Positions 1-64,000 of a stretch of DNA of 64,000 nucleotides are shown piece after piece. The stretch comes from Candidatus Syntrophocurvum alkaliphilum. Its GTDB lineage: Bacteria > Bacillota > Syntrophomonadia > Syntrophomonadales > Syntrophomonadaceae. The translations under genes and the position numbers were made by a program. The stretch's first letter is position 1, and each line of letters starts with the position of its first letter. The stretch is from the NCBI RefSeq assembly GCF_009734445.1, contig NZ_CP046457.1, positions 744,001 through 808,000 on the forward strand. The letters run 5' to 3'. The notes beneath the pieces were generated by a model, which saw only the letters and a program-made list of their open reading frames with translations, ran no database searches and was not told the origin of the DNA.

Positions 1-1
1 T

Positions 2-331
2 GACAAAGATACTGAAGCTGTGGAAAGAGCAAAACATTGTTTGAAGAAATATCGATTAGATAGAAATATAGAAATAAAAATTGGCGATGGAGTTAATGAA
101 ATACCTGTTCCTTTTACTGTAGCAATAGTTGCATTACAGGTAAAAGAAAAAGTAAAGGTGTTAGAAAATTTGCAATCCAAGGGAGAACCAGGAGGAAACT
201 TGATTTTTCGTCAACCAACTGACGCATACAAAACCGTTTACGGTTTTCTTCCCAATGATTACTTACCAGTTTCAAAAACACTTCAAAATATGAAAACTTT
301 TAAAGAATCATACTTGTATAAAGTAAATTAA
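2..331 (+). CDS. TrmK-like tRNA (adenine22-N1) methyltransferase, C-terminal part (cut by window start)
   Basis: The reading frame is open from the first bases, so the gene begins outside the window and only about 109 residues are visible. The start reads DKDTEAVERAKHCLKKY and then IEIKIGDGVNEI, which fits the SAM-binding acidic strand and the following GDG motif of TrmK-type class I methyltransferases that modify A22 of tRNA. A later LIFRQPTDAYKTVYGFL resembles the LxLQPxTxAxxLRxWL segment of that family. The GMGG signature expected between the two is absent here (IVALQVKE instead), and the protein ends early compared with full-length TrmK, so it may be a divergent paralog. The family call is an inference from these short motifs. 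Confidence 0.45.
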   Translation, partial: DKDTEAVERAKHCLKKYRLDRNIEIKIGDGVNEIPVPFTVAIVALQVKEKVKVLENLQSKGEPGGNLIFRQPTDAYKTVYGFLPNDYLPVSKTLQNMKTFKESYLYKVN

Positions 332-364
332 CATTTTACAGTGGTAATTGGGGAGGTTTGAGAA

Positions 365-1378
365 GTGAAAAAATCCTACTTATTAATAGTTGGAGTTTTA
401 ATAATTACAGCGATAGTCATGGTAGTGGGCTGGGATAATGTATATAAGATAATGAGTCGTATGACACTTCCCCAGTTTATCTTTTTGGTTATCTTACAAT
501 TAGGAACGTTATTTTTAACAGCTTATATCTGGTATTTTTTACTAAAACAAAAATCTAGTCAAATATCTCTTTTTAATGTCTTTGGCATTAATTTAGCGGG
601 AACCTTTGTAGAAAGTGTTACACCTTCAGTGAAAATAGGCGGGGAGGCACTGAAGGTGTATTTGATGCGTCAAAAAACTGCTCTTGCATATTCAGAACTT
701 ACTGCTGTAGCTGTAGTAAGTAAATATTTTTCCTTACTCCCCTTTTTATTAATTAGTGTAATTACACTTGCTATAGCATTATTAGCATTTAATTTACCCT
801 TTTTTGTTTTTATTGCTTTTATAGGGTTATTACTGTTCTTTTTGTTATTTTTTATTTTTTTCAATATTCAGGGTTTCAATTTAGATACTTTCTTTAATAA
901 CTTATTAGGTGAAAAAATTAATAATAGCAATAATCAAGTTTTAAAAAAAATAATTCCCATAATTAATCGTATTTATACCTTCTTACTTGATTCGTCTAAT
1001 GCATCAAAAAGCATTGTTACTTCAATGAAACAACGAAAAATACTTTTTTTAATAGCTTTTGTAGTATGGGCGCTTTATCCGGTAAAAGTGTATTTGGTTG
1101 CTTTTATGCTAGGTTATCAGCTTAATATTGTAGTCGTAGTGCTTGCTACTTATACTGCCTATTTAGTAAGTATGATTCCATTACTTCCTGGTGGGCTTGC
1201 TACTTTCGAAGGTAGTATGGCATTAGTACTTGCTTATGAGGGATTAACATCGGCAGAGGCTATATCTATTGCTTTGATGACAAGAGTAATTACTTTTTGG
1301 ATTCCACTGTTACTTTCAGCAATTATAACTATTTATTATATCAAAAATACAGATAATCAAGAAGGTGAAATAATATGA
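365..1378 (+). CDS. Lysylphosphatidylglycerol-synthase-TM/UPF0104 family membrane protein (flippase-like)
   Basis: This 337-residue polytopic protein has seven to eight hydrophobic segments. It carries the signature region of the LPG synthase transmembrane family (PF03706): a glycine/proline stretch near residues 80-100 including GGEALKVYLMR, and a late LLPGGLATFEGSMALVL motif. The family includes the flippase half of MprF and stand-alone proteins of unknown lipid substrate; no aminoacyl-transfer domain is present, so lysyl transfer is not expected. The GTG start at 365 is supported by GGGGAGG seven bases upstream. The stop overlaps the feoB start (ATGA), so the two genes are probably translated together, which is an uncommon pairing. 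Confidence 0.8.
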   Translation: MKKSYLLIVGVLIITAIVMVVGWDNVYKIMSRMTLPQFIFLVILQLGTLFLTAYIWYFLLKQKSSQISLFNVFGINLAGTFVESVTPSVKIGGEALKVYLMRQKTALAYSELTAVAVVSKYFSLLPFLLISVITLAIALLAFNLPFFVFIAFIGLLLFFLLFFIFFNIQGFNLDTFFNNLLGEKINNSNNQVLKKIIPIINRIYTFLLDSSNASKSIVTSMKQRKILFLIAFVVWALYPVKVYLVAFMLGYQLNIVVVVLATYTAYLVSMIPLLPGGLATFEGSMALVLAYEGLTSAEAISIALMTRVITFWIPLLLSAIITIYYIKNTDNQEGEII

Positions 1379-3180
1379 ATGATAAAGAAAATGTCCTTTT
1401 AATTGGCCCACCTAATGTAGGCAAAAGTGTGACTTTTAATAATTTAACAGGATCAAATATAAGTATTGCAAATTATGTAGGAACTACTGTAGAGTTTACT
1501 GTCGGTGAAATAATATTTGATGATTATAATGTTAATTTAATAGATGTTCCTGGTACATATACCCTTGAAGCTACAAATGAAGCTGAAAAAATTGCTGTAG
1601 AAATGCTTCAAGGACATGATTTTAAACATAAAAAATTTGAACACTGTCATGATCAGAAGGATGTTGATGCAAACCTTAGAAAAAAACCTGCTGCTGTTAT
1701 AAGTGTTATTGATGCTTATAACTTAGAAAGTAGCTTATATTTATTATTCCAAGTATTACAATATAATATCCCTACTGTTGCTGTACTAAATAGAATGGAT
1801 CTAATTGAAGAAAAAGGCGAGAAAATTGATGTAGAATATTTATCCTATAAGCTTGGGATACCTGTTATCCCTACTGTTGCTGTTGAAAAAAAGGGGTTAA
1901 ATGAATTAAAAGAAATATTACAAACAATTTTAGCAAAAGCCCCTTCTACTGAAACAGAAAATATTAGAGATATTGATAATAGTAAAATAGAAGAAAGTTT
2001 TTGGCAAAAAGCTGAAGAAATAGTTTCAAAGGCTAAATTCAGACCTTCTGTTTTAAAAAAATCAAAGCGAGAAATATGGGGAGAACGTCTTGTGAAACCT
2101 TGGCCAGGACTACCTTTAAGCATCCTTATTCTAGGTTTAGTTTTTGCACTCATAGTTGGATTAGGAATGGGGTTACGTCAGTTTCTTTTACTTCCTTTAT
2201 TTCGTGAATATATTATTCCAGTAATTTCATTAGGCGTAGAAGCAATTGTTGCTCCAGGGACATTTCAAAATATTTTAATTGGAGAATATGGTTTATTCGT
2301 TAAAGGTTTAGAGTGGCCGTTTACTCTTGTAATGCCATATGTCATTTCTTTTTATATTGCATTCAGTATATTAGAAGACAGTGGCTATCTTCCTAGACTA
2401 GGTAGTTTGCTTGATGGTTTGCTAAACAAATTAGGTTTACCAGGTTCTAGTATTATTCCACTGCTCCTAGGCTATGGTTGTGGAATTCCAGCTATAATGG
2501 CAACTAGATCACTAAATTCATATAAAGAACGTATGATAGTTACCACTTTGGTTTGCTTGGGAATACCTTGTGTAGCTCAGTCAGGTGCTTTTATAGCTTT
2601 ACTTGGTGAAGAATCTATATTAGCTCTTTTGTTAGTTTTCTTCTTTTCTCTATTTGTAATATTCGTTACTGGATTTATTATAGATAAGCTTTTGCCTGGA
2701 AGTCGTCCATATACAATTATGGAGATTCCTGAGTTGCTTGTCCCTAGAAGTGAAGTGATTTTTAACAAAATATGGTTTAGAACTAAAAATTACATTTATG
2801 AAGGTGCTCTACCTATGATAGCCATTATAGGAGTTGCTGCTTTCTTTTATGAAACTGGTGTTATGGGAATTATTGGGCAATTACTAAGTCCATTAGTAGT
2901 TACCTGGCTTCATTTACCTGCAGAAGCTTCAACACCATTAATACTAGGAATTTTTAGGCGTGAACTAGCAATAGTTCCTCTAGTGGAAATGGACTTAACT
3001 ACGTTACAGCTCTTTACAGGAGCTATTGTAGGTTTATTTTATGTACCTTGTGTAGCAATAATAGCTACACTTGCTAGAGAGTTTAACTTAAAATTTTCAG
3101 TGTTTATTTTAATAATTACAACAACTATAGCATTTCTTATTGGTGGAGCAATAGCTAGAATAGGAGGATTATTTTTTTAA
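1375..3180 (+). CDS. feoB: FeoB-type ferrous iron transporter with a His/Cys-rich insertion
   Basis: FeoB imports Fe(II) across the cytoplasmic membrane using an N-terminal GTPase. The G1 motif GPPNVGKS is at residues 11-18, G3 DVPG at 57-60 and G4 NRMD at 139-142. Two Gate-type membrane regions follow, including LLLGYGCGIPAIMATR and LILGIFRRELAIVPL, and the order of segments is normal. At 601 residues it is shorter than many FeoB proteins, and no feoA is adjacent. Residues about 80-104 form an extra segment just after the switch II region, with H81, H85, H90, C91 and H92, which I do not expect in ordinary FeoB. The gene overlaps the upstream flippase-like gene by four bases. Confidence 0.93.
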   Translation: MNDKENVLLIGPPNVGKSVTFNNLTGSNISIANYVGTTVEFTVGEIIFDDYNVNLIDVPGTYTLEATNEAEKIAVEMLQGHDFKHKKFEHCHDQKDVDANLRKKPAAVISVIDAYNLESSLYLLFQVLQYNIPTVAVLNRMDLIEEKGEKIDVEYLSYKLGIPVIPTVAVEKKGLNELKEILQTILAKAPSTETENIRDIDNSKIEESFWQKAEEIVSKAKFRPSVLKKSKREIWGERLVKPWPGLPLSILILGLVFALIVGLGMGLRQFLLLPLFREYIIPVISLGVEAIVAPGTFQNILIGEYGLFVKGLEWPFTLVMPYVISFYIAFSILEDSGYLPRLGSLLDGLLNKLGLPGSSIIPLLLGYGCGIPAIMATRSLNSYKERMIVTTLVCLGIPCVAQSGAFIALLGEESILALLLVFFFSLFVIFVTGFIIDKLLPGSRPYTIMEIPELLVPRSEVIFNKIWFRTKNYIYEGALPMIAIIGVAAFFYETGVMGIIGQLLSPLVVTWLHLPAEASTPLILGIFRRELAIVPLVEMDLTTLQLFTGAIVGLFYVPCVAIIATLAREFNLKFSVFILIITTTIAFLIGGAIARIGGLFF

Positions 3181-3226
3181 ACCATAAATCTCTAAACCAG
3201 ATTAAAGTTCAGAAGGCTAAATATTA

Positions 3227-3985
3227 TTATACTAAGTCTTCTAAACCTTCTAGAAAAGCGAGGATACTTTCTCCTAAAGGAGTAGGTGTATATCCTCCTT
3301 CTAAAACAGCAAATAACCGACCTTCGCATTGTTGCTTAGCAAAATTACCCAATATTTGTCCTAGTAATTTATAAGTGCTTGTAGGTAGCATACTGCCCCA
3401 ATCATATTCGTGACGGTCAAAACCGGCTGATACTGCAAGTAAATCGCAGGTTTTATCTTTAAGATAATCTTCTAAGTTTTTAATAAATTCTTCAGGCTCT
3501 CTACCTAAAATAAAGTAATAATCTACTTCATTACTATCTATGAATTGTCTATAAGTACCATCTCCAAAATGAAGATCAAAATCAATAATTATTGCTTTTT
3601 TAATATGATTACTTTTTAATAGTTTTTGAACTGCTATTGCAATATTATTAAAATAACAAAAGCCCCAGTGAACATTAGGACTTGCGTGATGTCCAGGGGG
3701 TCTACATAATGCAAAAGCCATTTCACTCTTAATGGCATACTCAGAAGCACATATAGCGGCTCCAACTGCTAGTGATCCTACTTCATATATCTGCATATCA
3801 TCCTTGACTTTATTTATATGTTGTGGTTTATGAACCAGTAGCAAATCGTTATCAGTACACGGCTTAGGGTTGATTATTTCATATTTATTTTTTAATAAAT
3901 TATATGCAACATCTAGTCTACCCTTATCAGCTGCTGGATCATAGGCGTATTCTTCAAAAAATCTTTCATGAAATACAACTTTCAA
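3227..3985 (-). CDS. Histone-deacetylase-superfamily deacylase (first of two)
   Basis: The 252-residue protein belongs to the zinc-dependent HDAC/AcuC/acetylpolyamine amidohydrolase superfamily, which removes acyl groups from lysines or polyamines. Visible active-site motifs are RPPGHHA (H99, H100), DFDLHFGDGT (zinc ligands D137 and H139), AGFDRH (third zinc ligand D190) and LEGGYT near the end. All zinc ligands and both catalytic histidines are kept. The usual DxDxHHGNGT is changed to DFDLHFGDGT, which is tolerated in the superfamily. The start is a TTG at 3985, eight bases after AAAGGAG. A second member lies at 11823-12647 but is clearly different in sequence. The substrate cannot be told from sequence. 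Confidence 0.88.
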   Translation of the reverse strand: MKVVFHERFFEEYAYDPAADKGRLDVAYNLLKNKYEIINPKPCTDNDLLLVHKPQHINKVKDDMQIYEVGSLAVGAAICASEYAIKSEMAFALCRPPGHHASPNVHWGFCYFNNIAIAVQKLLKSNHIKKAIIIDFDLHFGDGTYRQFIDSNEVDYYFILGREPEEFIKNLEDYLKDKTCDLLAVSAGFDRHEYDWGSMLPTSTYKLLGQILGNFAKQQCEGRLFAVLEGGYTPTPLGESILAFLEGLEDLV

Positions 3986-4055
3986 TGTTTAATCTCCTTT
4001 TTTAATAAATTACAATGGCTTTTATTATTACATGCAGATATTGAATGCAGATTTT

Positions 4056-4685
4056 TTATAAGTGATTTTCACTTAATTTTGTTTTTACTTCTTTTTTTAA
4101 TTGCAATGTTTTTAAAAGTTTTTCTCCAGCTTGTTTTGCATTTTGTAATGCTTTTTCACTTTTTAAGGCTTCTCCTGCTTTATAAAGATGTAAAGTCTTA
4201 ACTGTACTAACTACTCTATAACCTAAAGCTTCTAAAGGTTTTACCATTGCTTCAGCCGTAAATCCCATATCTTCTTCTTTTTCTTGTTCACTAACTGCAA
4301 TTACAGCAGCATATTTTACTCCTAGAGCTTCATTTAAACCCATCCAAACCGAACGATCATCTTTGTCAAATACTTCAAAGCAATAACATCTATCTATAAA
4401 AGCTTTCATATCTGCAGTAATATTATAAAAATAGGCAGGTGAACCTAAAATGATGGCATCAGACTCTAAAATAGCTGGATATAATTTTTGCATATCATCA
4501 TCTACTATACATTTATATGTATCTTTACAGGCTTCGCATCCATTACAATCTCTGATATCATAATCACCTAAGAATATTAATTCAGTTTCAATACCTTCCA
4601 TAGAAAAAGGTTTTAAAGCTTCTTGCACTAAAATAGAAGTATTTCCTTTTTTCCTACGACTTCCTACAATAGCTAGTAATTTCAT
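4056..4685 (-). CDS. NADPH-dependent FMN reductase / iron-sulfur flavoprotein
   Basis: This 209-residue protein starts with MKLLAIVGSRRKKGNTSILV, the phosphate-binding loop of flavodoxin-fold FMN reductases. It continues with a CNGCEACKDTYKC cluster near residues 46-58, typical of archaeal and clostridial iron-sulfur flavoproteins (Isf), which bind FMN and a 4Fe-4S cluster and move electrons, often toward oxygen or peroxide. The motif ILGSPAYFYN that contacts flavin is also present. The start at 4685 was chosen because AAAGGAG lies seven bases upstream; an earlier in-frame ATG at 4703 lacks that spacing. It reads toward the HDAC gene with a short gap but may be transcribed separately. Confidence 0.87.
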   Translation of the reverse strand: MKLLAIVGSRRKKGNTSILVQEALKPFSMEGIETELIFLGDYDIRDCNGCEACKDTYKCIVDDDMQKLYPAILESDAIILGSPAYFYNITADMKAFIDRCYCFEVFDKDDRSVWMGLNEALGVKYAAVIAVSEQEKEEDMGFTAEAMVKPLEALGYRVVSTVKTLHLYKAGEALKSEKALQNAKQAGEKLLKTLQLKKEVKTKLSENHL

Positions 4686-4896
4686 ATTGTTTTCTCCTTT
4701 CATTCCTTACCTTTACTTAAATTCATTCCATTAGTATGTTTTATAAGTTAGTGTGAATATAACAATTATTTTCAAATTATATATCTGATTTTACTACAAA
4801 AACAATAAAGATTTATTACAAAAGCTAATTTTATTTCTTCATAATGATTAATTTGTGTTGATACCACTTTAAAACATATAGACATATTAAAGAATA

Positions 4897-4934
4897 AAAA
4901 TAACACCTTTTACCAAAGTTAAAGGTGTTATTTT
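4897..4934 (-). terminator. Intrinsic terminator after the CoA-transferase gene
   Basis: AAAATAACACCTTT at 4897-4910 is perfectly complementary to AAAGGTGTTATTTT at 4921-4934, leaving a ten-base loop. On the minus strand the hairpin is followed by a run of T, so it fits the end of the transcript from 5065-6246. The stem also has T after it on the plus side and may work both ways. Confidence 0.75.
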
Positions 4935-4961
4935 AGAAATATAATTTTAATATTAATTCCA

Positions 4962-5050
4962 TGGTTTCACTGCGAAAAGCTAAACATTAGGTTATGGAAT
5001 AGGCCGAGTAACATGTTTATCACGCCCGCTCATCGGTTTTTATCCTCATT
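4962..5050 (-). repeat. Dispersed intergenic repeat, partial copy 1 (B end)
   Basis: This copy holds the outer end TGGTTTCACTGCGAAAAGC, then a degenerate form of the core (GGCCGAGTAACATGTTTATC) and the CACGCC-CTCATCGG segment found in other copies. It lies between the CoA-transferase stop and its terminator, so it would be in the 3-prime untranslated region. The strand is assigned arbitrarily relative to the full copy at 53202-53427. Confidence 0.8.
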
Positions 5051-5064
5051 ATAATTAGATGTTT

Positions 5065-6246
5065 TTATATTACTTGATTTTTACGCAATTTTTCAATTTC
5101 TTCATGAGTATACCCTGCTTCTTTAAGTATTTCTTCATTATGCTCCCCTAGTTTAGGAAAAGTAAGTTGGGTTTGCCCGGGAGATTCAGATAGTTTAATT
5201 GGAATTCCGGTTAATACTAAATCTTTTCCTGAGTTTTTAAAATTAGTTATTTTCTCTATCATATTTCTAGCTACAACTTGAGGATGTGTAGACATCTCTT
5301 CAAGGTTAAGAACTGGTGTAAAACAAATATCACTATTAGAAAAATACTCTACCCATTCATCTCTAGTTTTTTCTAAGAAGATATTTTTAATATCTTCTTT
5401 AATTTCATTTTGTTTTTCTTTATTCCATTGATCTGAAATATAATCTTTTCTATCAATCATTTCGCAAAATTTCGCCCAAAATTTGTCTTCCACGGCTGCT
5501 AGACTAATAAATTTTTCATCTTTGGTTTCGTAAATATTAAAAAATGCATAGCCTCCAGTTAAAACCTCATTGCCTCTTTCTGGAAGCTTAGCCATACCTG
5601 ACCATTCTCCAAGAGTATAAGTTAGGAGGCTTATAGAACAATCAAGCATAGCTATATCACAAAGTTGCCCCTTACCAGTTTTGTCTCGGTTTAATAGTGC
5701 CAAAAGAATTGCAATTACAGCATATAATGTTCCACCTGCAATATCAGCAATTTGAACACCTGACATAGCTGGTATACCTTTGTGAGTGCCCGTTGATTCA
5801 GTTATACCAGATAAACTAACGAAATTTAAATCATGACCTGCAGTATCACGCAATGGTCCGTCTAGACCATAACCAGTAATTGCGCAATAAATTATTCTTT
5901 CGTTAATTTCTTTTTGTACTTCATAACCCAGTCCCATTTTTTCCATCACACCAGGTCTAAATTGATCTAATACTACATCAGTAGTAAGCAATAGTTTTTT
6001 GAAGGTAGATTTTCCTTCCTCCTTTTTAAGATCAAGGGTTATACTTTTTTTATTGCGATTAACTGTATAGAAACGAGCACTCTCACTTTCGATAAGTGGA
6101 GGTACCTGCCTTCCTAATTCTCCTCTTTTTGGAGGTTCTACTTTTATAATTTCTGCTCCAAAATCAGCTAATATTTGAGAACAAAATGGTCCGGGTAAAT
6201 ATTGAGATAAATCTAATACCCTAATACCGCTTAAAGGTAGGTTCAT
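5065..6246 (-). CDS. CaiB/BaiF (class III) CoA-transferase
   Basis: The 393-residue protein begins MNLPLSGIRVLDLSQYLPGP, the typical opening of family III CoA transferases (formyl-CoA transferase, CaiB, BaiF), which move CoA between carboxylic acids through a catalytic aspartate. FGAEIIKVEPP, the VVLDQFRPGVMEKMGLGY segment, CAITGYGLDGP and the AGHDLNF segment that carries the catalytic Asp are all present in order. Length is normal. The start at 6246 has AAAGGAG at the right distance; a longer frame upstream lacks a ribosome site. No enzyme of a defined acyl-CoA pathway is adjacent, so the acyl substrate is unknown. Confidence 0.9.
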   Translation of the reverse strand: MNLPLSGIRVLDLSQYLPGPFCSQILADFGAEIIKVEPPKRGELGRQVPPLIESESARFYTVNRNKKSITLDLKKEEGKSTFKKLLLTTDVVLDQFRPGVMEKMGLGYEVQKEINERIIYCAITGYGLDGPLRDTAGHDLNFVSLSGITESTGTHKGIPAMSGVQIADIAGGTLYAVIAILLALLNRDKTGKGQLCDIAMLDCSISLLTYTLGEWSGMAKLPERGNEVLTGGYAFFNIYETKDEKFISLAAVEDKFWAKFCEMIDRKDYISDQWNKEKQNEIKEDIKNIFLEKTRDEWVEYFSNSDICFTPVLNLEEMSTHPQVVARNMIEKITNFKNSGKDLVLTGIPIKLSESPGQTQLTFPKLGEHNEEILKEAGYTHEEIEKLRKNQVI

Positions 6247-6510
6247 ATTTGGTATTCTCCTTTCATTTTCACAACAAAACCTAAAATTAAACAAAAAATT
6301 AAGTTAATCTATATTTATGGTTTATTATTCAAGATATGACATATTAACTGTAAGTATGTTCTTAATTTATTTACAACTAATTAGATAATGAAAAATTTGC
6401 ATTATATTGTTTGTTATGAACCGTTTTACAACATGGTACAAAAAAGATTAAACTTAAATTATAATGTACAAAAAATTTTTAGGGTGGTTTATTAACATGA
6501 GGTGATAATT

Positions 6511-7203
6511 TTGAAAAAGAAAATATTTCCATTATTTATTATAGCTTTTATTATTACTATTATTTTTTTACACATTCCTTCAACTGAAAATAAACCAAAT
6601 GATAAAAATCCAGTAGTTTTTGTGCATGGATACTTTGATACTAGGGCTAAAGTGTTTAATAAATCAAATTTTGACCCATTAATTAGCTATTTAAAAGACC
6701 AAGGTTGGTCAGAAGACGAATTATTTGTTATTCAATATTCTAATATTGTAGGATGTAACATTGATAATGCCAACGAATTAAAAGATTTTATAGATGATGT
6801 ATTAGCTGAAACAGATAGTGATAAAGTTGATATAGTTGCACATAGTATGGGGGGGTTAAGTTCTCGTTATTATATTAACTACTTAGATGGTGCAGAAAAT
6901 GTAGGCGCTTTAGTAACTATTGGTTCTCCACACCATGGCACTCCGACAGCTTATATGGTTAATTGGACTAAAGGGGGGGAACAAATGATTCCAGACAGTA
7001 AATTTCTACAAAAATTAAATGATCAAGATTCAACTTCTGATTTAGTATCGTATACATCAATTTACACCTATACAGATCAACTTGTTCCCTACTGGTATTC
7101 GCAAAAGGATGAATGGAATAATATAGGTGGTTGGTTTTATACACACCTACCTATGTTATACAATAGTAAAGTTCACAAACATGTCGCAAATAATCTAAGT
7201 TAA
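6511..7203 (+). CDS. Secreted lipase/esterase of the alpha/beta hydrolase fold
   Basis: The protein is about 230 residues and opens with KKK and a hydrophobic stretch (IFPLFIIAFIITIIFL), a likely signal peptide, so it probably acts outside the membrane. PVVFVHGYFDT gives the oxyanion loop, VDIVAHSMGGLSSRYY the nucleophile elbow with the catalytic Ser, and ALVTIGSPHHGTPTA is typical of class 2 / LipA-like bacterial lipases. A late Asp and the His in YTHLPM may complete the triad. The TTG at 6511 is the better start because GAGGTGAT sits just upstream, whereas a GTG at 6502 lies within that ribosome site. Confidence 0.87.
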   Translation: MKKKIFPLFIIAFIITIIFLHIPSTENKPNDKNPVVFVHGYFDTRAKVFNKSNFDPLISYLKDQGWSEDELFVIQYSNIVGCNIDNANELKDFIDDVLAETDSDKVDIVAHSMGGLSSRYYINYLDGAENVGALVTIGSPHHGTPTAYMVNWTKGGEQMIPDSKFLQKLNDQDSTSDLVSYTSIYTYTDQLVPYWYSQKDEWNNIGGWFYTHLPMLYNSKVHKHVANNLS

Positions 7204-7259
7204 GTTATTTTTGAAGTATGGCCATAAATGAGCTTATTTAAGGTTGAGGTGAGATGTTT

Positions 7260-8267
7260 ATGAAAAGAATAAATAGGCGCAATTTTCTAAAAATTGGGTT
7301 AGGTTCAATTGTTACTGTTGGTATGTGTGGTTGTGCTACAGAATTAGACGAAGTAAAAGAAAAAGATAAGAAAAAAACTACTGATAAAGTTAATGACAAA
7401 AAACAAGATACTAATGAGGTTAACAATAGAAAAACTGGTTTTCGTAAATTAGGTAAAACAGGTTTAGAAGTAAGCTTGTTAGGACTTGGGGGTTCAATGA
7501 CTATAGCTCAGGCACATAAACAAGAAGAAGCTGTACAGATGATAAACAAAGCTATAGATAATGGTGTTAATTTTATTGATACTGCCCCAACTTATGGTGC
7601 TAGTGAAGATAATATAGGTCAAGTAATGCTTAATCGTCGGCAAGAAGTGGTACTTGCTACCAAAACAATTGATCGTAGCTATGATGGCACAATGCAATTA
7701 ATCGAGCAAAGCTTAAATAGATTAAATACAGATTATATAGATATTTATCAATTACATGGCGTGCATACAGATGATGATTTAGATAAAATTAGTGCTTCTG
7801 ATGGTGCTTGGCGAGCATTAAAAGAGCTAAAAGCTCAAGGAGTTATAGGTTTAACCGGTATTACCACCCATAGGGATCCACAAGTTGCTATACGGAGTAT
7901 AAAAGAAATGGATTTTGATTGCCTTTTGATGTCTCTAAACCCAGCAGATATTTATTACCAACCTATGCAAAAGGAACTTATGGCAGAAGCCCTGCATCAG
8001 GATATGGGTATTATTGCTATGAAAGTAGTAGCTTATGGACGTATTTTTCGAGATAATGGCATAAGTACTATGCAACAAGCTCTTGGTTATGTGCTTAGTT
8101 TTCCTGTTCATTGTGCTATTGTAGGTGTATCTAATATAGATGAGATAATTGAAAATATTGAAATTACAGCAAACTTTACACCGTATTCTAAAGATGAACT
8201 CGAAAAGCTAGAGAAATTAGTAAAATCATATGAGCAAGAGGTTAATTTTTTCAAAACACAATGGTAG
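7260..8267 (+). CDS. Aldo/keto reductase with Tat signal and lipobox
   Basis: The N-terminus reads MKRINRRNFLKIGLGS, a twin-arginine export signal, followed by a lipobox-like MCGC, so the protein is probably exported folded and lipid-anchored. A Lys-rich linker (about residues 30-60) leads to the reductase domain: GFRKLGKTGLEVSLLGLGG, then the catalytic Asp/Tyr/Lys/His set in DTAPTYGASEDNIG, VVLATKT and IYQLHGVH. This is the NADPH-dependent aldo-keto reductase fold of the kind found in anaerobes. An exported form is notable because NADPH is not expected outside the cell. The ATG at 7260 is six bases after GAGGTGAG and is preferred over the ATG at 7254. Confidence 0.88.
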   Translation: MKRINRRNFLKIGLGSIVTVGMCGCATELDEVKEKDKKKTTDKVNDKKQDTNEVNNRKTGFRKLGKTGLEVSLLGLGGSMTIAQAHKQEEAVQMINKAIDNGVNFIDTAPTYGASEDNIGQVMLNRRQEVVLATKTIDRSYDGTMQLIEQSLNRLNTDYIDIYQLHGVHTDDDLDKISASDGAWRALKELKAQGVIGLTGITTHRDPQVAIRSIKEMDFDCLLMSLNPADIYYQPMQKELMAEALHQDMGIIAMKVVAYGRIFRDNGISTMQQALGYVLSFPVHCAIVGVSNIDEIIENIEITANFTPYSKDELEKLEKLVKSYEQEVNFFKTQW

Positions 8268-8284
8268 TATTAATAAAGGCTATT

Positions 8285-8614
8285 TTAACCAGTGATATTA
8301 ACACTTTGGATACTAGTTAACTTTAGCTCTTTAATATCCCCATAATCATCAATTATACTAACAACTTCTTTTTTGTGATTCCATTTTAAAATATACCCAC
8401 ATATTTCATACACTGTTCCTGTAGTATTGTAGCTAATAGCAACTCTAGTATTATTACCTGCAGTTAGCAATATAACATGTTTAATTTTATTAATTTCTTC
8501 TTCAGTTTTACTATCGTTATTGTTGTTATTATAAATATTTTTTAGATTCTCTTTAAACTCTGGAATCATAAGTCTATTCCATTTTTTTGCTCCTCTATCA
8601 TTAACATCATTCAT
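8285..8614 (-). CDS. YolD-like family protein
   Basis: This 109-residue protein opens with NDRGAKKWNRLMIPEFKENL, the N-terminal signature of the YolD-like family, and has the downstream beta-rich region VAISYNTTGTVYEICGYILKW. YolD-like proteins are usually coded next to a Y-family polymerase of the UvrX type and are induced by DNA damage; their biochemical role is not settled. Here it lies 15 bases after the polymerase gene, on the same strand, so it should share the LexA-controlled promoter at 9919-9946. Confidence 0.82.
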   Translation of the reverse strand: MNDVNDRGAKKWNRLMIPEFKENLKNIYNNNNNDSKTEEEINKIKHVILLTAGNNTRVAISYNTTGTVYEICGYILKWNHKKEVVSIIDDYGDIKELKLTSIQSVNITG

Positions 8615-8629
8615 AATAAACTCCCTACC

Positions 8630-9889
8630 CTACTTATTATGGCCACCTATCTTATTTGCTCTTTCTTTAGCAGTTGCATTTTTAAATAAAGAAACCCCTT
8701 TAAATATTGAGTGCTTCCCATACTTGTTTTTTACTTCATCTAAAGCAAATGACAAACTTAAATCACGCTGATTTTCTTCATCAAAGAGCTTGAGTTGTAG
8801 GTTATCAAAGTTTTGCAGGTTACTAACGGCTACACTTACTTTTCTTACTGGAAATCCCTGATAATATTTGCGAAATAGTGAAATACATTCTTTATATATT
8901 TGATTACTGATACAACTATAATCATTCATTGTATGTGAATGCCCAAAGCCTCCACCAATATCTTTACTATATTCAATACCAAGATAAACGGTTTTACACT
9001 GTAAAAATGATTGTCTAAGCCTTAAGCCGATTTCTTCACATAGTTCTAGAATTACTATTTCAGTATCCTCACCTCCATAATCAGACATTAATGTTATACC
9101 TGTACTAATGCTCTTTTGCTCTTCTTCAAATTCCCAATCTTGTATTACTGGGGATAAATCAACACCCCAGCTATGCCAATATAATTGCTCTCCCATTACT
9201 CCAAAACGTTCTTTAAGTTTATTTAATGGAGTTGTAGCTAATTCCCCTACTTTAAAAATTCCCATGCGATTTAAGTTTTTTTGCATTCTTTTACCAATGC
9301 CCCAGATGGCTTCTACTTTTTGCGGCCATAACTTATCTTCAACATCTTTGTACTTACATTCAGCAATCCCATTTTTTTTAGCCTCTATATCAAGAATTAC
9401 TTTAGCTAGAAACTTATTAGGTCCGATTCCGATACACGAAGGTAAACCAGTTTCTTCATAAATCGTTTCTCTGATTTTTCTTGCAACTTCCCAGCGATTA
9501 CCGAATAATTTTTCTGTACCATCAGTACATATCCATGATTCATCTATAGAATAAACATCAATAGCTTCATAAGGGGCAAATTTTTCTAAAATTTGAATTA
9601 CTTTTGAAGCATAGTTAACATATAGTGCCATTCTACTTTCTACTATATGTATTTGCTTATTGTTTACTGGTATTTCAAAGAAGCGGCTTCCTGTTTTAAT
9701 ACCATAAAGTTCTTTCATTTTAGGAGAAGCAGCTAAAACAACACTACCCTTTCTGTTTTTGTTAGCTACAACTACTAAGAGAGTTTCCATAGGGTCTAAA
9801 CCTCTTTCAACAGCTTCCACTGAAGCAAAAAAAGATTTCATATCTAAACAAAGTACATTCCTAATGGGCAATTTACTATAGTCAAACAA
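8630..9889 (-). CDS. uvrX: Y-family (UvrX/DinB-like) translesion DNA polymerase
   Basis: The 419-residue protein carries the Y-family motifs LCLDMKSFFASVEAVERGLDP (first metal-binding Asp), VYSIDESWICT (SIDE motif with two catalytic acids), CIGIGPNKFLAKVILDIEAKKNGI, and the helix-hairpin-helix VEAIWGIGKRMQKNLNRMGI. This is the UvrX/YqjW type that copies past damaged bases. The start is taken as the TTG at 9889, because AGGTGAT lies just upstream and overlaps the alternative GTG at 9898. A LexA box sits inside its promoter and a YolD gene follows, the usual arrangement in Firmicutes. Confidence 0.92.
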   Translation of the reverse strand: MFDYSKLPIRNVLCLDMKSFFASVEAVERGLDPMETLLVVVANKNRKGSVVLAASPKMKELYGIKTGSRFFEIPVNNKQIHIVESRMALYVNYASKVIQILEKFAPYEAIDVYSIDESWICTDGTEKLFGNRWEVARKIRETIYEETGLPSCIGIGPNKFLAKVILDIEAKKNGIAECKYKDVEDKLWPQKVEAIWGIGKRMQKNLNRMGIFKVGELATTPLNKLKERFGVMGEQLYWHSWGVDLSPVIQDWEFEEEQKSISTGITLMSDYGGEDTEIVILELCEEIGLRLRQSFLQCKTVYLGIEYSKDIGGGFGHSHTMNDYSCISNQIYKECISLFRKYYQGFPVRKVSVAVSNLQNFDNLQLKLFDEENQRDLSLSFALDEVKNKYGKHSIFKGVSLFKNATAKERANKIGGHNK

Positions 9890-9918
9890 CTTAATCACCT
9901 AGTATTAGTTTTAATAAC

Positions 9919-9946
9919 ATTATAGCAGAACAAGCGTTCTAGTCAA
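9919..9946 (-). promoter_or_regulatory. LexA-controlled promoter of the polymerase/yolD operon
   Basis: On the minus strand there is a -35 TTGACT (9941-9946), a 16-base spacer and a -10 TATAAT (9919-9924). The spacer contains GAACGCTTGTTC (9928-9939), a perfect GAAC-N4-GTTC box as used by Firmicutes LexA. Placing the repressor site between -35 and -10 would block RNA polymerase until the SOS response removes LexA. Confidence 0.88.
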
Positions 9947-10208
9947 TGGTGAAAGGATTATATTACATTTAATAATAAAAAAGGCAATGAAATATGCAAA
10001 ATAGGCTGGAGATAAGCTATTAAAACCCCTATATCAACAAAAGTATATCTACCATGTAAAGGCTATTTCTAGTAGCAATTACTAGTTTATCTCTTTTTGT
10101 ATTTGCAAAAAATAAAATTAGTTAGCTGGGTTTTTTTAAAAATACAGTTAATTTTATATATTAGCTATTGTTTTGTTTATATTAATATACTTAAAGGAGT
10201 AAGAAATT
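9947..10208 (+). ncRNA. Possible structured leader RNA upstream of the CBO0543-like gene
   Basis: GAGATAAGCTA (10009-10019) can pair with TAGTTTATCTC (10083-10093) using one G-U pair, and TTTTTGT follows at once. Inside it CTAGTA (10069-10074) can pair with TACTAG (10080-10085), which shares bases with the outer stem, so two exclusive folds are possible. I do not recognise a known riboswitch. The rest of the stretch up to the next start at 10209 shows no gene; the bounds given are those of the intergenic stretch. Confidence 0.3.
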
Positions 10209-10670
10209 TTGTTATTAAACATTATTATAGGTTTTATTATACCTTGGATAATAGCTACTCCTCTTTTTTTGAAATTTAAAAAAAATGTTTTATTGATTGC
10301 TCCATTTGCAGCTATGATTAGTCTTTTATTTAATGTAATTGGAATTCAATTAGGATGGTGGCTAATTCAACCTTTTAAATATGAAGTAATTGCAACTATA
10401 CCAATTGACTTAGGGCTCTATCCAGTTATGGCTATATATTTAACTGTTTTATTTGAAAAAATTAAAGGCAGGTACTTATTACTTGTACTACTATTTACAC
10501 TTTTAACTACTTTTCTTGAATTTATAGCAGTAATATTTGATTATGTTTTATATAGTAACGGATGGAATATTGGGTATACTTTTATCTCATATCTTATACC
10601 ATATTTTCTAGTTTATTTGTATTATATAAAATATGTTAAGAAATTAAGTTTTACTTACAATGAACTTTAA
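10209..10670 (+). CDS. CBO0543-like small integral membrane protein
   Basis: This 153-residue protein has five predicted membrane segments and resembles the CBO0543 family of clostridial and bacillar membrane proteins of unknown function; the middle part GWWLIQPFKYEVIATIPIDLGLYPV is typical. The start is a TTG at 10209, eight bases after AAAGGAG. The following rhodanese gene starts 22 bases downstream and may be co-transcribed. The family call rests on overall pattern and length only. Confidence 0.6.
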   Translation: MLLNIIIGFIIPWIIATPLFLKFKKNVLLIAPFAAMISLLFNVIGIQLGWWLIQPFKYEVIATIPIDLGLYPVMAIYLTVLFEKIKGRYLLLVLLFTLLTTFLEFIAVIFDYVLYSNGWNIGYTFISYLIPYFLVYLYYIKYVKKLSFTYNEL

Positions 10671-10692
10671 AATATAGAAAGGATAATTATAT

Positions 10693-11088
10693 ATGACTAA
10701 AAAATATATTACTAGTGCTATCATGTTAGTTGTTATAACTGGTTTAATATTATATATAAACAATGAAAGTCCTATTGCAGATAGAAATAAAATTTCTCCT
10801 CAAGAAGTTAAACAAAAAATAGACGAAAACTATAATATGCAAATAATTGATGTGAGAACAAAAGAAGAATATTTAACAGGACATATTCCAAATAGTATAT
10901 TAATTCCTGTTGATGAATTACGTGTAAAAATACATGAAAGTGTTCCTGACAAAGAACAAAAGATAATTCTTTACTGTAGATCAGGTAATAGAAGTCAATC
11001 AGCTATGAAAATACTAATTGAACTAGGTTATAATAATGTTTATGATTTGGGTGGTATAAATGATTGGCCGTATGATATAGAAAAGTAA
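10693..11088 (+). CDS. Membrane-anchored rhodanese-domain protein
   Basis: The 131-residue protein has one N-terminal membrane segment (SAIMLVVITGLILYI) followed by a single rhodanese domain. IIDVRTKEEYLTGHIPNSILIP is the classical first half, and LYCRSGNRSQSA carries the catalytic Cys with a six-residue CRSGNR loop suited to sulfane sulfur. It ends with the expected YDLGGINDW. Such proteins carry persulfide sulfur or act in sulfide and redox metabolism; the partner is unknown. The catalytic domain probably lies on the outer face, given the short N-terminal anchor. Confidence 0.9.
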   Translation: MTKKYITSAIMLVVITGLILYINNESPIADRNKISPQEVKQKIDENYNMQIIDVRTKEEYLTGHIPNSILIPVDELRVKIHESVPDKEQKIILYCRSGNRSQSAMKILIELGYNNVYDLGGINDWPYDIEK

Positions 11089-11128
11089 GAAATGTTAAAA
11101 AAGTATAAGTAAATATAAAAGGATTTCA

Positions 11129-11167
11129 CCTTTCTTGTACAGAAGAATGATTTATTAACAAGAAAGG
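11129..11167 (+). promoter_or_regulatory. Hairpin that can hide the ribosome site of the cysteine hydrolase gene
   Basis: CCTTTCTTGT (11129-11138) is perfectly complementary to ACAAGAAAGG (11158-11167), ten base pairs with a 19-base loop. The right arm covers most of the Shine-Dalgarno AAAGGAAG (11163-11170) of the gene that starts at 11177, so folding would reduce translation. There is no T-run, so it is not a terminator. Confidence 0.55.
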
Positions 11168-11176
11168 AAGATGACA

Positions 11177-11716
11177 ATGCTAAAAAAAGATGAATGTGCA
11201 TTTGTATTAGTTGATGTCCAAGGTAGATTAGCAAAAATTGTTCATGAAAATGAAAAAATTATTACAAACTTAATAAATTTAATTCAAGGGTTAAAAATTT
11301 TAAACATACCGATTATATGGGTGGAACAATACCCTGAAGGATTAGGGGTAACCGATGAAAAATTATCAAAATACTTAACTGATGAAAAACCGATTTTAAA
11401 AATGACTTTTAATGCATGTAAAAACGAAGAATTTATTGAAGCAGTTAAAGCTACAGGAAGGACTCAAATGCTTGTAGCTGGAATTGAAACCCATGTTTGT
11501 GTGTACCAAACAGCCTACGGTTTAAAACAAATGGGCTATGATATAGAAGTAATTTCTGATGCTGTTTCCTCTAGAACTTTAGCCAATAAAAAAATTGGAT
11601 TAGAAAAAATGAAAGCAGATGGCATTAATATCACTTGTTTTGAAAGTGCTTTATTTGAATTAACGGAAACCTCTGAAGGAGAACAATTTAAGAAAATTAT
11701 TGAGTTAATTAAATAA
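11177..11716 (+). CDS. Isochorismatase-family cysteine hydrolase
   Basis: This 179-residue protein has the catalytic triad of the cysteine hydrolase family: Asp in FVLVDVQGRLA, Lys in KMTFNAC, and Cys in AGIETHVCVYQTA, including the non-proline cis-peptide region before the Cys. It is of the YcaC-like single-domain type, for which amide, nicotinamide or isochorismate-like substrates are known in different members; the substrate here is open. The ATG at 11177 sits six bases after the ribosome site; an ATG at 11171 directly abuts that site. Its ribosome site is part of a 10-bp inverted repeat. Confidence 0.88.
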   Translation: MLKKDECAFVLVDVQGRLAKIVHENEKIITNLINLIQGLKILNIPIIWVEQYPEGLGVTDEKLSKYLTDEKPILKMTFNACKNEEFIEAVKATGRTQMLVAGIETHVCVYQTAYGLKQMGYDIEVISDAVSSRTLANKKIGLEKMKADGINITCFESALFELTETSEGEQFKKIIELIK

Positions 11717-11761
11717 TATTACCCCGACATTAGATTAGTTAATCAAGCTAAAAAAGAAAAA

Positions 11762-11795
11762 CAATACAATTGCCGTAATTGAGGCAATTGTATTG
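11762..11795 (-). terminator. Intrinsic terminator after the second HDAC-family gene
   Basis: CAATACAATTGCC (11762-11774) pairs perfectly with GGCAATTGTATTG (11783-11795). On the minus strand the hairpin is followed by a T-rich run (complement of AAAAAAGAAAAA), so it ends the transcript of 11823-12647. It lies between two converging genes and may also slow the plus-strand transcript. Confidence 0.8.
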
Positions 11796-11822
11796 CTAAA
11801 AATTACAAAGATTTAGTAGCTG

Positions 11823-12647
11823 TTATTTATTTTTCAGGCCATTAACAAAGGATAAAATATTTGGACCTAAATCACGCCCAACATACCCGCCTTCTCCAAC
11901 AGCAAAAGTAGGTAAATTAAAAAAAGATATCATTTCCCCAATTTTTTGATATGCTTCAGTGGTAATACCTAAAGAAGCGAGCATGTCATTAACATGACCA
12001 TCAAATCCTGCTGAAACTGCAATTTGTTCAAATTTAATATCTGAAACCGCATCTAAAGCTTGTTCAAATGTTTCTAAATATTTTTCATCACCGCATTTTC
12101 CCCTAAAAGGATAATTAAATATATTATCTTTAGAAGAGTGACCTGTACCAGGAAAAATTCCTGTACGATGCAGGGATATAAATGTAACTTGTTTATCACC
12201 TAAAAAAACATCTTCAGTTCCATTGCCATGGTGCCCATCAATATCTAAAATTAATGTTTTTAGTCCAGATTTTTTTACAGCTATTGCTATATTATTAAAA
12301 TAACAAAACCCGCCTAAAAAATCTTTGCCAGCATGATGACCAGGAGGACGAGTTAAACTAAATCCTTGTATTTCTTGGGCTTTGACTGCACCACCAGCAG
12401 AAAGAGTAGCAAAATCATAAATGTTTTCATAATTAGGGCTGTCAAAATCAAAAAAATCATTATTTTTTACACTTTTAACATGCCTTGAAGTATGAACTAA
12501 ATGAAGATCCTCATCACTAACTGGTTCTGGTGTTATAAAGTTAAACTTATCTTTCAAAAAATCATATGCAGCTTCTAAGCGTTCGGGACTTTCTGGATGC
12601 CCCATTGATTTATACTTCAAACATTCTTCTGAAAAAATAAAATCCAT
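11823..12647 (-). CDS. Histone-deacetylase-superfamily deacylase (second, AcuC-like)
   Basis: This 274-residue protein shows the complete HDAC superfamily active site: LTRPPGHHAGKDFLGG (two His), ILDIDGHHGNGTEDVF (zinc Asp and His), SAGFDGHVNDMLASL (zinc Asp) and VGEGGYVG. The central motif is of the canonical DxDGHHGNGT kind, unlike the paralog at 3227-3985, so the two probably have different substrates (acetylated proteins or acetylpolyamines are the known choices). The ATG at 12647 lies nine bases after AAGGGA; earlier in-frame starts overlap the ribosome site. Confidence 0.9.
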   Translation of the reverse strand: MDFIFSEECLKYKSMGHPESPERLEAAYDFLKDKFNFITPEPVSDEDLHLVHTSRHVKSVKNNDFFDFDSPNYENIYDFATLSAGGAVKAQEIQGFSLTRPPGHHAGKDFLGGFCYFNNIAIAVKKSGLKTLILDIDGHHGNGTEDVFLGDKQVTFISLHRTGIFPGTGHSSKDNIFNYPFRGKCGDEKYLETFEQALDAVSDIKFEQIAVSAGFDGHVNDMLASLGITTEAYQKIGEMISFFNLPTFAVGEGGYVGRDLGPNILSFVNGLKNK

Positions 12648-12815
12648 GTACACCATCCCTTTTTTAATATTTTAACAATATTTTAACATAACAATGTATA
12701 CTATGCCTATTATTGGAAAACTATTTAACAATTTTTCATAATATTTAACTAATTTTTCTTTTGCAAATAATGTAGCTACTAATAAATAAACAAAATATTT
12801 GAAATATTAAAAAAA

Positions 12816-12847
12816 TTAAGAATAATCATAGGAATTCTTATTCTTAA
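12816..12847. promoter_or_regulatory. Inverted repeat upstream of the large CoA transferase
   Basis: TTAAGAATAA (12816-12825) and TTATTCTTAA (12838-12847) form a perfect 10-bp inverted repeat with a 12-base spacer, about 80 bases before the start at 12926. It could be an operator or a leader hairpin. The spacing fits a dimeric regulator but no known consensus is matched. The rest of 12648-12925 is AT-rich without a gene. Confidence 0.4.
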
Positions 12848-12925
12848 TATTGAAACAAATTAAAGTTGAAATAAAGCATATTTCATTTACTCGTTTAAGT
12901 AACTAAAGAATAGGAGGTAGAGTAA

Positions 12926-15100
12926 ATGATAGAAAATGCCGGTAGTGTCTATGCTGATGTGGAAAAATGTGTTGATGAAGTTATTAACCATGTTGGCAAA
13001 GAAATTACCTTTGGTATGACAATGGCACTAGGAAAACCATATCAATTTATTAATGCACTATATAGACGAGCAAAAAAAGATCCTGAAATTAAACTAAAAA
13101 TAATAACTGCTCTACCCCTTGAAAAACCAAAAGTTCATAATGAACTAGAAAAAAGATTTTTAGATCCCATAGTTGATAGAGTATTTGATGGGGTTCCCGA
13201 ATTTGATTATATGCTTGATTTTAGAGCTGGTAAATTACCTGCAAATGTAGAAACATTTGAATTTTTCAGTAATGCTGGTTCCTATCTAAATGATCCTAAA
13301 GCTCAGCAAAATCATATTGCTTCACATTATACTCATGCATGTCGTGATGCAATAGACTTGGGATTAAATGTTTTTGGTCAATTAATAGCTTATAAAGAGA
13401 CTAATGATAAAACTATGTATTCTATGGCTTGTAATCCTGATATAGGTCTTGGTGTTACACGAAAGCTTAAACAAAAAAGAGCTAATGGTGAAAAAGTTGC
13501 TATTATAGGTGAAGCTAATAAAAATATGCCATTTATGTATGGTGATGCTGTAGTTGAAACAGATACTTATGATATTATTCTTCAAGGTTCTAAATACAAT
13601 TATGAACTATTTGGTCCACCTAAAGAACCAGTTTCTTTAATAGATTATATGATTGGCATTAATGTTAGCACCTTAATAAAAGATAGTGGTACAATTCAAG
13701 TTGGGATTGGAGCGCTTAGTGATGCAATTGTTTCAGGACTAATTATGAGAAACTACCACAATAAAGTATACCAAGAAATAATAGAAAACAATGGTCTTTA
13801 TACAAGATATCAAAATCTATTAGACAAATGGGGAGATATAGGGGTTTTTAAAAAAGGTCTTTATGGGTCAACAGAGATGTTTTCAGATGTTTTTATGCAA
13901 ATGTATAAAAGCAAAATACTTAAGAGAAAAGTTTTTGATAGTGTTCATCTTATGAAACTGATTAATGAAGGAAAGTTAGAAGCAGATAACTTACCAGAAG
14001 ATATTATAGATAAACTTATTGATATTAAAGCAATACATTCAAAGATTAATGAAGAAGACTTTAATTTTTTAAAGAAGTTTGGAATATTTAAAAAAGGGAT
14101 TAAATATAAAAATGGATTAATTATTGATGGAATTAAACAATATTCATCTGATATGAATGATGAAAATGCTAGATTGGAAATTAGAAGTCTATTAGGAAAA
14201 GAACTTATAAAAGGTAAAGTATTACACAGTACATTTTTTCTTGGACCAAAATCCTTTTACCAGATTCTTAATGAAATGAGTGAAGAAGAAATACAACAAT
14301 TCGGTATGTCTGGTGTGGAAAAGGTAAATCAACTGTATGGAGATGAAGAACTTAGAGCACTTCAAAGAAAAGATGGCCGATTTATTAATACAGGCATGAT
14401 TGTAACACTTCATGGAGCAATAGCATCAGACCAACTTGAAGATGGTAGAATTATTAGTGGAATTGGTGGGCAGTATAATTTTGTGGCTATGGCTCACGCT
14501 TTACCTGATGCAAGAGCTATTTTAATGATTAAAAGCACTAAAGATACAGGTAAAAGTCTTAAATCAAACATAGTTTTTAATTATGGTCATTGCTCAATAC
14601 CAAAACATATGAAGGATATTATTGTGACTGAATATGGAATTGCTGATTTACGCGGCCAACCAGACAAGGAAGTTATAGCTAGGATTCTAAATATTACTGA
14701 TTCAAGATTTCAGGATAAACTTCTTAATAAAGCAAAAAAAGCTGGTAAAATTCCTATTGATTATGAAATACCTGACGAGTACAAAAATAATACCCCAGAA
14801 AAAATAGTTGATCTATTAAAACCATATCAAGAACAAGGTTTTTTTCAGCCCTTCCCTTTTGGTACAGATTTAACTAAAGATGAAATAGCTATTGGTAGTT
14901 CATTAAAAAAATTAAATGCACTTTTAAAAAAGGCACCATTAAAAATAGTAAAAGGTATGTTAATAGAGTTATTCAGGCCAATTCCTCAATCTGCTGAAAT
15001 TTATTTAAAGCGAATGAATTTATTAACCCCTTTATCGGTTAGAGAAAAAAATATGAGAAAAATTGTTATTTTTGCATTAAGGAATAATAACCAAATTTAA
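12926..15100 (+). CDS. Acetyl-CoA hydrolase/transferase family protein (long form)
   Basis: The 724-residue protein belongs to the acetyl-CoA hydrolase/CoA-transferase family I. Markers are GTIQVGIGALSDAIVSGL (CoA-binding glycine loop), GLYGSTEMFSDVFMQM with the likely catalytic Glu that forms the CoA thioester, and ISGIGGQYNFVAMAHALPDARAI plus TEYGIADLRGQ near the C-terminus. It is longer than butyrate/acetate or 4-hydroxybutyrate CoA transferases, with about 60-80 extra residues between the two halves and a C-terminal extension after residue 620. The ATG follows AGGAGGTAGAGTAA. It stands alone as a transcription unit, so its acyl partner is unknown. Confidence 0.87.
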   Translation: MIENAGSVYADVEKCVDEVINHVGKEITFGMTMALGKPYQFINALYRRAKKDPEIKLKIITALPLEKPKVHNELEKRFLDPIVDRVFDGVPEFDYMLDFRAGKLPANVETFEFFSNAGSYLNDPKAQQNHIASHYTHACRDAIDLGLNVFGQLIAYKETNDKTMYSMACNPDIGLGVTRKLKQKRANGEKVAIIGEANKNMPFMYGDAVVETDTYDIILQGSKYNYELFGPPKEPVSLIDYMIGINVSTLIKDSGTIQVGIGALSDAIVSGLIMRNYHNKVYQEIIENNGLYTRYQNLLDKWGDIGVFKKGLYGSTEMFSDVFMQMYKSKILKRKVFDSVHLMKLINEGKLEADNLPEDIIDKLIDIKAIHSKINEEDFNFLKKFGIFKKGIKYKNGLIIDGIKQYSSDMNDENARLEIRSLLGKELIKGKVLHSTFFLGPKSFYQILNEMSEEEIQQFGMSGVEKVNQLYGDEELRALQRKDGRFINTGMIVTLHGAIASDQLEDGRIISGIGGQYNFVAMAHALPDARAILMIKSTKDTGKSLKSNIVFNYGHCSIPKHMKDIIVTEYGIADLRGQPDKEVIARILNITDSRFQDKLLNKAKKAGKIPIDYEIPDEYKNNTPEKIVDLLKPYQEQGFFQPFPFGTDLTKDEIAIGSSLKKLNALLKKAPLKIVKGMLIELFRPIPQSAEIYLKRMNLLTPLSVREKNMRKIVIFALRNNNQI

Positions 15101-15107
15101 AAATTAA

Positions 15108-15201
15108 AAAAAGTAACTAAAAAACTGTGAGTGGCGTGATAAACATGTTTATGTTTGCTTAGCCGATTCCATATCTAAGTTTAGCTTTTCGCAGTGAAAC
15201 C
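15108..15201 (+). repeat. Dispersed intergenic repeat, deletion copy 2
   Basis: The outer A-end sequence AAAAAGTAACTAAAAAACT is joined almost directly to the B end (GGCGTGATAAACATGTTTAT, then CTTAGCCGATTCCAT and TTTAGCTTTTCGCAGTGAAACC). This is an internally deleted form of the element seen complete at 53202-53427. It lies just after the CoA-transferase stop. Confidence 0.82.
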
Positions 15202-15221
15202 AACTTTTACTAATAAAAATA

Positions 15222-15255
15222 ATAAAGGAGAACCCTTATAATAGGGGCTCCCCAT
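15222..15255 (-). terminator. Terminator after the AIR-synthase-like gene
   Basis: An imperfect hairpin is formed by GGAGAACCC (about 15228) and GGGGCTCC (about 15245). On the minus strand it reads GGAGCCCC-loop-GGGTTCTCC and is followed by TTTATTATTTTTATTA, a suitable U-rich tail for the gene ending at 15308. Confidence 0.6.
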
Positions 15256-15307
15256 GGCCATAAGCATTAATTTACACGAACAACTCTTGTTTACGCTAGC
15301 AAAAACA

Positions 15308-16408
15308 TTATCTTAAATCATCTAAAACTTCTTGAGATGGATGGTTTGAAATAACAGCAACGTGTTGTCCATTATACTCAAAAATAGTTTGATTATCATC
15401 AGTTATTTCGCCTATTAAGGCAGCTTTACCATTATTTGAATGAACTGCATCTAAAACTTCTTGTACATGTTCTGGCGCAACTTGAACTATCATTCTAGCT
15501 TGGGTTTCACAAATTAAAATTTCTTCAGGTGTTATATCTTTAACTCTTACAGGAACCTTAGATAAGTCAACCTTTGCACCTAGGCCGCCAAATCTTGCTG
15601 ATTCACATACTGCAGCCCCTATTCCTGCTGCTCCTAAATCAGAGCATGCTTTAATCTTACCAGTTTCAAATGCAGCAAGTGTTGCATCCATAGTAAGCTT
15701 TTCTTCTTGGAAAAGTGCAATAGCAGGTTGCAGATTAGAAACTAGTCCTGCTCTATATAGAGTATCATTACCATCATTACCTGTTTCTCCTATTACTATT
15801 ATTTGATCTCCTGCTTCCTTAGCTGGTTTAGTAAGTGGTTTTTCAGTAACCTGTTGACCAATTACTGATACTACTACTGCAGGAACTATATCACTAAAAG
15901 AGGTTGAAAAGCCACCTCCGGCTACAAAAACTTCCATGGTTTCACACATATCACGAATCCCTTTAAGTATTAAGTTAATTCTATCTTGACTAGTAAGTAT
16001 TTCACAGTTTCCACATATACATTTACCTTCAAAGCCACAAGGACCAACTATTACTTTTTCTTCTAGTGGACGTGTTCCAATAAAATCAAGGATAAAAATC
16101 GGTCTAGCACCCATAGCAACTACATCTCTCATTGCTCCGCCAGCGGCAGTAGCTGCTCCATCATAAGGTCTTGGAACACATGGTGAACAGTGACTTTCCA
16201 TTTTTGCTGCAATTAGTCCTTGGCTATTAGGAATTTTTACAACTGCTGCATCATCATTTGCATCTGGTCCCACCAACAAAGCTCCAGGCCAAGTACTATC
16301 AATTTTTTCATTAACTTTTTTAAATGCACCAAAATCTATAGCTTTATCAGTATTGTGATGTAAATGAACGAATAAGGCGTGAGTTAATGCTTTTTCTACT
16401 TTATTCAT
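15308..16408 (-). CDS. AIR-synthase-related (PurM/PurL superfamily) protein with an unusual cysteine set
   Basis: The 366-residue protein has the PurM-like two-domain fold: PDANDDAAVVKIP (ATP/Mg region), GAATAAGGAMRDVVAMGARPIF, AGGGFSTSFSDIVPAVV and SDLGAAGIGAAV. It is closest to the synthetase half of PurL, but where PurL has ESHNHPS with a catalytic His this protein has ESHCSPC (C74, C77). A further cluster C124-X5-C130-X-C132-X2-C135 follows. Six cysteines in these places suggest a bound metal or a sulfur/selenium chemistry. No glutaminase, purS or other pur gene is near, so a role in purine synthesis is doubtful. GAAGGAGG supports the ATG at 16408. Confidence 0.78.
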   Translation of the reverse strand: MNKVEKALTHALFVHLHHNTDKAIDFGAFKKVNEKIDSTWPGALLVGPDANDDAAVVKIPNSQGLIAAKMESHCSPCVPRPYDGAATAAGGAMRDVVAMGARPIFILDFIGTRPLEEKVIVGPCGFEGKCICGNCEILTSQDRINLILKGIRDMCETMEVFVAGGGFSTSFSDIVPAVVVSVIGQQVTEKPLTKPAKEAGDQIIVIGETGNDGNDTLYRAGLVSNLQPAIALFQEEKLTMDATLAAFETGKIKACSDLGAAGIGAAVCESARFGGLGAKVDLSKVPVRVKDITPEEILICETQARMIVQVAPEHVQEVLDAVHSNNGKAALIGEITDDNQTIFEYNGQHVAVISNHPSQEVLDDLR

Positions 16409-16547
16409 TGTTTTTCCTCCTTCAGTCTTTATCTTATTAACCCCTAAAGGTTATATTAATCTTTATTTGCTATTCTATATTCTACCATAATTTAATGTGT
16501 ATTAACTAATCTAGTCGACAATTATTTTAATGTAGAGGAGCCTAGTA

Positions 16548-16838
16548 GCAATAATTTTTTATCCAACAACTGGTAACAGAATAGACATAATTAAAGACTT
16601 TCTAGATGAAAAAGGAAAAATAGCTTCAAGTGCTGCTGCCTGTAGTTTTAACTCTTTTGATACTTCTCATGTTTTGCGTGCAATGGGAATAAAAGATGAA
16701 TATGCACATAGTTCTCTTAGATTATCTTTAGGAAAAGATAATACTACTGAAGATATAGATAAATTATTGATGGTACTTCCAGATATAATTGAAACACAGA
16801 GATTAATGTCAAGAATAAAAAAAATAAAAACTTTCTAA
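16548..16838 (+). pseudogene. C-terminal remnant of a cysteine desulfurase/selenocysteine lyase
   Basis: The frame is open without any start codon context from a stop at 16545 to the stop at 16836-16838. It reads NRIDIIKDFLDEKGKIASS, then AAACSFNSFDTSHVLRAMGI and SSLRLSLGKDNTTEDIDKLL, matching the C-terminal active-site loop region of NifS/IscS-type enzymes (SSGSACSSG-xxxxSHVLxAMG-xxHxSIRxSLGxxTT). The Cys is kept but the flanking loop is degraded, and the PLP domain is missing. I read this as a decayed gene; a complete paralog is at 35591-36760. Confidence 0.75.
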
Positions 16839-16845
16839 TACAATA

Positions 16846-16882
16846 AAAAGGAAGCAAAAGAACCGTCCCTATGCTTCCTTTT
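16846..16882. terminator. Bidirectional terminator with a GAACCGTCCC loop
   Basis: AAAAGGAAGCA (16846-16856) pairs perfectly with TGCTTCCTTTT (16872-16882). T-runs follow on both strands, so it can end the orphan protein gene on the minus strand and the remnant on the plus strand. The loop contains GAACCGTCCC, a phrase I recall from many clostridial palindromic repeats; only one copy is seen here. Confidence 0.72.
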
Positions 16883-16901
16883 ATATGAAGTTTTTAAGTT
16901 T

Positions 16902-17288
16902 TTACTCCTCTGGAACTACTTTCTTTTTTTTACGTACGATAGACTTTAATGACATTACTACATGATACTTTCCGGGTTTAAGTCTAAATGGTTTACTTAC
17001 AAAGTCAAAAGTTGGATAGCCATTTGTTGTTCTGATACGTACGTATATTAATTGATTCCATGGTGTTCTATTATTTTGGCGTACATCCCTAGGAAGATAA
17101 AATGAAACTCTCTTATTAACTGGTCTTTTCCACTCTGTAAAACGACCATCAGTTTCTTGACCGGCAATAGCTCCCTTGTATAGAGCTGCTTCCCACCTAT
17201 CAGTTGTACCAAATCTATTTTGCATAATATTAGAAAATCTAACAGTTATTAGAGCACGGTGTGGATTTTTACTATAATTTCTAGCCAT
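16902..17288 (-). CDS. Small basic protein of unknown function
   Basis: I do not recognise this 128-residue protein. It starts MARNYSKNPHRALITVRFSN and is rich in Arg, Lys and aromatic residues, with alternating beta-type stretches (YVRIRTTNGYPTFDFV, YHVVMSLKSIV) and a Lys-rich tail. No signal peptide or membrane segment is present. AAGGAGGTGATTAAA gives a strong ribosome site for the ATG at 17288. It has its own terminator and two inverted repeats upstream (17300-17324 and 17329-17370), so it is probably a separate, regulated unit. Confidence 0.65.
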   Translation of the reverse strand: MARNYSKNPHRALITVRFSNIMQNRFGTTDRWEAALYKGAIAGQETDGRFTEWKRPVNKRVSFYLPRDVRQNNRTPWNQLIYVRIRTTNGYPTFDFVSKPFRLKPGKYHVVMSLKSIVRKKKKVVPEE

Positions 17289-17299
17289 TTTAATCACCT

Positions 17300-17370
17300 C
17301 CTTCTTAGCATAGTATGAAGAAGGAAGGTTTTTGGTTACATTTAGAAGTATATTTATTTATAACCAAAAA
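17300..17370 (-). promoter_or_regulatory. Two leader inverted repeats ahead of the small basic protein gene
   Basis: CCTTCTT (17300-17306) and AAGAAGG (17318-17324) form a hairpin whose minus-strand arm AAGAAGG is part of the Shine-Dalgarno AAGAAGGAGG of the gene starting at 17288, so it can hide the ribosome site. Just upstream TTTTTGGTTA (17329-17338) pairs with TAACCAAAAA (17361-17370), a separate perfect 10-bp inverted repeat. Confidence 0.45.
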
Positions 17371-17411
17371 AAACAATTATACGTAATTTATAATATACTA
17401 AAAATTTATAA

Positions 17412-18077
17412 CTAAGCTCCTATAGTTCGCCAATTGTGTTTTTGTCCATAAGTTCGAAGATCTTCATCAGGATTTACAATAACAGGTTGACCTACTATTT
17501 TCATAACTGGAAGATCAGAATAACTATCTGCATAGGATCTGCTTGATTGCCAATCTATATTATGATTTAGAAACAATTTTTTTAGTAAAACTAATTTACT
17601 CTCTCCATTAATAAATGGCACATCCCTTTCATGGTCGAAAACATCATTATTGTAGGTAATCTCTACTGCTATAACAGAATCTATTTTTAAATCCTTAGCT
17701 ACAAGATTTAATAGATCAGCATAAGCTCCTGAAAGAAGTACACAATGATATCCTTCATTTTGAGCTAGTTTTATTTCTTCTACAACATTTGGATTAAATA
17801 ATTTACGCATATGAGGATAGGCCTTACTAAAAAAAGTTTTTATTTCCTTTTTAGTCATACCCTTAAACAATTGATCAAATCTTTTTAGTGCACTAATTTT
17901 CATTTTATCCCTATCTAATACACCTAGCTTATAAAGGATTACATAGGGAATTATAGATAAAAAGATTTTAATATATCTTGTTTTGGATCTATTTTGGCGA
18001 AGCCATTCTTTACCAAGACAAGGAAGGGTATCTTTTGTAAACAAAGTTCCATCAAAATCGAAAATCGCTAATTTCAT
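17412..18077 (-). CDS. HAD-superfamily IB phosphatase (SerB-like)
   Basis: This 221-residue protein has HAD motif I FDFDGTLFTKDT at residues 6-17, motif II in VLLSGAYADLL, a Lys in GESKLVLLKKL (motif III) and the acidic motif IV YADSYSDLPVM. The IB subfamily cap sits between motifs I and II and includes a hydrophobic helix (YIKIFLSIIPYVILY). Members dephosphorylate phosphoserine or other small phosphate esters; the exact substrate is not visible. It stands alone between intergenic gaps. Confidence 0.85.
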   Translation of the reverse strand: MKLAIFDFDGTLFTKDTLPCLGKEWLRQNRSKTRYIKIFLSIIPYVILYKLGVLDRDKMKISALKRFDQLFKGMTKKEIKTFFSKAYPHMRKLFNPNVVEEIKLAQNEGYHCVLLSGAYADLLNLVAKDLKIDSVIAVEITYNNDVFDHERDVPFINGESKLVLLKKLFLNHNIDWQSSRSYADSYSDLPVMKIVGQPVIVNPDEDLRTYGQKHNWRTIGA

Positions 18078-18252
18078 TTATACCTCCGCTAATACTTTTT
18101 TAGTATTATTAACAATTTTAACATTATTATTTAAATTATTTTTGATCTAAATAAAATCCAAGATTAATTCTCCTGCAAAAAGTAAATACAAATAACTTAA
18201 GGCGGAGTTAACCATCATAGATAATTTCTTAATAATTATATACTTTTTTTTA

Positions 18253-18441
18253 TTACATCTCTGTCTTAATTTGTTTTATTATTTCATCTGCTGTTTCAGG
18301 GTCTACATGTTCATTTAAAACATCTGAAACATGCATAACAAATTCAATAGATGTTTTTCCAGCATCAATTACGTCTTGAGATGTTATTGCCAAAGTACCT
18401 CCTGTTCCAATTAACAAACCTATTATTAAACCTAGTAAAAT
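18253..18441 (-). CDS. Small membrane-anchored protein with an apparent ATT start
   Basis: This frame encodes about 62 residues: a hydrophobic N-terminus (LLGLIIGLLIGTGGTLAITS) and a soluble, acidic helix-rich tail (DVIDAGKTSIEFVMHVSDVL and DPETADEIIKQIKTEM). No ATG, GTG or TTG fits the start of the hydrophobic part. An ATT at 18441 lies nine bases after TAGGTGAT, which overlaps the stop of the upstream gene (18448), so translation is probably coupled. The coding pattern looks real. A later TTG inside the hydrophobic region is the alternative start. I do not recognise the family. Confidence 0.5.
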   Translation of the reverse strand: MLLGLIIGLLIGTGGTLAITSQDVIDAGKTSIEFVMHVSDVLNEHVDPETADEIIKQIKTEM

Positions 18442-18447
18442 TTTATT

Positions 18448-19350
18448 TTAATCACCTACCCTATTAGCATTTATTAAACAAGGCTCTTCGTTACAAATAA
18501 GAAGGTCGGTTGATTCCTCAGTGATTTTCCACTGTTCACCTCTCCTAACTGTTTGTATATGAAGTTTACGGCTTATTATATTATTGGATTCTTTAAATTT
18601 TAGCCTTAAATCAACAACAAAAAAATTTTCTTCACCTTCTTTTATTGTATTAACCTTAACTGAGTCTAATGGTTCAATATCTTTTAGGAAATGATATCGT
18701 TGTTCCTTTTCATCTAATAGTTTTTTAAACATAAATTCATCTTTTTGATCTATTGCAGTAAAGAAAAGTAATACAGTTTCTTTAGCAGTTAATGTTTTTA
18801 GCTGTTTATCAACTATACCAGCTGCTTTCCAAATCATCATTTGATGTGCTAAATCAACTTTTCTACTTCCATGGGTTTTACTGTCTTTAAAATGTATGCA
18901 AAAATGCCCGTTGAAATTATTATCACTAATACTTCCACCACCATGAGGCATACCATTCATTGAACCAGCTAGAAGTCTACCATCATATAATTCAACAACT
19001 ACTGCCCTTCTTTTCCAGCTCCATTGATTATTATATATTTTCTTCATTATTTTAGTATCTTTTGCTGTAAGTGGTTGAACATCTACATGATAAGTTCCAC
19101 CTCTACGTTGAACTGCAAAGCTAAGATTAGTTTCTATATCAGTAACTTTAGCATACGAATATTTTGGAAATAATGGGTTTACCTCATTCCAAGCCAACCA
19201 TTCACCTATTAATTCTTTTTCAGGTACAGTTTCAGGAGTTTTAGGTTGTTCTGGATTAATTAAATTAAATTTATTAATTATAATAGCAGTTAATATCACA
19301 ATAATAATTAATAATAAAAAATACCAGTATTTTCTAATAGTAATGACCAA
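18448..19350 (-). CDS. Exported protein with a possible Cys/His catalytic domain (L,D-transpeptidase-like motif)
   Basis: The 300-residue protein has an N-terminal membrane anchor (YWYFLLLIIIVILTAIII) and then an extracellular domain. The segment around residues 65-165 (FAVQRRGGTYHVDVQPLTAK, WSWKRRAVVVELYDGR, MNGMPHGGGSISDNNFNGHF, CIHFKDSKTHGS) resembles a domain found in peptidoglycan-associated proteins of Firmicutes. HGGG and the CIHF pair recall the His and Cys of L,D-transpeptidases, but that is inference. The C-terminal third (about 190-285) looks like an NTF2-like fold. TTG start with AAAGGAGAGG. It sits in an envelope gene cluster and is coupled to the small gene downstream. Confidence 0.55.
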   Translation of the reverse strand: MVITIRKYWYFLLLIIIVILTAIIINKFNLINPEQPKTPETVPEKELIGEWLAWNEVNPLFPKYSYAKVTDIETNLSFAVQRRGGTYHVDVQPLTAKDTKIMKKIYNNQWSWKRRAVVVELYDGRLLAGSMNGMPHGGGSISDNNFNGHFCIHFKDSKTHGSRKVDLAHQMMIWKAAGIVDKQLKTLTAKETVLLFFTAIDQKDEFMFKKLLDEKEQRYHFLKDIEPLDSVKVNTIKEGEENFFVVDLRLKFKESNNIISRKLHIQTVRRGEQWKITEESTDLLICNEEPCLINANRVGD

Positions 19351-19419
19351 ATAAACCTCTCCTTTCCTAGTTTCTATATATGACCGAGAGATTTATTTTA
19401 GTCTAAATTATTAAAATAA

Positions 19420-19455
19420 AAGAAAGTACTGATTTTAATTTATCAGTACTTTCTT
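19420..19455 (-). terminator. Terminator after the YtvI-like gene
   Basis: AAGAAAGTACTGA (19420-19432) pairs with TCAGTACTTTCTT (19443-19455), 13 perfect pairs. On the minus strand TTTTATTTTAATAA follows, fitting the end of the gene at 19482. Confidence 0.8.
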
Positions 19456-19481
19456 AAATCTTTTTAATTAAAATTTTAAAA

Positions 19482-20564
19482 TTATCCTGTTTCGCTTTTT
19501 AATCCTTCTATTGTTTTAATTACTATATTAGTTAATACTGGAGCTACAACTAAACCGACTATTCCACCTAGTATAAAACCACCATATAATGCAATTAAGG
19601 TGATAAAGGGATTTAGTCCTATTAAGTCACCAAATATCTTTGGTTCTAAATATCTTCTAGCTATCATCATAACTATATAAAATAATAAAATAATAAACGC
19701 ATTAATAGGATTGCCAGTTAAAAAAAGAATTCCTGACCAAGGTAATAATAATAATGCTGGACCTATAACAGGGATAATATCTAATATTCCTACAATTATT
19801 GCTAACAGTAAAGCGAATTCAATGTTTAGTAGCTTGAAAACTATATATGCTGATGTAGCTGTTAATAGTACCAAAAATAAATATACTTTTATAAAGGTTA
19901 ATGTGGAAGTTGCTGCTAAAGTAATAGTATCTGTAACTTTACCCATATTCTTTTTTGCAAAGTAATTGGTAATTTTATCACGCATTTTTTCATAATCAAC
20001 AAGTATAAAGAAGGCTGCTATTATTGAAATAATCAAAAACAAAAAGAAACCTGGTACATTACCTGCAATTTTAAAAGAATAGTTTAAGACTGAATCAGTG
20101 AAGGCTTGTAAATCTGCAAATATTCTAGTAATAGTTGCTTCATTTAATTGAATACCACCTGGTAATACTAACTCGTTATATTTTAATTGATCTAAAATAT
20201 CATATAATGTTGCCATAGATAAATCTGAATATTGATTTAAATTATTATATAGCTTCATTATTTCTCTATATAATATGTTTAGTAAAACAGTAAAGAAAAA
20301 AGTAACTGCAATTACAAAAGACAATAATAAAATGAAAGCAGAAAAACTCCGCCTTAATTTAGTTTTTCTTTCTAAGAATAATTGTGTTGGACGTATAATA
20401 TTAACTATAAAAATAGCAAGTAGAAATGGGAATAGAATAATAAAAGTAATTGAAGTTATTTCTTTTAGAATAGGAAGTACATAGCTATAACCAATTACTA
20501 CCGATACTAATACTACTAAAACTGTTAACGAAATTATTAATTTTTCATTCCAATTAGTGTTCAT
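19482..20564 (-). CDS. ytvI: AI-2E family transporter, YtvI-like sporulation membrane protein
   Basis: This 360-residue protein belongs to the AI-2E (PF01594) family with eight hydrophobic segments. LLAIIVGILDIIPVIGPALLLLP and the terminal IVGLVVAPVLTNI are typical, and the length and N-terminus match the YtvI group made during sporulation. The transported substrate of YtvI is not known. Start at the ATG 20564, which follows AAGGAAAG with a suitable gap; a TTG six bases earlier touches the ribosome site. It lies next to a transglycosylase, consistent with an envelope role. Confidence 0.8.
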   Translation of the reverse strand: MNTNWNEKLIISLTVLVVLVSVVIGYSYVLPILKEITSITFIILFPFLLAIFIVNIIRPTQLFLERKTKLRRSFSAFILLLSFVIAVTFFFTVLLNILYREIMKLYNNLNQYSDLSMATLYDILDQLKYNELVLPGGIQLNEATITRIFADLQAFTDSVLNYSFKIAGNVPGFFLFLIISIIAAFFILVDYEKMRDKITNYFAKKNMGKVTDTITLAATSTLTFIKVYLFLVLLTATSAYIVFKLLNIEFALLLAIIVGILDIIPVIGPALLLLPWSGILFLTGNPINAFIILLFYIVMMIARRYLEPKIFGDLIGLNPFITLIALYGGFILGGIVGLVVAPVLTNIVIKTIEGLKSETG

Positions 20565-20679
20565 ATTCAACTTTCCTTATTTATTATTGAATTAAATTAG
20601 AGTATATCAAATAAATAATGTATAAAGAAAGTAAAAATAATGGAATTTCCAAGGTTTATTCATTTTAATATAAGAAGTG

Positions 20680-21417
20680 TTAATAATTTAAGATAGCTTC
20701 TTCTGCCTCCTTTTCAGTTATAAATTCTAATTCAACCATTCTGTTTAAAACTATTTTTTGTCGATTGATTGCTGAAGTCCAGTTTTTATTAGGTGCATAA
20801 ATAGATGGTGCTTGTACTAAGCCAGCTAATAAAGCTGACTCACCTAGGGTTAAATCTTCAACATTTTTATAAAAATAGTTTTTAGCTGCCTGACTAATTC
20901 CCCAATTACCATTACCAAAATATATTTGATTTAAGTACATTTCTAAAATTTTTTCTTTACTAAATCGTTGCTCGAGCTGTTTTGCTATACTTACTTCTGC
21001 TATTTTTCTTTCTAATGTTTGATCATGTCCTAAAAATAAATTTCTAGCAAGTTGTTGAGTAATAGTACTTCCCCCCTGGGCAAGTTCTTTAAAATAAATA
21101 TTAACTGCAATTGCTCTAATAACGCCTTTTACATCAACACCGCGATGCTGAAAAAATCTATTGTCTTCGATAGCAATAAACGCGTTAATTAAATCTTGTG
21201 GAATATCATGTAGTTCAACGTACTTGATATTACGTTCAGTATATCCTAATACTAAGCTGTCACCTACTTTTTCTATTTTAATATTTTCTAGATATAAAGG
21301 TTCAGGATTATCCCAATCAATAGCAAAAAAGACTCCACTACTAAAACTATAGCTAACTAAAGCTATAATAATAACCATGGCTATTATTAGATAAACTAAT
21401 TTTCTAATAAAACGCAT
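20680..21417 (-). CDS. mtgA: Monofunctional peptidoglycan glycosyltransferase (GT51)
   Basis: This 245-residue protein has one N-terminal membrane anchor and a complete GT51 domain but no penicillin-binding domain. Catalytic motifs are AIEDNRFFQHRGVDVKG (first Glu), GGSTITQQLARNLFLG, QLEQRFSKEKILEMYLNQIY (second Glu) and LGESALLAGLVQAPS. It would polymerise lipid II on the outer face of the membrane. GAGGTG supports the ATG at 21417. It ends shortly after the GT domain, so it is a genuine short form rather than a broken class A PBP. Confidence 0.92.
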   Translation of the reverse strand: MRFIRKLVYLIIAMVIIIALVSYSFSSGVFFAIDWDNPEPLYLENIKIEKVGDSLVLGYTERNIKYVELHDIPQDLINAFIAIEDNRFFQHRGVDVKGVIRAIAVNIYFKELAQGGSTITQQLARNLFLGHDQTLERKIAEVSIAKQLEQRFSKEKILEMYLNQIYFGNGNWGISQAAKNYFYKNVEDLTLGESALLAGLVQAPSIYAPNKNWTSAINRQKIVLNRMVELEFITEKEAEEAILNY

Positions 21418-21512
21418 ATAAACACCTCAATATCTAACATCAAGACAAAAAATTCTTTCCACATTTTAAGTTAGTTATAATTTGCTATTAATAATATACC
21501 AATAAGTTACTA

Positions 21513-21542
21513 TTGAATATATTAAATCAATCATTATATAAT
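21513..21542 (+). promoter_or_regulatory. Promoter of the 6S-like RNA
   Basis: TTGAAT (21513-21518) and TATAAT (21537-21542) are separated by 18 bases and read toward the structured region and terminator at 21549-21710. No start codon or frame follows, which points to an RNA gene. Confidence 0.6.
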
Positions 21543-21548
21543 ATATTT

Positions 21549-21710
21549 ACTAAAACAAAGCGAAAAACCTGCAATGTTGGTGAATTCATTTATTTTTAAA
21601 CCACATATATAATTAGGGAGTTAAGGTCTAATAGTGGAAGTCAGGCCACAACAATTAGTGGAAGGCAGAACCTAATAGCCAACACCCACTTGAGTGAGGA
21701 GTGGGTTTTT
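21549..21710 (+). ncRNA. ssrS: 6S-like small RNA candidate
   Basis: The region has a promoter, no open frame and an intrinsic terminator (CCCACT at 21685-21690 with AGTGGG at 21700-21705, then TTTTT). Paired arms lie inside one another: TGTTGG (21575-21580) with CCAACA (21679-21684), ATTAGG (21612-21617) with CCTAAT (21671-21676), and an inner GTGG/CCAC hairpin (21634-21649). A long rod with large unpaired bulges and about 160 bases in length is the layout of 6S RNA, which binds the housekeeping RNA polymerase. The identification is by shape only. Confidence 0.45.
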
Positions 21711-21765
21711 AAAATAGATTTGATAAACACGGCAAAGCGGGTATAAATTTTATAGTAAAGCTTAT

Positions 21766-21797
21766 AGAGCGGTATAGTTATAAAACTCTACCGCTCT
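21766..21797 (+). terminator. Second strong hairpin terminator between the RNA and hydG
   Basis: AGAGCGGTA (21766-21774) pairs with TACCGCTCT (21789-21797), followed by TTTTTTG on the plus strand. It backs up the terminator at 21685-21710. The minus strand lacks a clean T-run, so it is less suited to hydG. Confidence 0.75.
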
Positions 21798-21805
21798 TTT
21801 TTGTT

Positions 21806-23182
21806 CTATATATATAGATCTCTTTCTCCTTGTTTTAATCTTTCGATATTATTAAATATTAAATTTTTAAGATTATTCTTTTCAATTTTATTTACTTCAG
21901 ATATTACAGTTTTTTGAACTTTATCGTACAAATCTTTATCACCATAATCTAATGCAAATTCCATAAGAGTCATAAGGGCATTAGGTGTACATACATTATG
22001 AATCTGTCCTGATTTGGCTAATTTCATAAATGTATCCCCAGTTCTTCCTTTTCGATAACAAGCAGTACAATAACTTGGAATAAAATTATCATCAACTAGT
22101 TCTTTTAATACTTCTAATGGACTACGATCATCTTCAATAGAAAATTGAGCAGCATCTTTACCATCTTCTTTTTCTCGGTATCCTCCTACACCTGTACATG
22201 AACCAGCACTTATTTGTGAAACTCCATAATTCATTAGTTCTTTTCTCATTTCTTTGCTTTCTCGAGTAGAAAGTATAATTCCAGTATATGGTACTGCTAA
22301 TCTGATTATTGCTACTATTTTTTTAAATTCGTCATCTGATAAAATATTAGAAAACATATTTAAATCCATTCCCTCAGCTTTTTTAAGCCTCGGAACAGAT
22401 ATAGTGTGAAACCCTACTCCAAAATTATTTTCTAAATGCTCATTATGGAGCATTAAACCCATTACTTCAAATTTATAATCAGCTAAGCCAAAAAGCACAC
22501 CACCACCAACATCATCTAATCCAGCTTCCATAGCTCTATCAAATGCTGTTAAGTGATATTCATAATTTCCTTTTAGGCTTTTGGGGTGTGTTGATTCATA
22601 AGTCGGTTGGTGATAGGTCTCTTGGAATAAGATATAAGTTCCTATATTTGCATCATAAAGTTTTTTATAGTTATCTACAGTTGTAGCAGCTATATTTACA
22701 TTAATCCTTCTAATTTCACCATTTTGATTGGTTGTTTCATATATAGCATCTATAGCATCAATTATATATTCTATCGGACAATTAACTGGGTCTTCTCCTA
22801 CTTCCAATGCTAATCTCTTATGCCCCATTTTTTCTAACAATTTAACTTCCTCTTGTATTTCTTCTCTAGAAAGCTTTCTTCTATTTATATGGTTATCTCT
22901 TTTATAACCACAATAAGTACAATTATTAACACAATAATTACTAATATATAGAGGAGCAAATACAACAACTCTGTTACCATAAATAGAGTCTTTAACTTGT
23001 CCTGCTAGCTTAAAAAGTTCTTTTAATTGTGATGGTTCTTTTATTTGTAATAAAATTGCAATATCTTTATGGGATAATCCCTTAACTGCTTTTGCCTTAT
23101 TTAAAACACTTTGTATTTCGTCATTAGTTGCTTTGTTTGCATTTTCTAATAAATTATAGATATAATCATGATTTATAAACAT
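21806..23182 (-). CDS. hydG: [FeFe]-hydrogenase maturase HydG
   Basis: HydG is a radical SAM tyrosine lyase that makes the CO and cyanide ligands of the H-cluster. The 458-residue protein has the radical SAM motif CVNNCTYCGY near residues 80-90, the family phrases LALEVGEDPVNCPIEYI and VGFHTISVPRLKKAEGM, and the C-terminal second cluster site CTACYRKGRTGDTFM that sets HydG apart from ThiH. It follows hydE with a gap of four bases, so both are in one operon with the small regulator at 24260. hydF and hydrogenase structural genes are not in the window. Confidence 0.96.
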   Translation of the reverse strand: MFINHDYIYNLLENANKATNDEIQSVLNKAKAVKGLSHKDIAILLQIKEPSQLKELFKLAGQVKDSIYGNRVVVFAPLYISNYCVNNCTYCGYKRDNHINRRKLSREEIQEEVKLLEKMGHKRLALEVGEDPVNCPIEYIIDAIDAIYETTNQNGEIRRINVNIAATTVDNYKKLYDANIGTYILFQETYHQPTYESTHPKSLKGNYEYHLTAFDRAMEAGLDDVGGGVLFGLADYKFEVMGLMLHNEHLENNFGVGFHTISVPRLKKAEGMDLNMFSNILSDDEFKKIVAIIRLAVPYTGIILSTRESKEMRKELMNYGVSQISAGSCTGVGGYREKEDGKDAAQFSIEDDRSPLEVLKELVDDNFIPSYCTACYRKGRTGDTFMKLAKSGQIHNVCTPNALMTLMEFALDYGDKDLYDKVQKTVISEVNKIEKNNLKNLIFNNIERLKQGERDLYI

Positions 23183-23186
23183 ATAA

Positions 23187-24254
23187 CTACCTTCCCTTCC
23201 AACTTATATGGTCTCCTCGTGACATATCAATAGTAAAACCAGCCTTATTTATCTTATCTTCTATACAAGTTCTACATTTAGCAGCTTCATCTCCAGTGCA
23301 AATTTTGCCATCATAAAGAGCATATTTATCTCTAACAACAGTTGGAGATAAGTTTGGCATAACTACATTAGCTCCGGCTTGTAGCCCTTTTTCTCTTCCT
23401 AAAGGGTCAATACTACCAAGAGCAGTTGTTGCTGGTAAAAGAACTTTGGGTAAAAATAGTCTTATTATGGCCAACATTATTATAGTTTTATCTATTGTTC
23501 CAGAATTATTGTTTCTTAATGATGTGTCTTTATGTGGAATAAAAGGACCTATGCCAACCATGTGTGGCTGAAGCTCTTTTATGAACATTACATCTTTAAC
23601 TAAATCTTCATTAGATTGTCCTGGTAACCCAATCATAAAACCTGCTCCTACTTGAAAGCCTATTTTCTTCAGATTCCATAAACATTTAATTCTACTTTCA
23701 AAACTTGAGTTCTTATGAAATTTATCATATAGTTCTTTCGAAGCTGTTTCATGTCTTAAAAGATATCTGTCCGCACCTGCATCAAAAAAATTTTTATAAG
23801 AATCATACGATTTTTCACCAATAGATAGAGTTATAGCTGAATCACTGTAATTTTTTTTAATTGTTTGTATTATTTCAACAATTTTATCATCTGTATAATA
23901 ACTATCTTCTCCACCTTGGAGGACAAACGTTTTAAAACCTAACTTATTCCCTTCTTCACAACAGGATAATATTTGATCTAAACTCAATCTATATCTATCA
24001 ATATTTTTGTTTTGAGCTCTAATACCACAGTATTCGCAACTTTTTTTGCAATAATTAGTAAACTCTATTAACCCTCTCATGAAAATCTTATTTCCATAAA
24101 TATTTATTTTTGTTTTATTAGATTTTTCTATAATATCTTGTTTTATTTCAGTATTAATATTATTAAGCAAATATAATAACTCTTTTGAGTCAAGATTGTT
24201 TTGATAGTAGAGCTTATTAGTAATTTGTTTTAATGTCTTAATTTTAGATGACAT
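23187..24254 (-). CDS. hydE: [FeFe]-hydrogenase maturase HydE
   Basis: HydE is a radical SAM enzyme needed to build the dithiolate-bridged diiron centre. The 355-residue protein has the motif CKKSCEYCGI near residues 68-77, then VLQGGEDSYYTDDK, RHETASKELYDKFH and QVGAGFMIGLPGQ, all characteristic. C-terminal cysteines (CTGDEAAKCRTCIE) form the extra cluster site seen in some HydE. It is preceded by the TM1266-type gene with a five-base gap and followed by hydG. Confidence 0.95.
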   Translation of the reverse strand: MSSKIKTLKQITNKLYYQNNLDSKELLYLLNNINTEIKQDIIEKSNKTKINIYGNKIFMRGLIEFTNYCKKSCEYCGIRAQNKNIDRYRLSLDQILSCCEEGNKLGFKTFVLQGGEDSYYTDDKIVEIIQTIKKNYSDSAITLSIGEKSYDSYKNFFDAGADRYLLRHETASKELYDKFHKNSSFESRIKCLWNLKKIGFQVGAGFMIGLPGQSNEDLVKDVMFIKELQPHMVGIGPFIPHKDTSLRNNNSGTIDKTIIMLAIIRLFLPKVLLPATTALGSIDPLGREKGLQAGANVVMPNLSPTVVRDKYALYDGKICTGDEAAKCRTCIEDKINKAGFTIDMSRGDHISWKGR

Positions 24255-24259
24255 TCTTA

Positions 24260-24523
24260 TCAGTCCTTGTCTTTTATATCTTTTTTTGAGATAGAAGTTT
24301 TAACTTGAACATTTGGTATATTTCCTAGTTTTCCTGTTAGACTATTTATTTCATCTATTTCCCCAATAACAGTAATAGTTACTACTGAAATTCCCTCTTC
24401 TTCAAAAGGTATTCCCATTCGACCTCTAATGATTCCCTTAAAGTTAGCTATAACTTTATTAAATTGTTCTTGACTCATTAATGGTTCATCTAAAATAGCA
24501 CTAATAACAGCAATTTTTTTCAA
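24260..24523 (-). CDS. TM1266-family iron-only hydrogenase system regulator
   Basis: This protein of about 87 residues (KKIAVISAIL, then GIIRGRMGIPFEEEGISVVTITVIG and VQVKTSIS) matches the TM1266/TM1717 ACT-like family that accompanies hydEFG genes and is thought to be regulatory. It has no DNA-binding domain. TTG at 24523 is taken as the start, nine bases after GAAAGG; a GTG at 24526 and TTG at 24532 are possible. It is the first gene of the hydE-hydG operon and lies just after a terminator/antiterminator leader, so it may sense a ligand for that switch. Confidence 0.82.
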   Translation of the reverse strand: MKKIAVISAILDEPLMSQEQFNKVIANFKGIIRGRMGIPFEEEGISVVTITVIGEIDEINSLTGKLGNIPNVQVKTSISKKDIKDKD

Positions 24524-24565
24524 CACAATCAACCTTTCGTATTTTTAATAACTAAATAAAAAAAC

Positions 24566-24667
24566 CCTCCTTTCGTGAAAGGAAGGTATAATCGCAAAGA
24601 ATTATTACATAAAAAGCTTACTTTAACAAATAAACTTTTTACAAAAAATTTATTGTAACTTCCTTTC
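24566..24667 (-). promoter_or_regulatory. Transcription attenuator ahead of the TM1266-hydE-hydG operon
   Basis: On the minus strand CCTTCCTTTC-AC-GAAAGGAGGG followed by seven T (complement of 24558-24586) is an intrinsic terminator placed about 40 bases before the first gene. Seventy bases earlier in the transcript, TGAAAGGAAG (complement of 24659-24668) is perfectly complementary over ten bases to the left arm of that terminator. The two pairings exclude each other, the standard terminator/antiterminator layout. No leader peptide or known riboswitch is recognised. Confidence 0.72.
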
Positions 24668-24668
24668 A

Positions 24669-25004
24669 GATTAGATAAAATTCTTTTCTGTTAGGCAATT
24701 TCTTAATTAGTACAGATAATTAAAGAATATCTCTAAATATCTGAGCTATAATTATTTTAATATTAGCACTAATCATAAATTTTGCATAGGCTTAATGATA
24801 TGGAAAATTAATAACATATTTGAATAGAATACTGCATTTTGTATATTTTATAAAAATAAAGGACATCTTTGGTAAAGATTGAAGTATAAATAAAGTATAA
24901 TGTTAAGATTACGTTAAGGTAATATTTAGAAATTATTAAAATATTTATTAAACTAATAAACTAAGCTAATTTTTTATCTTAAACTTTTAGGGAGGACGAA
25001 CAAA
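24669..25004. other. Divergent intergenic region without a gene
   Basis: This stretch separates the hyd operon leader from the gene starting at 25005. It is AT-rich, has no open frame worth naming on either strand, and should contain promoters for both directions. I did not find a -35/-10 pair clear enough to call. Confidence 0.5.
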
Positions 25005-25775
25005 TTGTTATACACAATATCGAAGTTACTAACTGTAGGTTTATTACGCTCCCATATAATTTATTTACCACTAGCCTATTTTGCAACTATATTACCTATT
25101 AGTGCAGCTTTTGTTATAGCATATGGACTATTACCTGCACTTATTGGGGGAGCCATTTATATTGTATCTACTTTTGCATTTATAACTTTTATAATTCATT
25201 TATGCTCATTTTTCTTTATAGACCTACAGTTAGCCGCTATTTTAGCTATACTGATACTTGGAGCCCTTTTTCTTACATGGTCAGGTGCGTCTTTTAGAAT
25301 TAACTATGAGGCAGAATTTAAAAGAATACATTTACATTATATATCACGTGCAGCAATAACTTTTCTGTTATTTTGGCTTTCTAATAAAGTTTTTGATTTT
25401 GAGATTACTTCTAAAACAAGGTTCTTAGAACTTAGATTAAAAAATTATAATGTAGCAGCTACAAATAAAGAAGGCAAACAAAAAATGGCTAAGGAATTTT
25501 ATACCGACTTAATACGTTTAACGGAATTAATAGGAAATGATGTTATAATATATGGCTTTTCAGCAGGATCATTTGAAAAGATATTAATAGAAGCTGGATT
25601 AGATAAATCACAAATAACAGTATATAAAGCTGCTATACCTTCTCATCATTCGCTTATATATGGTAAATTTGAAAGAAATTTTTATATACATATTTTTGAT
25701 CTTAGAAATGTAAATACAGTTAACGATTCTAGTAAACGCAATAATAATATTAGTCCACTAAGACCTATTAAATAA
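25005..25775 (+). CDS. Membrane protein of unknown function
   Basis: This 256-residue protein is not recognised. The first half has three to four hydrophobic segments (SHIIYLPLAYFATILPISAA, ALIGGAIYIVSTFAFITFII, LAAILAILILGALFLTW). The second half is soluble and basic, with VIIYGFSAGSFEKILIEAGL, where GFSAG looks like a nucleophile elbow but no matching Asp/His pair can be assigned. The start is a TTG at 25005, preceded by GGGAGGACGAAC. It stands alone between two intergenic gaps. Confidence 0.6.
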   Translation: MLYTISKLLTVGLLRSHIIYLPLAYFATILPISAAFVIAYGLLPALIGGAIYIVSTFAFITFIIHLCSFFFIDLQLAAILAILILGALFLTWSGASFRINYEAEFKRIHLHYISRAAITFLLFWLSNKVFDFEITSKTRFLELRLKNYNVAATNKEGKQKMAKEFYTDLIRLTELIGNDVIIYGFSAGSFEKILIEAGLDKSQITVYKAAIPSHHSLIYGKFERNFYIHIFDLRNVNTVNDSSKRNNNISPLRPIK

Positions 25776-25897
25776 AATATTGCGTTGCATACCAAAAAGT
25801 GTCGATTTATCTAAGGTTAAAACGTTTGACAGCATAGAATATGGATGTTAATATTCACTTGAATTAGATTATTCATAAGTTAGAAAGGAGAACAAAA

Positions 25898-26569
25898 ATG
25901 CTTAGAAAAAAAGCGGGAATTTTAATTTTAATTTTTATTTTTATGCTTGTAATAGTTGGTTGTGATACGACTTCAGATGAGCCTGAAAATCAAAAAGTAG
26001 CAATCGTTAATGGAGAGCCAATTCTACAGACTGAACTTAATGAAATGATAGACGAAGTTAAAGGCTATTATATGCAACAAGGAATGGATTTAGATGCACA
26101 AGAAAACAATGAAGTATTAGAACAACTAAAACATCAAGTACTACAGGAAATGATTCAAGAAAAAATAATTCTAGAAGAAGTACAAAAAAAGAATTTAACT
26201 GTTGACAATGAGTTTATAAAGACAAATATAGACCAACTCAAAAACCAATTAGGTGTTGAAAGTGATGAAGAATTCAATCAACAACTAGATGCTCATGGTA
26301 CTGATAGAGAAGAAATAGAAAAACAGTTAGAAACTCAATATTTAGTTGATAAATATTATGACCTAAATATCGAACAGCCTCAAGTTTCCGATGAAGAAGT
26401 TAAACAAGTATATAATATGTTAAAAGAAGAGCATGGAGATGAAGTAGGCACCTTAGAAGAAGAAACTTCTCATATTAAAAGCATGATTCAACAACAAGAA
26501 TTCGAACAACAAAAACAAGTGTTTATGCAAGAATTAATGGAAGAGAATGAAGTAGAAATTCTTCTGTAG
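25898..26569 (+). CDS. SurA_N-domain lipoprotein (PrsA-like without PPIase domain)
   Basis: The 223-residue protein has a lipoprotein signal (ILILIFIFMLVIVGC, lipidated Cys at about residue 22). It is then followed by a SurA N-terminal-type chaperone region starting KVAIVNGEPILQTELNEMID and QEMIQEKIILEEVQKKNL. The parvulin PPIase domain of PrsA is missing; instead there is a Gln/Glu-rich helical tail. It probably helps fold exported proteins at the outer membrane face of the cell. AGAAAGGAG supports the start. Confidence 0.85.
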   Translation: MLRKKAGILILIFIFMLVIVGCDTTSDEPENQKVAIVNGEPILQTELNEMIDEVKGYYMQQGMDLDAQENNEVLEQLKHQVLQEMIQEKIILEEVQKKNLTVDNEFIKTNIDQLKNQLGVESDEEFNQQLDAHGTDREEIEKQLETQYLVDKYYDLNIEQPQVSDEEVKQVYNMLKEEHGDEVGTLEEETSHIKSMIQQQEFEQQKQVFMQELMEENEVEILL

Positions 26570-26600
26570 CTATAAAAACTACTAATTACATGAAAATAAC

Positions 26601-26632
26601 TAAATGAGCCCCTTAATAGTGGGGCTCATTTA
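26601..26632. terminator. Bidirectional terminator
   Basis: TAAATGAGCCCC (26601-26612) pairs perfectly with GGGGCTCATTTA (26621-26632). It lies between two converging genes (ends 26569 and 26659) and can serve both. Confidence 0.8.
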
Positions 26633-26658
26633 GTTTGAAAAATATTATTAATACAACA

Positions 26659-27549
26659 CTAACGGTAAATAAAGTTAATTTTAACTGAATTAACTTTATT
26701 ATTTATGGGTATAGTATTTTCGTCTACAATTTCTGTCACTTGGGGCTCTTCAACATTAACAATTTCTTCACTTTCATCGCTTATATCTTCTTGCCTAGGT
26801 AATTCAATAGGTTCTTCTTTAGGTTCTACTATATTTTCTTCAATTACTGTTTCAATATTTTCTTCATCATCACGTTCTTCATCAATATCTTCATTACTTA
26901 CTTCACTTTCGTCCTTAGCTTCATTATCTTCACTATGTCTGCCAAGCCAAGGTATAAAATCTTCAAAGTATATAGCTTGTAATGGTGGTTCATCCTCGAG
27001 GAGTCCGACTGCATATAGAGTATAAGCTTTTCCTGGTTCAAATAAAATGTCATATACATTTAGTAAAATGACATCGGAGCTTGCAGGGCGAACTTCAAAA
27101 TCATATACTCCAGAATCAACTGCGATATAGTCTGTGACTTCTGTGAATGCAACATCACTAAATAATATAGCATCACTTTCTAGTAGCCCAATATCTACAT
27201 TAGGCGCATCTGGTACTAAATGAGCAAATCTGACTATTGCTCTACTTGGTTCAATATGCTGATATTCACTTGCAATTGGAAGTAAGCTAACATCAGGTAA
27301 AACACCAATAGCAGTTAGAGTAAATACAGTATCAGGTAAAATCTCAAATTCGACATCTATAACTGGTTTTTTCTTTACTCCAGTAGGGAATACCTGAATA
27401 TTATACATCCCTGGCTCAACAGGAAGATAATCAGTTATATCTTTATAAGCCAGGTTTTCAACTATTAGATTGCCATCAGCATATACATCAACTGGTGGGG
27501 TACATGGTGAAGCATGTAGCACTCTAATTAGTGACTTATTATTTTCCAA
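26659..27549 (-). CDS. DUF4397 protein with two repeats and an acidic tail
   Basis: The 296-residue protein contains two DUF4397 domains: the first begins IRVLHASPCTPPVDVYADGN and the second VRFAHLVPDAPNVDIGLLES, each about 90 residues. An acidic, disordered tail follows from about residue 200 (many Glu/Asp, EEPIELPRQEDISDESEE). DUF4397 is common on clostridial and bacillar surfaces, but no signal peptide is seen, so a spore or cytoplasmic place is possible. Start is TTG at 27549 after GAGAGGTGTG. Confidence 0.88.
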   Translation of the reverse strand: MENNKSLIRVLHASPCTPPVDVYADGNLIVENLAYKDITDYLPVEPGMYNIQVFPTGVKKKPVIDVEFEILPDTVFTLTAIGVLPDVSLLPIASEYQHIEPSRAIVRFAHLVPDAPNVDIGLLESDAILFSDVAFTEVTDYIAVDSGVYDFEVRPASSDVILLNVYDILFEPGKAYTLYAVGLLEDEPPLQAIYFEDFIPWLGRHSEDNEAKDESEVSNEDIDEERDDEENIETVIEENIVEPKEEPIELPRQEDISDESEEIVNVEEPQVTEIVDENTIPINNKVNSVKINFIYR

Positions 27550-27663
27550 TAGTATTCACACCTCTCAATTTGTTCTATTACAACATATTCAAAATATCCA
27601 AAAATAGTTCATGAAATTATCTAATTTAGTTCATTAATACTAATAATTGTTAAATTAAGAGAG

Positions 27664-27684
27664 GTTAGCTTTTCGCAGTAAAAC
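27664..27684 (+). repeat. Dispersed intergenic repeat, outer-end fragment 3
   Basis: TTAGCTTTTCGCAGTAAAAC is only the outer B end of the family. It lies between the DUF4397 and permease genes and shows that pieces of the element persist after decay. Confidence 0.6.
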
Positions 27685-27700
27685 TAGAGATGTAATTTAA

Positions 27701-28990
27701 TTAATTAACATTTTTAGTAAATATAATATGTTCCATTATTAATACTGTTATAACTCCCATTACAAAACCATTTCCTATTACTGGTGTTATGTAAGCTGGA
27801 AATGTCGCCAATATATCTTGTGGTAAATAGGCAACGATAATTCCAATTAGTAAAGGCAAACCTATTATTAGCCCATTATTAAATAAATTTTCGCTTTGGC
27901 TTTCAAAAGCCATCATTAAACCTGCTGCAACTTGAGATGTCATTAAATATATTAGTACACTTCCAATTATTACTGATGGTATATTAGTTATTAATCCAAT
28001 AAACAATGGTGAAAAAGATAATAACAATAAACCTAAACCAGCAGGTATTAAAGTATACCTAGATGCACAGCTAGTAGCAGTAATTATTCCTGGGCTTAAA
28101 GAAAAATTAACTGGTCCAATTACACCGTATAGTCCTGCTAACATATTCCCTACTCCAGTAAAAAAAATTCCTTTGGTAGTTCTCTTATCCATATTGTCAG
28201 CCTGAACTATACTTCCAGTTGATTGTATTGACCCTAAATCATTTATAGATAATGCTAGGAAGGAAACTAAAAATGCTAATATAACACTTATATTTATAGA
28301 AAATTTAAAATCAACAGGAGTTATATACCAAGATATAAGATTTAAATTAGCAAAATCAATTACATAATTGTACTGAGGGAATATAAAAGTATATAACAAA
28401 CTACCAAATATTATAGCCCAGATTACTAAGGTGGATTTTAAAATTCCACTAATATACTTGCTAATAAGAAAGATAACTAATATAAAAAGTAAGGCGAAAA
28501 TCAAATTAATTGTAGGTGATACTGTACTGTTTATATCTATAATTAAATCCATAATCGTAGGTGTTAGTGTAAATGCAATTAATAACAATATGACAGCAAT
28601 TACTCTAGAGGTGAATAACATTTTTATAAAATTAAAAAGACCTGTTATAGCTAAAAAAGCTAATACAAATCCTCCAATAAAAATAGAAGTATATACCGTG
28701 CTCATTGTTTCAGCTTGAGTAGCTATTATTCCGATTAATAATACACCAGCTGGGCCGGTAATTAACGGAAGTCTATGACCCCAAAAAAGCTGTACTAAAA
28801 GTAAAACTGACATTACAAAAAAAACTTTTTGCATATATATTATTTGCGCTGATATATCAGTAAAGTGAAGTGAAGCAACAACAATTCCTATTATTATTAA
28901 AGGTGGAATAGCTAGAATTAACCACTGTAATCCAAATAGTAATAGCTCGCCAATTGGTGGTCGATCCTCTAGCTTGTATTTAAAATCCAT
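27701..28990 (-). CDS. Uracil/xanthine (NCS2-type) permease
   Basis: This 429-residue protein has 12 to 14 membrane segments of the nucleobase-cation symporter 2 family. Markers are LLFGLQWLILAIPPLIIIG near the start, the VTGPAGVLL-type GPAGVLLIG, SINDLGSIQSTGSI and the signature-like GVIGPVNFSLSPGIITATSCASR. It would import a purine, uracil or related compound. The canonical motif QxxGxxxGR is not clearly kept, so the substrate is uncertain. Start 28990 has GAGAGGATTGTTT upstream. Confidence 0.82.
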   Translation of the reverse strand: MDFKYKLEDRPPIGELLLFGLQWLILAIPPLIIIGIVVASLHFTDISAQIIYMQKVFFVMSVLLLVQLFWGHRLPLITGPAGVLLIGIIATQAETMSTVYTSIFIGGFVLAFLAITGLFNFIKMLFTSRVIAVILLLIAFTLTPTIMDLIIDINSTVSPTINLIFALLFILVIFLISKYISGILKSTLVIWAIIFGSLLYTFIFPQYNYVIDFANLNLISWYITPVDFKFSINISVILAFLVSFLALSINDLGSIQSTGSIVQADNMDKRTTKGIFFTGVGNMLAGLYGVIGPVNFSLSPGIITATSCASRYTLIPAGLGLLLLSFSPLFIGLITNIPSVIIGSVLIYLMTSQVAAGLMMAFESQSENLFNNGLIIGLPLLIGIIVAYLPQDILATFPAYITPVIGNGFVMGVITVLIMEHIIFTKNVN

Positions 28991-29165
28991 AAACAATCCT
29001 CTCAATTTATATATATTAATTACAATCCTATTACAAAATTTAAGAATTATCCAATATGTTGTTTATTATTATTTGCAAAATCACTAATATATGATTTTTT
29101 ATAATAAGTAGTTTACCTAAGTTATTTAATTAATACCTATAAATGCAATTGCTCAAACTAAAAAG

Positions 29166-29180
29166 AAACAATTATTGTTT
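29166..29180. promoter_or_regulatory. Palindrome in the divergent permease/uvsE region
   Basis: AAACAATTATTGTTT is a 7-1-7 inverted repeat about 40 bases before the uvsE start. It is a possible operator, but it does not match the LexA box and no regulator can be named. Confidence 0.3.
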
Positions 29181-29217
29181 GCATATAGCTAAATATACTT
29201 TGGGATGGTGATATTTT

Positions 29218-30177
29218 TTGATTATTAGATTTGGTTATGTAGCTATGTCCGCGATTTTGAAAGACTGTTCTCCATCAAAAACTATTACAGTTGCAAACCT
29301 TTCAAAAATTAATAATAAACAATTAAGGCATGAAAAATTATTAGCATTAGCTAAACAAAACATAAAAAATACTCAGCGACTTTTTTATCACAATAAAGCA
29401 CATGGCATACAACTATTTCGTATAACCTCAAAATTAATCCCATTAGCAACACATAATGTTGTTGACCAATGGGATTGGGTTAATGATTTAAGAAGTGATT
29501 TGAAGTTATTAGGCGATTTTGCCAAAAAAAACAAATTTAGAATTAGCGCACATCCTGACCATTTTACACTGTTAAACTCACCTAAGAAAGAAATACTAGA
29601 AAGTTCTATTAGAGATTTAGAATATCATCATCTAATTTTAGAAAGTATGGGATTAGATTATTCATCTAAACTTGTAATACATGTTGGAGGAAGTTATAAG
29701 AACAAATTAGAATCTATAAAAAGATTTATAGCAAATCACCATAATATACCGAAACATCTAAAACAAAGAATAGTATTAGAAAATGATGATAAAACATATA
29801 CCTCAAATGAAGTGCTAAATATTTGCAAAGAACTTCAAATTCCTATGGTTTTAGATATTCATCATCATTGGTGTAATAATGACGGTGATGATGTTGCCAA
29901 CTACTTAATAGATGTTTTTAATACATGGAAAAATGAACCTTATCCACCTAAAATACATATTTCTAGTCCCAAAAACGAAAAATCCTTTCGCAGTCATGCA
30001 GATAATATTGATTTACATTTCTTTCTAAACTTCTTGAATAAAGCTAAGGAAATTAATCGAGATTTTGATGTAATGATAGAGGCTAAAAATAAAGATTTAG
30101 CATTATTTAATTTAATGAACGAATTAAGAGAAGTAGATAATATTAAATTTTTAGGTGAGAGTATAATAGAAATATAA
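29218..30177 (+). CDS. uvsE: UV damage endonuclease UvsE
   Basis: UvsE/UVDE nicks DNA just 5-prime of UV photoproducts and starts alternative excision repair. The 319-residue protein shows the family order: IRFGYVAMS, SPSKTITVANLSKI, the LRSDLKLLGDFAKKNKFRISAHPDHFTLLNSP stretch, LVIHVGGSYKNK, LENDDKTYTSNEVL and VLDIHHHWCN with metal-binding His, Glu and Asp. TTG start at 29218 after GGATGGTGAT. No LexA box was seen upstream, unlike the polymerase pair. Confidence 0.94.
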   Translation: MIIRFGYVAMSAILKDCSPSKTITVANLSKINNKQLRHEKLLALAKQNIKNTQRLFYHNKAHGIQLFRITSKLIPLATHNVVDQWDWVNDLRSDLKLLGDFAKKNKFRISAHPDHFTLLNSPKKEILESSIRDLEYHHLILESMGLDYSSKLVIHVGGSYKNKLESIKRFIANHHNIPKHLKQRIVLENDDKTYTSNEVLNICKELQIPMVLDIHHHWCNNDGDDVANYLIDVFNTWKNEPYPPKIHISSPKNEKSFRSHADNIDLHFFLNFLNKAKEINRDFDVMIEAKNKDLALFNLMNELREVDNIKFLGESIIEI

Positions 30178-30202
30178 AGTGAGAAAAGCACTTATTTAAC
30201 AT

Positions 30203-30330
30203 TGGTTTCACTGCGAAAAGCTAAAATTAAACTATGTGATCGGCTGAGCTAACATGTTTATCACGCCACTCATCGACCTTCATCTTGATTTTGGCTTAGT
30301 GCTTATTATCTAAAATGAATTTTATTTATA
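30203..30330 (-). repeat. Dispersed intergenic repeat, left-half copy 4
   Basis: It begins TGGTTTCACTGCGAAAAGC, has the core GGCTGAGCTAACATGTTTAT, then CACTCATCG and the internal stretch TTAGTGCTTATTATCTAAAATG that is also in the complete copy at 53202-53427. The A end is missing. Confidence 0.85.
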
Positions 30331-30406
30331 TTCTATTTTTAATATTAAAGTATTAAAGATATATTGATTATTTAATACTTTTATATGAATGAAATAATTT
30401 ACCTAA

Positions 30407-31486
30407 TTATAATTTGTTTTTAAACTTTTCCTTACTCGTTAATAATTTTGCAGCAAGTGATATAGGCGATAAAGAGGGATTTAAAATAAAATTTTGAATT
30501 TGATGCATATTTATTAATGAGATAATTTCATCAAAATCATCATTATTAAATTGATTTAATGAATGGCGTAAAGCTAGTGAATCTTCATAAAGTTTATCAT
30601 ACCATTTTGTTAAGTTATTATAATTCTTGCCATTAATAATCGACTCTGCTGCTTGAATACCACTAATTATAGATGTTATCTGTCCAAATCCAGCAAAGGG
30701 TTCTATAAAACCTCCTGAGTTCCCGATAAATATAATATTATCAAGTTGACGTGTACGAATCTTTCCTATACGCATTTCTTCTACTTTAAAAGTAGTGTTT
30801 GGTAATGGATCTATATTAAGATAATCAACCGTTTTTTCCCAAAGCTTATCTATTTCTTCATGAGATGAAGGGCCAGCAGCCACCGAAAGACAAGCTTCAT
30901 TTTCATCAAATGGCAGGAAGAAAACATAACCTTGCTTACTTAAATTTTGATTAAACCATATTCTTATTGAACCAGTGTTGAAATTGCCTTTTACAATACA
31001 TCCTTTTAAAAAAGGCTCAATATCAGATTTCCATAAACCCATATTTAAAGGAATTATTGCATCACCTGTTGCTACTACAACATAGTCAAAATCATTTTTT
31101 AGATCCTTCAAATCATGTTGTTGCTCAAAATGTATTTTTGTTTTTAACTGACTTTCTAATTGGCATTCCCAAGAACGCATGTCATGTCCGCGGATAGTGG
31201 TATATCCTATATTACTCCCTTTTATTAAAGCTTTTTTATTCGGTGAATTTACTTCTATAGTATGAATCATACTTGTTGGTTGTAAATTAATACCTGAAAT
31301 TTTATTAATATAAGCTAAGCTATTTTTAATTGGCCTATGCATTAATTCAATCACAGCTTCAACATTAGGAAACCTTTCTCCTACCCTATGATGTTTTTCA
31401 AAAATAATTGGTTGTATACCTTTTCTTTCTAGACAAATTGCACATGACAATCCAGCTAATCCTGCACCCATTATTGCTATTTTCAA
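30407..31486 (-). CDS. FAD-dependent oxidoreductase (geranylgeranyl-reductase-like)
   Basis: The 359-residue protein starts KIAIMGAGLAGLSCAICLER, a Rossmann FAD motif (GxGxxG), with DYVVVATGDA in the middle and NIIFIGNSGGFIEPFAGFGQ near residue 250, which contacts the FAD phosphates and is typical of the geranylgeranyl reductase/halogenase-like group. It has no clear substrate motif. TTG start at 31486 after AAAGGATTG. It is flanked by two repeat copies and has no operon partners. Confidence 0.8.
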   Translation of the reverse strand: MKIAIMGAGLAGLSCAICLERKGIQPIIFEKHHRVGERFPNVEAVIELMHRPIKNSLAYINKISGINLQPTSMIHTIEVNSPNKKALIKGSNIGYTTIRGHDMRSWECQLESQLKTKIHFEQQHDLKDLKNDFDYVVVATGDAIIPLNMGLWKSDIEPFLKGCIVKGNFNTGSIRIWFNQNLSKQGYVFFLPFDENEACLSVAAGPSSHEEIDKLWEKTVDYLNIDPLPNTTFKVEEMRIGKIRTRQLDNIIFIGNSGGFIEPFAGFGQITSIISGIQAAESIINGKNYNNLTKWYDKLYEDSLALRHSLNQFNNDDFDEIISLINMHQIQNFILNPSLSPISLAAKLLTSKEKFKNKL

Positions 31487-31906
31487 TAAAATTCAATCCT
31501 TTTTTAATAATTATTAAGGTAGCTTTAGCTATTATAATAAAAATTATTCAATTCATAGGAATACGCTTAGCCAATAGTAAATAATATAGGCTTTATAATA
31601 AAAAAATTATACATTGCTGTTAACTATTCTTTTTATAACATGAAAAAAATAAAAATAGCGAATTAAAAATTATTATATTAGACCCATATTCTAAGATAGA
31701 TTAAAATAAAATTAGATAAAACATATTTGTCTGCTACAAAAAGTAACTACAAAAAAATTAAGGCTGAGCTAACTTGTTTATCTAAGTCCGAATAGTAATG
31801 CGTGGTGCATAGAGCATGTTTGCTCAGCCGATTCCATAGCCTAAGTTTAGTTTTTCGCAGTGAAACCATACTTTTATTTTAATCTAGATTTAAGGGAGTG
31901 AGAGGT
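31487..31906. other. Intergenic stretch holding a repeat copy
   Basis: From 31487 to 31728 I see only AT-rich sequence that should hold the promoter of the FAD oxidoreductase. The repeat copy at 31729-31869 fills most of the rest, and the ribosome site of the Usp gene follows. Confidence 0.5.
31729..31869 (+). repeat. Dispersed intergenic repeat, two-ended copy 5
   Basis: Both ends are present: CTGCTACAAAAAGTAACTAC with core AGGCTGAGCTAACTTGTTTA at the left, and ATGTTTGCTCAGCCGATTCC then TTTTCGCAGTGAAACC at the right. The middle (GCGTGGTGCATAGAGCATG) is shorter than in the complete copy, so an internal part was lost. Confidence 0.87.
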
Positions 31907-32707
31907 TTGTTTGAAAAAGTCCTTTTTCCCGTTGACATAAATAAAGAAATGAAAAAAATTATTAAAGATTTTAATTTAATAGATAGTTTAGGTATTAAAA
32001 AGATAAATCTACTTAATGTGATAAATAGTGGTTTAACTAAAAAAGAACATGTGCAAAAAGAATTATCTATATTTGCAGATACTCTTAAAGTTTGTCGAGA
32101 TGTCGAAATAAGTGTGGAAATAGCAGAAGGTCATGTGGCTACAGAAATTACTAGAATAGCAAGAGAACAAAATTATGACCTTATTTATCTTCCCAGTTCT
32201 TACAAAAATATAATGTCACAAACGTTTTTGGGGAGTGTTACAAGTGATATAGTTAGATTAACTGATTCCCCTACCTTTATCCATAAGATTTTTCCTAAAG
32301 ATTTGCAACCCTTAGTTATGAATAATATTTTATTTGCAACTGATTTTAAAGAAGGTGCCAATAAAGCAATTCCTTTTATTTATGATATTGGAACCCACTC
32401 AACCAGATTAATTATTCAACATGTAGGTAGAAGGGCTGCTGATCCTTTAACTGAAAAACAACGCATAAGATGGGTCGAACAAAATTTAATGTTTTTAAAA
32501 GAAAATTTTTCACCATATTTTAATGAAATAATACTTAATTGTGCTATTGGAGTTCCATCTGTTGAGATAAATAGATTATCATCTAAGGAAAAAATAGATT
32601 TAATTATAGTTGGGAGAAGTAATTATTCATTTAAAAAGAAATTACTTGGATCTACCTCTGAAAGATTAGTTAATACTACTAGGTCATCATTACTTTTAAT
32701 ACCTTAA
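31907..32707 (+). CDS. Tandem universal stress protein (UspA family)
   Basis: Two Usp domains are fused in about 266 residues. The first starts FEKVLFPVDINKEM and ends near SSYKNIMSQTFLGSVTSDIV; the second starts NNILFATDFKEGANKAIPF and ends with the ATP-binding type GRSNYSFKKKLLGSTSERLV (G-x2-x9-GSxS). It probably binds ATP or AMP. The TTG at 31907 follows GAGAGG and gives the usual family N-terminus. The BCCT transporter follows without a gap (stop 32705-32707 overlaps a possible ATG at 32707), so the Usp may modulate it, as is known for TeaD and its osmolyte transporter. Confidence 0.87.
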   Translation: MFEKVLFPVDINKEMKKIIKDFNLIDSLGIKKINLLNVINSGLTKKEHVQKELSIFADTLKVCRDVEISVEIAEGHVATEITRIAREQNYDLIYLPSSYKNIMSQTFLGSVTSDIVRLTDSPTFIHKIFPKDLQPLVMNNILFATDFKEGANKAIPFIYDIGTHSTRLIIQHVGRRAADPLTEKQRIRWVEQNLMFLKENFSPYFNEIILNCAIGVPSVEINRLSSKEKIDLIIVGRSNYSFKKKLLGSTSERLVNTTRSSLLLIP

Positions 32708-32721
32708 TGGATGTGATTAAT

Positions 32722-34209
32722 ATGTTTAAAAATATTGTTTTTAGAACATCTTTATTTATAATTTTGCTAATAGCTGCCATAGGCATTTATAATCCTATAT
32801 TACTAGAAGAAATATCTACAACAATTTATACTTACATTATTGAATGGTTTGGTTGGACTTATCAGCTCATTGTTTTTCTGTTTTTAATATTTTGTATAGG
32901 TTTAGCATTTAGTAAATACGGTAATGTTAAATTAGGCAAAGATCATGAGAAAGCCCAATATAGCTATTTTGCATGGCTTAGCATGTTATTTGCTGCTGGA
33001 ATGGGAATAGGCTTAATATTTTGGGGTGTTGCAGAGCCTTTGTCTCATTTCATGAATCCACCAGACCACATTCCAAATACTTCTGGAGATGCTGCAGCTT
33101 TTGCAATGAGATATAGTTTTTTTCATTGGGGTTTACAGGCTTGGGCTATATATATCGTTATGAGTCTCTCTCTTGCATATTTTACGTTTAGGCGTGATAT
33201 GCCACCGTTAATAAGTTCTACATTTTACCCTTTGTTAGGAGATAAAATTTATGGTTATCCAGGGCATTTAATTAATGTCTTAGCGATTTTTGCTACGGTA
33301 TTTGGAGTTGCAACATCTTTAGGCTTAGGAGCACTTCAAATTAATAGTGGCTTATCTATGCTATATGGTATACCCGATAGTATACAATTCACCATAATTA
33401 TTATTGGAGTATTGACTATACTTTTTTTAATATCGGGAGTTATAGGTTTAGATAAAGGTATGCAAATAATTAGTAAATTTAATATGTTATTAGCATTATT
33501 ACTTTTACTATTCATAGTAATAATTGGACCAACAACCTATATATTTAATGTATTTATTAGCACGTTAGGTGAATATACTAATCGGCTATTAGAAATGAGT
33601 TTACAAACGTTCCCTTTCCAAGGATATGATTGGACTCAAGCATGGACAATGTTTTATTGGGCATGGTGGATAGCATGGTCACCTTTCGTGGGACTATTTA
33701 TTGCTAGAATATCTCGTGGTAGAACCATAAAAGAGTTTATATTAGGAGCTCTATTTGTTCCTACATTAATAACCTTTATATGGTTTAGTGTATTTGGAGG
33801 AACTGCTCTTAATTTAGAATTGAACAAAGGAATAGCAATTGCTAATGCAGCTACTAATGAAGCATCAACAGCTTTATTTATAATGTTTCAGCAGTTTCCA
33901 TTTTCAGAAATATTATCAATAATTGCAGTAATATTATTAGTTTTATTTTTTATTACATCAGCAGATGCAGCTACTTTTGTACTAGGAATAATGTCGTCAA
34001 ATGGAGATATGCATCCTAGACCAATTAAAAAACTTGTTTGGGGGCTAACTCAGTCAATTCTAGCTGCTGTTCTATTAATATCGGGAGGATTAGTAGCTCT
34101 ACAACAAATGTCTATTGCTGCAGCTCTTCCCTTTTCATTAATAATGGTGTTAATGTGTTATAATTTACTAGTCGCTTTATATGAAGAAAAAAACAATCCA
34201 TATTTATAA
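32722..34209 (+). CDS. BCCT-family betaine/choline/carnitine transporter
   Basis: This 495-residue protein has 12 membrane segments and the BCCT signature: GMGIGLIFWGVAEPLSHFMN, FFHWGLQAWAIYIVMSLSL, the Trp-rich FYWAWWIAWSPFVGLFIARI and SRGRTIKEFI. It imports quaternary ammonium osmolytes with Na+ or H+. The ATG at 32722 has GGATGTGATTA upstream; the earlier ATG at 32707 overlaps the Usp stop. N- and C-terminal regulatory tails of BetP are short here. Its pairing with Usp suggests osmotic stress control. Confidence 0.94.
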   Translation: MFKNIVFRTSLFIILLIAAIGIYNPILLEEISTTIYTYIIEWFGWTYQLIVFLFLIFCIGLAFSKYGNVKLGKDHEKAQYSYFAWLSMLFAAGMGIGLIFWGVAEPLSHFMNPPDHIPNTSGDAAAFAMRYSFFHWGLQAWAIYIVMSLSLAYFTFRRDMPPLISSTFYPLLGDKIYGYPGHLINVLAIFATVFGVATSLGLGALQINSGLSMLYGIPDSIQFTIIIIGVLTILFLISGVIGLDKGMQIISKFNMLLALLLLLFIVIIGPTTYIFNVFISTLGEYTNRLLEMSLQTFPFQGYDWTQAWTMFYWAWWIAWSPFVGLFIARISRGRTIKEFILGALFVPTLITFIWFSVFGGTALNLELNKGIAIANAATNEASTALFIMFQQFPFSEILSIIAVILLVLFFITSADAATFVLGIMSSNGDMHPRPIKKLVWGLTQSILAAVLLISGGLVALQQMSIAAALPFSLIMVLMCYNLLVALYEEKNNPYL

Positions 34210-34232
34210 TATTAATATAGATTGTTTTTTTA
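34187..34232 (+). terminator. Terminator at the end of the BCCT gene
   Basis: AAACAATC, partly inside the stop region, pairs with GATTGTTT and is followed by TTTTA. It ends the Usp-BCCT unit before the converging cysK. Confidence 0.6.
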
Positions 34233-34261
34233 TAAAAAGCAAATTATCCTTCTTGTTTTGA

Positions 34262-35194
34262 TTATTCAACTTTATACAATTCACATGACAAATATCGTTC
34301 CCCTGTATCAGGCAATAAAACAACAATGTTTTTATTAATATAATTATCTCTACGTGCAATCTCGGTTGCTGCATGTAGAGTAGCACCAGAAGAAATACCT
34401 ACAATAAGACCTTCTGATTTTGCTACTAAACGTGCAGCCTTAAAAGCATCTTCATTTTCTACTGTAATAATTTCATCTATAATTTCAGTATTTAAAACTT
34501 CAGGTATAAAACCGGCACCAATACCCTGAATCTTATGAGCAGAAGGTTTGCCACCAGATAAAACAGGTGAACTTAAAGGCTCAACAGCAATAATTTTTAT
34601 ATCAGAATTTAAACTTTTTAGTATTTCACCAACTCCAGTTATTGTTCCACCTGTACCTACTCCAGCAATAAATACGTCAATATTTCCTGCCGTATCAGCT
34701 AGTATTTCATTAGCTGTTGTTTTACGGTGTATATCTGGATTAGCCATATTGTTAAACTGTTGCATTATATAAGAGTTTTCTATAGATTTATTTAGATTTT
34801 CTGCTTTTCTTATAGCACCACTCATTCCCTTTTCACCTGGTGTTAATACTAATTCAGCACCAAGTGCTTCAAATAAAAGCTTACGTTCTATACTCATTGT
34901 TTCAGGCATTGTTAAAATAAGCTTATATCCTCTAGATGTAGCAATAGCTGCTAATGCTACACCTGTATTACCACTAGTAGGTTCAATAAGAACTGTTTCC
35001 TTATTAATTAACTCTTTTTCTTCAGCATCTAAAATCATTGCATATGCTATTCTATCTTTTACGCTTCCTGCAGGATTAAAATATTCTAGTTTAGCAATTA
35101 GAGAATTTGATAGGTTATTCTTTTTACTATAGTTTATAAGTTTAAGTAATGGTGTTTTACCAATTAATTCAGTTATGTTATTAGCAATTTTCAT
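34262..35194 (-). CDS. cysK: Cysteine synthase A
   Basis: CysK makes cysteine from O-acetylserine and sulfide using PLP. The 310-residue protein shows the PLP lysine in NPAGSVKDRIAYAMI, the loop PTSGNTGVALAAIATSRGY, the GVGTGGTITGVGEIL phosphate clamp and VLLPDTGERYLS near the end. AGGGAGGGAAAA supports the start at 35194. It is the last gene of the isc cluster, so sulfur assimilation is coupled to cluster assembly. Confidence 0.96.
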   Translation of the reverse strand: MKIANNITELIGKTPLLKLINYSKKNNLSNSLIAKLEYFNPAGSVKDRIAYAMILDAEEKELINKETVLIEPTSGNTGVALAAIATSRGYKLILTMPETMSIERKLLFEALGAELVLTPGEKGMSGAIRKAENLNKSIENSYIMQQFNNMANPDIHRKTTANEILADTAGNIDVFIAGVGTGGTITGVGEILKSLNSDIKIIAVEPLSSPVLSGGKPSAHKIQGIGAGFIPEVLNTEIIDEIITVENEDAFKAARLVAKSEGLIVGISSGATLHAATEIARRDNYINKNIVVLLPDTGERYLSCELYKVE

Positions 35195-35227
35195 GTTTTC
35201 CCTCCCTGGCATTATTAAATTATTTAA

Positions 35228-35590
35228 TTAACGTTTTAAATAATCTTCAATTGCTTTATTAAGTGCATCTGCAGCTAAATTTGAACAGTGCATTTTTGCT
35301 GCAGGTAATCCATCAAGCTCTTTAGCAACTGATTTATTAGTTATTTGCTTTGCTTCTTCTATAGTTTTACCTTTAACCATTTCAGTTATAATACTGCTAG
35401 TAGCTATGGCAGCAGCACAACCAAAAGTTTTAAATTTTGCATCCTTAACAATATTTCCTTCTACATTTATTTTTATATGCATTATATCTCCACATGTAGC
35501 ATTACCAACTTCGCCAATTCCATTAGCTTTTTCTAAATTACCACTATTTCTAGGATTCATAAAATGATCTAATACTTTTTCACTATACAT
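35228..35590 (-). CDS. iscU: Fe-S cluster scaffold IscU/NifU-like
   Basis: This 120-residue protein has the three scaffold cysteines in GEVGNATCGDIMHI, AKFKTFGCAAAIATSS and GLPAAKMHCSNLA, with the following Asp. It is of the short NifU/IscU type used with NifS-like desulfurases in anaerobes. It directly follows iscS (one base between them) and precedes cysK by about 30 bases. Confidence 0.95.
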   Translation of the reverse strand: MYSEKVLDHFMNPRNSGNLEKANGIGEVGNATCGDIMHIKINVEGNIVKDAKFKTFGCAAAIATSSIITEMVKGKTIEEAKQITNKSVAKELDGLPAAKMHCSNLAADALNKAIEDYLKR

Positions 35591-36760
35591 TTATTCTCCT
35601 CCTCTTAAAAATAACGGTGACATTTCTCTTAATTTGTTTACAATTTCAATTAATGTATTTGCAACGAATTTAATTTCCTTTTCAGTATTATCTTTTCCTA
35701 AGGTCAATCGTAATGAACCATGTGCAATTTCATGTGGTAGTCCAATGGCACGAAGAACGTGTGATGGTTCTAAAGCACCTGAAGTACAAGCTGAACCACT
35801 TGAAGCCATAATTCCTTTAGCATCAAGCATTAATATAATTGATTCACCTTCTATATATTTAAAACATAAACTCAATACACCAGGTAATTTACAATCAGGA
35901 TGACCAGTTACAAAAGTATCAGGTATATTATCAATAATAGTATCTTGTAATTGTTTAGTTAGATTATTAATTTTATCATTACGTGATTTCAGGTTTAATT
36001 TTGCTAATCTAGCAGCTTCACCAAAGCCAACTATACCTGAAACGTTTTCTGTTCCTGACCTAAGATTACGTTCTTGACTACCACCATGTATAAATTTTTC
36101 TATTTTTGTTTTTTTCTTTATATATAAACATCCAATTCCCTTAGGTCCGTATAGTTTATGACTAGATGCTGATAGTAAATCTACTCCTAATTCCTTAACA
36201 TCAACTAAGATTTTGCCCATAGATTGTACAGCATCAGTATGAAATGCACTTCCTGCTTCATGAGCTATTTCTACTAACTCCCTTATAGGTTGAATAGTGC
36301 CAATTTCATTGTTTGAGTGCATAATAGAAACTAAAGAAGTAGAATTTTTTATAGCATTTTTAAGTTCTGCTTTACTTACAAGTCCATATTGGTCTACTGG
36401 TAACAAAGTTATTTCAAAACCATTCTTTTCTAAGTACTTACAAGTTTCTAAAACTGCAGGGTGCTCAATCATAGATGTAATAAAATGATTTCCTTTGTGA
36501 CGATTAGCTAACATATATGATATTATAGCTTGGTTATTAGCTTCTGTACCTCCGCTAGTAAAATAAATTTCATCTGAAGATGCGTTTAACAAATTAGCTA
36601 TGTTATTTCTAGCTTCTTCGATAGCATGTTTTGATTTTTGTCCTAATGAATAAACACTAGATGGATTACCAAACATCTCACAAAAATATGGTTTCATTTT
36701 TTCAAAGACTTCAACATCAACTGGAGTTGTAGCACCATGATCCATGTATATTAAGTTCAT
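35591..36760 (-). CDS. iscS: Cysteine desulfurase IscS/NifS
   Basis: The 389-residue protein starts MNLIYMDHGATTPVDVEVFE and shows the PLP lysine in LSASSHKLYGPKGIG, and the catalytic Cys loop MASSGSACTSGALEPSHVLR. It gives sulfur for iron-sulfur clusters to the IscU next door. The start at 36760 has GGAGGTGACCC upstream. The short active-site loop is of the NifS/IscS group I type. Confidence 0.96.
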   Translation of the reverse strand: MNLIYMDHGATTPVDVEVFEKMKPYFCEMFGNPSSVYSLGQKSKHAIEEARNNIANLLNASSDEIYFTSGGTEANNQAIISYMLANRHKGNHFITSMIEHPAVLETCKYLEKNGFEITLLPVDQYGLVSKAELKNAIKNSTSLVSIMHSNNEIGTIQPIRELVEIAHEAGSAFHTDAVQSMGKILVDVKELGVDLLSASSHKLYGPKGIGCLYIKKKTKIEKFIHGGSQERNLRSGTENVSGIVGFGEAARLAKLNLKSRNDKINNLTKQLQDTIIDNIPDTFVTGHPDCKLPGVLSLCFKYIEGESIILMLDAKGIMASSGSACTSGALEPSHVLRAIGLPHEIAHGSLRLTLGKDNTEKEIKFVANTLIEIVNKLREMSPLFLRGGE

Positions 36761-36782
36761 AAGGGTCACCTCCAAAATATTA

Positions 36783-37208
36783 TTAAAATTTTATTGATTT
36801 TTGTTCATTTAATAAATCTTTCAAAGTATAAGAGTTTAATATATCTGTTACACAATCACGCACTTTATACCATATATTTTTTGTTACACAACTTTCAAAA
36901 CGGTTGCATTTCTCTGGAGAAGATTCATTTACACAATCAACAGGTGCTATTGGACCTTCGAGAACACGAATAATATCTAAAACAGTAATTTCAGATGGTT
37001 TTTTACCTAAAATATAACCACCTTGAGAGCCACGTATACTTTTTAGTAAACCTGCTTGTTTTAATGGTAATAATAACTGTTCTAAATAACGTACCGATAA
37101 ATCTTGTCTTTGGGCTATTGTTTTACTCGGAATTGGGTCATTGTTTTCATTAGATGCAATTTCAATCATAGCTCTTAAGCCATACCTGCTTTTAGTAGAA
37201 AATTTCAA
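36783..37208 (-). CDS. iscR: Rrf2-family regulator, IscR-like
   Basis: This 141-residue protein has an N-terminal winged helix (STKSRYGLRAMIEIASNEN and QRQDLSVRYLEQLLLPLKQA) and three cysteines in PVDCVNESSPEKCNRFESC, spaced for a 2Fe-2S cluster as in IscR. It heads the iscS-iscU-cysK operon and so probably represses it when clusters are plentiful. CymR-type proteins lack these cysteines, which argues for IscR. Confidence 0.92.
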   Translation of the reverse strand: MKFSTKSRYGLRAMIEIASNENNDPIPSKTIAQRQDLSVRYLEQLLLPLKQAGLLKSIRGSQGGYILGKKPSEITVLDIIRVLEGPIAPVDCVNESSPEKCNRFESCVTKNIWYKVRDCVTDILNSYTLKDLLNEQKSIKF

Positions 37209-37318
37209 ATTTTATACCCCTTTTAATATAACTTTTTTCACAACAAACTCTACTATATTTATAGGAATTGTAGTATAAAAAAATAATTGTTTCAAGTTCA
37301 AATTAATTTTTATATATA

Positions 37319-37344
37319 AAACAGTAGGCAAAAGCCTACTGTTT
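37319..37344 (-). terminator. Hairpin after the YkuS-like gene
   Basis: AAACAGTAGGC (37319-37329) pairs with GCCTACTGTTT (37334-37344) with a four-base loop. The minus strand continues into TTATATATAAAAA, so it can end the gene at 37352. Confidence 0.75.
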
Positions 37345-37351
37345 AGAAGTT

Positions 37352-37591
37352 TTATTGACTTGTAATATCTGTTAATATTTGTTCAGGTGTTTTTCCTAGA
37401 GCATTTATAACGGGTACTTTTACGGCTAATTCTTGCATACCCATTAAATTTTCATCTGCACCTGAAATAACAACCGCTAATATTTGTTTTTCGAATGCAT
37501 CTTCTACAGGTATTACTTGATACCCATTTGTATTAAGATAATCTTTAACATGACTTAAATTACCTTCTACAGCTACTAATTTGCTATCCAT
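37352..37591 (-). CDS. YkuS-like UPF0180 family protein
   Basis: This 79-residue soluble protein (VAVEGNLSHVKDYLNTNGYQ, AVVISGADENLMGMQELAV) matches the UPF0180/YkuS family of Firmicutes, whose function is not known. The compact alpha/beta pattern fits. AGGTGAAATA supports its ATG. It sits between the ISC cluster and the metal ATPase, with its own terminator. Confidence 0.8.
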   Translation of the reverse strand: MDSKLVAVEGNLSHVKDYLNTNGYQVIPVEDAFEKQILAVVISGADENLMGMQELAVKVPVINALGKTPEQILTDITSQ

Positions 37592-37653
37592 TATTTCACC
37601 TCCATAGGAATTATTTAATGAATAACATTAGTATTGTTAATTAATAGATAATT

Positions 37654-39867
37654 TTATTCACTCATTAAAATTCTCATGGAATTCAATATGGCTAAAATAG
37701 AAACACCTACATCTGCAAATATAGCTGCCCACATTGTGGCTAAACCAAAGACCCCAAGAGATAATACAAGTGCCTTAATACCTAGTGCAAAAACAATATT
37801 TTGCCATACAATTGTTTTTGTTTTCTTAGCTACTTGTAAGCCTTTTAATAACTTTGAAGGTTCATCAGTCATTAATACTACATCTGCTGCTTCTATAGCT
37901 GCATCAGAGCCAATTCCACCCATAGCTATTCCTATATCAGCTCTAGCTAAAACCGGAGCATCATTAATTCCATCACCTATAAAAGCTAAATGCTTATTTT
38001 CACCTTTTTGACTATCTAATTTTTCTAGTTGCTCAACCTTTTGATGTGGAAGTAGTTCGGCATAAACTTCATCTATACCAAGAGAATTTCCAATAGCTAA
38101 TCCTACAGATTGATTATCTCCAGTTAACATAACTGTTTTGTTAATGCCAAATTTCTTTAATTTATCAATTGTATCTTTTGAATCTTCTTTGATAGTGTCA
38201 GCGATCATAATATAGCCAACATATTGTCCATTTATAGCAACATACACAATTGTACCTGGTTGATTAATCTCTTCACACTCAATATTTTCTTTTAGCATTA
38301 ATTTATAATTACCTACAACTACTTTAGTATCATTCATAATAATTTTATTACCATGTCCAGATATTTCTTCATAATGATTAATTTTTTCTTCAATTGGTTG
38401 TTTACCATATGCTTCTAAAATAGAAGAAGCAATTGGATGATTAGAAAAAGATTCAGCATAAGCTGCTAGTTCTAACAATTCATCACCAGAAACAGTATTA
38501 ATCGGATTAATAGAAGTAACCTTAAAATTACCTTTAGTTAATGTTCCAGTTTTATCAAAAACAATTGTATCCACAAAATTTAATGCTTCTAAATAATTAC
38601 CACCTTTTACTAAAATACCTTTTTTTGAGGCGGAGCCAATACCGGCAAAAAATCCTAATGGTATTGATAATACTAATGCACATGGACAAGAAATAACTAA
38701 AAATATAAGTGCTCTATAAATCCAATCATTAAAACTAGCGCCAGGTATAGCTAGTGGTGGAATTATAGCTATAGCAATAGCTGCAAATACTACTATAGGA
38801 GTATATACTTTTGCAAACTTAGTTATAAAATTCTCAGTTGGTGCTTTATTAGTACTAGCATTTTCTACTAATTCTAATATTTTAGATACAGTGGAGTCTT
38901 CAAATTCTTTAGTAACTTTAATATGAAGCAAACCATTTAAATTTATAGAACCAGCTAATACTTCTCCTCCTTGAGATACATCACGAGGAATTGACTCGCC
39001 GGTTAATGCTTTTGTGTCTATCATAGAAGAACCTTCGGATATAATTCCATCTAATGGAATCTTTTCCCCCGGTTTTACTGCTATAATATCATTGATCTTT
39101 ATTTGCTCTGGAGAAACTTTAACTATGGAGCCATTTTTCATTAAATTTGCATAATCAGGTCTAATATCCATTAAATCCGCAATAGATTCTCTTGATCTAT
39201 TAACTGCAATATCCTGTAAGAGATCACCAGTTTGGAAAAAAATCATTACAGCTACTGCTTCTGGATATTGTTGTATAGCAAAAGCGCCTATTGTAGCAAC
39301 AGACAGTAAAAAGTTTTCATCAAATACTTGTCCAGTTCGAATATTATTTACGGCTCTTAATAAAATATCTGTTCCCACTATTAAGTAAGCGGCAATAAAT
39401 AATGTAAGCTGGGTAACAAATGTTAAATCTAAAACCATAGCAAAAAGAAAAATAACTGTAGCTATAGCTATTCTAGCTACTTTTAACTTAAGTTGTTTGT
39501 TTGCTAATATAGACGAAAAATTATTAACTAAATTTTTTTCATAACCTAGTCTTTCTTTTTCATCCTTGTCTACTAGCTCAACAAAGGATTCAATATTTTT
39601 TATTATATTTTTACTTGAAAAGATAATTTTATCGAATTTACTGGGATCATTAATATCTAATATTAATGTTTTAGTAAAAAAATTAATTGATGCTCTTGAT
39701 ACTCCATCTAGCATATTAATTTTTTCTTCCATTTTTGTAGCACAACTAGCACACCCTAAACCCTCAAGTATAAACTCTTTTCGAATGGAGGTTTTGTTAT
39801 TTTGACCGTTCATGTAATCATTCTCCTGTTCGAGTGCTAGTTTATCTATTTTAACCATTGTTGACAT
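37654..39867 (-). CDS. cadA: Heavy-metal P1B-type ATPase (Zn/Cd/Pb exporter)
   Basis: The 737-residue pump has an N-terminal HMA domain (GLGCASCATKMEEKI, Cys pair), the phosphatase loop ALTGESIPRDVS, the CPC motif in LVISCPCALVLSIPLG, the phosphorylation site FDKTGTLTKGNF and GDGINDAPVLARAD. The CPC motif and helix pattern, with an ArsR-family regulator directly upstream, point to group P1B-2 export of Zn2+, Cd2+ or Pb2+. Start 39867 has GAGGAGGTC ten bases before. Confidence 0.94.
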   Translation of the reverse strand: MSTMVKIDKLALEQENDYMNGQNNKTSIRKEFILEGLGCASCATKMEEKINMLDGVSRASINFFTKTLILDINDPSKFDKIIFSSKNIIKNIESFVELVDKDEKERLGYEKNLVNNFSSILANKQLKLKVARIAIATVIFLFAMVLDLTFVTQLTLFIAAYLIVGTDILLRAVNNIRTGQVFDENFLLSVATIGAFAIQQYPEAVAVMIFFQTGDLLQDIAVNRSRESIADLMDIRPDYANLMKNGSIVKVSPEQIKINDIIAVKPGEKIPLDGIISEGSSMIDTKALTGESIPRDVSQGGEVLAGSINLNGLLHIKVTKEFEDSTVSKILELVENASTNKAPTENFITKFAKVYTPIVVFAAIAIAIIPPLAIPGASFNDWIYRALIFLVISCPCALVLSIPLGFFAGIGSASKKGILVKGGNYLEALNFVDTIVFDKTGTLTKGNFKVTSINPINTVSGDELLELAAYAESFSNHPIASSILEAYGKQPIEEKINHYEEISGHGNKIIMNDTKVVVGNYKLMLKENIECEEINQPGTIVYVAINGQYVGYIMIADTIKEDSKDTIDKLKKFGINKTVMLTGDNQSVGLAIGNSLGIDEVYAELLPHQKVEQLEKLDSQKGENKHLAFIGDGINDAPVLARADIGIAMGGIGSDAAIEAADVVLMTDEPSKLLKGLQVAKKTKTIVWQNIVFALGIKALVLSLGVFGLATMWAAIFADVGVSILAILNSMRILMSE

Positions 39868-39896
39868 GAATTATAGACCTCCTCTTCCCCATTAAT

Positions 39897-40256
39897 CTAT
39901 TCGGTTACATGCTCATATCCTTGTGAAAAAAGTGTACTAATATGATCATCATCTAATGAATAATAAACTACTTTTCCTTTTCTACGAAACTTCACAAGTT
40001 TTTGACCACGTAGAATTCTTAGTTGATGTGAAACTGCTGATTGACTAACACCGATTACAGCTGCTATGTCACATACACATAAATCTTTTTGCATTAATGC
40101 ATAAATTACTTTAATTCTAGTTGGATCTCCTAGCACTTTAAATAGTTCTGCTAGTGACTTTGCAGTTTCTTCATTAAGCATATTTTTTGATACTTCTTCT
40201 ACATATTCCTCATGAATACAGTGAATTTGGCATGTATCTATATGGTTTTTATCCAT
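39897..40256 (-). CDS. cadC: ArsR/SmtB-family metal-sensing repressor (CadC-like)
   Basis: This 119-residue protein has the winged helix VCDIAAVIGVSQSAVSHQLRIL, the metal-binding pair DLCVCD and extra Cys/His near its N-terminus (TCQIHCIHEEY), as in CadC. The alpha5-type site YYSLDDDHISTLF is also there. It controls the ATPase gene that follows by 29 bases. ATG at 40256 follows GAGGGGGATAAGT. Confidence 0.92.
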   Translation of the reverse strand: MDKNHIDTCQIHCIHEEYVEEVSKNMLNEETAKSLAELFKVLGDPTRIKVIYALMQKDLCVCDIAAVIGVSQSAVSHQLRILRGQKLVKFRRKGKVVYYSLDDDHISTLFSQGYEHVTE

Positions 40257-40283
40257 ACTTATCCCCCTCAACAACTTAACAAA

Positions 40284-40297
40284 TGAACATCTATTCA
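40284..40297 (-). promoter_or_regulatory. SmtB/ArsR-type operator
   Basis: TGAACATCTATTCA fits the 12-2-12 SmtB-family operator (TGAA-N6-TTCA) and lies about 30 bases upstream of the regulator start. On the minus strand TTGACA (complement of 40333-40338) with TATCGT 17 bases later is a possible promoter just before it, so binding should block the operon. Confidence 0.65.
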
Positions 40298-40388
40298 GAT
40301 GATAATATAACGATACTTATGAAAAATAAAACTGTCAATGTGAATAAATAACAATGAATAGGATATATTTTAAAAAAAAAGCTGATAC

Positions 40389-40519
40389 TGCTGCAAAAAG
40401 TGACTACAAAAAACTAAAGGCTGAGCAAACATGTTTATCTAAGTCTCGAATAGCAAGGCGTAGTGCATAGATCACGGCTAAGTATAAATAAACTGATTAG
40501 TTTTTCACAGTAAAACCAA
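40389..40519 (+). repeat. Dispersed intergenic repeat, copy 6
   Basis: The A end is well kept: CTGCAAAAAGTGACTAC, then AGGCTGAGCAAACATGTTTA, CTAAGTCTCGAATAGCAAGGC and ATAGATCACGGCTAAGTATAAA. The B end is reduced to TTTTTCACAGTAAAACC. The area 40298-40595 has no gene besides this element. Confidence 0.85.
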
Positions 40520-40595
40520 ATCTTAAAAAAACAAAAAAAGAAAGCAAAAAGCTTTCCTAACAGATAACTTATATATTATTATCTACAAAGACATT

Positions 40596-40994
40596 CTATC
40601 CTAATTTATATTTAAGCCAATCTCCTGATTTGATTTTAGTCCCTATTAATGGGAGTTTATTTTTATCTTTCCATAAATAAACATAAGTTTCCTTTTTTTC
40701 TGAGCCAGTTTGAGCTATTGTTTTAACTCGTATATATAAATTATTTTTATTTTTATAACCATAATAACCTTCATAGTCATCAAGTCTGGGTAAGATTACA
40801 TTTATTTTTTTTAATGTTAAGAGTTCACCATATACAAAACCTTTTCCTAATATTACTGCCGGATATCCATATGGAAGGTCATATAATATTCCTCTTATTT
40901 TAGCGACTTCTCTTTTTAAAACAAAATCATTAATAAGTTCATAACTTCCCATATCAGATCTTAAAGTACCATAGACAAAAACTCTATTTAACAT
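40596..40994 (-). CDS. Gamma-glutamylcyclotransferase-like (YtfP/AIG2) protein
   Basis: This 132-residue protein begins LNRVFVYGTLRSDMGSY, the binding loop of the GGCT/AIG2 family (YGTL), with PAVILGKGFVYGELLTL and LPRLDDYEGYYG later, where the Glu should be catalytic. Members cleave gamma-glutamyl amines or peptides. Start at 40994 is less certain than usual: AGGGGA is thirteen bases upstream, while the ATG at 41006 touches it. Confidence 0.85.
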   Translation of the reverse strand: MLNRVFVYGTLRSDMGSYELINDFVLKREVAKIRGILYDLPYGYPAVILGKGFVYGELLTLKKINVILPRLDDYEGYYGYKNKNNLYIRVKTIAQTGSEKKETYVYLWKDKNKLPLIGTKIKSGDWLKYKLG

Positions 40995-41060
40995 AGTAAT
41001 AATCATTCCCCTAGTTTTTGTTATAGTTTATACAAATTTAATTAAAGATGTTAAAAATAT

Positions 41061-41780
41061 TTAGTCATTAAAACCAGGGATTTCAGAACTGTCTATTACC
41101 TCATACTTATCTCTGTCTGAATCAACAAAGTGCCACCATTCAAAAAAGATGCTTTCAAAGCCATTATTTATCATTATTTCTTCTAAAAGAATTGAATTTT
41201 CAGCGGCTTCTTGTGGGATATCAGTATAGTCTCGATTAGCTCTAGGTGTAAAATCATCAAATTCACTAGGCATAAGTAATTCATATCCTTCATTATCTAC
41301 TAATGTAACATCTACAGCTGCCCCAGTAGAGTGAAATGAGTAACCTGTATGTGGATTTGCAACATATCTTGAATCAGGCATAATTTCCCATAATTTAAAT
41401 TGAGCTTCTGGTGGTCTATATGGGTCCCAAACCTTAAGTGAATATCCGTGTTGCTCTGCTTCGTTCTGAGCATTATTTAATTTTTCAGCAGTTCCTCTTC
41501 TAAGATACGCAATATCAGTATCATATACCGATTCTCCAAATACATTATTATCAGTTGCATATCTTAACTCAATTATTACATTAGGTGCAATTTCATTTAT
41601 TTCAACCATATCATAAGGTGATGTTTCTACAACTTCTGTATTTGGTTTATTTGTTGGTTTTTCTTCAAGTGCTTCTTTTTTTACAGGCATTTGTTCTAAA
41701 TTATAAGAAACAAAAAACAAATACATTATTGCTAAAACAGAAAACGTTAATAAATTTCTTCGATTAAACCAATTTTTCAT
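41061..41780 (-). CDS. VanX-like D-alanyl-D-alanine dipeptidase (M15D)
   Basis: The 239-residue protein has an N-terminal membrane segment (NLLTFSVLAIMYLFFVSYNL) and a zinc peptidase domain. VWDPYRPPEAQFKLWEI, FHSTGAAVDVTLVD (zinc His and Asp), and IFFEWWHFVDSD (catalytic Glu and zinc His) are the M15D motifs. It should act outside the membrane on D-Ala-D-Ala or peptidoglycan fragments. No van regulatory or ligase genes are near, so it is not evidence of glycopeptide resistance. GGAGGTAGG supports the start. Confidence 0.9.
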   Translation of the reverse strand: MKNWFNRRNLLTFSVLAIMYLFFVSYNLEQMPVKKEALEEKPTNKPNTEVVETSPYDMVEINEIAPNVIIELRYATDNNVFGESVYDTDIAYLRRGTAEKLNNAQNEAEQHGYSLKVWDPYRPPEAQFKLWEIMPDSRYVANPHTGYSFHSTGAAVDVTLVDNEGYELLMPSEFDDFTPRANRDYTDIPQEAAENSILLEEIMINNGFESIFFEWWHFVDSDRDKYEVIDSSEIPGFND

Positions 41781-41968
41781 TTAATCCTACCTCCGCAAAA
41801 ATTTACTTATTTGTATTTTTGTCATTGTTTTATTAAAAATACCCAAAACACATGTTTGGGCACTGGGAAATTATATTTCATAATAAATTATTTCTAAAAC
41901 TATAAAATGTTTTATATTACAAAAGTAGCATTAGAAACAGTTTTTAATTAAGATAATAAAATAAAAAA

Positions 41969-42002
41969 CCTGTGATTAAAGGTAAATCCCTTCAATCACA
42001 GG
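41969..42002 (-). terminator. Terminator after the GH18 gene
   Basis: CCTGTGATT (41969-41977) pairs with AATCACAGG (41994-42002). On the minus strand TTTTTTATTTT follows. Confidence 0.82.
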
Positions 42003-42025
42003 AATTATAGTTCAACAAGAATTAT

Positions 42026-43279
42026 TTAATTAGTTATAATGTTAGTCTTTAATAAGTCCCATTTTTCTTCAGCAACTAAACCTAATCTCCATATTGCTAT
42101 ACCATATAAGTCATAACGTTTAGCTATACCAATTTTAGGTAATAAGCTTTCATATGATTCACTTGGTATAGAAATACCTAAAATTATTTTTTCTTTATCA
42201 ACTTTTTCTAAGGCAAGTTCTATAGCTTCAATTACTAAGTGAATCGGCTCTGGTTTGGGACCATAATCATATGCCATTATAATGATTTTATCTGCATATT
42301 TACCTAACTCACTATAATCATAACCTTTATAATAGCTATTTAAAGGATGTAATGTAAGAGTTAATTTTTTATCTAATTCTGTTAACTCTTTATAAAGCAA
42401 TCTCACAAAATTGTTAAAATCCTCTTGTGTTTTTTTAAGCTCCTCATTTTTATCACTCAATCCTAAACCTTCTAAATCTAAATTGACACCGTCATACATA
42501 TATACTTCATCAATTATTGAAGAAATAAGGTTATTAACTTTATCTTCATTTTGTAAAATGTTATTTAATTGCCTATTTTTATTTGTAGCATGAATTACCA
42601 TTTCAGTAGTTATATTATATTCTTCAGCTTTAGTTAAAACAATTTCATAACCACTTGGTTTTTGCCATCCTGTTTTACTGTTAGTTGTTAGCATTCCTTC
42701 ATCGGTAAGGCCATACCAACCAAGTGCTAATGAATCAATAACATCTGTATTACCTTTTTCAGTTTGGGGATAAGGTGTACCAAACAAATCAGTCCAACTA
42801 CTTGTTTGAGAATCACCTAAGGCATAAAATCCAGTGACATTCATATCAGTGGGAAATGACTTTATAACTACTTTTCTTTCACTATTTTTCCAATTAACTT
42901 CACAACCAAAAGATTCCGCAAAAAATCTCGCTGGTATTAATGTCCTATCATCTATTATAACTGGAGCAGAATCTAAATTATAAGGTTTATCATTAATATA
43001 GGCGATATCATTATCTATTTGTAATCTAATTAATGTATTATCATTCCAAGCACTTACAGTGCGACTTTCACTGTGCCAATCTACATCTATGTTTAATGAT
43101 TCAGCAATAGCTCGAAAAGGCACCATTGTACGGTCATTTGCAATTTGTGGATTTACATCAAAATCTACTTGTAATCCATCAATTGTAACTCTAATTTCGT
43201 CATCATTTGCCATAGTATAATTGGGAAAAAACATAATTAAAGTTAGAATAGTAATTAACACCAAAAATATTTTTTTCAT
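42026..43279 (-). CDS. Exported GH18 glycoside hydrolase with copper-amine-oxidase-N domain
   Basis: The 417-residue protein has a signal peptide (KIFLVLITILTLIMFFPNY) and a Cu_amine_oxidN1 domain (about 25-130; VDFDVNPQIANDRTMVPFRA, IIDDRTLIPARFFAESFG) that usually anchors exported proteins. It then has a glycosyl hydrolase 18 domain with YDGVNLDLEGL, where the DxxLDxE pattern keeps the catalytic Glu, and IIIMAYDYGPKP. Related proteins act on spore cortex or cell-wall glycans. ATG at 43279 follows GAGGATAAAT. Confidence 0.9.
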   Translation of the reverse strand: MKKIFLVLITILTLIMFFPNYTMANDDEIRVTIDGLQVDFDVNPQIANDRTMVPFRAIAESLNIDVDWHSESRTVSAWNDNTLIRLQIDNDIAYINDKPYNLDSAPVIIDDRTLIPARFFAESFGCEVNWKNSERKVVIKSFPTDMNVTGFYALGDSQTSSWTDLFGTPYPQTEKGNTDVIDSLALGWYGLTDEGMLTTNSKTGWQKPSGYEIVLTKAEEYNITTEMVIHATNKNRQLNNILQNEDKVNNLISSIIDEVYMYDGVNLDLEGLGLSDKNEELKKTQEDFNNFVRLLYKELTELDKKLTLTLHPLNSYYKGYDYSELGKYADKIIIMAYDYGPKPEPIHLVIEAIELALEKVDKEKIILGISIPSESYESLLPKIGIAKRYDLYGIAIWRLGLVAEEKWDLLKTNIITN

Positions 43280-43362
43280 ATTATTTATCCTCATTTTTTA
43301 TTTTAATTTAATTATAGGATAAGTATATAATATATGGCAAGAAATCATAGGAGGATTAAACT

Positions 43363-44202
43363 ATGGAAAAAACAATTCAACCATTTTTTATTTATAATGA
43401 TGAAATAAAGGATAGTAATGAATTTAATAAAAATTTAATACAAGGTTTAAATATATATGAAGTTATAAGAGTTATTAAAGGTGTTCCCTTATTCTTAGAA
43501 GACCATCTTGAAAGAATGGAAAATTCATTTAAAATAACAGGGTTAACACTTCCTATTAGTACTGAAAGGATTATTGAGAGAATTAACTTACTAATAAGTA
43601 AGAATAGTTATGTGGATGGCAATATCAAATTTCTTTTTAAGTTTGAAAAAAACTTTAACAATTTATCAAAAGCAACATTTTATGCTTACTATATAAAGCA
43701 CTATTATCCTACTAAAGACAAAGTCCTCTTTGGAGTAGATACTGTTTTATTTGAAGGAACCCGAGATAATCCCCATGCTAAAATTATAGATAATAATCTA
43801 AGAAACAAAATTAATGAAATATTAATGAATTCTAATGTGTATGAAGTAATCCTTTTAGATAGAAATGCATTTATAACCGAGGGTAGCAGGTCAAACTTAT
43901 TTTTTGTAAAAAACAATTCACTTTATACTGCACCTTTGGCAGATGTATTACCCGGTATAACTAGAGGCTATATTATTGATATTGCAAAAAGTTTAAATTA
44001 TGATGTGATTGAGAAACCAATACATCTAAATGAATTAAATATGTTTGATGGAGTATTTTTAACAGGGACATCACCAAAAGTATTGCCAATTAAAACAATT
44101 GATGATATCAAATATAAATCGGCAAATAATGAAGTGATTATAAATTTAATTAAGAAATATGATGAAGTAATAAAAAATTATATTTATTTACAAAAGAAAT
44201 AA
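43363..44202 (+). CDS. Class IV aminotransferase (branched-chain / aminodeoxychorismate lyase-like)
   Basis: The PLP enzyme has 279 residues and fold type IV. GLNIYEVIRVIKGVPLFLED opens it, AKIIDNNLRNKINEIL has the PLP lysine region changed (the expected Lys is in HAKIIDNN), EVILLDRNAFITEGSRSNLF binds PLP through Glu, and LTGTSPKVLPIKTID ends it. The group includes branched-chain and D-amino acid aminotransferases and PabC, which cannot be separated on these motifs. AGGAGG supports the start. Confidence 0.85.
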   Translation: MEKTIQPFFIYNDEIKDSNEFNKNLIQGLNIYEVIRVIKGVPLFLEDHLERMENSFKITGLTLPISTERIIERINLLISKNSYVDGNIKFLFKFEKNFNNLSKATFYAYYIKHYYPTKDKVLFGVDTVLFEGTRDNPHAKIIDNNLRNKINEILMNSNVYEVILLDRNAFITEGSRSNLFFVKNNSLYTAPLADVLPGITRGYIIDIAKSLNYDVIEKPIHLNELNMFDGVFLTGTSPKVLPIKTIDDIKYKSANNEVIINLIKKYDEVIKNYIYLQKK

Positions 44203-44222
44203 AGCCACACTTATGTGTGGCT
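44203..44222 (-). terminator. Terminator after the copper-binding protein gene
   Basis: AGCCACAC (44203-44210) pairs with GTGTGGCT (44215-44222). The minus strand then has TTTATTTCTTTTG. It may also serve the plus-strand aminotransferase gene that ends at 44202. Confidence 0.75.
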
Positions 44223-44242
44223 ACTAAAAATTACTAGCTAAC

Positions 44243-44587
44243 TTATCCAGCCATTTGTCTACACATTTCTGCACACTGACGACAAATCTGCGCACATTTT
44301 TGACAATGCTCATCTTTAAACATCTCGCATTCTTGAGCACATGCATCACAGATATCAGCACAAAGCTTACACAATTCTTTTGAAAAGCCACTGTTTCTAG
44401 CCATATACTGAGCTGATAATACACATATTTGTGCACAATCGTTTAATAGTTGAATACATTGTGATCGAGCTTGTACATCTGGCTCGTCTAAGCATGCTCT
44501 AAAACATTCTTCACATGCTCGGGCACATTTTAAACATTCGTCAATGCATTGATCGAGCATTTTAGGTAAAGTCATTAATATTGACAC
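44243..44587 (-). CDS. Four-helix-bundle copper-binding protein (Csp / DUF326)
   Basis: This 114-residue, Cys-rich protein has the CxxxC pattern on each helix: CIDECLKCARACEECFRAC, CIQLLNDCAQIC, LCADICDACAQECEMF and CQKCAQICRQCAEMC. Csp proteins store many Cu(I) ions within the bundle. No export signal is seen, so it is a cytosolic Csp3-like form. Start is GTG at 44587, eight bases after AAAGGAGG. It lies next to a small zinc-finger-like protein transcribed the other way. Confidence 0.93.
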   Translation of the reverse strand: MSILMTLPKMLDQCIDECLKCARACEECFRACLDEPDVQARSQCIQLLNDCAQICVLSAQYMARNSGFSKELCKLCADICDACAQECEMFKDEHCQKCAQICRQCAEMCRQMAG

Positions 44588-44719
44588 ACAAAAATCCTCC
44601 TTTCGCTTAATATTTTTAATTTTTACTATATCCTTATGTAGTATTCGAGTAGATTATGGAAATAATGGTTCAAAAAAGGTATATTATAGAATATATATAA
44701 TCATTAATGGAGGGAAAGG

Positions 44720-44914
44720 ATGACTTGTAAATTTTGTGGGAAAAAGGTAGCAGAGTTTAACTGTGAATCTTGTGGTAAACTGATTTGTACAGATTGTGCT
44801 AAAATAGAGCTCCATAGTTATGGATGTCAATCTGTTTATCATGTTGCTTATTGTTTAGACTGTGAAAGTTCATTTTTAGTACGTTTATTTAAACGATTGT
44901 TTATTAAAAAATAA
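44720..44914 (+). CDS. Small Cys-rich zinc-finger-like protein
   Basis: This 64-residue protein has eight cysteines: CKFCGKKVAEFNCESCGKLI, CTDC, then YGCQ and YCLDC, and two His. The pattern suggests two zinc sites, like a B-box or LIM-type knuckle, followed by a basic hydrophobic tail (SFLVRLFKRLFIKK) that may touch the membrane. GGAGGGAAAGG gives a strong ribosome site. I cannot name its partner; its divergent placement beside the copper protein may be meaningful. Confidence 0.75.
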   Translation: MTCKFCGKKVAEFNCESCGKLICTDCAKIELHSYGCQSVYHVAYCLDCESSFLVRLFKRLFIKK

Positions 44915-44956
44915 AGATATTAAACTATATTCATAATATTAATTAATTAAATGTAG

Positions 44957-45030
44957 AAGTAATCACAAAATACTTAAGGTGAGCTAACTTTTTTATCTGA
45001 GTATTTAAATAACAAGGTGTAGTTAATGGG
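44957..45030 (+). repeat. Dispersed intergenic repeat, degenerate copy 7
   Basis: AGTAATCACAAAATACTTAA, then GGTGAGCTAACTTTTTTATC and AATAACAAGGTGTAG follow the order of the A end with many changes. It lies just beyond the lipA stop. Confidence 0.6.
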
Positions 45031-45040
45031 GAGAAAAAAA

Positions 45041-45904
45041 TCACCCCTTTTTAAGGTAATTTAATGCTGTAGCCGCTTTATATGAACTTCTAACAAAAGG
45101 TCCGCTTTCTACAAATCTGATTCCTTTTTGTTTGGCTATATCTTTATACTCGCTAAATTGCTCTAAAGTTATATATTCTTTTACTTCTAAATGGTTTCTG
45201 GAAGGTTGTAAATATTGACCAATTGTTAAAATATCACAATTTATATTTACTAAGTCATTTATTAAGTCCAAAACATTTTGTTTTGACTCCCCTAGCCCAA
45301 TCATTATTCCTGTCTTGGTTAATATTAGTGGGTTTTCTTCCTTAACAAATTGCAGCAGTTTTAATGACTTTTCATAGGAGGCTTGGGGTCTTATTAAATT
45401 ATATAGAGCTGGTACAGTTTCAATATTATGATTGATTATCTCGGGTTTAGCTTTGATTATTTTTAATATAGCTTCTTTATTACCTTTAAAATCAGGAATT
45501 AAGACTTCTATACTAGTATTGGGGTTAAATTTTTTAATATTATTTATAGTTTCAACAAAATGTTCTGCCCCTCCATCATCTAAATCATCTCTAGTTACTG
45601 ATGTTATAACAGCATGAGTCAAACCTAAATGCTTTACACCCTTTGCAACATTTATTGGTTCCTCTGGATCTATTTTATTGGGATTACCTTTATTAACACC
45701 ACAAAAGGAGCAATTTCTAGTACAGGTATCCCCCATTAACATAAATGTTGCGGTTTTATCTTTAAAGCATTCTCCTTTATTAGGACATTTAGCACCTTCA
45801 CAAACTGTGTTTAAGGATAATTCTTTGAGCATCTTATTCATTGAATTTAAACTTTTAGTTTCAGGAATTTTTTTATTCAACCAGGGTGGCTTTCTTATTG
45901 TCAT
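45041..45904 (-). CDS. lipA: Lipoyl synthase
   Basis: LipA is a radical SAM enzyme that inserts two sulfurs into octanoyl groups on lipoyl domains. The 287-residue protein has both cluster motifs: auxiliary CEGAKCPNKGEC (three Cys) and radical SAM CTRNCSFCGV, with the C-terminal RSSY-type SGPFVRSSYKAA. It overlaps lipB by 32 bases, so the two are co-translated. Confidence 0.97.
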   Translation of the reverse strand: MTIRKPPWLNKKIPETKSLNSMNKMLKELSLNTVCEGAKCPNKGECFKDKTATFMLMGDTCTRNCSFCGVNKGNPNKIDPEEPINVAKGVKHLGLTHAVITSVTRDDLDDGGAEHFVETINNIKKFNPNTSIEVLIPDFKGNKEAILKIIKAKPEIINHNIETVPALYNLIRPQASYEKSLKLLQFVKEENPLILTKTGIMIGLGESKQNVLDLINDLVNINCDILTIGQYLQPSRNHLEVKEYITLEQFSEYKDIAKQKGIRFVESGPFVRSSYKAATALNYLKKG

Positions 45905-46571
45905 AGGTATTTCTCACCTCTTCGATTGTTGTAGAAATCAATCTTGTATTAAATACATTTTCAAAACTTTGGGTAAGTGAATTTATAATTTGGGTATACT
46001 CAATATTACTATTTATGTCTTGAATTGATGTAACTCCTAAACTTAAACCACAGGGATTAATATAATTAAAATGTTCAAGATTTGTTTTGTAGTTTAATGC
46101 AAAACCATGCATTGTTGTATTTTTTTTAAAAGCAACTCCAATAGCACAAACCTTTTTATTATTTACCCAAACCCCCGTTAAACCATCATTTCTATAACTA
46201 TCAATATTTATACTAGTTAATGTATCAATGATTAATTGTTCTATATTATAAATATATTTGCGAACCGAAGTTTTAAATAGCTTTAGATTAAATATTGGAT
46301 ATCCTACTATTTGTCCAGGTCCATGATAGGTAACTTTACCACCCCTATTAGTTTCATAAATCTCAAATCCTAATGATTTTAAATATTCAGGGTTAAGTAA
46401 AAAATCTTTATATTTTTTGCTAACTCCAATGGTGAATACTGGATAATGTTCAACTAATAAAAAAAAGCCAGGTATTGATCTATTATTATTTATTAATTCA
46501 GCTAGCTCTATTTGTATTTTATAAGAATCTTGATATTTCATTTTTCCTAAGTCAATAAAAGGGATATTCAT
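45873..46571 (-). CDS. lipB: Octanoyl-[acyl carrier protein]:protein octanoyltransferase
   Basis: LipB moves octanoate from ACP to lipoyl domains. The 232-residue protein shows NRGGKVTYHGPGQIVGYPIF, the acyl-binding Lys in KKVCAIGVAFKKNTTMHGFA and the catalytic Cys in INPCGLSLGVTS. Length and order are normal. GGAGG precedes the ATG. The pair lipB-lipA means lipoylation is made by the octanoyl route in this organism. Confidence 0.95.
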   Translation of the reverse strand: MNIPFIDLGKMKYQDSYKIQIELAELINNNRSIPGFFLLVEHYPVFTIGVSKKYKDFLLNPEYLKSLGFEIYETNRGGKVTYHGPGQIVGYPIFNLKLFKTSVRKYIYNIEQLIIDTLTSINIDSYRNDGLTGVWVNNKKVCAIGVAFKKNTTMHGFALNYKTNLEHFNYINPCGLSLGVTSIQDINSNIEYTQIINSLTQSFENVFNTRLISTTIEEVRNTYDNKKATLVE

Positions 46572-46661
46572 TGAAGACCTCCACTACAAGAGTTTACAAT
46601 TCATTTTATCAAACTTATATAGCATAAAAAATGCAAATTATGATAAAATACGACCATCCTC

Positions 46662-46740
46662 TTGACGGAACAATTGTTCTGCTGTATTATCATAATTGAA
46701 AAAAGAACAAACGTTCCATGCCAAAGGAGGTGAATTTTAA
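46662..46740 (+). promoter_or_regulatory. Promoter with tandem LexA boxes ahead of the 35-residue peptide
   Basis: TTGACG (46662-46667) and TATTAT (46685-46690) are 17 bases apart. GAACAATTGTTC (46668-46679), a perfect LexA box, fills the spacer. A second box, GAACAAACGTTC (46705-46716), lies about at +10. AAAGGAGGTGA then precedes the ATG by six bases. The double operator suggests very tight control. Confidence 0.88.
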
Positions 46741-46848
46741 ATGTTTGATGATTTTACAAAAAAAGATTTTTTACAAACCATATTAAGTACAATTAGTATG
46801 TTAATAGCAGGATACTTTATAATTGCTGGGGTGTTTATAATTTTTTAA
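46741..46848 (+). CDS. LexA-controlled 35-residue single-span membrane peptide
   Basis: The frame reads MFDDFTKKDFLQT and then one hydrophobic helix (ILSTISMLIAGYFIIAGVFI and IF), ending in TAA at 46846-46848. It has an excellent ribosome site and tandem LexA boxes in its promoter, so it is very probably made only during SOS. Small SOS peptides of this shape include the E. coli membrane toxin TisB and cell-division inhibitors, but I see no sequence likeness to either. It is coded alone, converging on a Nudix gene. The function is unknown; membrane depolarisation or division arrest are ideas only. Confidence 0.82.
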   Translation: MFDDFTKKDFLQTILSTISMLIAGYFIIAGVFIIF

Positions 46849-46853
46849 ACACC

Positions 46854-47378
46854 TTAGACGTTATTTGTAGGACAATCTTCTTTCAATTTTTTTATAACCT
46901 TTTTATCAGTGGAAAAGGCTAATTCTGGGAGGTTATTTAAGTTGAAAAAACCTATATCTGTTAGATCATCTCGAGCCTCAGGATAACCACCAATTATATC
47001 TCCTAAAAACCAGATACCCACACTATGCTTTTCTGGATCGTGAAAATTAGAATGAACATCATATACCCTATCTATGTTGATATCTAAATTAGTTTCCTCT
47101 TTAAATTCCCTTTTTGTTCCATCATAAACATCCTCATGGTATTCTAAATAACCACATGGAATGCACCATAGACCTTTTCTTTTGCCATATTTTCTTTTCC
47201 CAAGTAATATTTCATTTTTTTCATTAAAAACAATAGCCGCTACACCAACTGCTGGGTTTTCAAATAATATGTAAGAACAATCAGTACAGGTAAGACGAGG
47301 AATATCACCAGTTATATGTATCTGGTAATTTAACTCACTTCCACACTTTGGGCAATAAAAAAATCTTTGTTTTATCAT
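46854..47378 (-). CDS. Nudix hydrolase with N-terminal zinc ribbon
   Basis: The 174-residue protein opens with a zinc ribbon (FFYCPKCGSELN, then LTCTDCSYILFENP) and a Nudix domain starting VGVAAIVFNEKNEILLGKR. The Nudix box GYLEYHEDVYDGTKREFKEE is complete (G-x5-E-x7-RE-x2-EE). NADH pyrophosphatase-like enzymes share this ribbon, but the family also hydrolyses other nucleoside diphosphate compounds. ATG at 47378 follows GAGGTG. Confidence 0.9.
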   Translation of the reverse strand: MIKQRFFYCPKCGSELNYQIHITGDIPRLTCTDCSYILFENPAVGVAAIVFNEKNEILLGKRKYGKRKGLWCIPCGYLEYHEDVYDGTKREFKEETNLDINIDRVYDVHSNFHDPEKHSVGIWFLGDIIGGYPEARDDLTDIGFFNLNNLPELAFSTDKKVIKKLKEDCPTNNV

Positions 47379-47781
47379 CCTATGCACCTCATAAGTACAA
47401 AAATATTAATATATAGCTCTAGTATTTAGAATACTATAAGTAGAAATTACAAACAAATATCTATAACCTTTTTTTTCTAGGAAATGAATATAGATATAAA
47501 GCCTATAAAGAAAAAAATGAAATTATATGTGTACTAATAGAGAATAATCATTTTTCCTACAGATATTAATTAATTGAATATACAATTTGTATGGTCGGTT
47601 TGTATAACGACCTTTTTAGCATGACTTTAAAACTAAGACCAATTAGCTATTATCTTTCGACAAATACATATTTAAGAGAACTAAGGAAAAAAATAAAATA
47701 TTAATCATGGTTTGCTCAGCCGATTCTATAGTCTAAGTTTGTCTTTTCACAGTGAAACCACTATTTTTTTTGAGGTGTCAT
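47379..47781. other. Intergenic stretch with a decayed frame, an orphan terminator and a repeat
   Basis: A short plus-strand frame near 47470-47570 reads FLGNEYRYKAYKEKNEI and then ends; it resembles a piece of a lost gene, but I cannot name it with confidence. GGTCG (47593-47597) pairs with CGACC (47608-47612) and TTTTT follows, a plus-strand terminator without an intact gene before it. The repeat copy at 47707-47760 precedes the ger operon. Confidence 0.35.
47707..47760 (+). repeat. Dispersed intergenic repeat, B-end copy 8
   Basis: It keeps GGTTTGCTCAGCCGATTC, TATAGTCTAAGTTTGTC and TTTTCACAGTGAAACC. It lies about 20 bases before the start of the ger operon, so it may influence that operon's expression. 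Confidence 0.82.
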
Positions 47782-49344
47782 ATGTTTAGATTTTTATTTA
47801 ATAAATTAAAATATTTAGGATTAAAGTCTGCAAATAAAACAAATCAAAATAATACAGTCATAACATCAAACTTAAAACAAAATATAGCACATTTTAAAAA
47901 TAGCCTTGGTGATAGTAACGATATTATTATTCGTGAATTTAAAATAGGTAAAAAGCACAATATTGATGTAGCTTTAATATACATAGATGGGATGGCAGAT
48001 GATGCATTAATTACTGAAGTAATTAAGCCACTTATGTATGACATAAATCTCAAAAACAGAAGAATACAAAATAATATTGATTATTTTAAAAATGAATTAA
48101 TTGCGATTGGTGAAATTGAAACAACAAACTCATCTCCCCAACTATTAGCAGCAATATTATCCGGTGATACAGTTTTATTAATAAATAATAGTAAACAAGC
48201 AATTATTATTGATACAAAAGGATGGGTAAACCGAAATGTTGAGGAACCTGATACAGAACGTACTGTTCGAGGACCACGTGAAGGATTTACTGAAACTTTA
48301 AGGTTTAATACTACCTTACTGCGAAGAAAAATACAAAATCCAAATTTAGTATTTGAGGCTTTTACTATTGGTAAACAAACAAAAACTTTAATTTCAATAG
48401 CCTATATTAAAAATATAGCTAATCCCAAAATAGTTGAAGAAGTCAAAAGAAGAATAGAAAGAATAGATACAGATGCAATTTTAGAATCAGGTTATATTGA
48501 ACAGTTTATTGAGGATGCTCCATTGTCAGTCTTTTCTACAGTAGGTAATAGTGAGAGACCTGATAAAGTAGCTGGTAAAATTCTCGAAGGAAGAGTAGCA
48601 ATAATAGTTGATGGTACACCTACGGTTTTAACTGTACCTATGTTATTTATTGAAGGTTTTCAGGCTCCTGAGGATTATTATTCTAGGTATAGCTATGCAA
48701 CATTGATAAGATTAGTAAGATTATTTGGTTTTCTCATAGCACTTTTATTACCTAGTATTTATATAGCTTTACATAGTTATCACCAAGAACTTGTACCAAC
48801 ACCTTTACTAAAAACAATGGCAACACAAACTGAAGGGACACCTTTTCCGGTAGTAATTGAAGTAATATTAATGGGATTTATCTTCGAAGTTTTACGTGAA
48901 GCAGGGGTAAGACTACCTAATCAAATAGGTCCTGCTATAACAATTGTTGGTTCATTAATTATTGGTGATGCTGCTGTACAGGCTGGTTTAGTTGGTGCCC
49001 CTGTTATTATAGTTATTGCACTTACAACTTTAACAACTTTTTTAGCAGTTCCTCATATTGATGCTGTAACAATATTACGTTATGTATTAGTACTATTAGC
49101 AGGATTGCTAGGTGGAATTGGTATTGCTGTTGGTGTTATTGCAATAGTAATACACTTAAGCTCCCTTCGTTCGTTTGGAGTACCATATCTATCACCATTA
49201 GCTCCATTAACACCTGAAGGATTACAAGATACTTTAGTTAGGTTTCCACCATGGTTACAATTAATTCGACCTAAATTAATTACTGACAATGAATATAAAC
49301 AAAGCAAGAAACAAAAGCCTAGAGCCTCTAAACATAAGCACTAA
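47782..49344 (+). CDS. gerAA: Spore germination receptor subunit A (GerA family)
   Basis: The 520-residue protein has a soluble N-terminal half and about five to six membrane spans, with the GerA markers NIIDTKGWVNR-type IIDTKGWVNRNVEEP, VRGPREGFTETLRFNT, PTVLTVPMLFIEGFQAPEDYY and GVRLPNQIGPAITIVGSLII. It forms the membrane part of a germinant receptor in the inner spore membrane. ATG at 47782 follows GAGGTGTCAT; upstream in-frame codons lie in the repeat and are not coding. Confidence 0.95.
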   Translation: MFRFLFNKLKYLGLKSANKTNQNNTVITSNLKQNIAHFKNSLGDSNDIIIREFKIGKKHNIDVALIYIDGMADDALITEVIKPLMYDINLKNRRIQNNIDYFKNELIAIGEIETTNSSPQLLAAILSGDTVLLINNSKQAIIIDTKGWVNRNVEEPDTERTVRGPREGFTETLRFNTTLLRRKIQNPNLVFEAFTIGKQTKTLISIAYIKNIANPKIVEEVKRRIERIDTDAILESGYIEQFIEDAPLSVFSTVGNSERPDKVAGKILEGRVAIIVDGTPTVLTVPMLFIEGFQAPEDYYSRYSYATLIRLVRLFGFLIALLLPSIYIALHSYHQELVPTPLLKTMATQTEGTPFPVVIEVILMGFIFEVLREAGVRLPNQIGPAITIVGSLIIGDAAVQAGLVGAPVIIVIALTTLTTFLAVPHIDAVTILRYVLVLLAGLLGGIGIAVGVIAIVIHLSSLRSFGVPYLSPLAPLTPEGLQDTLVRFPPWLQLIRPKLITDNEYKQSKKQKPRASKHKH

Positions 49345-49360
49345 TTTTGGAGTTGATACT

Positions 49361-50593
49361 ATGAATAGTAATATTAAAAATTTTATAGTTGTTTTTATAA
49401 TAATTTTATTTCTATCACTTGCAGGATGTTGGGATAGGCAAGATTTGAGAGATATAGCTATAGTTTCTGCATTAGGTATTGATAAATTAGATGATGAAAA
49501 TATATTACTAACTGTTCAAGTAATTAATTTACAACAATTACAACAACAAGAAGGAGCTGGGTTTTCACCCGGAGAAGAAGATTTAGCATTTGTGAATTTC
49601 AGTCATCATGGAAAAAGCTTTTTTTCAGCTAAAAGAGAGCTCACCCATACTATACCATCTAGAGTATTTGGAGGTCATACTGCTGTAATTATTTTTGGGA
49701 AAGAAAAAGCTGAAAAAGGTCTTTTACCACATTTAGATTTTATAATACGTGATTATGATTTTAGAAGGAATAAGCATGTTATAGTTGCAGATGGAAAAGC
49801 AAAAGATATTTTAAATGTTAAAACTGAAATTACACCTATACCAGGTTTTGCTATAGAACAGTTAATTGATCAAGCATGTAGACATTCGCATGCACCTAAA
49901 ATTACTGTACAAGAATTTATTTTCCGGACTATGACTCCAGGTATGGTTCCAGTTGCTCCCATGATATTTATAGAATCTGAAGAAAAAGAAGGTGTAGCTG
50001 AAAATGAAGAACATGACCAAGAAGAAGTAAATCAGGAGCTAGATCAAAAGCAAGCATTATATTTAAGAGATACTGCAGTTTTTAATAAAGATGTGGAAAT
50101 GGTAGGTAAATTTAACAAAGATGAAACACGCGGGATGTATTGGGTTTTTGGTGATGTTACTTCAGCTAATATTTATATTGAAGGTATTAATAATGATTTA
50201 CAAGTTGCAACTGAAATTATAAGGGCATCTAGCAAAATAACCCCTATTTATGAAAATAATCGTTTTAGCATATTGGTAGAGATAAATATAAAAAGCATAT
50301 TAGGTGAAGCACATAATGGTATAGATTTGCTTGATGAGAAAAACTGGGAGAAAATCAAAAAGGAACAAGCATTAGTTGTAGAAGGCGAAATAGAAAAAGC
50401 GATTAATAAAGCTAAAGATTTAAATTCAGATGTATTTGGCTTTGGTAATACTATTTATAAAAAATATCCTAATGAATGGAAACAGATTGAAGATAATTGG
50501 CATGAAAAATTTGCCGATTTAGATATTGCAATAAAAATCAAGTCTAATGTAGTTCGCTCTGAAATGATTGACAGAACACTAGAATCTAGATAA
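49361..50593 (+). CDS. gerAC: Ger(x)C lipoprotein, germination receptor subunit C
   Basis: The 410-residue protein has a lipobox signal (FLSLAGC, Cys about residue 23) followed at once by WDRQDLRDIAIVSALGIDK, the standard opening of GerC. The central VFGGHTAVIIFGKEKAEKGL and DYDFRRNKHVIVADG are typical. An acidic insert (EEHDQEEVNQELDQ) lies near the middle. ATG at 49361 follows TTGGAG, 17 bases after gerA. Confidence 0.93.
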   Translation: MNSNIKNFIVVFIIILFLSLAGCWDRQDLRDIAIVSALGIDKLDDENILLTVQVINLQQLQQQEGAGFSPGEEDLAFVNFSHHGKSFFSAKRELTHTIPSRVFGGHTAVIIFGKEKAEKGLLPHLDFIIRDYDFRRNKHVIVADGKAKDILNVKTEITPIPGFAIEQLIDQACRHSHAPKITVQEFIFRTMTPGMVPVAPMIFIESEEKEGVAENEEHDQEEVNQELDQKQALYLRDTAVFNKDVEMVGKFNKDETRGMYWVFGDVTSANIYIEGINNDLQVATEIIRASSKITPIYENNRFSILVEINIKSILGEAHNGIDLLDEKNWEKIKKEQALVVEGEIEKAINKAKDLNSDVFGFGNTIYKKYPNEWKQIEDNWHEKFADLDIAIKIKSNVVRSEMIDRTLESR

Positions 50594-50608
50594 AAGTAAG
50601 GTGTTTAA

Positions 50609-50824
50609 ATGATTTATATTTTTATAGCTTTTAGTTTTTTAATCATATGTTTAGTTGAAGTCCCTTATTTAGTTCAAAATAACTATAGGAGGGACTTAAT
50701 AGTATTTTCTTTTTTTTTAATATTAGCCATAAGTCTAAGTTTTATATATATTTCAGGAATAACTATACCTTCTCCAAATAATGCAATTGAATTTGTGATT
50801 AAGAGTGTTTTTTCTATTTCCTAA
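50609..50824 (+). CDS. Small two-span membrane protein, likely germination D subunit
   Basis: This 71-residue protein has two membrane helices (IYIFIAFSFLIICLVEVPYL and IVFSFFLILAISLSFIYIS). It lies between the C and B subunit genes, in the place where some ger operons carry a small D subunit that tunes receptor response. The sequence itself is not distinctive, so the call depends on position and topology. AAGGTG supports the ATG. Confidence 0.6.
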   Translation: MIYIFIAFSFLIICLVEVPYLVQNNYRRDLIVFSFFLILAISLSFIYISGITIPSPNNAIEFVIKSVFSIS

Positions 50825-50850
50825 TAATTAAATAAGGAGTTAAAAGTTTT

Positions 50851-51948
50851 ATGAATCTTGATCCCGGTAAAATAGCTTCATCACAATTATCATTTTTAGT
50901 TATAGGTTTTCTCATAGGTTCATCTGTTCTTTTTCCACCTGGAACATTTGCAGGTAATGCTGCATGGGCTACAGTACTTGTGGGCGCATCTATTGGATTA
51001 TTATATTTATACATATATATTAAATTAATAAACAAATATCCCGGAAAAACTATTGTGGAAATTAATGAAGATATATTAGGAGTTTATCTAGGTAAGCTTT
51101 TTTCTTTTTTATATTTACTTTATTTTTTTCATTTAGGTGCTTTAGTTTTACGCAATTTTGGTGATGGTTATAAAATTTTTCTTACAAAAACACCTGTAGA
51201 GGTAATAATGTTAACATTTATTTTATTAAGTGCTTATGCTATTAAAAGTGGTATAGAAGTTATAGGAAGAACCACTGGGTTTTTTATATTAATAATATTT
51301 TTTATAATAATAATGGATACTATACTTGTCTATAGAATGGTGGAAATTGAAAGGCTTTTGCCAATGTTTGATATTAGTGTAAAAAAGTTTTTGCAAATTA
51401 GTTTTGCTGCAAGCGCTTTTCCGTTTGCTGAAATAGTAGTTTTTCTAATGATTGTGGGTTTTGTTAATAAGCAGAAAGAAACTGGTAAGGCACTGATTGT
51501 GGGTTATATTGTAGTAGTAGGGTATTTATTATTAGTTGCAATAAGAAATGTAGCAGTACTTGGTCCTTTAGTAACTGTAGAAAAATATCCTTCATTAATG
51601 GTTGTTAGGCTTATAGATGTAGCTGAAGTCTTTACACGTATTGATGTATTAGTAGCATTTATAATAGTAATTGTTGCTTTTGTAAAGATAACTATATGTT
51701 ACTATGCAACAGTATTAGGAGTTGCACAGGTAACAAAAATGCAGACCTATAAGCCTTTAACTTTACCTATTGGAATATTAATGTTAATACTAGCTATAAT
51801 TCAATTTGATAATGTTGCAGAAAATATTAATTTTGCTATTGATGTTTATCCTTATTATGCTCTACTCTTTCAGTTTATACTGCCATTCTTAACCTTAATC
51901 ATAGGATATATTAGAAAATTCCCGGGGGCAGAGACACTTAATGACTAA
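50851..51948 (+). CDS. gerAB: Spore germination permease subunit B (GerAB family)
   Basis: The 365-residue protein has about ten membrane spans of the APC-related GerAB family. KIASSQLSFLVIGFLIGSSV, FPPGTFAGNAAWATVLVG and NEDILGVYLGKLFSFLYLLY are characteristic. GerB binds the germinant, but the ligand cannot be read from sequence. It ends the ger operon and its stop overlaps the converging MFS gene by four bases. Confidence 0.93.
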   Translation: MNLDPGKIASSQLSFLVIGFLIGSSVLFPPGTFAGNAAWATVLVGASIGLLYLYIYIKLINKYPGKTIVEINEDILGVYLGKLFSFLYLLYFFHLGALVLRNFGDGYKIFLTKTPVEVIMLTFILLSAYAIKSGIEVIGRTTGFFILIIFFIIIMDTILVYRMVEIERLLPMFDISVKKFLQISFAASAFPFAEIVVFLMIVGFVNKQKETGKALIVGYIVVVGYLLLVAIRNVAVLGPLVTVEKYPSLMVVRLIDVAEVFTRIDVLVAFIIVIVAFVKITICYYATVLGVAQVTKMQTYKPLTLPIGILMLILAIIQFDNVAENINFAIDVYPYYALLFQFILPFLTLIIGYIRKFPGAETLND

Positions 51949-53144
51949 GTTGATATTTGCTCAGCTTCCCTTTCTACTACTGGTACTTTGTAAAAATAGA
52001 AAGTAAATAATGAAATTATGAGTATTATTATTGCCATCGAATATGAAAATGAAAGATTTATATCTAGTAAAAACCCACCCATTGCAGGTCCTAAGGCTCT
52101 ACCTAAACTATCATATCCTTGCATTATGCCCATTGCCCTACCTTGAGGCATGGTTGTTCTTTTGGAAATGGCTGCAGTAAGGGCTGGTCTACATAATCCA
52201 ATCCCAGCAGCAAATATAGCCATAAATGCTATTGTGCTTTGCAAGTTCCAAGTAAATAAAAAAAGTGCAAAGCTTGTTATTATTAAAAATATTCCTGTCA
52301 CTATTGTTTTATCTTCACCGAACCATTTAATAAACTTGCCTACTAGTAGACCTTGGAAAATAACTGATACTACTCCCGCAGTTGTAAAAGCCCAACCTAC
52401 ATCTGTAGGAGTTAAACCCAGTTTACCTTGGGAAAACAAGGCAAATGTACCATGATGGGATGCTTCTGCAATACTAACTAAAAGAGTGATTATAAATAAT
52501 ACTGCTATAGGAGTTCTTAAGCCTTCTAGTAAATTAGGGCGATGTAGTTTTTGGTCAACTATTCTATCTTCAGGTTTTAAGGATTCTTTAAAGAAAAGTA
52601 GAATAGCTATGAAGTTTAAACATGCTAAACCACTAGCTACAAAAAACGGTAATGATAATGAAATACTTGATAATAATCCACCCATTGCGGGACCAATAAT
52701 CATACCTAAACCAAGTGAAGCACCAATAAAGCCCATACTTGCTCCTCTGTTTTCTTCACTGGTAGTATCCCCTATATAAGCCATAGCTGCAGGAATTGCA
52801 GCACAAGCGAATATTCCTCCTGCTACTCTTGCAATAAATAACATCCAAACAGAAGATGCTAAACCAAAGAGTATAAAGGTTATGCCAAACCCAATGACAC
52901 CCATTAATAATACGGGTTTTCTTCCTACTTTATCTGAATAACTTCCCCAAACTGGAGCAAATATAAATTGGCATATTGCATAAATAGTTAGCAGTAAGCC
53001 TAGTTGAAATGCACTAGCCCCCATTGATTCGGCATAGTAAGGAAGTACAGGGATTATGATACTAAACCCTACTGCAACTAAAAATGTAGATAAAAATAGG
53101 GAAAGTAATTCTTTTGTAAAAATTGTATTTTTCAAGTTATTCAC
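51945..53144 (-). CDS. MFS multidrug-type transporter (first)
   Basis: The 399-residue protein has 12 membrane spans and DHA1-like motifs: LLLTIYAICQFIFAPVWGSY-SDKVGRKPVLL (motif A), ARVAGGIFACAAIPAAMAYI (B) and GASLGLGMIIGPAMGGLLSS (C, antiporter). It is likely an exporter of drugs or metabolites. It converges on gerAB, and a complete repeat element separates it from another MFS gene upstream. Confidence 0.88.
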   Translation of the reverse strand: MNNLKNTIFTKELLSLFLSTFLVAVGFSIIIPVLPYYAESMGASAFQLGLLLTIYAICQFIFAPVWGSYSDKVGRKPVLLMGVIGFGITFILFGLASSVWMLFIARVAGGIFACAAIPAAMAYIGDTTSEENRGASMGFIGASLGLGMIIGPAMGGLLSSISLSLPFFVASGLACLNFIAILLFFKESLKPEDRIVDQKLHRPNLLEGLRTPIAVLFIITLLVSIAEASHHGTFALFSQGKLGLTPTDVGWAFTTAGVVSVIFQGLLVGKFIKWFGEDKTIVTGIFLIITSFALFLFTWNLQSTIAFMAIFAAGIGLCRPALTAAISKRTTMPQGRAMGIMQGYDSLGRALGPAMGGFLLDINLSFSYSMAIIILIISLFTFYFYKVPVVEREAEQIST

Positions 53145-53201
53145 CTTCTAAAAATTATGGATAATCTACACAGACAACACAGACTGATCAATTTTTAATT
53201 T

Positions 53202-53427
53202 TGATTCCACTGCAAAAAGCTAAACTTAGACTATGGAATCGGCTGAGCAAACATGTTTATCACGCCACTCATCGGTCTTTACCTCGATTTTAGCTTAGCA
53301 CTTATTATCTAAAATGATTTTTTATTTATACTTAGCTGTGATCTATGCACCACGCCTTGCTATTCGGGACTTAGATAAACATGTTTGCTCAGCCTTAAGC
53401 TTGTTGTAGTTACTTTTTGCAGCAAAA
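53202..53427 (+). repeat. Dispersed intergenic repeat, complete copy 9 (reference)
   Basis: This 226-bp copy has both ends. CACTGCAAAAAGC near 53209 and CTTTTTGCAG near 53413 form terminal inverted repeats. Inside, GGCTGAGCAAACATGTTTAT (from 53241) is repeated inverted at 53374-53394 over 21 bases without mismatch. The middle carries CACTTATTATCTAAAATG and GTGATCTATGCACC found in copies 4 to 6. No open frame is inside. It lies between the two MFS genes. Confidence 0.9.
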
Positions 53428-53434
53428 TTAATAA

Positions 53435-54577
53435 TTAATTAGTTACTTTTATATGCAATTTATATAGTATCATTTGTATTAATATTATTATTAAAGCACC
53501 TATCCAGAATGGTTCTTGTCCGATCTCACTGGCTATACCACCAATTACAGGACCACTCATTACTCCAAATGAAAAGAATGCATAAAAAATGCCAAAAGCA
53601 GTACCTCTAAAGTAATCTTTAGTTTCATCAACTACTATGGAAGTCATAGCCGGAAAGATAAAACCAAAACCACAACCATATAATATCATCATAAATACAA
53701 ACTGGCTAAAGGTATTTCCTAGTGGAAGTAGTAATAGTGCTAATGTTACTAAAAACAACCCTATAGCTATGGGTAAATATCTTCCGTTTTTATCTGACCA
53801 TTTGCTAATTGGCAAGATGAAGATTATTATAGCAACAATTGAAAAAATACTAAAAAGAATACCCGTATCTTTACTAGCAAAATTTAATGATTCTAGTGTT
53901 ATGGGAAATGCATAAGCTAAAATACCCATTGTAAACATTAAGCTAAATGCAGCTAAGTAAGCTATTTGCAATTTAGTATTAGTAATTAGATTAAGAATAA
54001 TTTCCTTAGTAAACACTTTGTTTTTTGATTCTAAAGAATATGTTTCAGGTAAAAAAAGCCATGCAATTATTGATGTTTTAATAAGTAGTAAGCCTAAAGA
54101 AAGAAAAACTACACTAAAACCAAATGCATCCTTACCCATTCCAGCAAACATAGGTCCAATAAGTGCAGCAAACCCTACTGCTGCCCCTGAATATCCCATA
54201 GCTCTTCCTGTAGAGCCTTGTCCAACTCTATCACCTACATAAGCAAAAGCTGCAGGTATTAATATAGCACCACCTAAACCATGTATAATTCTTAATATTA
54301 GTAATTGAAATGGTGACGCAACAAATGCATATAAAGAAACAGCAGAACCAGCTATAATCATTCCGCTAATAATAGCAATTTTTCTACCATAGCGGTCTAT
54401 AATCAGTCCAGCACCGAGATTACCGATCATGTTAAATAATGAATATGCCCCCATTATTAAACCAACGACTATTGAGGTTGCCCCTAATGAATATACATAA
54501 GGAGATAATATTGGTAATTGAGCCATAGTATCAATAAAGCTTACTATAACTATAAAGTAGACTAGTATATAAATCAT
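53435..54577 (-). CDS. MFS multidrug-type transporter (second)
   Basis: The 380-residue protein has 12 membrane spans, motif A-like NMIGNLGAGLIIDRYGRKIA and motif C-like GYSGAAVGFAALIGPMFAGM. It resembles the preceding MFS gene in plan but is diverged in sequence. AAAGGAAGATAAATA supports the start at 54577. The stop is seven bases from the repeat copy. Confidence 0.87.
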   Translation of the reverse strand: MIYILVYFIVIVSFIDTMAQLPILSPYVYSLGATSIVVGLIMGAYSLFNMIGNLGAGLIIDRYGRKIAIISGMIIAGSAVSLYAFVASPFQLLILRIIHGLGGAILIPAAFAYVGDRVGQGSTGRAMGYSGAAVGFAALIGPMFAGMGKDAFGFSVVFLSLGLLLIKTSIIAWLFLPETYSLESKNKVFTKEIILNLITNTKLQIAYLAAFSLMFTMGILAYAFPITLESLNFASKDTGILFSIFSIVAIIIFILPISKWSDKNGRYLPIAIGLFLVTLALLLLPLGNTFSQFVFMMILYGCGFGFIFPAMTSIVVDETKDYFRGTAFGIFYAFFSFGVMSGPVIGGIASEIGQEPFWIGALIIILIQMILYKLHIKVTN

Positions 54578-54635
54578 TATTTATCTTCCTTTTTGAGTAT
54601 TATATTAACCTGTTTGTTTAGCAATAACAAATAAT

Positions 54636-54655
54636 GCAGAGAATTCATTCTCTGC
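54636..54655. promoter_or_regulatory. Inverted repeat upstream of the second MFS gene
   Basis: GCAGAGAA (54636-54643) pairs with TTCTCTGC (54648-54655), a four-base gap between. It lies 60 bases before the MFS start and could be an operator or leader hairpin. Confidence 0.4.
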
Positions 54656-54723
54656 TTTACTTATTATTTATGTTGTTTAGCAAATTATATATATTTCATA
54701 AATAAGTTACAAGGGCAATAAAA

Positions 54724-54759
54724 AACAGGATTAAATATTAGCTATATTAATCCTGTTTA
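54724..54759 (-). terminator. Terminator after the DedA-like gene
   Basis: AACAGGATTAA and TTAATCCTGTT pair across a loop of about ten bases. On the minus strand TTTTTATTG follows, ending the gene at 54765. Confidence 0.75.
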
Positions 54760-54764
54760 ATTAT

Positions 54765-55349
54765 TTATTCGTACTTAGATAATGCTTTATCTAGATTTAT
54801 AAATTTTATTAGTATTAGAAATCCTATTATAACTACTATTGGAATTAAGTTTAATATTCCAGGGTTAGCTAAAAATGCATCTACACCAGCACCGAAGCCA
54901 GCAAATAAAACACATGGAACTAATAATCCTGCAGCAGTAAAAGAAATAAATCTAGATAAAGATATTTTGCTCATTGCTGCTACAATATTTGGAATTGCTA
55001 TAGGTATTGCAGGTATATTATGCACTATGACAATAAAACCTATAACAAATTTATCGTTTAATCTAGGCAGTATCTCATATCGTGATAAAATTTTATTTGT
55101 AAATTCATCTAGTTTAAAAAAGCGAAAAACATTAAAGGCAATAAATGAGCCTATTACAACACTTCCCCAAGCTATTATAATTCCTTGTTGAAATCCAAAT
55201 AGATAGCCACACACACCTGCAACTATAGCAAATGGAATCATGGGCACATGGCATTGCATAATAATCATAATACTTATAATAAGCATAGCTGCGTAGCCGA
55301 AATCTCTTATATATTGACTATAGTAAATAATCTGATCTAATAATTCCAC
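54765..55349 (-). CDS. DedA/SNARE-associated (VTT domain) membrane protein
   Basis: This 194-residue protein has five to six hydrophobic segments and the VTT-domain phrases VPMIPFAIVAGVCGYLFGFQ, GIIIAWGSVVIGSFIAFNVF and HNIPAIPIAIPNIVAAMSKI. It is of the TVP38/TMEM64 type, suspected to move phospholipids. The start is a GTG with GGAAG upstream. No partners nearby. Confidence 0.82.
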   Translation of the reverse strand: MELLDQIIYYSQYIRDFGYAAMLIISIMIIMQCHVPMIPFAIVAGVCGYLFGFQQGIIIAWGSVVIGSFIAFNVFRFFKLDEFTNKILSRYEILPRLNDKFVIGFIVIVHNIPAIPIAIPNIVAAMSKISLSRFISFTAAGLLVPCVLFAGFGAGVDAFLANPGILNLIPIVVIIGFLILIKFINLDKALSKYE

Positions 55350-55464
55350 TTAAGCATTCTTCCTTTAATTATTTATCTAATTATATCGAATAGTATAATT
55401 ATATACTATTATTTTATTTTTAGCAGAATTTTGTTGTACTAAAGTTGATTAATAAGTTCAATTC

Positions 55465-56097
55465 TTAACCAAATATATAAGAAGGCTTGGGGTTATAAGA
55501 CTTCATATTATTCCTATTCTTTTGATTATTGTGCTCCTCTTCTAATTTTTCAAGCATTAAAGTTGAATTAATAAACTTATAGTTTTCAGATATTTTATTT
55601 CTTTTATTTAACCACTTATTTTTATTAAAAGCAGGATATAATTTTTCTAGCTTATTAGAAGGTGTTCTAATTAATATTCGTGCATTTAAATCTGCGTTTT
55701 TCCATATATTCTCAATTACATCATTCTTGGGGACAACCTGTTGTGCAATATGAATAACTGAATAACCAATACTGTCAATTTTAGCACCATTAGCATGATT
55801 AACATTAATTTTGTTATTATAACCAACTTTTTCAATTAAATTTTGGGCTTTTCTAACAGCTATTAAATCATTGTCAATTACATTAACATAAGCCCCAGTC
55901 ATATTTGCAATTTCTAAAGCAGTAGAAGGAAAAGAACCTCCTCCTATACATAAAACCTTATCATTAGCAGTTATTTTAGCTAATTTAACTTCTGTATGTA
56001 CAATTTTTTTGTAATACAAATTATAAACTTTTACTGCCATAGGATATGAAGACATGAATTTTTCACATTTTGCAGTAAGAGTTGCCATAATACTCAT
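55465..56097 (-). CDS. Nicotianamine-synthase-like SAM-dependent enzyme
   Basis: This 210-residue protein has a Rossmann SAM site, KVLCIGGGSFPSTALEIANM, with the acidic strand VNVIDNDLIAVRKAQNLIE. The G-x-G-x-x-P-x-T-A form and the following helix resemble nicotianamine synthase and its bacterial relatives (CntL-type), which transfer aminobutyrate from SAM to make metal chelators. It is shorter than CntL, lacking N-terminal helices. A Fur-type box overlaps its promoter (56307-56335) and a Zn/Mn-type ABC operon ends just upstream, which supports a metal role. A plain methyltransferase remains possible. AGGGGAGAG precedes the ATG. Confidence 0.6.
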   Translation of the reverse strand: MSIMATLTAKCEKFMSSYPMAVKVYNLYYKKIVHTEVKLAKITANDKVLCIGGGSFPSTALEIANMTGAYVNVIDNDLIAVRKAQNLIEKVGYNNKINVNHANGAKIDSIGYSVIHIAQQVVPKNDVIENIWKNADLNARILIRTPSNKLEKLYPAFNKNKWLNKRNKISENYKFINSTLMLEKLEEEHNNQKNRNNMKSYNPKPSYIFG

Positions 56098-56202
56098 AAT
56101 CTCTCTCCCCTGTTAAGTAATAAAATTAATCTATTTATTGTAATATAAAATATAAATTCAAATTATTAAACCGATTTGCAGTTTTTTATTATAAATTATG
56201 AT

Positions 56203-56280
56203 TTACGAAAAGCTAAACTTAGACTATGGAATCGGCTGAGCAAACATGTTTATCACGCCGCTCATCGGTCTTCATCTTAA
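56203..56280 (-). repeat. Dispersed intergenic repeat, B-end copy 10
   Basis: It reads ACGAAAAGCTAAACTTAGAC, TATGGAATCGGCTGAGCAAA and CATGTTTATCACGCCGCTC, almost identical to the reference. It lies in the 5-prime leader of the nicotianamine-synthase-like gene, between its promoter and start. Confidence 0.88.
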
Positions 56281-56306
56281 AAAAATATTTAACTTGTATC
56301 ATTTGC

Positions 56307-56335
56307 TACATAAAGCAAATGATAATCATTATCAA
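56307..56335 (-). promoter_or_regulatory. Fur-box promoter of the nicotianamine-synthase-like gene
   Basis: On the minus strand TTGATA (complement of 56330-56335) and TATGTA (complement of 56307-56312) are 17 bases apart. TGATAATCATTATCA (56320-56334) is a perfect 7-1-7 Fur box and covers the -35 side of the promoter. Iron-loaded Fur would therefore shut off the gene at 55465-56097. Confidence 0.78.
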
Positions 56336-56353
56336 CTGCTAAGTAAAAAGAAA

Positions 56354-56431
56354 CCCTCTTTTACCGCAGAGGGCTTGAGAATGATTATCATTCCTAAATA
56401 ATATTATAATTCTATTTTAATATTTGGTCAA
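56354..56431 (-). promoter_or_regulatory. Second promoter with a Fur-like palindrome and an immediate terminator
   Basis: On the minus strand TTGACC (complement of 56426-56431) and TATAAT (complement of 56403-56408) are 17 bases apart, a strong promoter. GAATGATTATCATTC (56379-56393), a perfect 15-base Fur-like palindrome, lies just past the start of transcription. CCCTC (56354-56358) and GAGGG (56369-56373) then form a hairpin followed by TTTCTTTTT. The transcript would be about 50 bases and would stop before the next gene. Confidence 0.6.
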
Positions 56432-56446
56432 CTATTGTATTGCGTT

Positions 56447-56482
56447 ACCTGTCACTCCAACATGTATTTGCAGATGACAGGT
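56447..56482. repeat. Inverted repeat after the metal-binding lipoprotein gene
   Basis: ACCTGTCA (56447-56454) and TGACAGGT (56475-56482) form an 8-bp stem just past the stop at 56497. There is no T-run, so it may be a processing or weak termination site for the ABC operon. Confidence 0.4.
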
Positions 56483-56496
56483 ATTTTATAAACTAA

Positions 56497-57405
56497 TTAT
56501 TTTAAACCTTTAACAAAAGTATTTACATTTGTTTTCATCATATCTATATAATTATCTGCCCCACTTCCTTTATTGCCTAAAGCATCAGTAAAGATTTCGC
56601 CAGCAATAGGTACTCCAGTTTCATTAGAGATAGTTTGCATATATCTATTATCAATAGTAGATTCAACAAATATTGCTGGTAAATTTCTATCATTCACTAT
56701 ATTTACAACCCTAGAAATCTGTTGGGGTGTTCCTTCTTCATGGGAATTCAGCTCCCAAATTCCTACAGCTTCAAAGCCGTATGCTTCACCAAAATATTTT
56801 AGTGCATTTTCACTTATTACCAAAACCCTGTTTTCTTCTGGAATATTATTCACTTTATCTTTTATCCATAAATCTAAATCTATAAGTTTTTCTGTATAAT
56901 TATTTGCATTTTCTTGGTAATACTTTTCACCTTCAGGGTCTTTAGTAATTAATGCATCAAGGATATTTTCTACATAGGTTGCAACTAATATAGGATTGAA
57001 CCATGCATGTGGATCTTCTAAATCAGAATCTCCTTCAAGGAATATTGGTGTAATACCATTAGTCGCAAAAATGATTTCTTTGTTAGAAGTTGCTTTTACT
57101 GCTCGCTCCATTGCTGGTTCTAAATTATATCCATTAAAAATTATTAAATCTGCATAATTAGTTTTTTGAAAATCACTAGGTATAAACTCATACTCCTCAG
57201 GCTCTTCTCCTCTAGGAACTATATAATCAACATATCCACGTTCTCCTAGAATTTCTTTGGTTATATCTGAGAGAATTGAAATACTTGTTACTACATAAAG
57301 ACCATCATCATCTTTACTAACTTCTTGATTATTAGAACATCCTGATACTATTACTAGTAGAGATAGTACCATTATTATAGATATTACTTTAAAAAATTTA
57401 GACAT
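56497..57405 (-). CDS. Zn/Mn ABC transporter substrate-binding lipoprotein (TroA/ZnuA family)
   Basis: The 302-residue protein has a lipobox (VIVSGC) and the cluster A-I fold: VVTSISILSDITKEILG, DPHAWFNPILVATYVENIL (metal His), ENALKYFGEAYG and IFVESTIDNRY (metal Glu) with a late Asp. Metal ligands are in line with Zn2+ or Mn2+; a His-rich loop of true ZnuA is missing. GGAGGGG supports the ATG at 57405. It is the third gene after the ATPase and permease. Confidence 0.9.
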   Translation of the reverse strand: MSKFFKVISIIMVLSLLVIVSGCSNNQEVSKDDDGLYVVTSISILSDITKEILGERGYVDYIVPRGEEPEEYEFIPSDFQKTNYADLIIFNGYNLEPAMERAVKATSNKEIIFATNGITPIFLEGDSDLEDPHAWFNPILVATYVENILDALITKDPEGEKYYQENANNYTEKLIDLDLWIKDKVNNIPEENRVLVISENALKYFGEAYGFEAVGIWELNSHEEGTPQQISRVVNIVNDRNLPAIFVESTIDNRYMQTISNETGVPIAGEIFTDALGNKGSGADNYIDMMKTNVNTFVKGLK

Positions 57406-57432
57406 TAAATTCCCCTCCAACCATAATTTAAA

Positions 57433-58284
57433 TTAATTTTTATTTACTATACTTAAAATAAACTTTTGATTTGGTGATAAGAAAAAACTCAGTGCAAAAA
57501 TTATTGATGCAACTACTACAATTGATGCACCTGTAGGTATGTCATAAATGTATGAAAAATATACACCTGCTATAGCAGATATAACACCAAATATAGAGGC
57601 TAAAATAATCATTATTGGTAAGCGATTTGTTAATAAATAAGCACTAGCACCTGGAGTTATTAACATTGCTACAACCAAGATAATACCTACTGTTTGTAAT
57701 GATGCTACAGTTACTAGTGATAGTAATAACATTAAAAAATAATGTACAGTCTTAGCTGGTATACCTATTGATTCCGCCATTATTGGGTCAAAGGTGGTAA
57801 GGAGCAATTGTTTATAAAATAGAGTAACTGTTATAATAACAATAATTCCAATAATAAAAGTCATTAACAGGTCATTAGAAGAAACAGCAAGAACATTTCC
57901 AAAAAGTATATGCCATAAACATACTTCAGTTCCTCTATTTACTGTTATTAATATAACACCAAGTGCAAATGCTGCTGTAAAGATGATGCCAATTGCAGAA
58001 TCATCTTTGATTTTACTGTTTTGAGCTACATATCCTATGCCTAAAGCAGATATTACACCTGCAATAACAGCACCTATAAAAAAACTAAATCCTAATATAT
58101 ATGCAATAGCTACACCCGGTAGAACAGAGTGCGATATTGCATCTCCCATTAATGCCATACCTCTAAGAATAATAAAACAGCCTATTAAACCGCAGATTAT
58201 ACCTACAAGAATTCCAGCTTTTAAAGCATTTTGTAAATATTGATACTGTGATAGAGATTGTAAAAAGAATACTATGTTTTCCAC
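57433..58284 (-). CDS. Metal ABC transporter permease (ZnuB/TroC family)
   Basis: The 283-residue protein has eight to nine membrane spans of the ABC-3 family. GALVGIICGLIGCFIILRGMA-like GIICGLIGCFIILRGMALMG, AISHSVLPGVAIAYILGFSF and TVASLQTVGIILVVAMLITP are typical. It follows the ATPase with no gap and starts with GTG. Confidence 0.92.
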   Translation of the reverse strand: MENIVFFLQSLSQYQYLQNALKAGILVGIICGLIGCFIILRGMALMGDAISHSVLPGVAIAYILGFSFFIGAVIAGVISALGIGYVAQNSKIKDDSAIGIIFTAAFALGVILITVNRGTEVCLWHILFGNVLAVSSNDLLMTFIIGIIVIITVTLFYKQLLLTTFDPIMAESIGIPAKTVHYFLMLLLSLVTVASLQTVGIILVVAMLITPGASAYLLTNRLPIMIILASIFGVISAIAGVYFSYIYDIPTGASIVVVASIIFALSFFLSPNQKFILSIVNKN

Positions 58285-59049
58285 TTATCCATTCACCACC
58301 ATTAATCCAGTATTGTCACCTCCAAGAAATGTGATTTTTCCATCATAAGCTTCACATAAGCACTCTAACTTAAATACCTCCTCCTTTTTGCCACAAGCTA
58401 TTAATTTATTTTTTAGTAATATCAAGCTATCAAAGTATGATTCTGCTTTATTAAGATCATGGTGGACTACAAATAAAGTCTTTCCTTCGTTTTTTAAATT
58501 ACGTAAAATATCAATAATAAGACTTTCGGAAGCAATATCAATTCCCGCAAATGGTTCATCCATAAAAAATACTTGTGCTTCTTGAGCTAGTGCTCGTGCT
58601 AAAAATACTCTTTGTTGTTGACCACCAGAAAGTTGCCCAATTTGGCGATTTTTATATTCATACATCTCTACTTGTTTTAATGATTTGTTTACTATATCTT
58701 TATCATTCTTACTAGGAAATCCCCACCAAGATATATGAGGATATCGCCCCATCATTACAACATCACTAACTAATACGGGAAAATCAAAATCAATACTGCT
58801 TCTTTGTGGTACATAGGCTAATTTTTTTCTGCTTTTGGAAACAGGTTTATCAAATACTTTAACCTTACCCTTACTAACTTGAACAAGTCCTAAAATAGCC
58901 TTTATTAATGTTGATTTTCCAGCACCATTAGGACCTATAATTCCAATAAGCTGATTTGAATTAATTGAGAAAGTAATGTTTTCAAAGGCTTTTTTTCTTC
59001 CATAACTAACTGACAAGTCCTCTACTTGTAAAACAATATCAGTTCCCAT
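58285..59049 (-). CDS. Metal ABC transporter ATP-binding protein (ZnuC family)
   Basis: This 254-residue ATPase has Walker A GPNGAGKSTL at about 37-46, Q-loop YVPQR, signature LSGGQQQRVFLARAL and Walker B VFFMDEPFAGID, with the switch His in VHHD. It is the first gene of the operon; GGAGGG precedes the ATG. It is divergent from the MntR-like gene, which probably controls it. Confidence 0.95.
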   Translation of the reverse strand: MGTDIVLQVEDLSVSYGRKKAFENITFSINSNQLIGIIGPNGAGKSTLIKAILGLVQVSKGKVKVFDKPVSKSRKKLAYVPQRSSIDFDFPVLVSDVVMMGRYPHISWWGFPSKNDKDIVNKSLKQVEMYEYKNRQIGQLSGGQQQRVFLARALAQEAQVFFMDEPFAGIDIASESLIIDILRNLKNEGKTLFVVHHDLNKAESYFDSLILLKNKLIACGKKEEVFKLECLCEAYDGKITFLGGDNTGLMVVNG

Positions 59050-59167
59050 TGCTTGCCCTCCTATAATAATGTTTTTAGCTTTTTATAAAGTTAACTGCGT
59101 CTAAAATTAGCTGCTGATGTATTATATTGAGGGGATATTATAATGGTGTTTGTCCATTGATATTTTT

Positions 59168-59181
59168 AGTTATAGCTAACT
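59168..59181. promoter_or_regulatory. Probable DtxR/MntR operator in the divergent region
   Basis: AGTTATAGCTAACT is an inverted repeat (AGTTA-TAGC-TAACT) flanked by T and A tracts, resembling DtxR-family operators of the TTAGGTTAGCCTAA kind. It lies between the ABC operon and the regulator gene. Confidence 0.5.
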
Positions 59182-59225
59182 TTTTGCTTGCATAACTTAT
59201 AAAAAATGTATATTTGGAGGCAATT

Positions 59226-59726
59226 ATGACTGATTTTAATGAAGTGTTTTACACTTATCGTGGATATGAAAAAGCTGCTGGCTCAGGAAGGTTAACACCT
59301 AGTATGGAAGACTATTTAGAAATGATATACCGTTTAAGCTTGGAAAACGGATATACCCGAGTAAATGATATTGCGGAAAAACTTAATGTGAAGCCTCCAT
59401 CAGTAACAAAAATGATGATAAAATTAAGTGATAAAGAGCTACTTATATACGAAAAATATGGGAATATAAAACTAACGCAGAAAGGTGAAGAATTGGGGAG
59501 TTTTTTATTAGATAGACATAATACTGTTAAGGAATTTTTTTCATTATTAGGATTAACTAAAAACTTTCATAAAGATGTTGAGCAGATAGAACACTACATC
59601 GCTAAGGAAACTTTTATTTGTATTAAAAGCTTTGTTAATTTTATGAAAGATAATACTGATGTGAAAGAAAGGTATGAAAAATACTTAAATGAATATAAAA
59701 ATAATACTGATTTTATTGTAGAATAA
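59226..59726 (+). CDS. mntR: DtxR/MntR-family metal-dependent regulator
   Basis: This 166-residue protein begins with an N-terminal extension and then SMEDYLEMIYRLSLENGYTR, the winged-helix opening of DtxR/MntR, with VNDIAEKLNVKPPSVTKMMI. The metal-binding Glu/His set lies in HNTVKEFFSLLGL and EQIEHYIAKET. No SH3 domain, so it is of the short MntR kind. The ATG at 59226 follows GGAGG. It faces the ABC transporter operon, the usual target. Confidence 0.9.
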   Translation: MTDFNEVFYTYRGYEKAAGSGRLTPSMEDYLEMIYRLSLENGYTRVNDIAEKLNVKPPSVTKMMIKLSDKELLIYEKYGNIKLTQKGEELGSFLLDRHNTVKEFFSLLGLTKNFHKDVEQIEHYIAKETFICIKSFVNFMKDNTDVKERYEKYLNEYKNNTDFIVE

Positions 59727-59731
59727 AATAT

Positions 59732-59889
59732 TGGATTTGCTGTAAAAAACAACTATAAAAAAACTAAAGGCTGAACTAACTTGTTTATCTAAGTCCTTAA
59801 GTAGCAAAAAATGACCGATGAGTGGCGTAATAAACATGTTTGCTCAGCCGATTCCATAGTCTAAGTTTAGCTTTTCGCAGAAAAATCAA
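59732..59889 (+). repeat. Dispersed intergenic repeat, two-ended copy 11
   Basis: Left end GGATTTGCTGTAAAAAACAA, then AGGCTGAACTAACTTGTTTA; right end GTAATAAACATGTTTGCTCA, CCGATTCCATAGTCTAAG and TTTTCGCAGAAAAATC. The middle, AAAAAATGACCGATGAGTGG, differs from copy 5, so deletions arose separately. Confidence 0.88.
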
Positions 59890-59906
59890 ATTATATTTTA
59901 TTAAAA

Positions 59907-60812
59907 TTAAACAAGATCACGAATTATTTTATCTTTATCTCCGTGCATGAAATCAATAATAGGAATCTCTATCATTGTATATGCTCCAGGCTGTTGATTT
60001 AGACTAGCTCTAGCTGATGATACCATAACCTGTGCTGTTAATGCTGGATTATTTATTCGCATATCAAATTTTAATAATTGATTTTGAGTTATACCAGAAG
60101 CACCTTTTCGCTCCATTGATACTCCATGTCCCATATCAACTAAATTATCTACATCATCTACTTGAATAACATGTGTTTCATCTTTAGCAAAGTAGGAATC
60201 TGTTTTTATTGATTCTTCAACTTTGTCAAATGAGGCTCCTTCTTCTAACTCTACATATACCATTCTACGATGAACACTAGTACCTAATGGTATAGTCATT
60301 GATAGTGCATTTTTAATTCCATCTTTTGATCTAACTGCAACTGAATGTCCCATGCTCATTCCAGGTCCAAAGTTTGTATATGTGATTCCTTTGGGTGCCA
60401 TAATCTCAAAAATACAACGCAACATTGCATCAGTACCAGGATCCCATCCAGCCGAAATAACTGCAACACTTTTGTGTTGTTTAGCTATTTTATCTAAGTC
60501 AATTTTCATATCGGCTAAGTCACCATGAATATCATAACTGTCTACTGTATTTATTCCTAAAGATAAAATTTCGCTTGCATACTCAGGTACTGATCGAGTA
60601 GGTGTACATAATAAAGCAATTTTCACATCTGGTAATTCTTTAATTGATGCTACAACTGGAATATCTGCTAATTCAGAAGGTTTAGGTTGAGAAAGCGAAC
60701 TAGCCCTTCTAACTACACCCACTAATTCCATATCAGGTGCTTCATTTATTGCATCAACCGCAAATTTGCCTATATTACCGTAGCCTACTATAGCTACTTT
60801 AGTTTTACTCAT
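59907..60812 (-). CDS. ddh: meso-Diaminopimelate D-dehydrogenase
   Basis: Ddh makes meso-diaminopimelate directly from tetrahydrodipicolinate, NADPH and ammonia, for lysine and peptidoglycan. The 301-residue protein has KVAIVGYGNIGKFAVDAI, VVRRASSLSQPKPSELA, ISAGWDPGTDAMLRCIFE and TNFGPGMSMGHSVAVRS, all close to the family standard. GGAGGGATATAT precedes the start. It is a single gene unit. Confidence 0.95.
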   Translation of the reverse strand: MSKTKVAIVGYGNIGKFAVDAINEAPDMELVGVVRRASSLSQPKPSELADIPVVASIKELPDVKIALLCTPTRSVPEYASEILSLGINTVDSYDIHGDLADMKIDLDKIAKQHKSVAVISAGWDPGTDAMLRCIFEIMAPKGITYTNFGPGMSMGHSVAVRSKDGIKNALSMTIPLGTSVHRRMVYVELEEGASFDKVEESIKTDSYFAKDETHVIQVDDVDNLVDMGHGVSMERKGASGITQNQLLKFDMRINNPALTAQVMVSSARASLNQQPGAYTMIEIPIIDFMHGDKDKIIRDLV

Positions 60813-60946
60813 ATATATCCCTCCATGTTTTTGTTACATTATATAAGGCTAAAACACTATCTTGTTATCGTCAATAACTTGTAATAATGAACAATGTATA
60901 CTTGTTATTATAAAAATATTTTAGCCAAGAAAATTGCTTGTAATTA

Positions 60947-61570
60947 TTACGAATCAATATTTTGTTTATATAGATCAATAAAATTACAAAGTATACGAGC
61001 TGTTAACCCCCAAATCACTTCATTTTCCCATATATAAAATGTTTGTGGGAATTCTATAATTCTAAATTTATATTTTTTACCATCAGGAATTAAATCAAAG
61101 GGGAATCCTTCAAGTGGTCTAACTTCAAGTTTTAAATTTTCAATTCTAGGTTCTGTTGTTAAGAAAAATTCTAGAGGAACACAAAATATTTTTTCTACTT
61201 CATCTTTATTAGGTATAATTTGAGCTTGGTCTTTTATTAAAGCAACATAAGGATAGATAATTGCATTAAAAGGACTGACTTCATAATCTAATTGTAAAAG
61301 TACTTCTATATCATCTTCATAAATATTCAGTTCCTCACATGTTTCCCTAATTGCAGTATCTAATGGAGTATTATCTACGGGTTCAATTCCTCCTCCAGGA
61401 AAACAAATTTCACCAGGTTGAATATTAAGATTAAAAGAACGTTTTTCAAATAGAATATGTAATTTATTATTTATATTTAAAATTGGCAATAAAACAGCAG
61501 ATTTAAAATATTTTTCATGGTCTAATATATTAGGTTTTCTATTATATAAATGTTTTATTTTTTCTAAAAT
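60947..61570 (-). CDS. Nudix CoA pyrophosphatase, apparently starting at ATT
   Basis: From the usual start codons only 180 residues are read from 61489, but the same frame continues upstream with coding-like LEKIKHLYNRKPNILDHEKY and FKSAVLLPIL, which is the normal N-terminus of this family. The only start near the ribosome site AAAGGAG is ATT at 61570, nine bases away, and TAA lies two codons further up. The Nudix part has IQPGEICFPGGGIEPVDNTP and AIRETCEELNI (box) plus the UPF0035 phrase FPGG of CoA pyrophosphatases. The start at ATT is inference. Confidence 0.78.
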   Translation of the reverse strand: MLEKIKHLYNRKPNILDHEKYFKSAVLLPILNINNKLHILFEKRSFNLNIQPGEICFPGGGIEPVDNTPLDTAIRETCEELNIYEDDIEVLLQLDYEVSPFNAIIYPYVALIKDQAQIIPNKDEVEKIFCVPLEFFLTTEPRIENLKLEVRPLEGFPFDLIPDGKKYKFRIIEFPQTFYIWENEVIWGLTARILCNFIDLYKQNIDS

Positions 61571-61680
61571 TGATTACAACTCCTTTCATTTAAATTTATA
61601 TATATAATTACCAAGCATATTTAGATTCAAAATAAAAATAATAAATAATGATTAATAATATTTAATAAGGAGGTTTATAA

Positions 61681-61857
61681 ATGAAAGGTAGAGTAGATAA
61701 ACAAGATGGTAGCTTAAATGGTGTCAAGTGTGTAGTAAATACATGTTATTATTATGAAAGTGGTAATCAATGTACTGCATCAGGTATTGAAATACAACCC
61801 CAAAATGCTAAAACTACACAAGAAACTGATTGTGCAACATTTACTCCAAAAGGTTAA
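61681..61857 (+). CDS. DUF1540 small Cys-rich protein
   Basis: The 58-residue protein reads MKGRVDKQDGSLNGVKCVV, NTCYYYESGNQCTASGIEI and then ETDCATFTPKG. The four cysteines fit DUF1540 (C-x4-C-xYY-x5-C-xA). Such proteins are frequent in spore formers and may bind metal. AAGGAGGTTTATAA gives a strong start. It was missed by simple size cut-offs. Confidence 0.88.
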   Translation: MKGRVDKQDGSLNGVKCVVNTCYYYESGNQCTASGIEIQPQNAKTTQETDCATFTPKG

Positions 61858-61870
61858 TATAATTAAAATG

Positions 61871-61898
61871 AATAGAAGAGGCTTAAGCCTCTTCTATT
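61871..61898. terminator. Bidirectional terminator
   Basis: AATAGAAGAGGC (61871-61882) pairs perfectly with GCCTCTTCTATT (61887-61898). It sits between DUF1540 and the converging pssA and can serve both. Confidence 0.82.
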
Positions 61899-61904
61899 GT
61901 TATA

Positions 61905-62423
61905 CTACCATTTTGGCACTCTAATATTACTTATCATTAAGTAAGATAGTATAAACAATAAAATTATAGATACTATAAATGGTAATTCTACAAATGCAAA
62001 TGAAATTGCAGCTATAATAAAACCTGCAAAGGTAATTGGTATACCTATAAAATGATCTGGAATGTTTAAAGTATTAAATCTAGCCAATCTAAATGCACCA
62101 CACATAACAAATAATAATGTGAATACTATACCTAAGATTTCTAATGAATGCTGATTAAAGACCTTAGCATAAATTAAAATAGCTGGAGCAACTCCAAAAG
62201 ATACCAAATCACAAAGTGAATCAAGCTGTTTGCCCAAATCAGAAGTAATCTGGAATTTTCTAGCAACCTTACCATCTAATCCATCCATAAAAACTGCAAT
62301 GATAATTAAAATAGCTGCGATATTATAATGTTGATTTATTATATATATAATGGCTAATGATCCTAATAAAATATTAATCAAAGTAATTGTATTAGCTAAT
62401 GACTTAGTTGCGAAGCTTAGCAA
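61905..62423 (-). CDS. pssA: CDP-diacylglycerol-serine phosphatidyltransferase
   Basis: The 172-residue membrane enzyme has the CDP-alcohol motif DGLDGKVARKFQITSDLGKQ followed by LDSLCD (DG-x2-DG-AR-x8-G-x3-D-x3-D). It makes phosphatidylserine. It starts at TTG 62423 after GAGGAGGTGA and overlaps psd by 20 bases, so both steps to phosphatidylethanolamine are coupled. Confidence 0.93.
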   Translation of the reverse strand: MLSFATKSLANTITLINILLGSLAIIYIINQHYNIAAILIIIAVFMDGLDGKVARKFQITSDLGKQLDSLCDLVSFGVAPAILIYAKVFNQHSLEILGIVFTLLFVMCGAFRLARFNTLNIPDHFIGIPITFAGFIIAAISFAFVELPFIVSIILLFILSYLMISNIRVPKW

Positions 62424-63036
62424 TTATGGATTCACCTCCTCGGACTTTGTCCCCTGGTTTAACAAGTATTTCAGCTTCAAGAGGCATATATATTTCAGTA
62501 CAAGAGCCAAATTTTATTAAACCATACCTATCACCAATAAAGACATTATCTCCAGGCTTAACTCTACAAACTATCCTTCTAGCTATTAATCCTGTTATTT
62601 GAGCAACCATAACTTTACCCCAGTTTGTTTCTAAAATAATATATGTTCTTACATTTTTATCTGAGGCATCTTTTTTATAAGCTGGTAGAAAAATACCGCC
62701 AACATTATGCACTGTTAAAACTTTACCATCAATGGGGATTCTATTAATGTGAACATCAAAAACACTTAAAAATATACTTACTTTAATAACTTTTTTATTA
62801 AGATATTTTTGTTCATTAATTTCCTCTATAGACATTATTTTACCATCAGCTGGTGAAACGATCATATCTTTAGTATCTGTTAAAACTCTTTCTGGATCTC
62901 TGAAAAAATAAATACAAAAAAATGTTAATAACAAAGGAATAATAGCTAAATTATAAAAAAAATACAAACATATTATGGATAATAATGTAAATAATAATAT
63001 AAAGGGTAAGCCTTCTCTTGCAATATAATTTTTCAA
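62404..63036 (-). CDS. psd: Phosphatidylserine decarboxylase (short, PSD-B-like)
   Basis: The 210-residue protein has two N-terminal membrane segments and the conserved SPADGKIMSIEE, SIFLSVFDVHINRIPIDGKV and the self-cleavage site KFGSCTEIYMP, where GS provides the pyruvoyl serine. This short kind is common in Clostridia. TTG start at 63036 after AAGGAG. Confidence 0.94.
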   Translation of the reverse strand: MKNYIAREGLPFILLFTLLSIICLYFFYNLAIIPLLLTFFCIYFFRDPERVLTDTKDMIVSPADGKIMSIEEINEQKYLNKKVIKVSIFLSVFDVHINRIPIDGKVLTVHNVGGIFLPAYKKDASDKNVRTYIILETNWGKVMVAQITGLIARRIVCRVKPGDNVFIGDRYGLIKFGSCTEIYMPLEAEILVKPGDKVRGGESIIAKLRN

Positions 63037-63161
63037 TTTTAAATTTACTCCTTAAACTTAAATTAAGTTCTAAAAATAAATCTTTAGTTTTATTGAGAAC
63101 AATTTTACCCTATATTTGAACTTATGTAATCAAATTTATCTTATTTTTAATTAAAAAACTG

Positions 63162-64000
63162 CTATTTCATTATCGAAAATTTAAAAGCTGTTTTTTTATA
63201 AGGATCATATTCAAATAATATAGAGGTGTCTTCATTAAATTTTTTATAAGTTATAGGGTTATATTTAAAATATTCTAACCGTACATATTTTCTTAATGTC
63301 CTAATAGATTTTCCAGAAAATGTTGCCAAAAGTTTTGGATCAATTTTTTCCTCTTTTATATAATCACTGAGTTTTTCATTGATATTAGATGGGTTATATC
63401 TAATTATTTGGTCTGGTAAATTATAAGATTTATTATTTATTAGAAAATCAAATTTTATTATGTCATTTAAAAGATCATCATGATCTATATAGTTATCTTT
63501 AATAAAGCTTTTTAGAATCGTATAATAAAAATCCCTTTTATGTCCTTTATTAAAATACTTGTAATTTTCCCAGTAATCAGCTAAGTCTTCGTAGAACTGA
63601 AAAGCATTATTATTATAAATATTATTTGTTATGTATTTTAAAGAATTTCTCATAATATGCGAATTAAAATATTTATTTAACAATTCTTCTATTCTTTTTA
63701 AATATAAAATTTGTTCATATGTAATATATTTATTAGCAAGAACTTGATAAGGTGGATTTTCTTTAAAGCGATATCCAAAAGATTTAGCTTTTATTCTTAT
63801 TTCAGAACCTTTTAAAAGCTTTAAAAATCCAAGCTGCAAGACATCTGGTTCAAGCTCATAAACCATATTGAAAGAAGAAGAAAAATATTCATATGATTCA
63901 TACGGAAGTCCAGCAATAAGATCTAAATGTAAATGAATATTGTCATTCTTTTTAAGTAATGTTATATTTTCTTTTAATTTATCCCAGTCTGTTTTTCTAT
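63162..64000 (-). CDS. Radical SAM protein with DUF4080 region (5-prime part outside the window)
   Basis: The frame is open through the window edge; the visible 279 residues are the C-terminal part. NDNIHLHLDLIAGLPYESYE is typical of the last strands of radical SAM domains in the B12-binding/DUF4080 group, followed by PDVLQLGFLKLLKGSEIRIK and a long helical tail of about 200 residues. The SAM-binding Cys motif and any cobalamin domain would lie beyond 64000. An ATG at 63866 is internal and not the start. Confidence 0.82.
   Translation of the reverse strand, partial: RKTDWDKLKENITLLKKNDNIHLHLDLIAGLPYESYEYFSSSFNMVYELEPDVLQLGFLKLLKGSEIRIKAKSFGYRFKENPPYQVLANKYITYEQILYLKRIEELLNKYFNSHIMRNSLKYITNNIYNNNAFQFYEDLADYWENYKYFNKGHKRDFYYTILKSFIKDNYIDHDDLLNDIIKFDFLINNKSYNLPDQIIRYNPSNINEKLSDYIKEEKIDPKLLATFSGKSIRTLRKYVRLEYFKYNPITYKKFNEDTSILFEYDPYKKTAFKFSIMK

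Follow-up and report, generated by a model that had tools for sequence, protein, structure and literature searches.

A conserved 35-residue single-span membrane peptide behind tandem LexA boxes in the Syntrophomonadaceae, and its possible role as an SOS division inhibitor

Two LexA boxes placed in front of a reading frame of only 35 codons raise the question of whether a peptide is made from it under SOS control and, if so, what such a peptide would do. The locus lies in the window, the whole stretch of 64,000 nucleotides from Candidatus Syntrophocurvum alkaliphilum that was analysed, and a preliminary description had proposed a membrane peptide made only on DNA damage, like TisB in role and acting perhaps on the membrane potential or on division. 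The promoter given there, TTGACG and TATTAT with 17 nt between them and a perfect box in the spacer, was matched base for base on direct reading, and the second box, which had been placed near the start, was present as well. The features to which we refer are the following:

46662..46667, plus strand: -35 hexamer TTGACG, touching LexA box 1 (sequence reading; best promoter match of the region)
46668..46679, plus strand: LexA box 1, GAACAATTGTTC, within the -35/-10 spacer and filling most of it
46685..46690, plus strand: -10 hexamer TATTAT, spacer 17 (sequence reading)
46705..46716, plus strand: LexA box 2, GAACAAACGTTC, at about +8 from the inferred start and 37 bp from box 1
46723..46733, plus strand: ribosome binding site, AAAGGAGGTGA (sequence reading)
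46741..46848, plus strand: 35-codon frame, MFDDFTKKDFLQTILSTISMLIAGYFIIAGVFIIF, with its ATG at 46741 and the stop ending at 46848
46826..46857, plus strand: probable terminator, a 12-pair stem-loop with T-rich surroundings that overlaps the frame at its 3' end
9928..9939, minus strand: single LexA box of the Y-family polymerase operon, GAACGCTTGTTC; first-box plan as at the peptide

The promoter was the top sigma-70-type match of the region (10/12), and the leader of the peptide gene is predicted to be about 44 nt long. Three terminator-like sites were found in the region against 0.3 expected. The neighbouring genes are lipB, which is divergent, and a NUDIX gene, which is convergent, and within the window nothing appears to be co-transcribed behind the peptide gene. 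Given this promoter and the terminator-like stem that overlaps the end of the frame, the gene probably stands alone. Elsewhere in the window (44243-44587) we observed a 114-residue cysteine-rich four-helix protein with regular CxxxC spacing, which resembles small copper-binding proteins.

A lone LexA box proves nothing in this genome, since perfect GAACN4GTTC boxes are as frequent in its 2.36 Mb (16) as in the reversed control (17), and single-box counts were therefore rejected as evidence for LexA control. The tandem pair was found once in the genome and not at all in the control. What we regard as decisive for the reality of the pair is its conservation, as read from the relatives. A tblastn search with the peptide gave matches across the same family, and a profile built from 21 of the relatives found in this way detected the peptide in 41 of 54 Syntrophomonadaceae genomes (E <= 6e-5). 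Two sister families, represented by nine genomes, lacked it, and about 390 other Bacillota genomes gave nothing convincing, the best match (E 9e-4) lying within a 432-residue frame. The homologues are 33-41 residues long, mostly 35-36, with the consensus MFxGF[ST]KKEFIQ....(helix)..GY...VG...F, in which M1, F2 and Y25 are invariant. Pairwise difference at codon positions 1, 2 and 3 was 0.47, 0.30 and 0.63, and of the codons with a single difference 51% were synonymous when read in frame; for the two shifted frames the figures were 17% and 13%. A Shine-Dalgarno-like sequence precedes 40 of the 42 candidate frames. Because length, start and motif are conserved and the synonymous-codon signal is present, we conclude from the alignments that the 35-codon frame is translated and under selection; translation, supposed earlier from a single sequence, is in this way strongly supported.

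The promoter is conserved together with the frame. Two LexA boxes (each called at 7 or more of the 8 fixed bases) were found at 38 of the 41 homologues, 25-37 bp apart with a mode of 30 bp, and of the 37 homologues listed, 36 have a TTGAC or TTTAC -35 that directly touches box 1. The exceptions to the pair are two genomes in which no boxes were seen (G004 and G066) and one in which they have decayed (G030). Thus the conservation of the frame in close relatives and the paired boxes upstream, both of which the preliminary description had suggested looking for, were found. In another genome (G020, L318:4027-4130) a phage-like region has four perfect LexA boxes in a row, with no peptide downstream. 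No conserved operon partner of the peptide gene was found, its neighbours varying among the genomes; it lies tail-to-tail with lexA only in G014, and it adjoins ddl in a subclade of six genomes, with unrelated neighbours elsewhere. The presence of ddl, a cell-wall gene for D-Ala-D-Ala ligase, beside the peptide gene is seen in several Syntrophomonadaceae genera (L401, L402, L403).

The genome that carries the peptide has one clear lexA, itself with an autoregulatory box, and recA and the Y-family polymerase operon have LexA boxes too. With these, and with boxes of the Gram-positive consensus at the promoter and the pair conserved in 38/41, LexA/SOS control of the peptide gene is well supported at the level of sequence, as had been proposed; induction by DNA damage would follow from what is established about LexA and the SOS response. 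The polymerase operon (9919-9946) had been said to have the same plan, and this holds for the first box, which again lies in the spacer, but the operon has one box only. Its minus-strand promoter reads TTGACT-a-GAACGCTTGTTC-tgc-TATAAT with a spacer of 16, and downstream of it the window (8285-9898) holds the Y-family polymerase and a small YolD-like gene. Behind the LexA boxes of this genome we found no LysM or YneA-type gene.

The peptide begins with a helix cap, [ST]6-K-K-[ED]9, which is followed by a single uncharged transmembrane helix with the invariant Tyr25. An AlphaFold2 model predicts a lone helix over residues 7-34 (mean pLDDT 91). The frame ends at residue 35, which is the outer edge of the membrane, and no homologue has a LysM domain. 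Conservation on one face of the helix was looked for and not found (p = 0.91), which counts against a role in division. The peptide matched no family above cut-off in Pfam, NCBIfam or PHROGs. It was absent from phage records and viral contigs in a protein search, and matches to the DNA pattern in viral contigs yielded no member of the family, so a phage origin was rejected.

Where other Bacillota have two such boxes beside an abutting -35, the gene behind them is mainly one for a YneA-type protein (a span plus LysM) divergent from lexA, or else for a Y-family polymerase. The usual place of lexA in Syntrophomonadales is behind ttcA, and at the 29 loci no divergent YneA-type small membrane gene was found. 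We scanned 84,980 species for the DNA plan, two boxes and then ATGTTY, filtering for short hydrophobic frames, and among the matches listed were, besides the Syntrophomonadaceae peptides, single-span peptides of 30-31 residues (for example MFSKLSKTDLTLYVMFGLSLVFLYCAIAVS) that form a second set, from Virgibacillus, Paraliobacillus, Thalassobacillus and Salirhabdus. A profile of this second set detected it in 130 of 159 genomes of one halophilic Bacillaceae family and, across the wider order, in 49 of 397. At all 33 loci inspected lexA is divergent and yneB lies downstream, which is the yneA slot; in other groups the lexA-yneB slot holds YneA, ChiZ-like or SosA-like proteins. No description of the Bacillaceae peptide was found in the literature searched. 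The halophilic Bacillaceae loci at which it replaces YneA are L117, L131, L162, L166, L202, L411-L415 and L417-L444, and some of the genomes carry second copies elsewhere. In one further genome (G372, L354, minus strand) the yneA beside lexA seems to be internally deleted at the start of LysM, leaving a span-only frame of 40 residues, perhaps a snapshot of YneA reduction; its relatives G100 and G430 keep the full form.

The two sets of peptides are alike in size, in the single uncharged span, in the [ST]-K-x-[DE] helix cap, in a tyrosine at 24/25 and in a TTGAC -35 adjoined by tandem LexA boxes, and they differ in phylogenetic group and gene neighbourhood. An hhalign comparison gave P 0.0026 over 10 N-terminal columns, of which the M-F had been imposed by the search pattern; without M-F the cross-scores were not above those of random membrane segments or shuffles, and homology is not supported. 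Convergence is possible, because many helices are capped by [ST]-x-x-[DE] and residue 7 is where the predicted helix begins. What we claim for the two sets, on their sequences, is a like-for-like design and not descent. Homology to the N-termini of YneA and SosA is likewise not supported, the scores equalling those of random membrane segments, and this counts against a role in division.

By analogy we think it somewhat probable that the peptide is an SOS-induced division inhibitor of a transmembrane-only, SidA-like kind; both the arrest of division and FtsW as the target are suggested by position and analogy. LexA bound at both boxes, in the -35/-10 spacer and at the transcription start, would hold the gene off; upon DNA damage LexA would be cleaved and the peptide made from a stand-alone short transcript. 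Once inserted, the peptide would have its N-terminal helix cap, T-K-K-D, on the cytoplasmic side, and its transmembrane helix would restrain the building of the septal wall, the most likely site of action being FtsW or one of its partners; division would be put off until the damage is repaired. The peptide would then be the transmembrane-only counterpart of YneA, SosA and SidA. Between the membrane potential and division, which had been left as alternatives, division is favoured because the same promoter plan elsewhere drives YneA-type inhibitors and because a peptide of similar size holds the yneA slot in halophilic Bacillaceae. Counting against it, about a quarter of the Syntrophomonadaceae are without the peptide, the complete genome G020 included, and in its own genome the peptide gene is not beside lexA but 24 kb away. 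Two experimental results also count against it: the YneA span alone localises without inhibiting in B. subtilis (PMC13396833), and SosA needs its outer part (PMC6851548). Given the first of these, peptides consisting of a span only must act by the helix itself, in a manner more like SidA.

Other readings of the locus have to be set against division. One is an SOS toxin like TisB of Escherichia coli, which would lower the membrane potential, slow growth and make persisters. TisB, with 29 residues, is of the same size class, is likewise SOS-induced and acts at the membrane; a high dose of a short hydrophobic peptide can harm the membrane; and the leader and frame together fold somewhat better than shuffles (z -2.2). 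TisB, however, forms an amphipathic helix that bears charges, and it is controlled by an antisense RNA and by its leader, whereas the span described here is essentially uncharged (a mean of 0.03 charged residues at positions 13-35 over 40 members), and the predicted leader of about 44 nt is short for a control region of the TisB type. The invariant Tyr25, Gly30 and the capped N-terminus suggest a specific partner. We consider a toxin of this kind improbable, and the TisB-like role in the preliminary description is not supported. Only a little less improbable is an SOS-induced regulator of some other membrane protein (a protease, a transporter, a respiratory or ATP-synthase subunit), a reading in which division plays no part. 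It is common for a small single-span protein to regulate a larger membrane protein, and the genes beside the peptide, ddl in the six-genome subclade and unrelated ones elsewhere, indicate no partner; the promoter plan and the slot of the Bacillaceae peptide, however, point to the role of YneA.

A third reading, that of a chance frame or functionless leader peptide behind LexA boxes, might draw on the chance-level frequency of single boxes in the genome. It is set against length, start, motif, synonymous signal and promoter, all conserved across 41 genomes, and nothing appears to be co-transcribed behind the frame in the window; conservation in effect excludes it, and we give it hardly any weight.

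Gram-positive SOS division inhibitors are thought to require an outer domain, LysM in YneA and the tail in SosA. If the division reading is right, two conserved helix-only sets, one of them in the yneA slot, would show that the helix alone suffices, and the peptides would be the smallest natural probes of the septal synthase; the missing checkpoint gene of syntrophic Clostridia would also be filled. We put at about even the broader proposal that SOS peptides with a transmembrane helix alone, 30-36 residues long, form a widespread and as yet unnamed class of Gram-positive division inhibitors, which would have arisen or been reduced at least two times (in Syntrophomonadaceae and, at the yneA slot, in halophilic Bacillaceae) and would halt septal wall synthesis without an outer domain. 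For the Bacillaceae set genetically tractable relatives exist.

Among known systems, small single-span proteins whose genes adjoin lexA serve as the SOS division inhibitors of Gram-positive bacteria, and for SosA, later proven to be a division inhibitor, this position was the first ground for suspicion (PMC6851548). Like the peptide, SosA of Staphylococcus is small, SOS-induced and single-span without LysM, but it has 77 residues, an essential outer tail and a place beside lexA; with 35 residues, no outer tail and no significant sequence similarity, the peptide falls outside that family. YneA of Bacillus and ChiZ share with it a bitopic design and the same kind of tandem-box promoter. The YneA span binds TM7 of FtsW, with K5, E6, F10, V11 and F14 essential, so that a lysine and a glutamate just before the span matter, and AlphaFold 3 models also put SosA, ChiZ and SidA on FtsW (PMC13396833). 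The peptide, too, has K-K-[ED] ahead of its span; YneA differs in its LysM domain, essential for inhibition, which the peptide lacks, and the peptide gene is mostly not beside lexA, divergence from lexA being found only in the Bacillaceae set. The closest description is that of SidA from Caulobacter crescentus, a LexA-controlled, SOS-induced single span of 29 residues in the inner membrane, which has no outer domain and is sufficient to inhibit division via FtsW (PMC4211646). SidA comes from a different phylum, and the peptide is set beside it by description; what the two have in common is a tiny, span-only peptide under LexA control.
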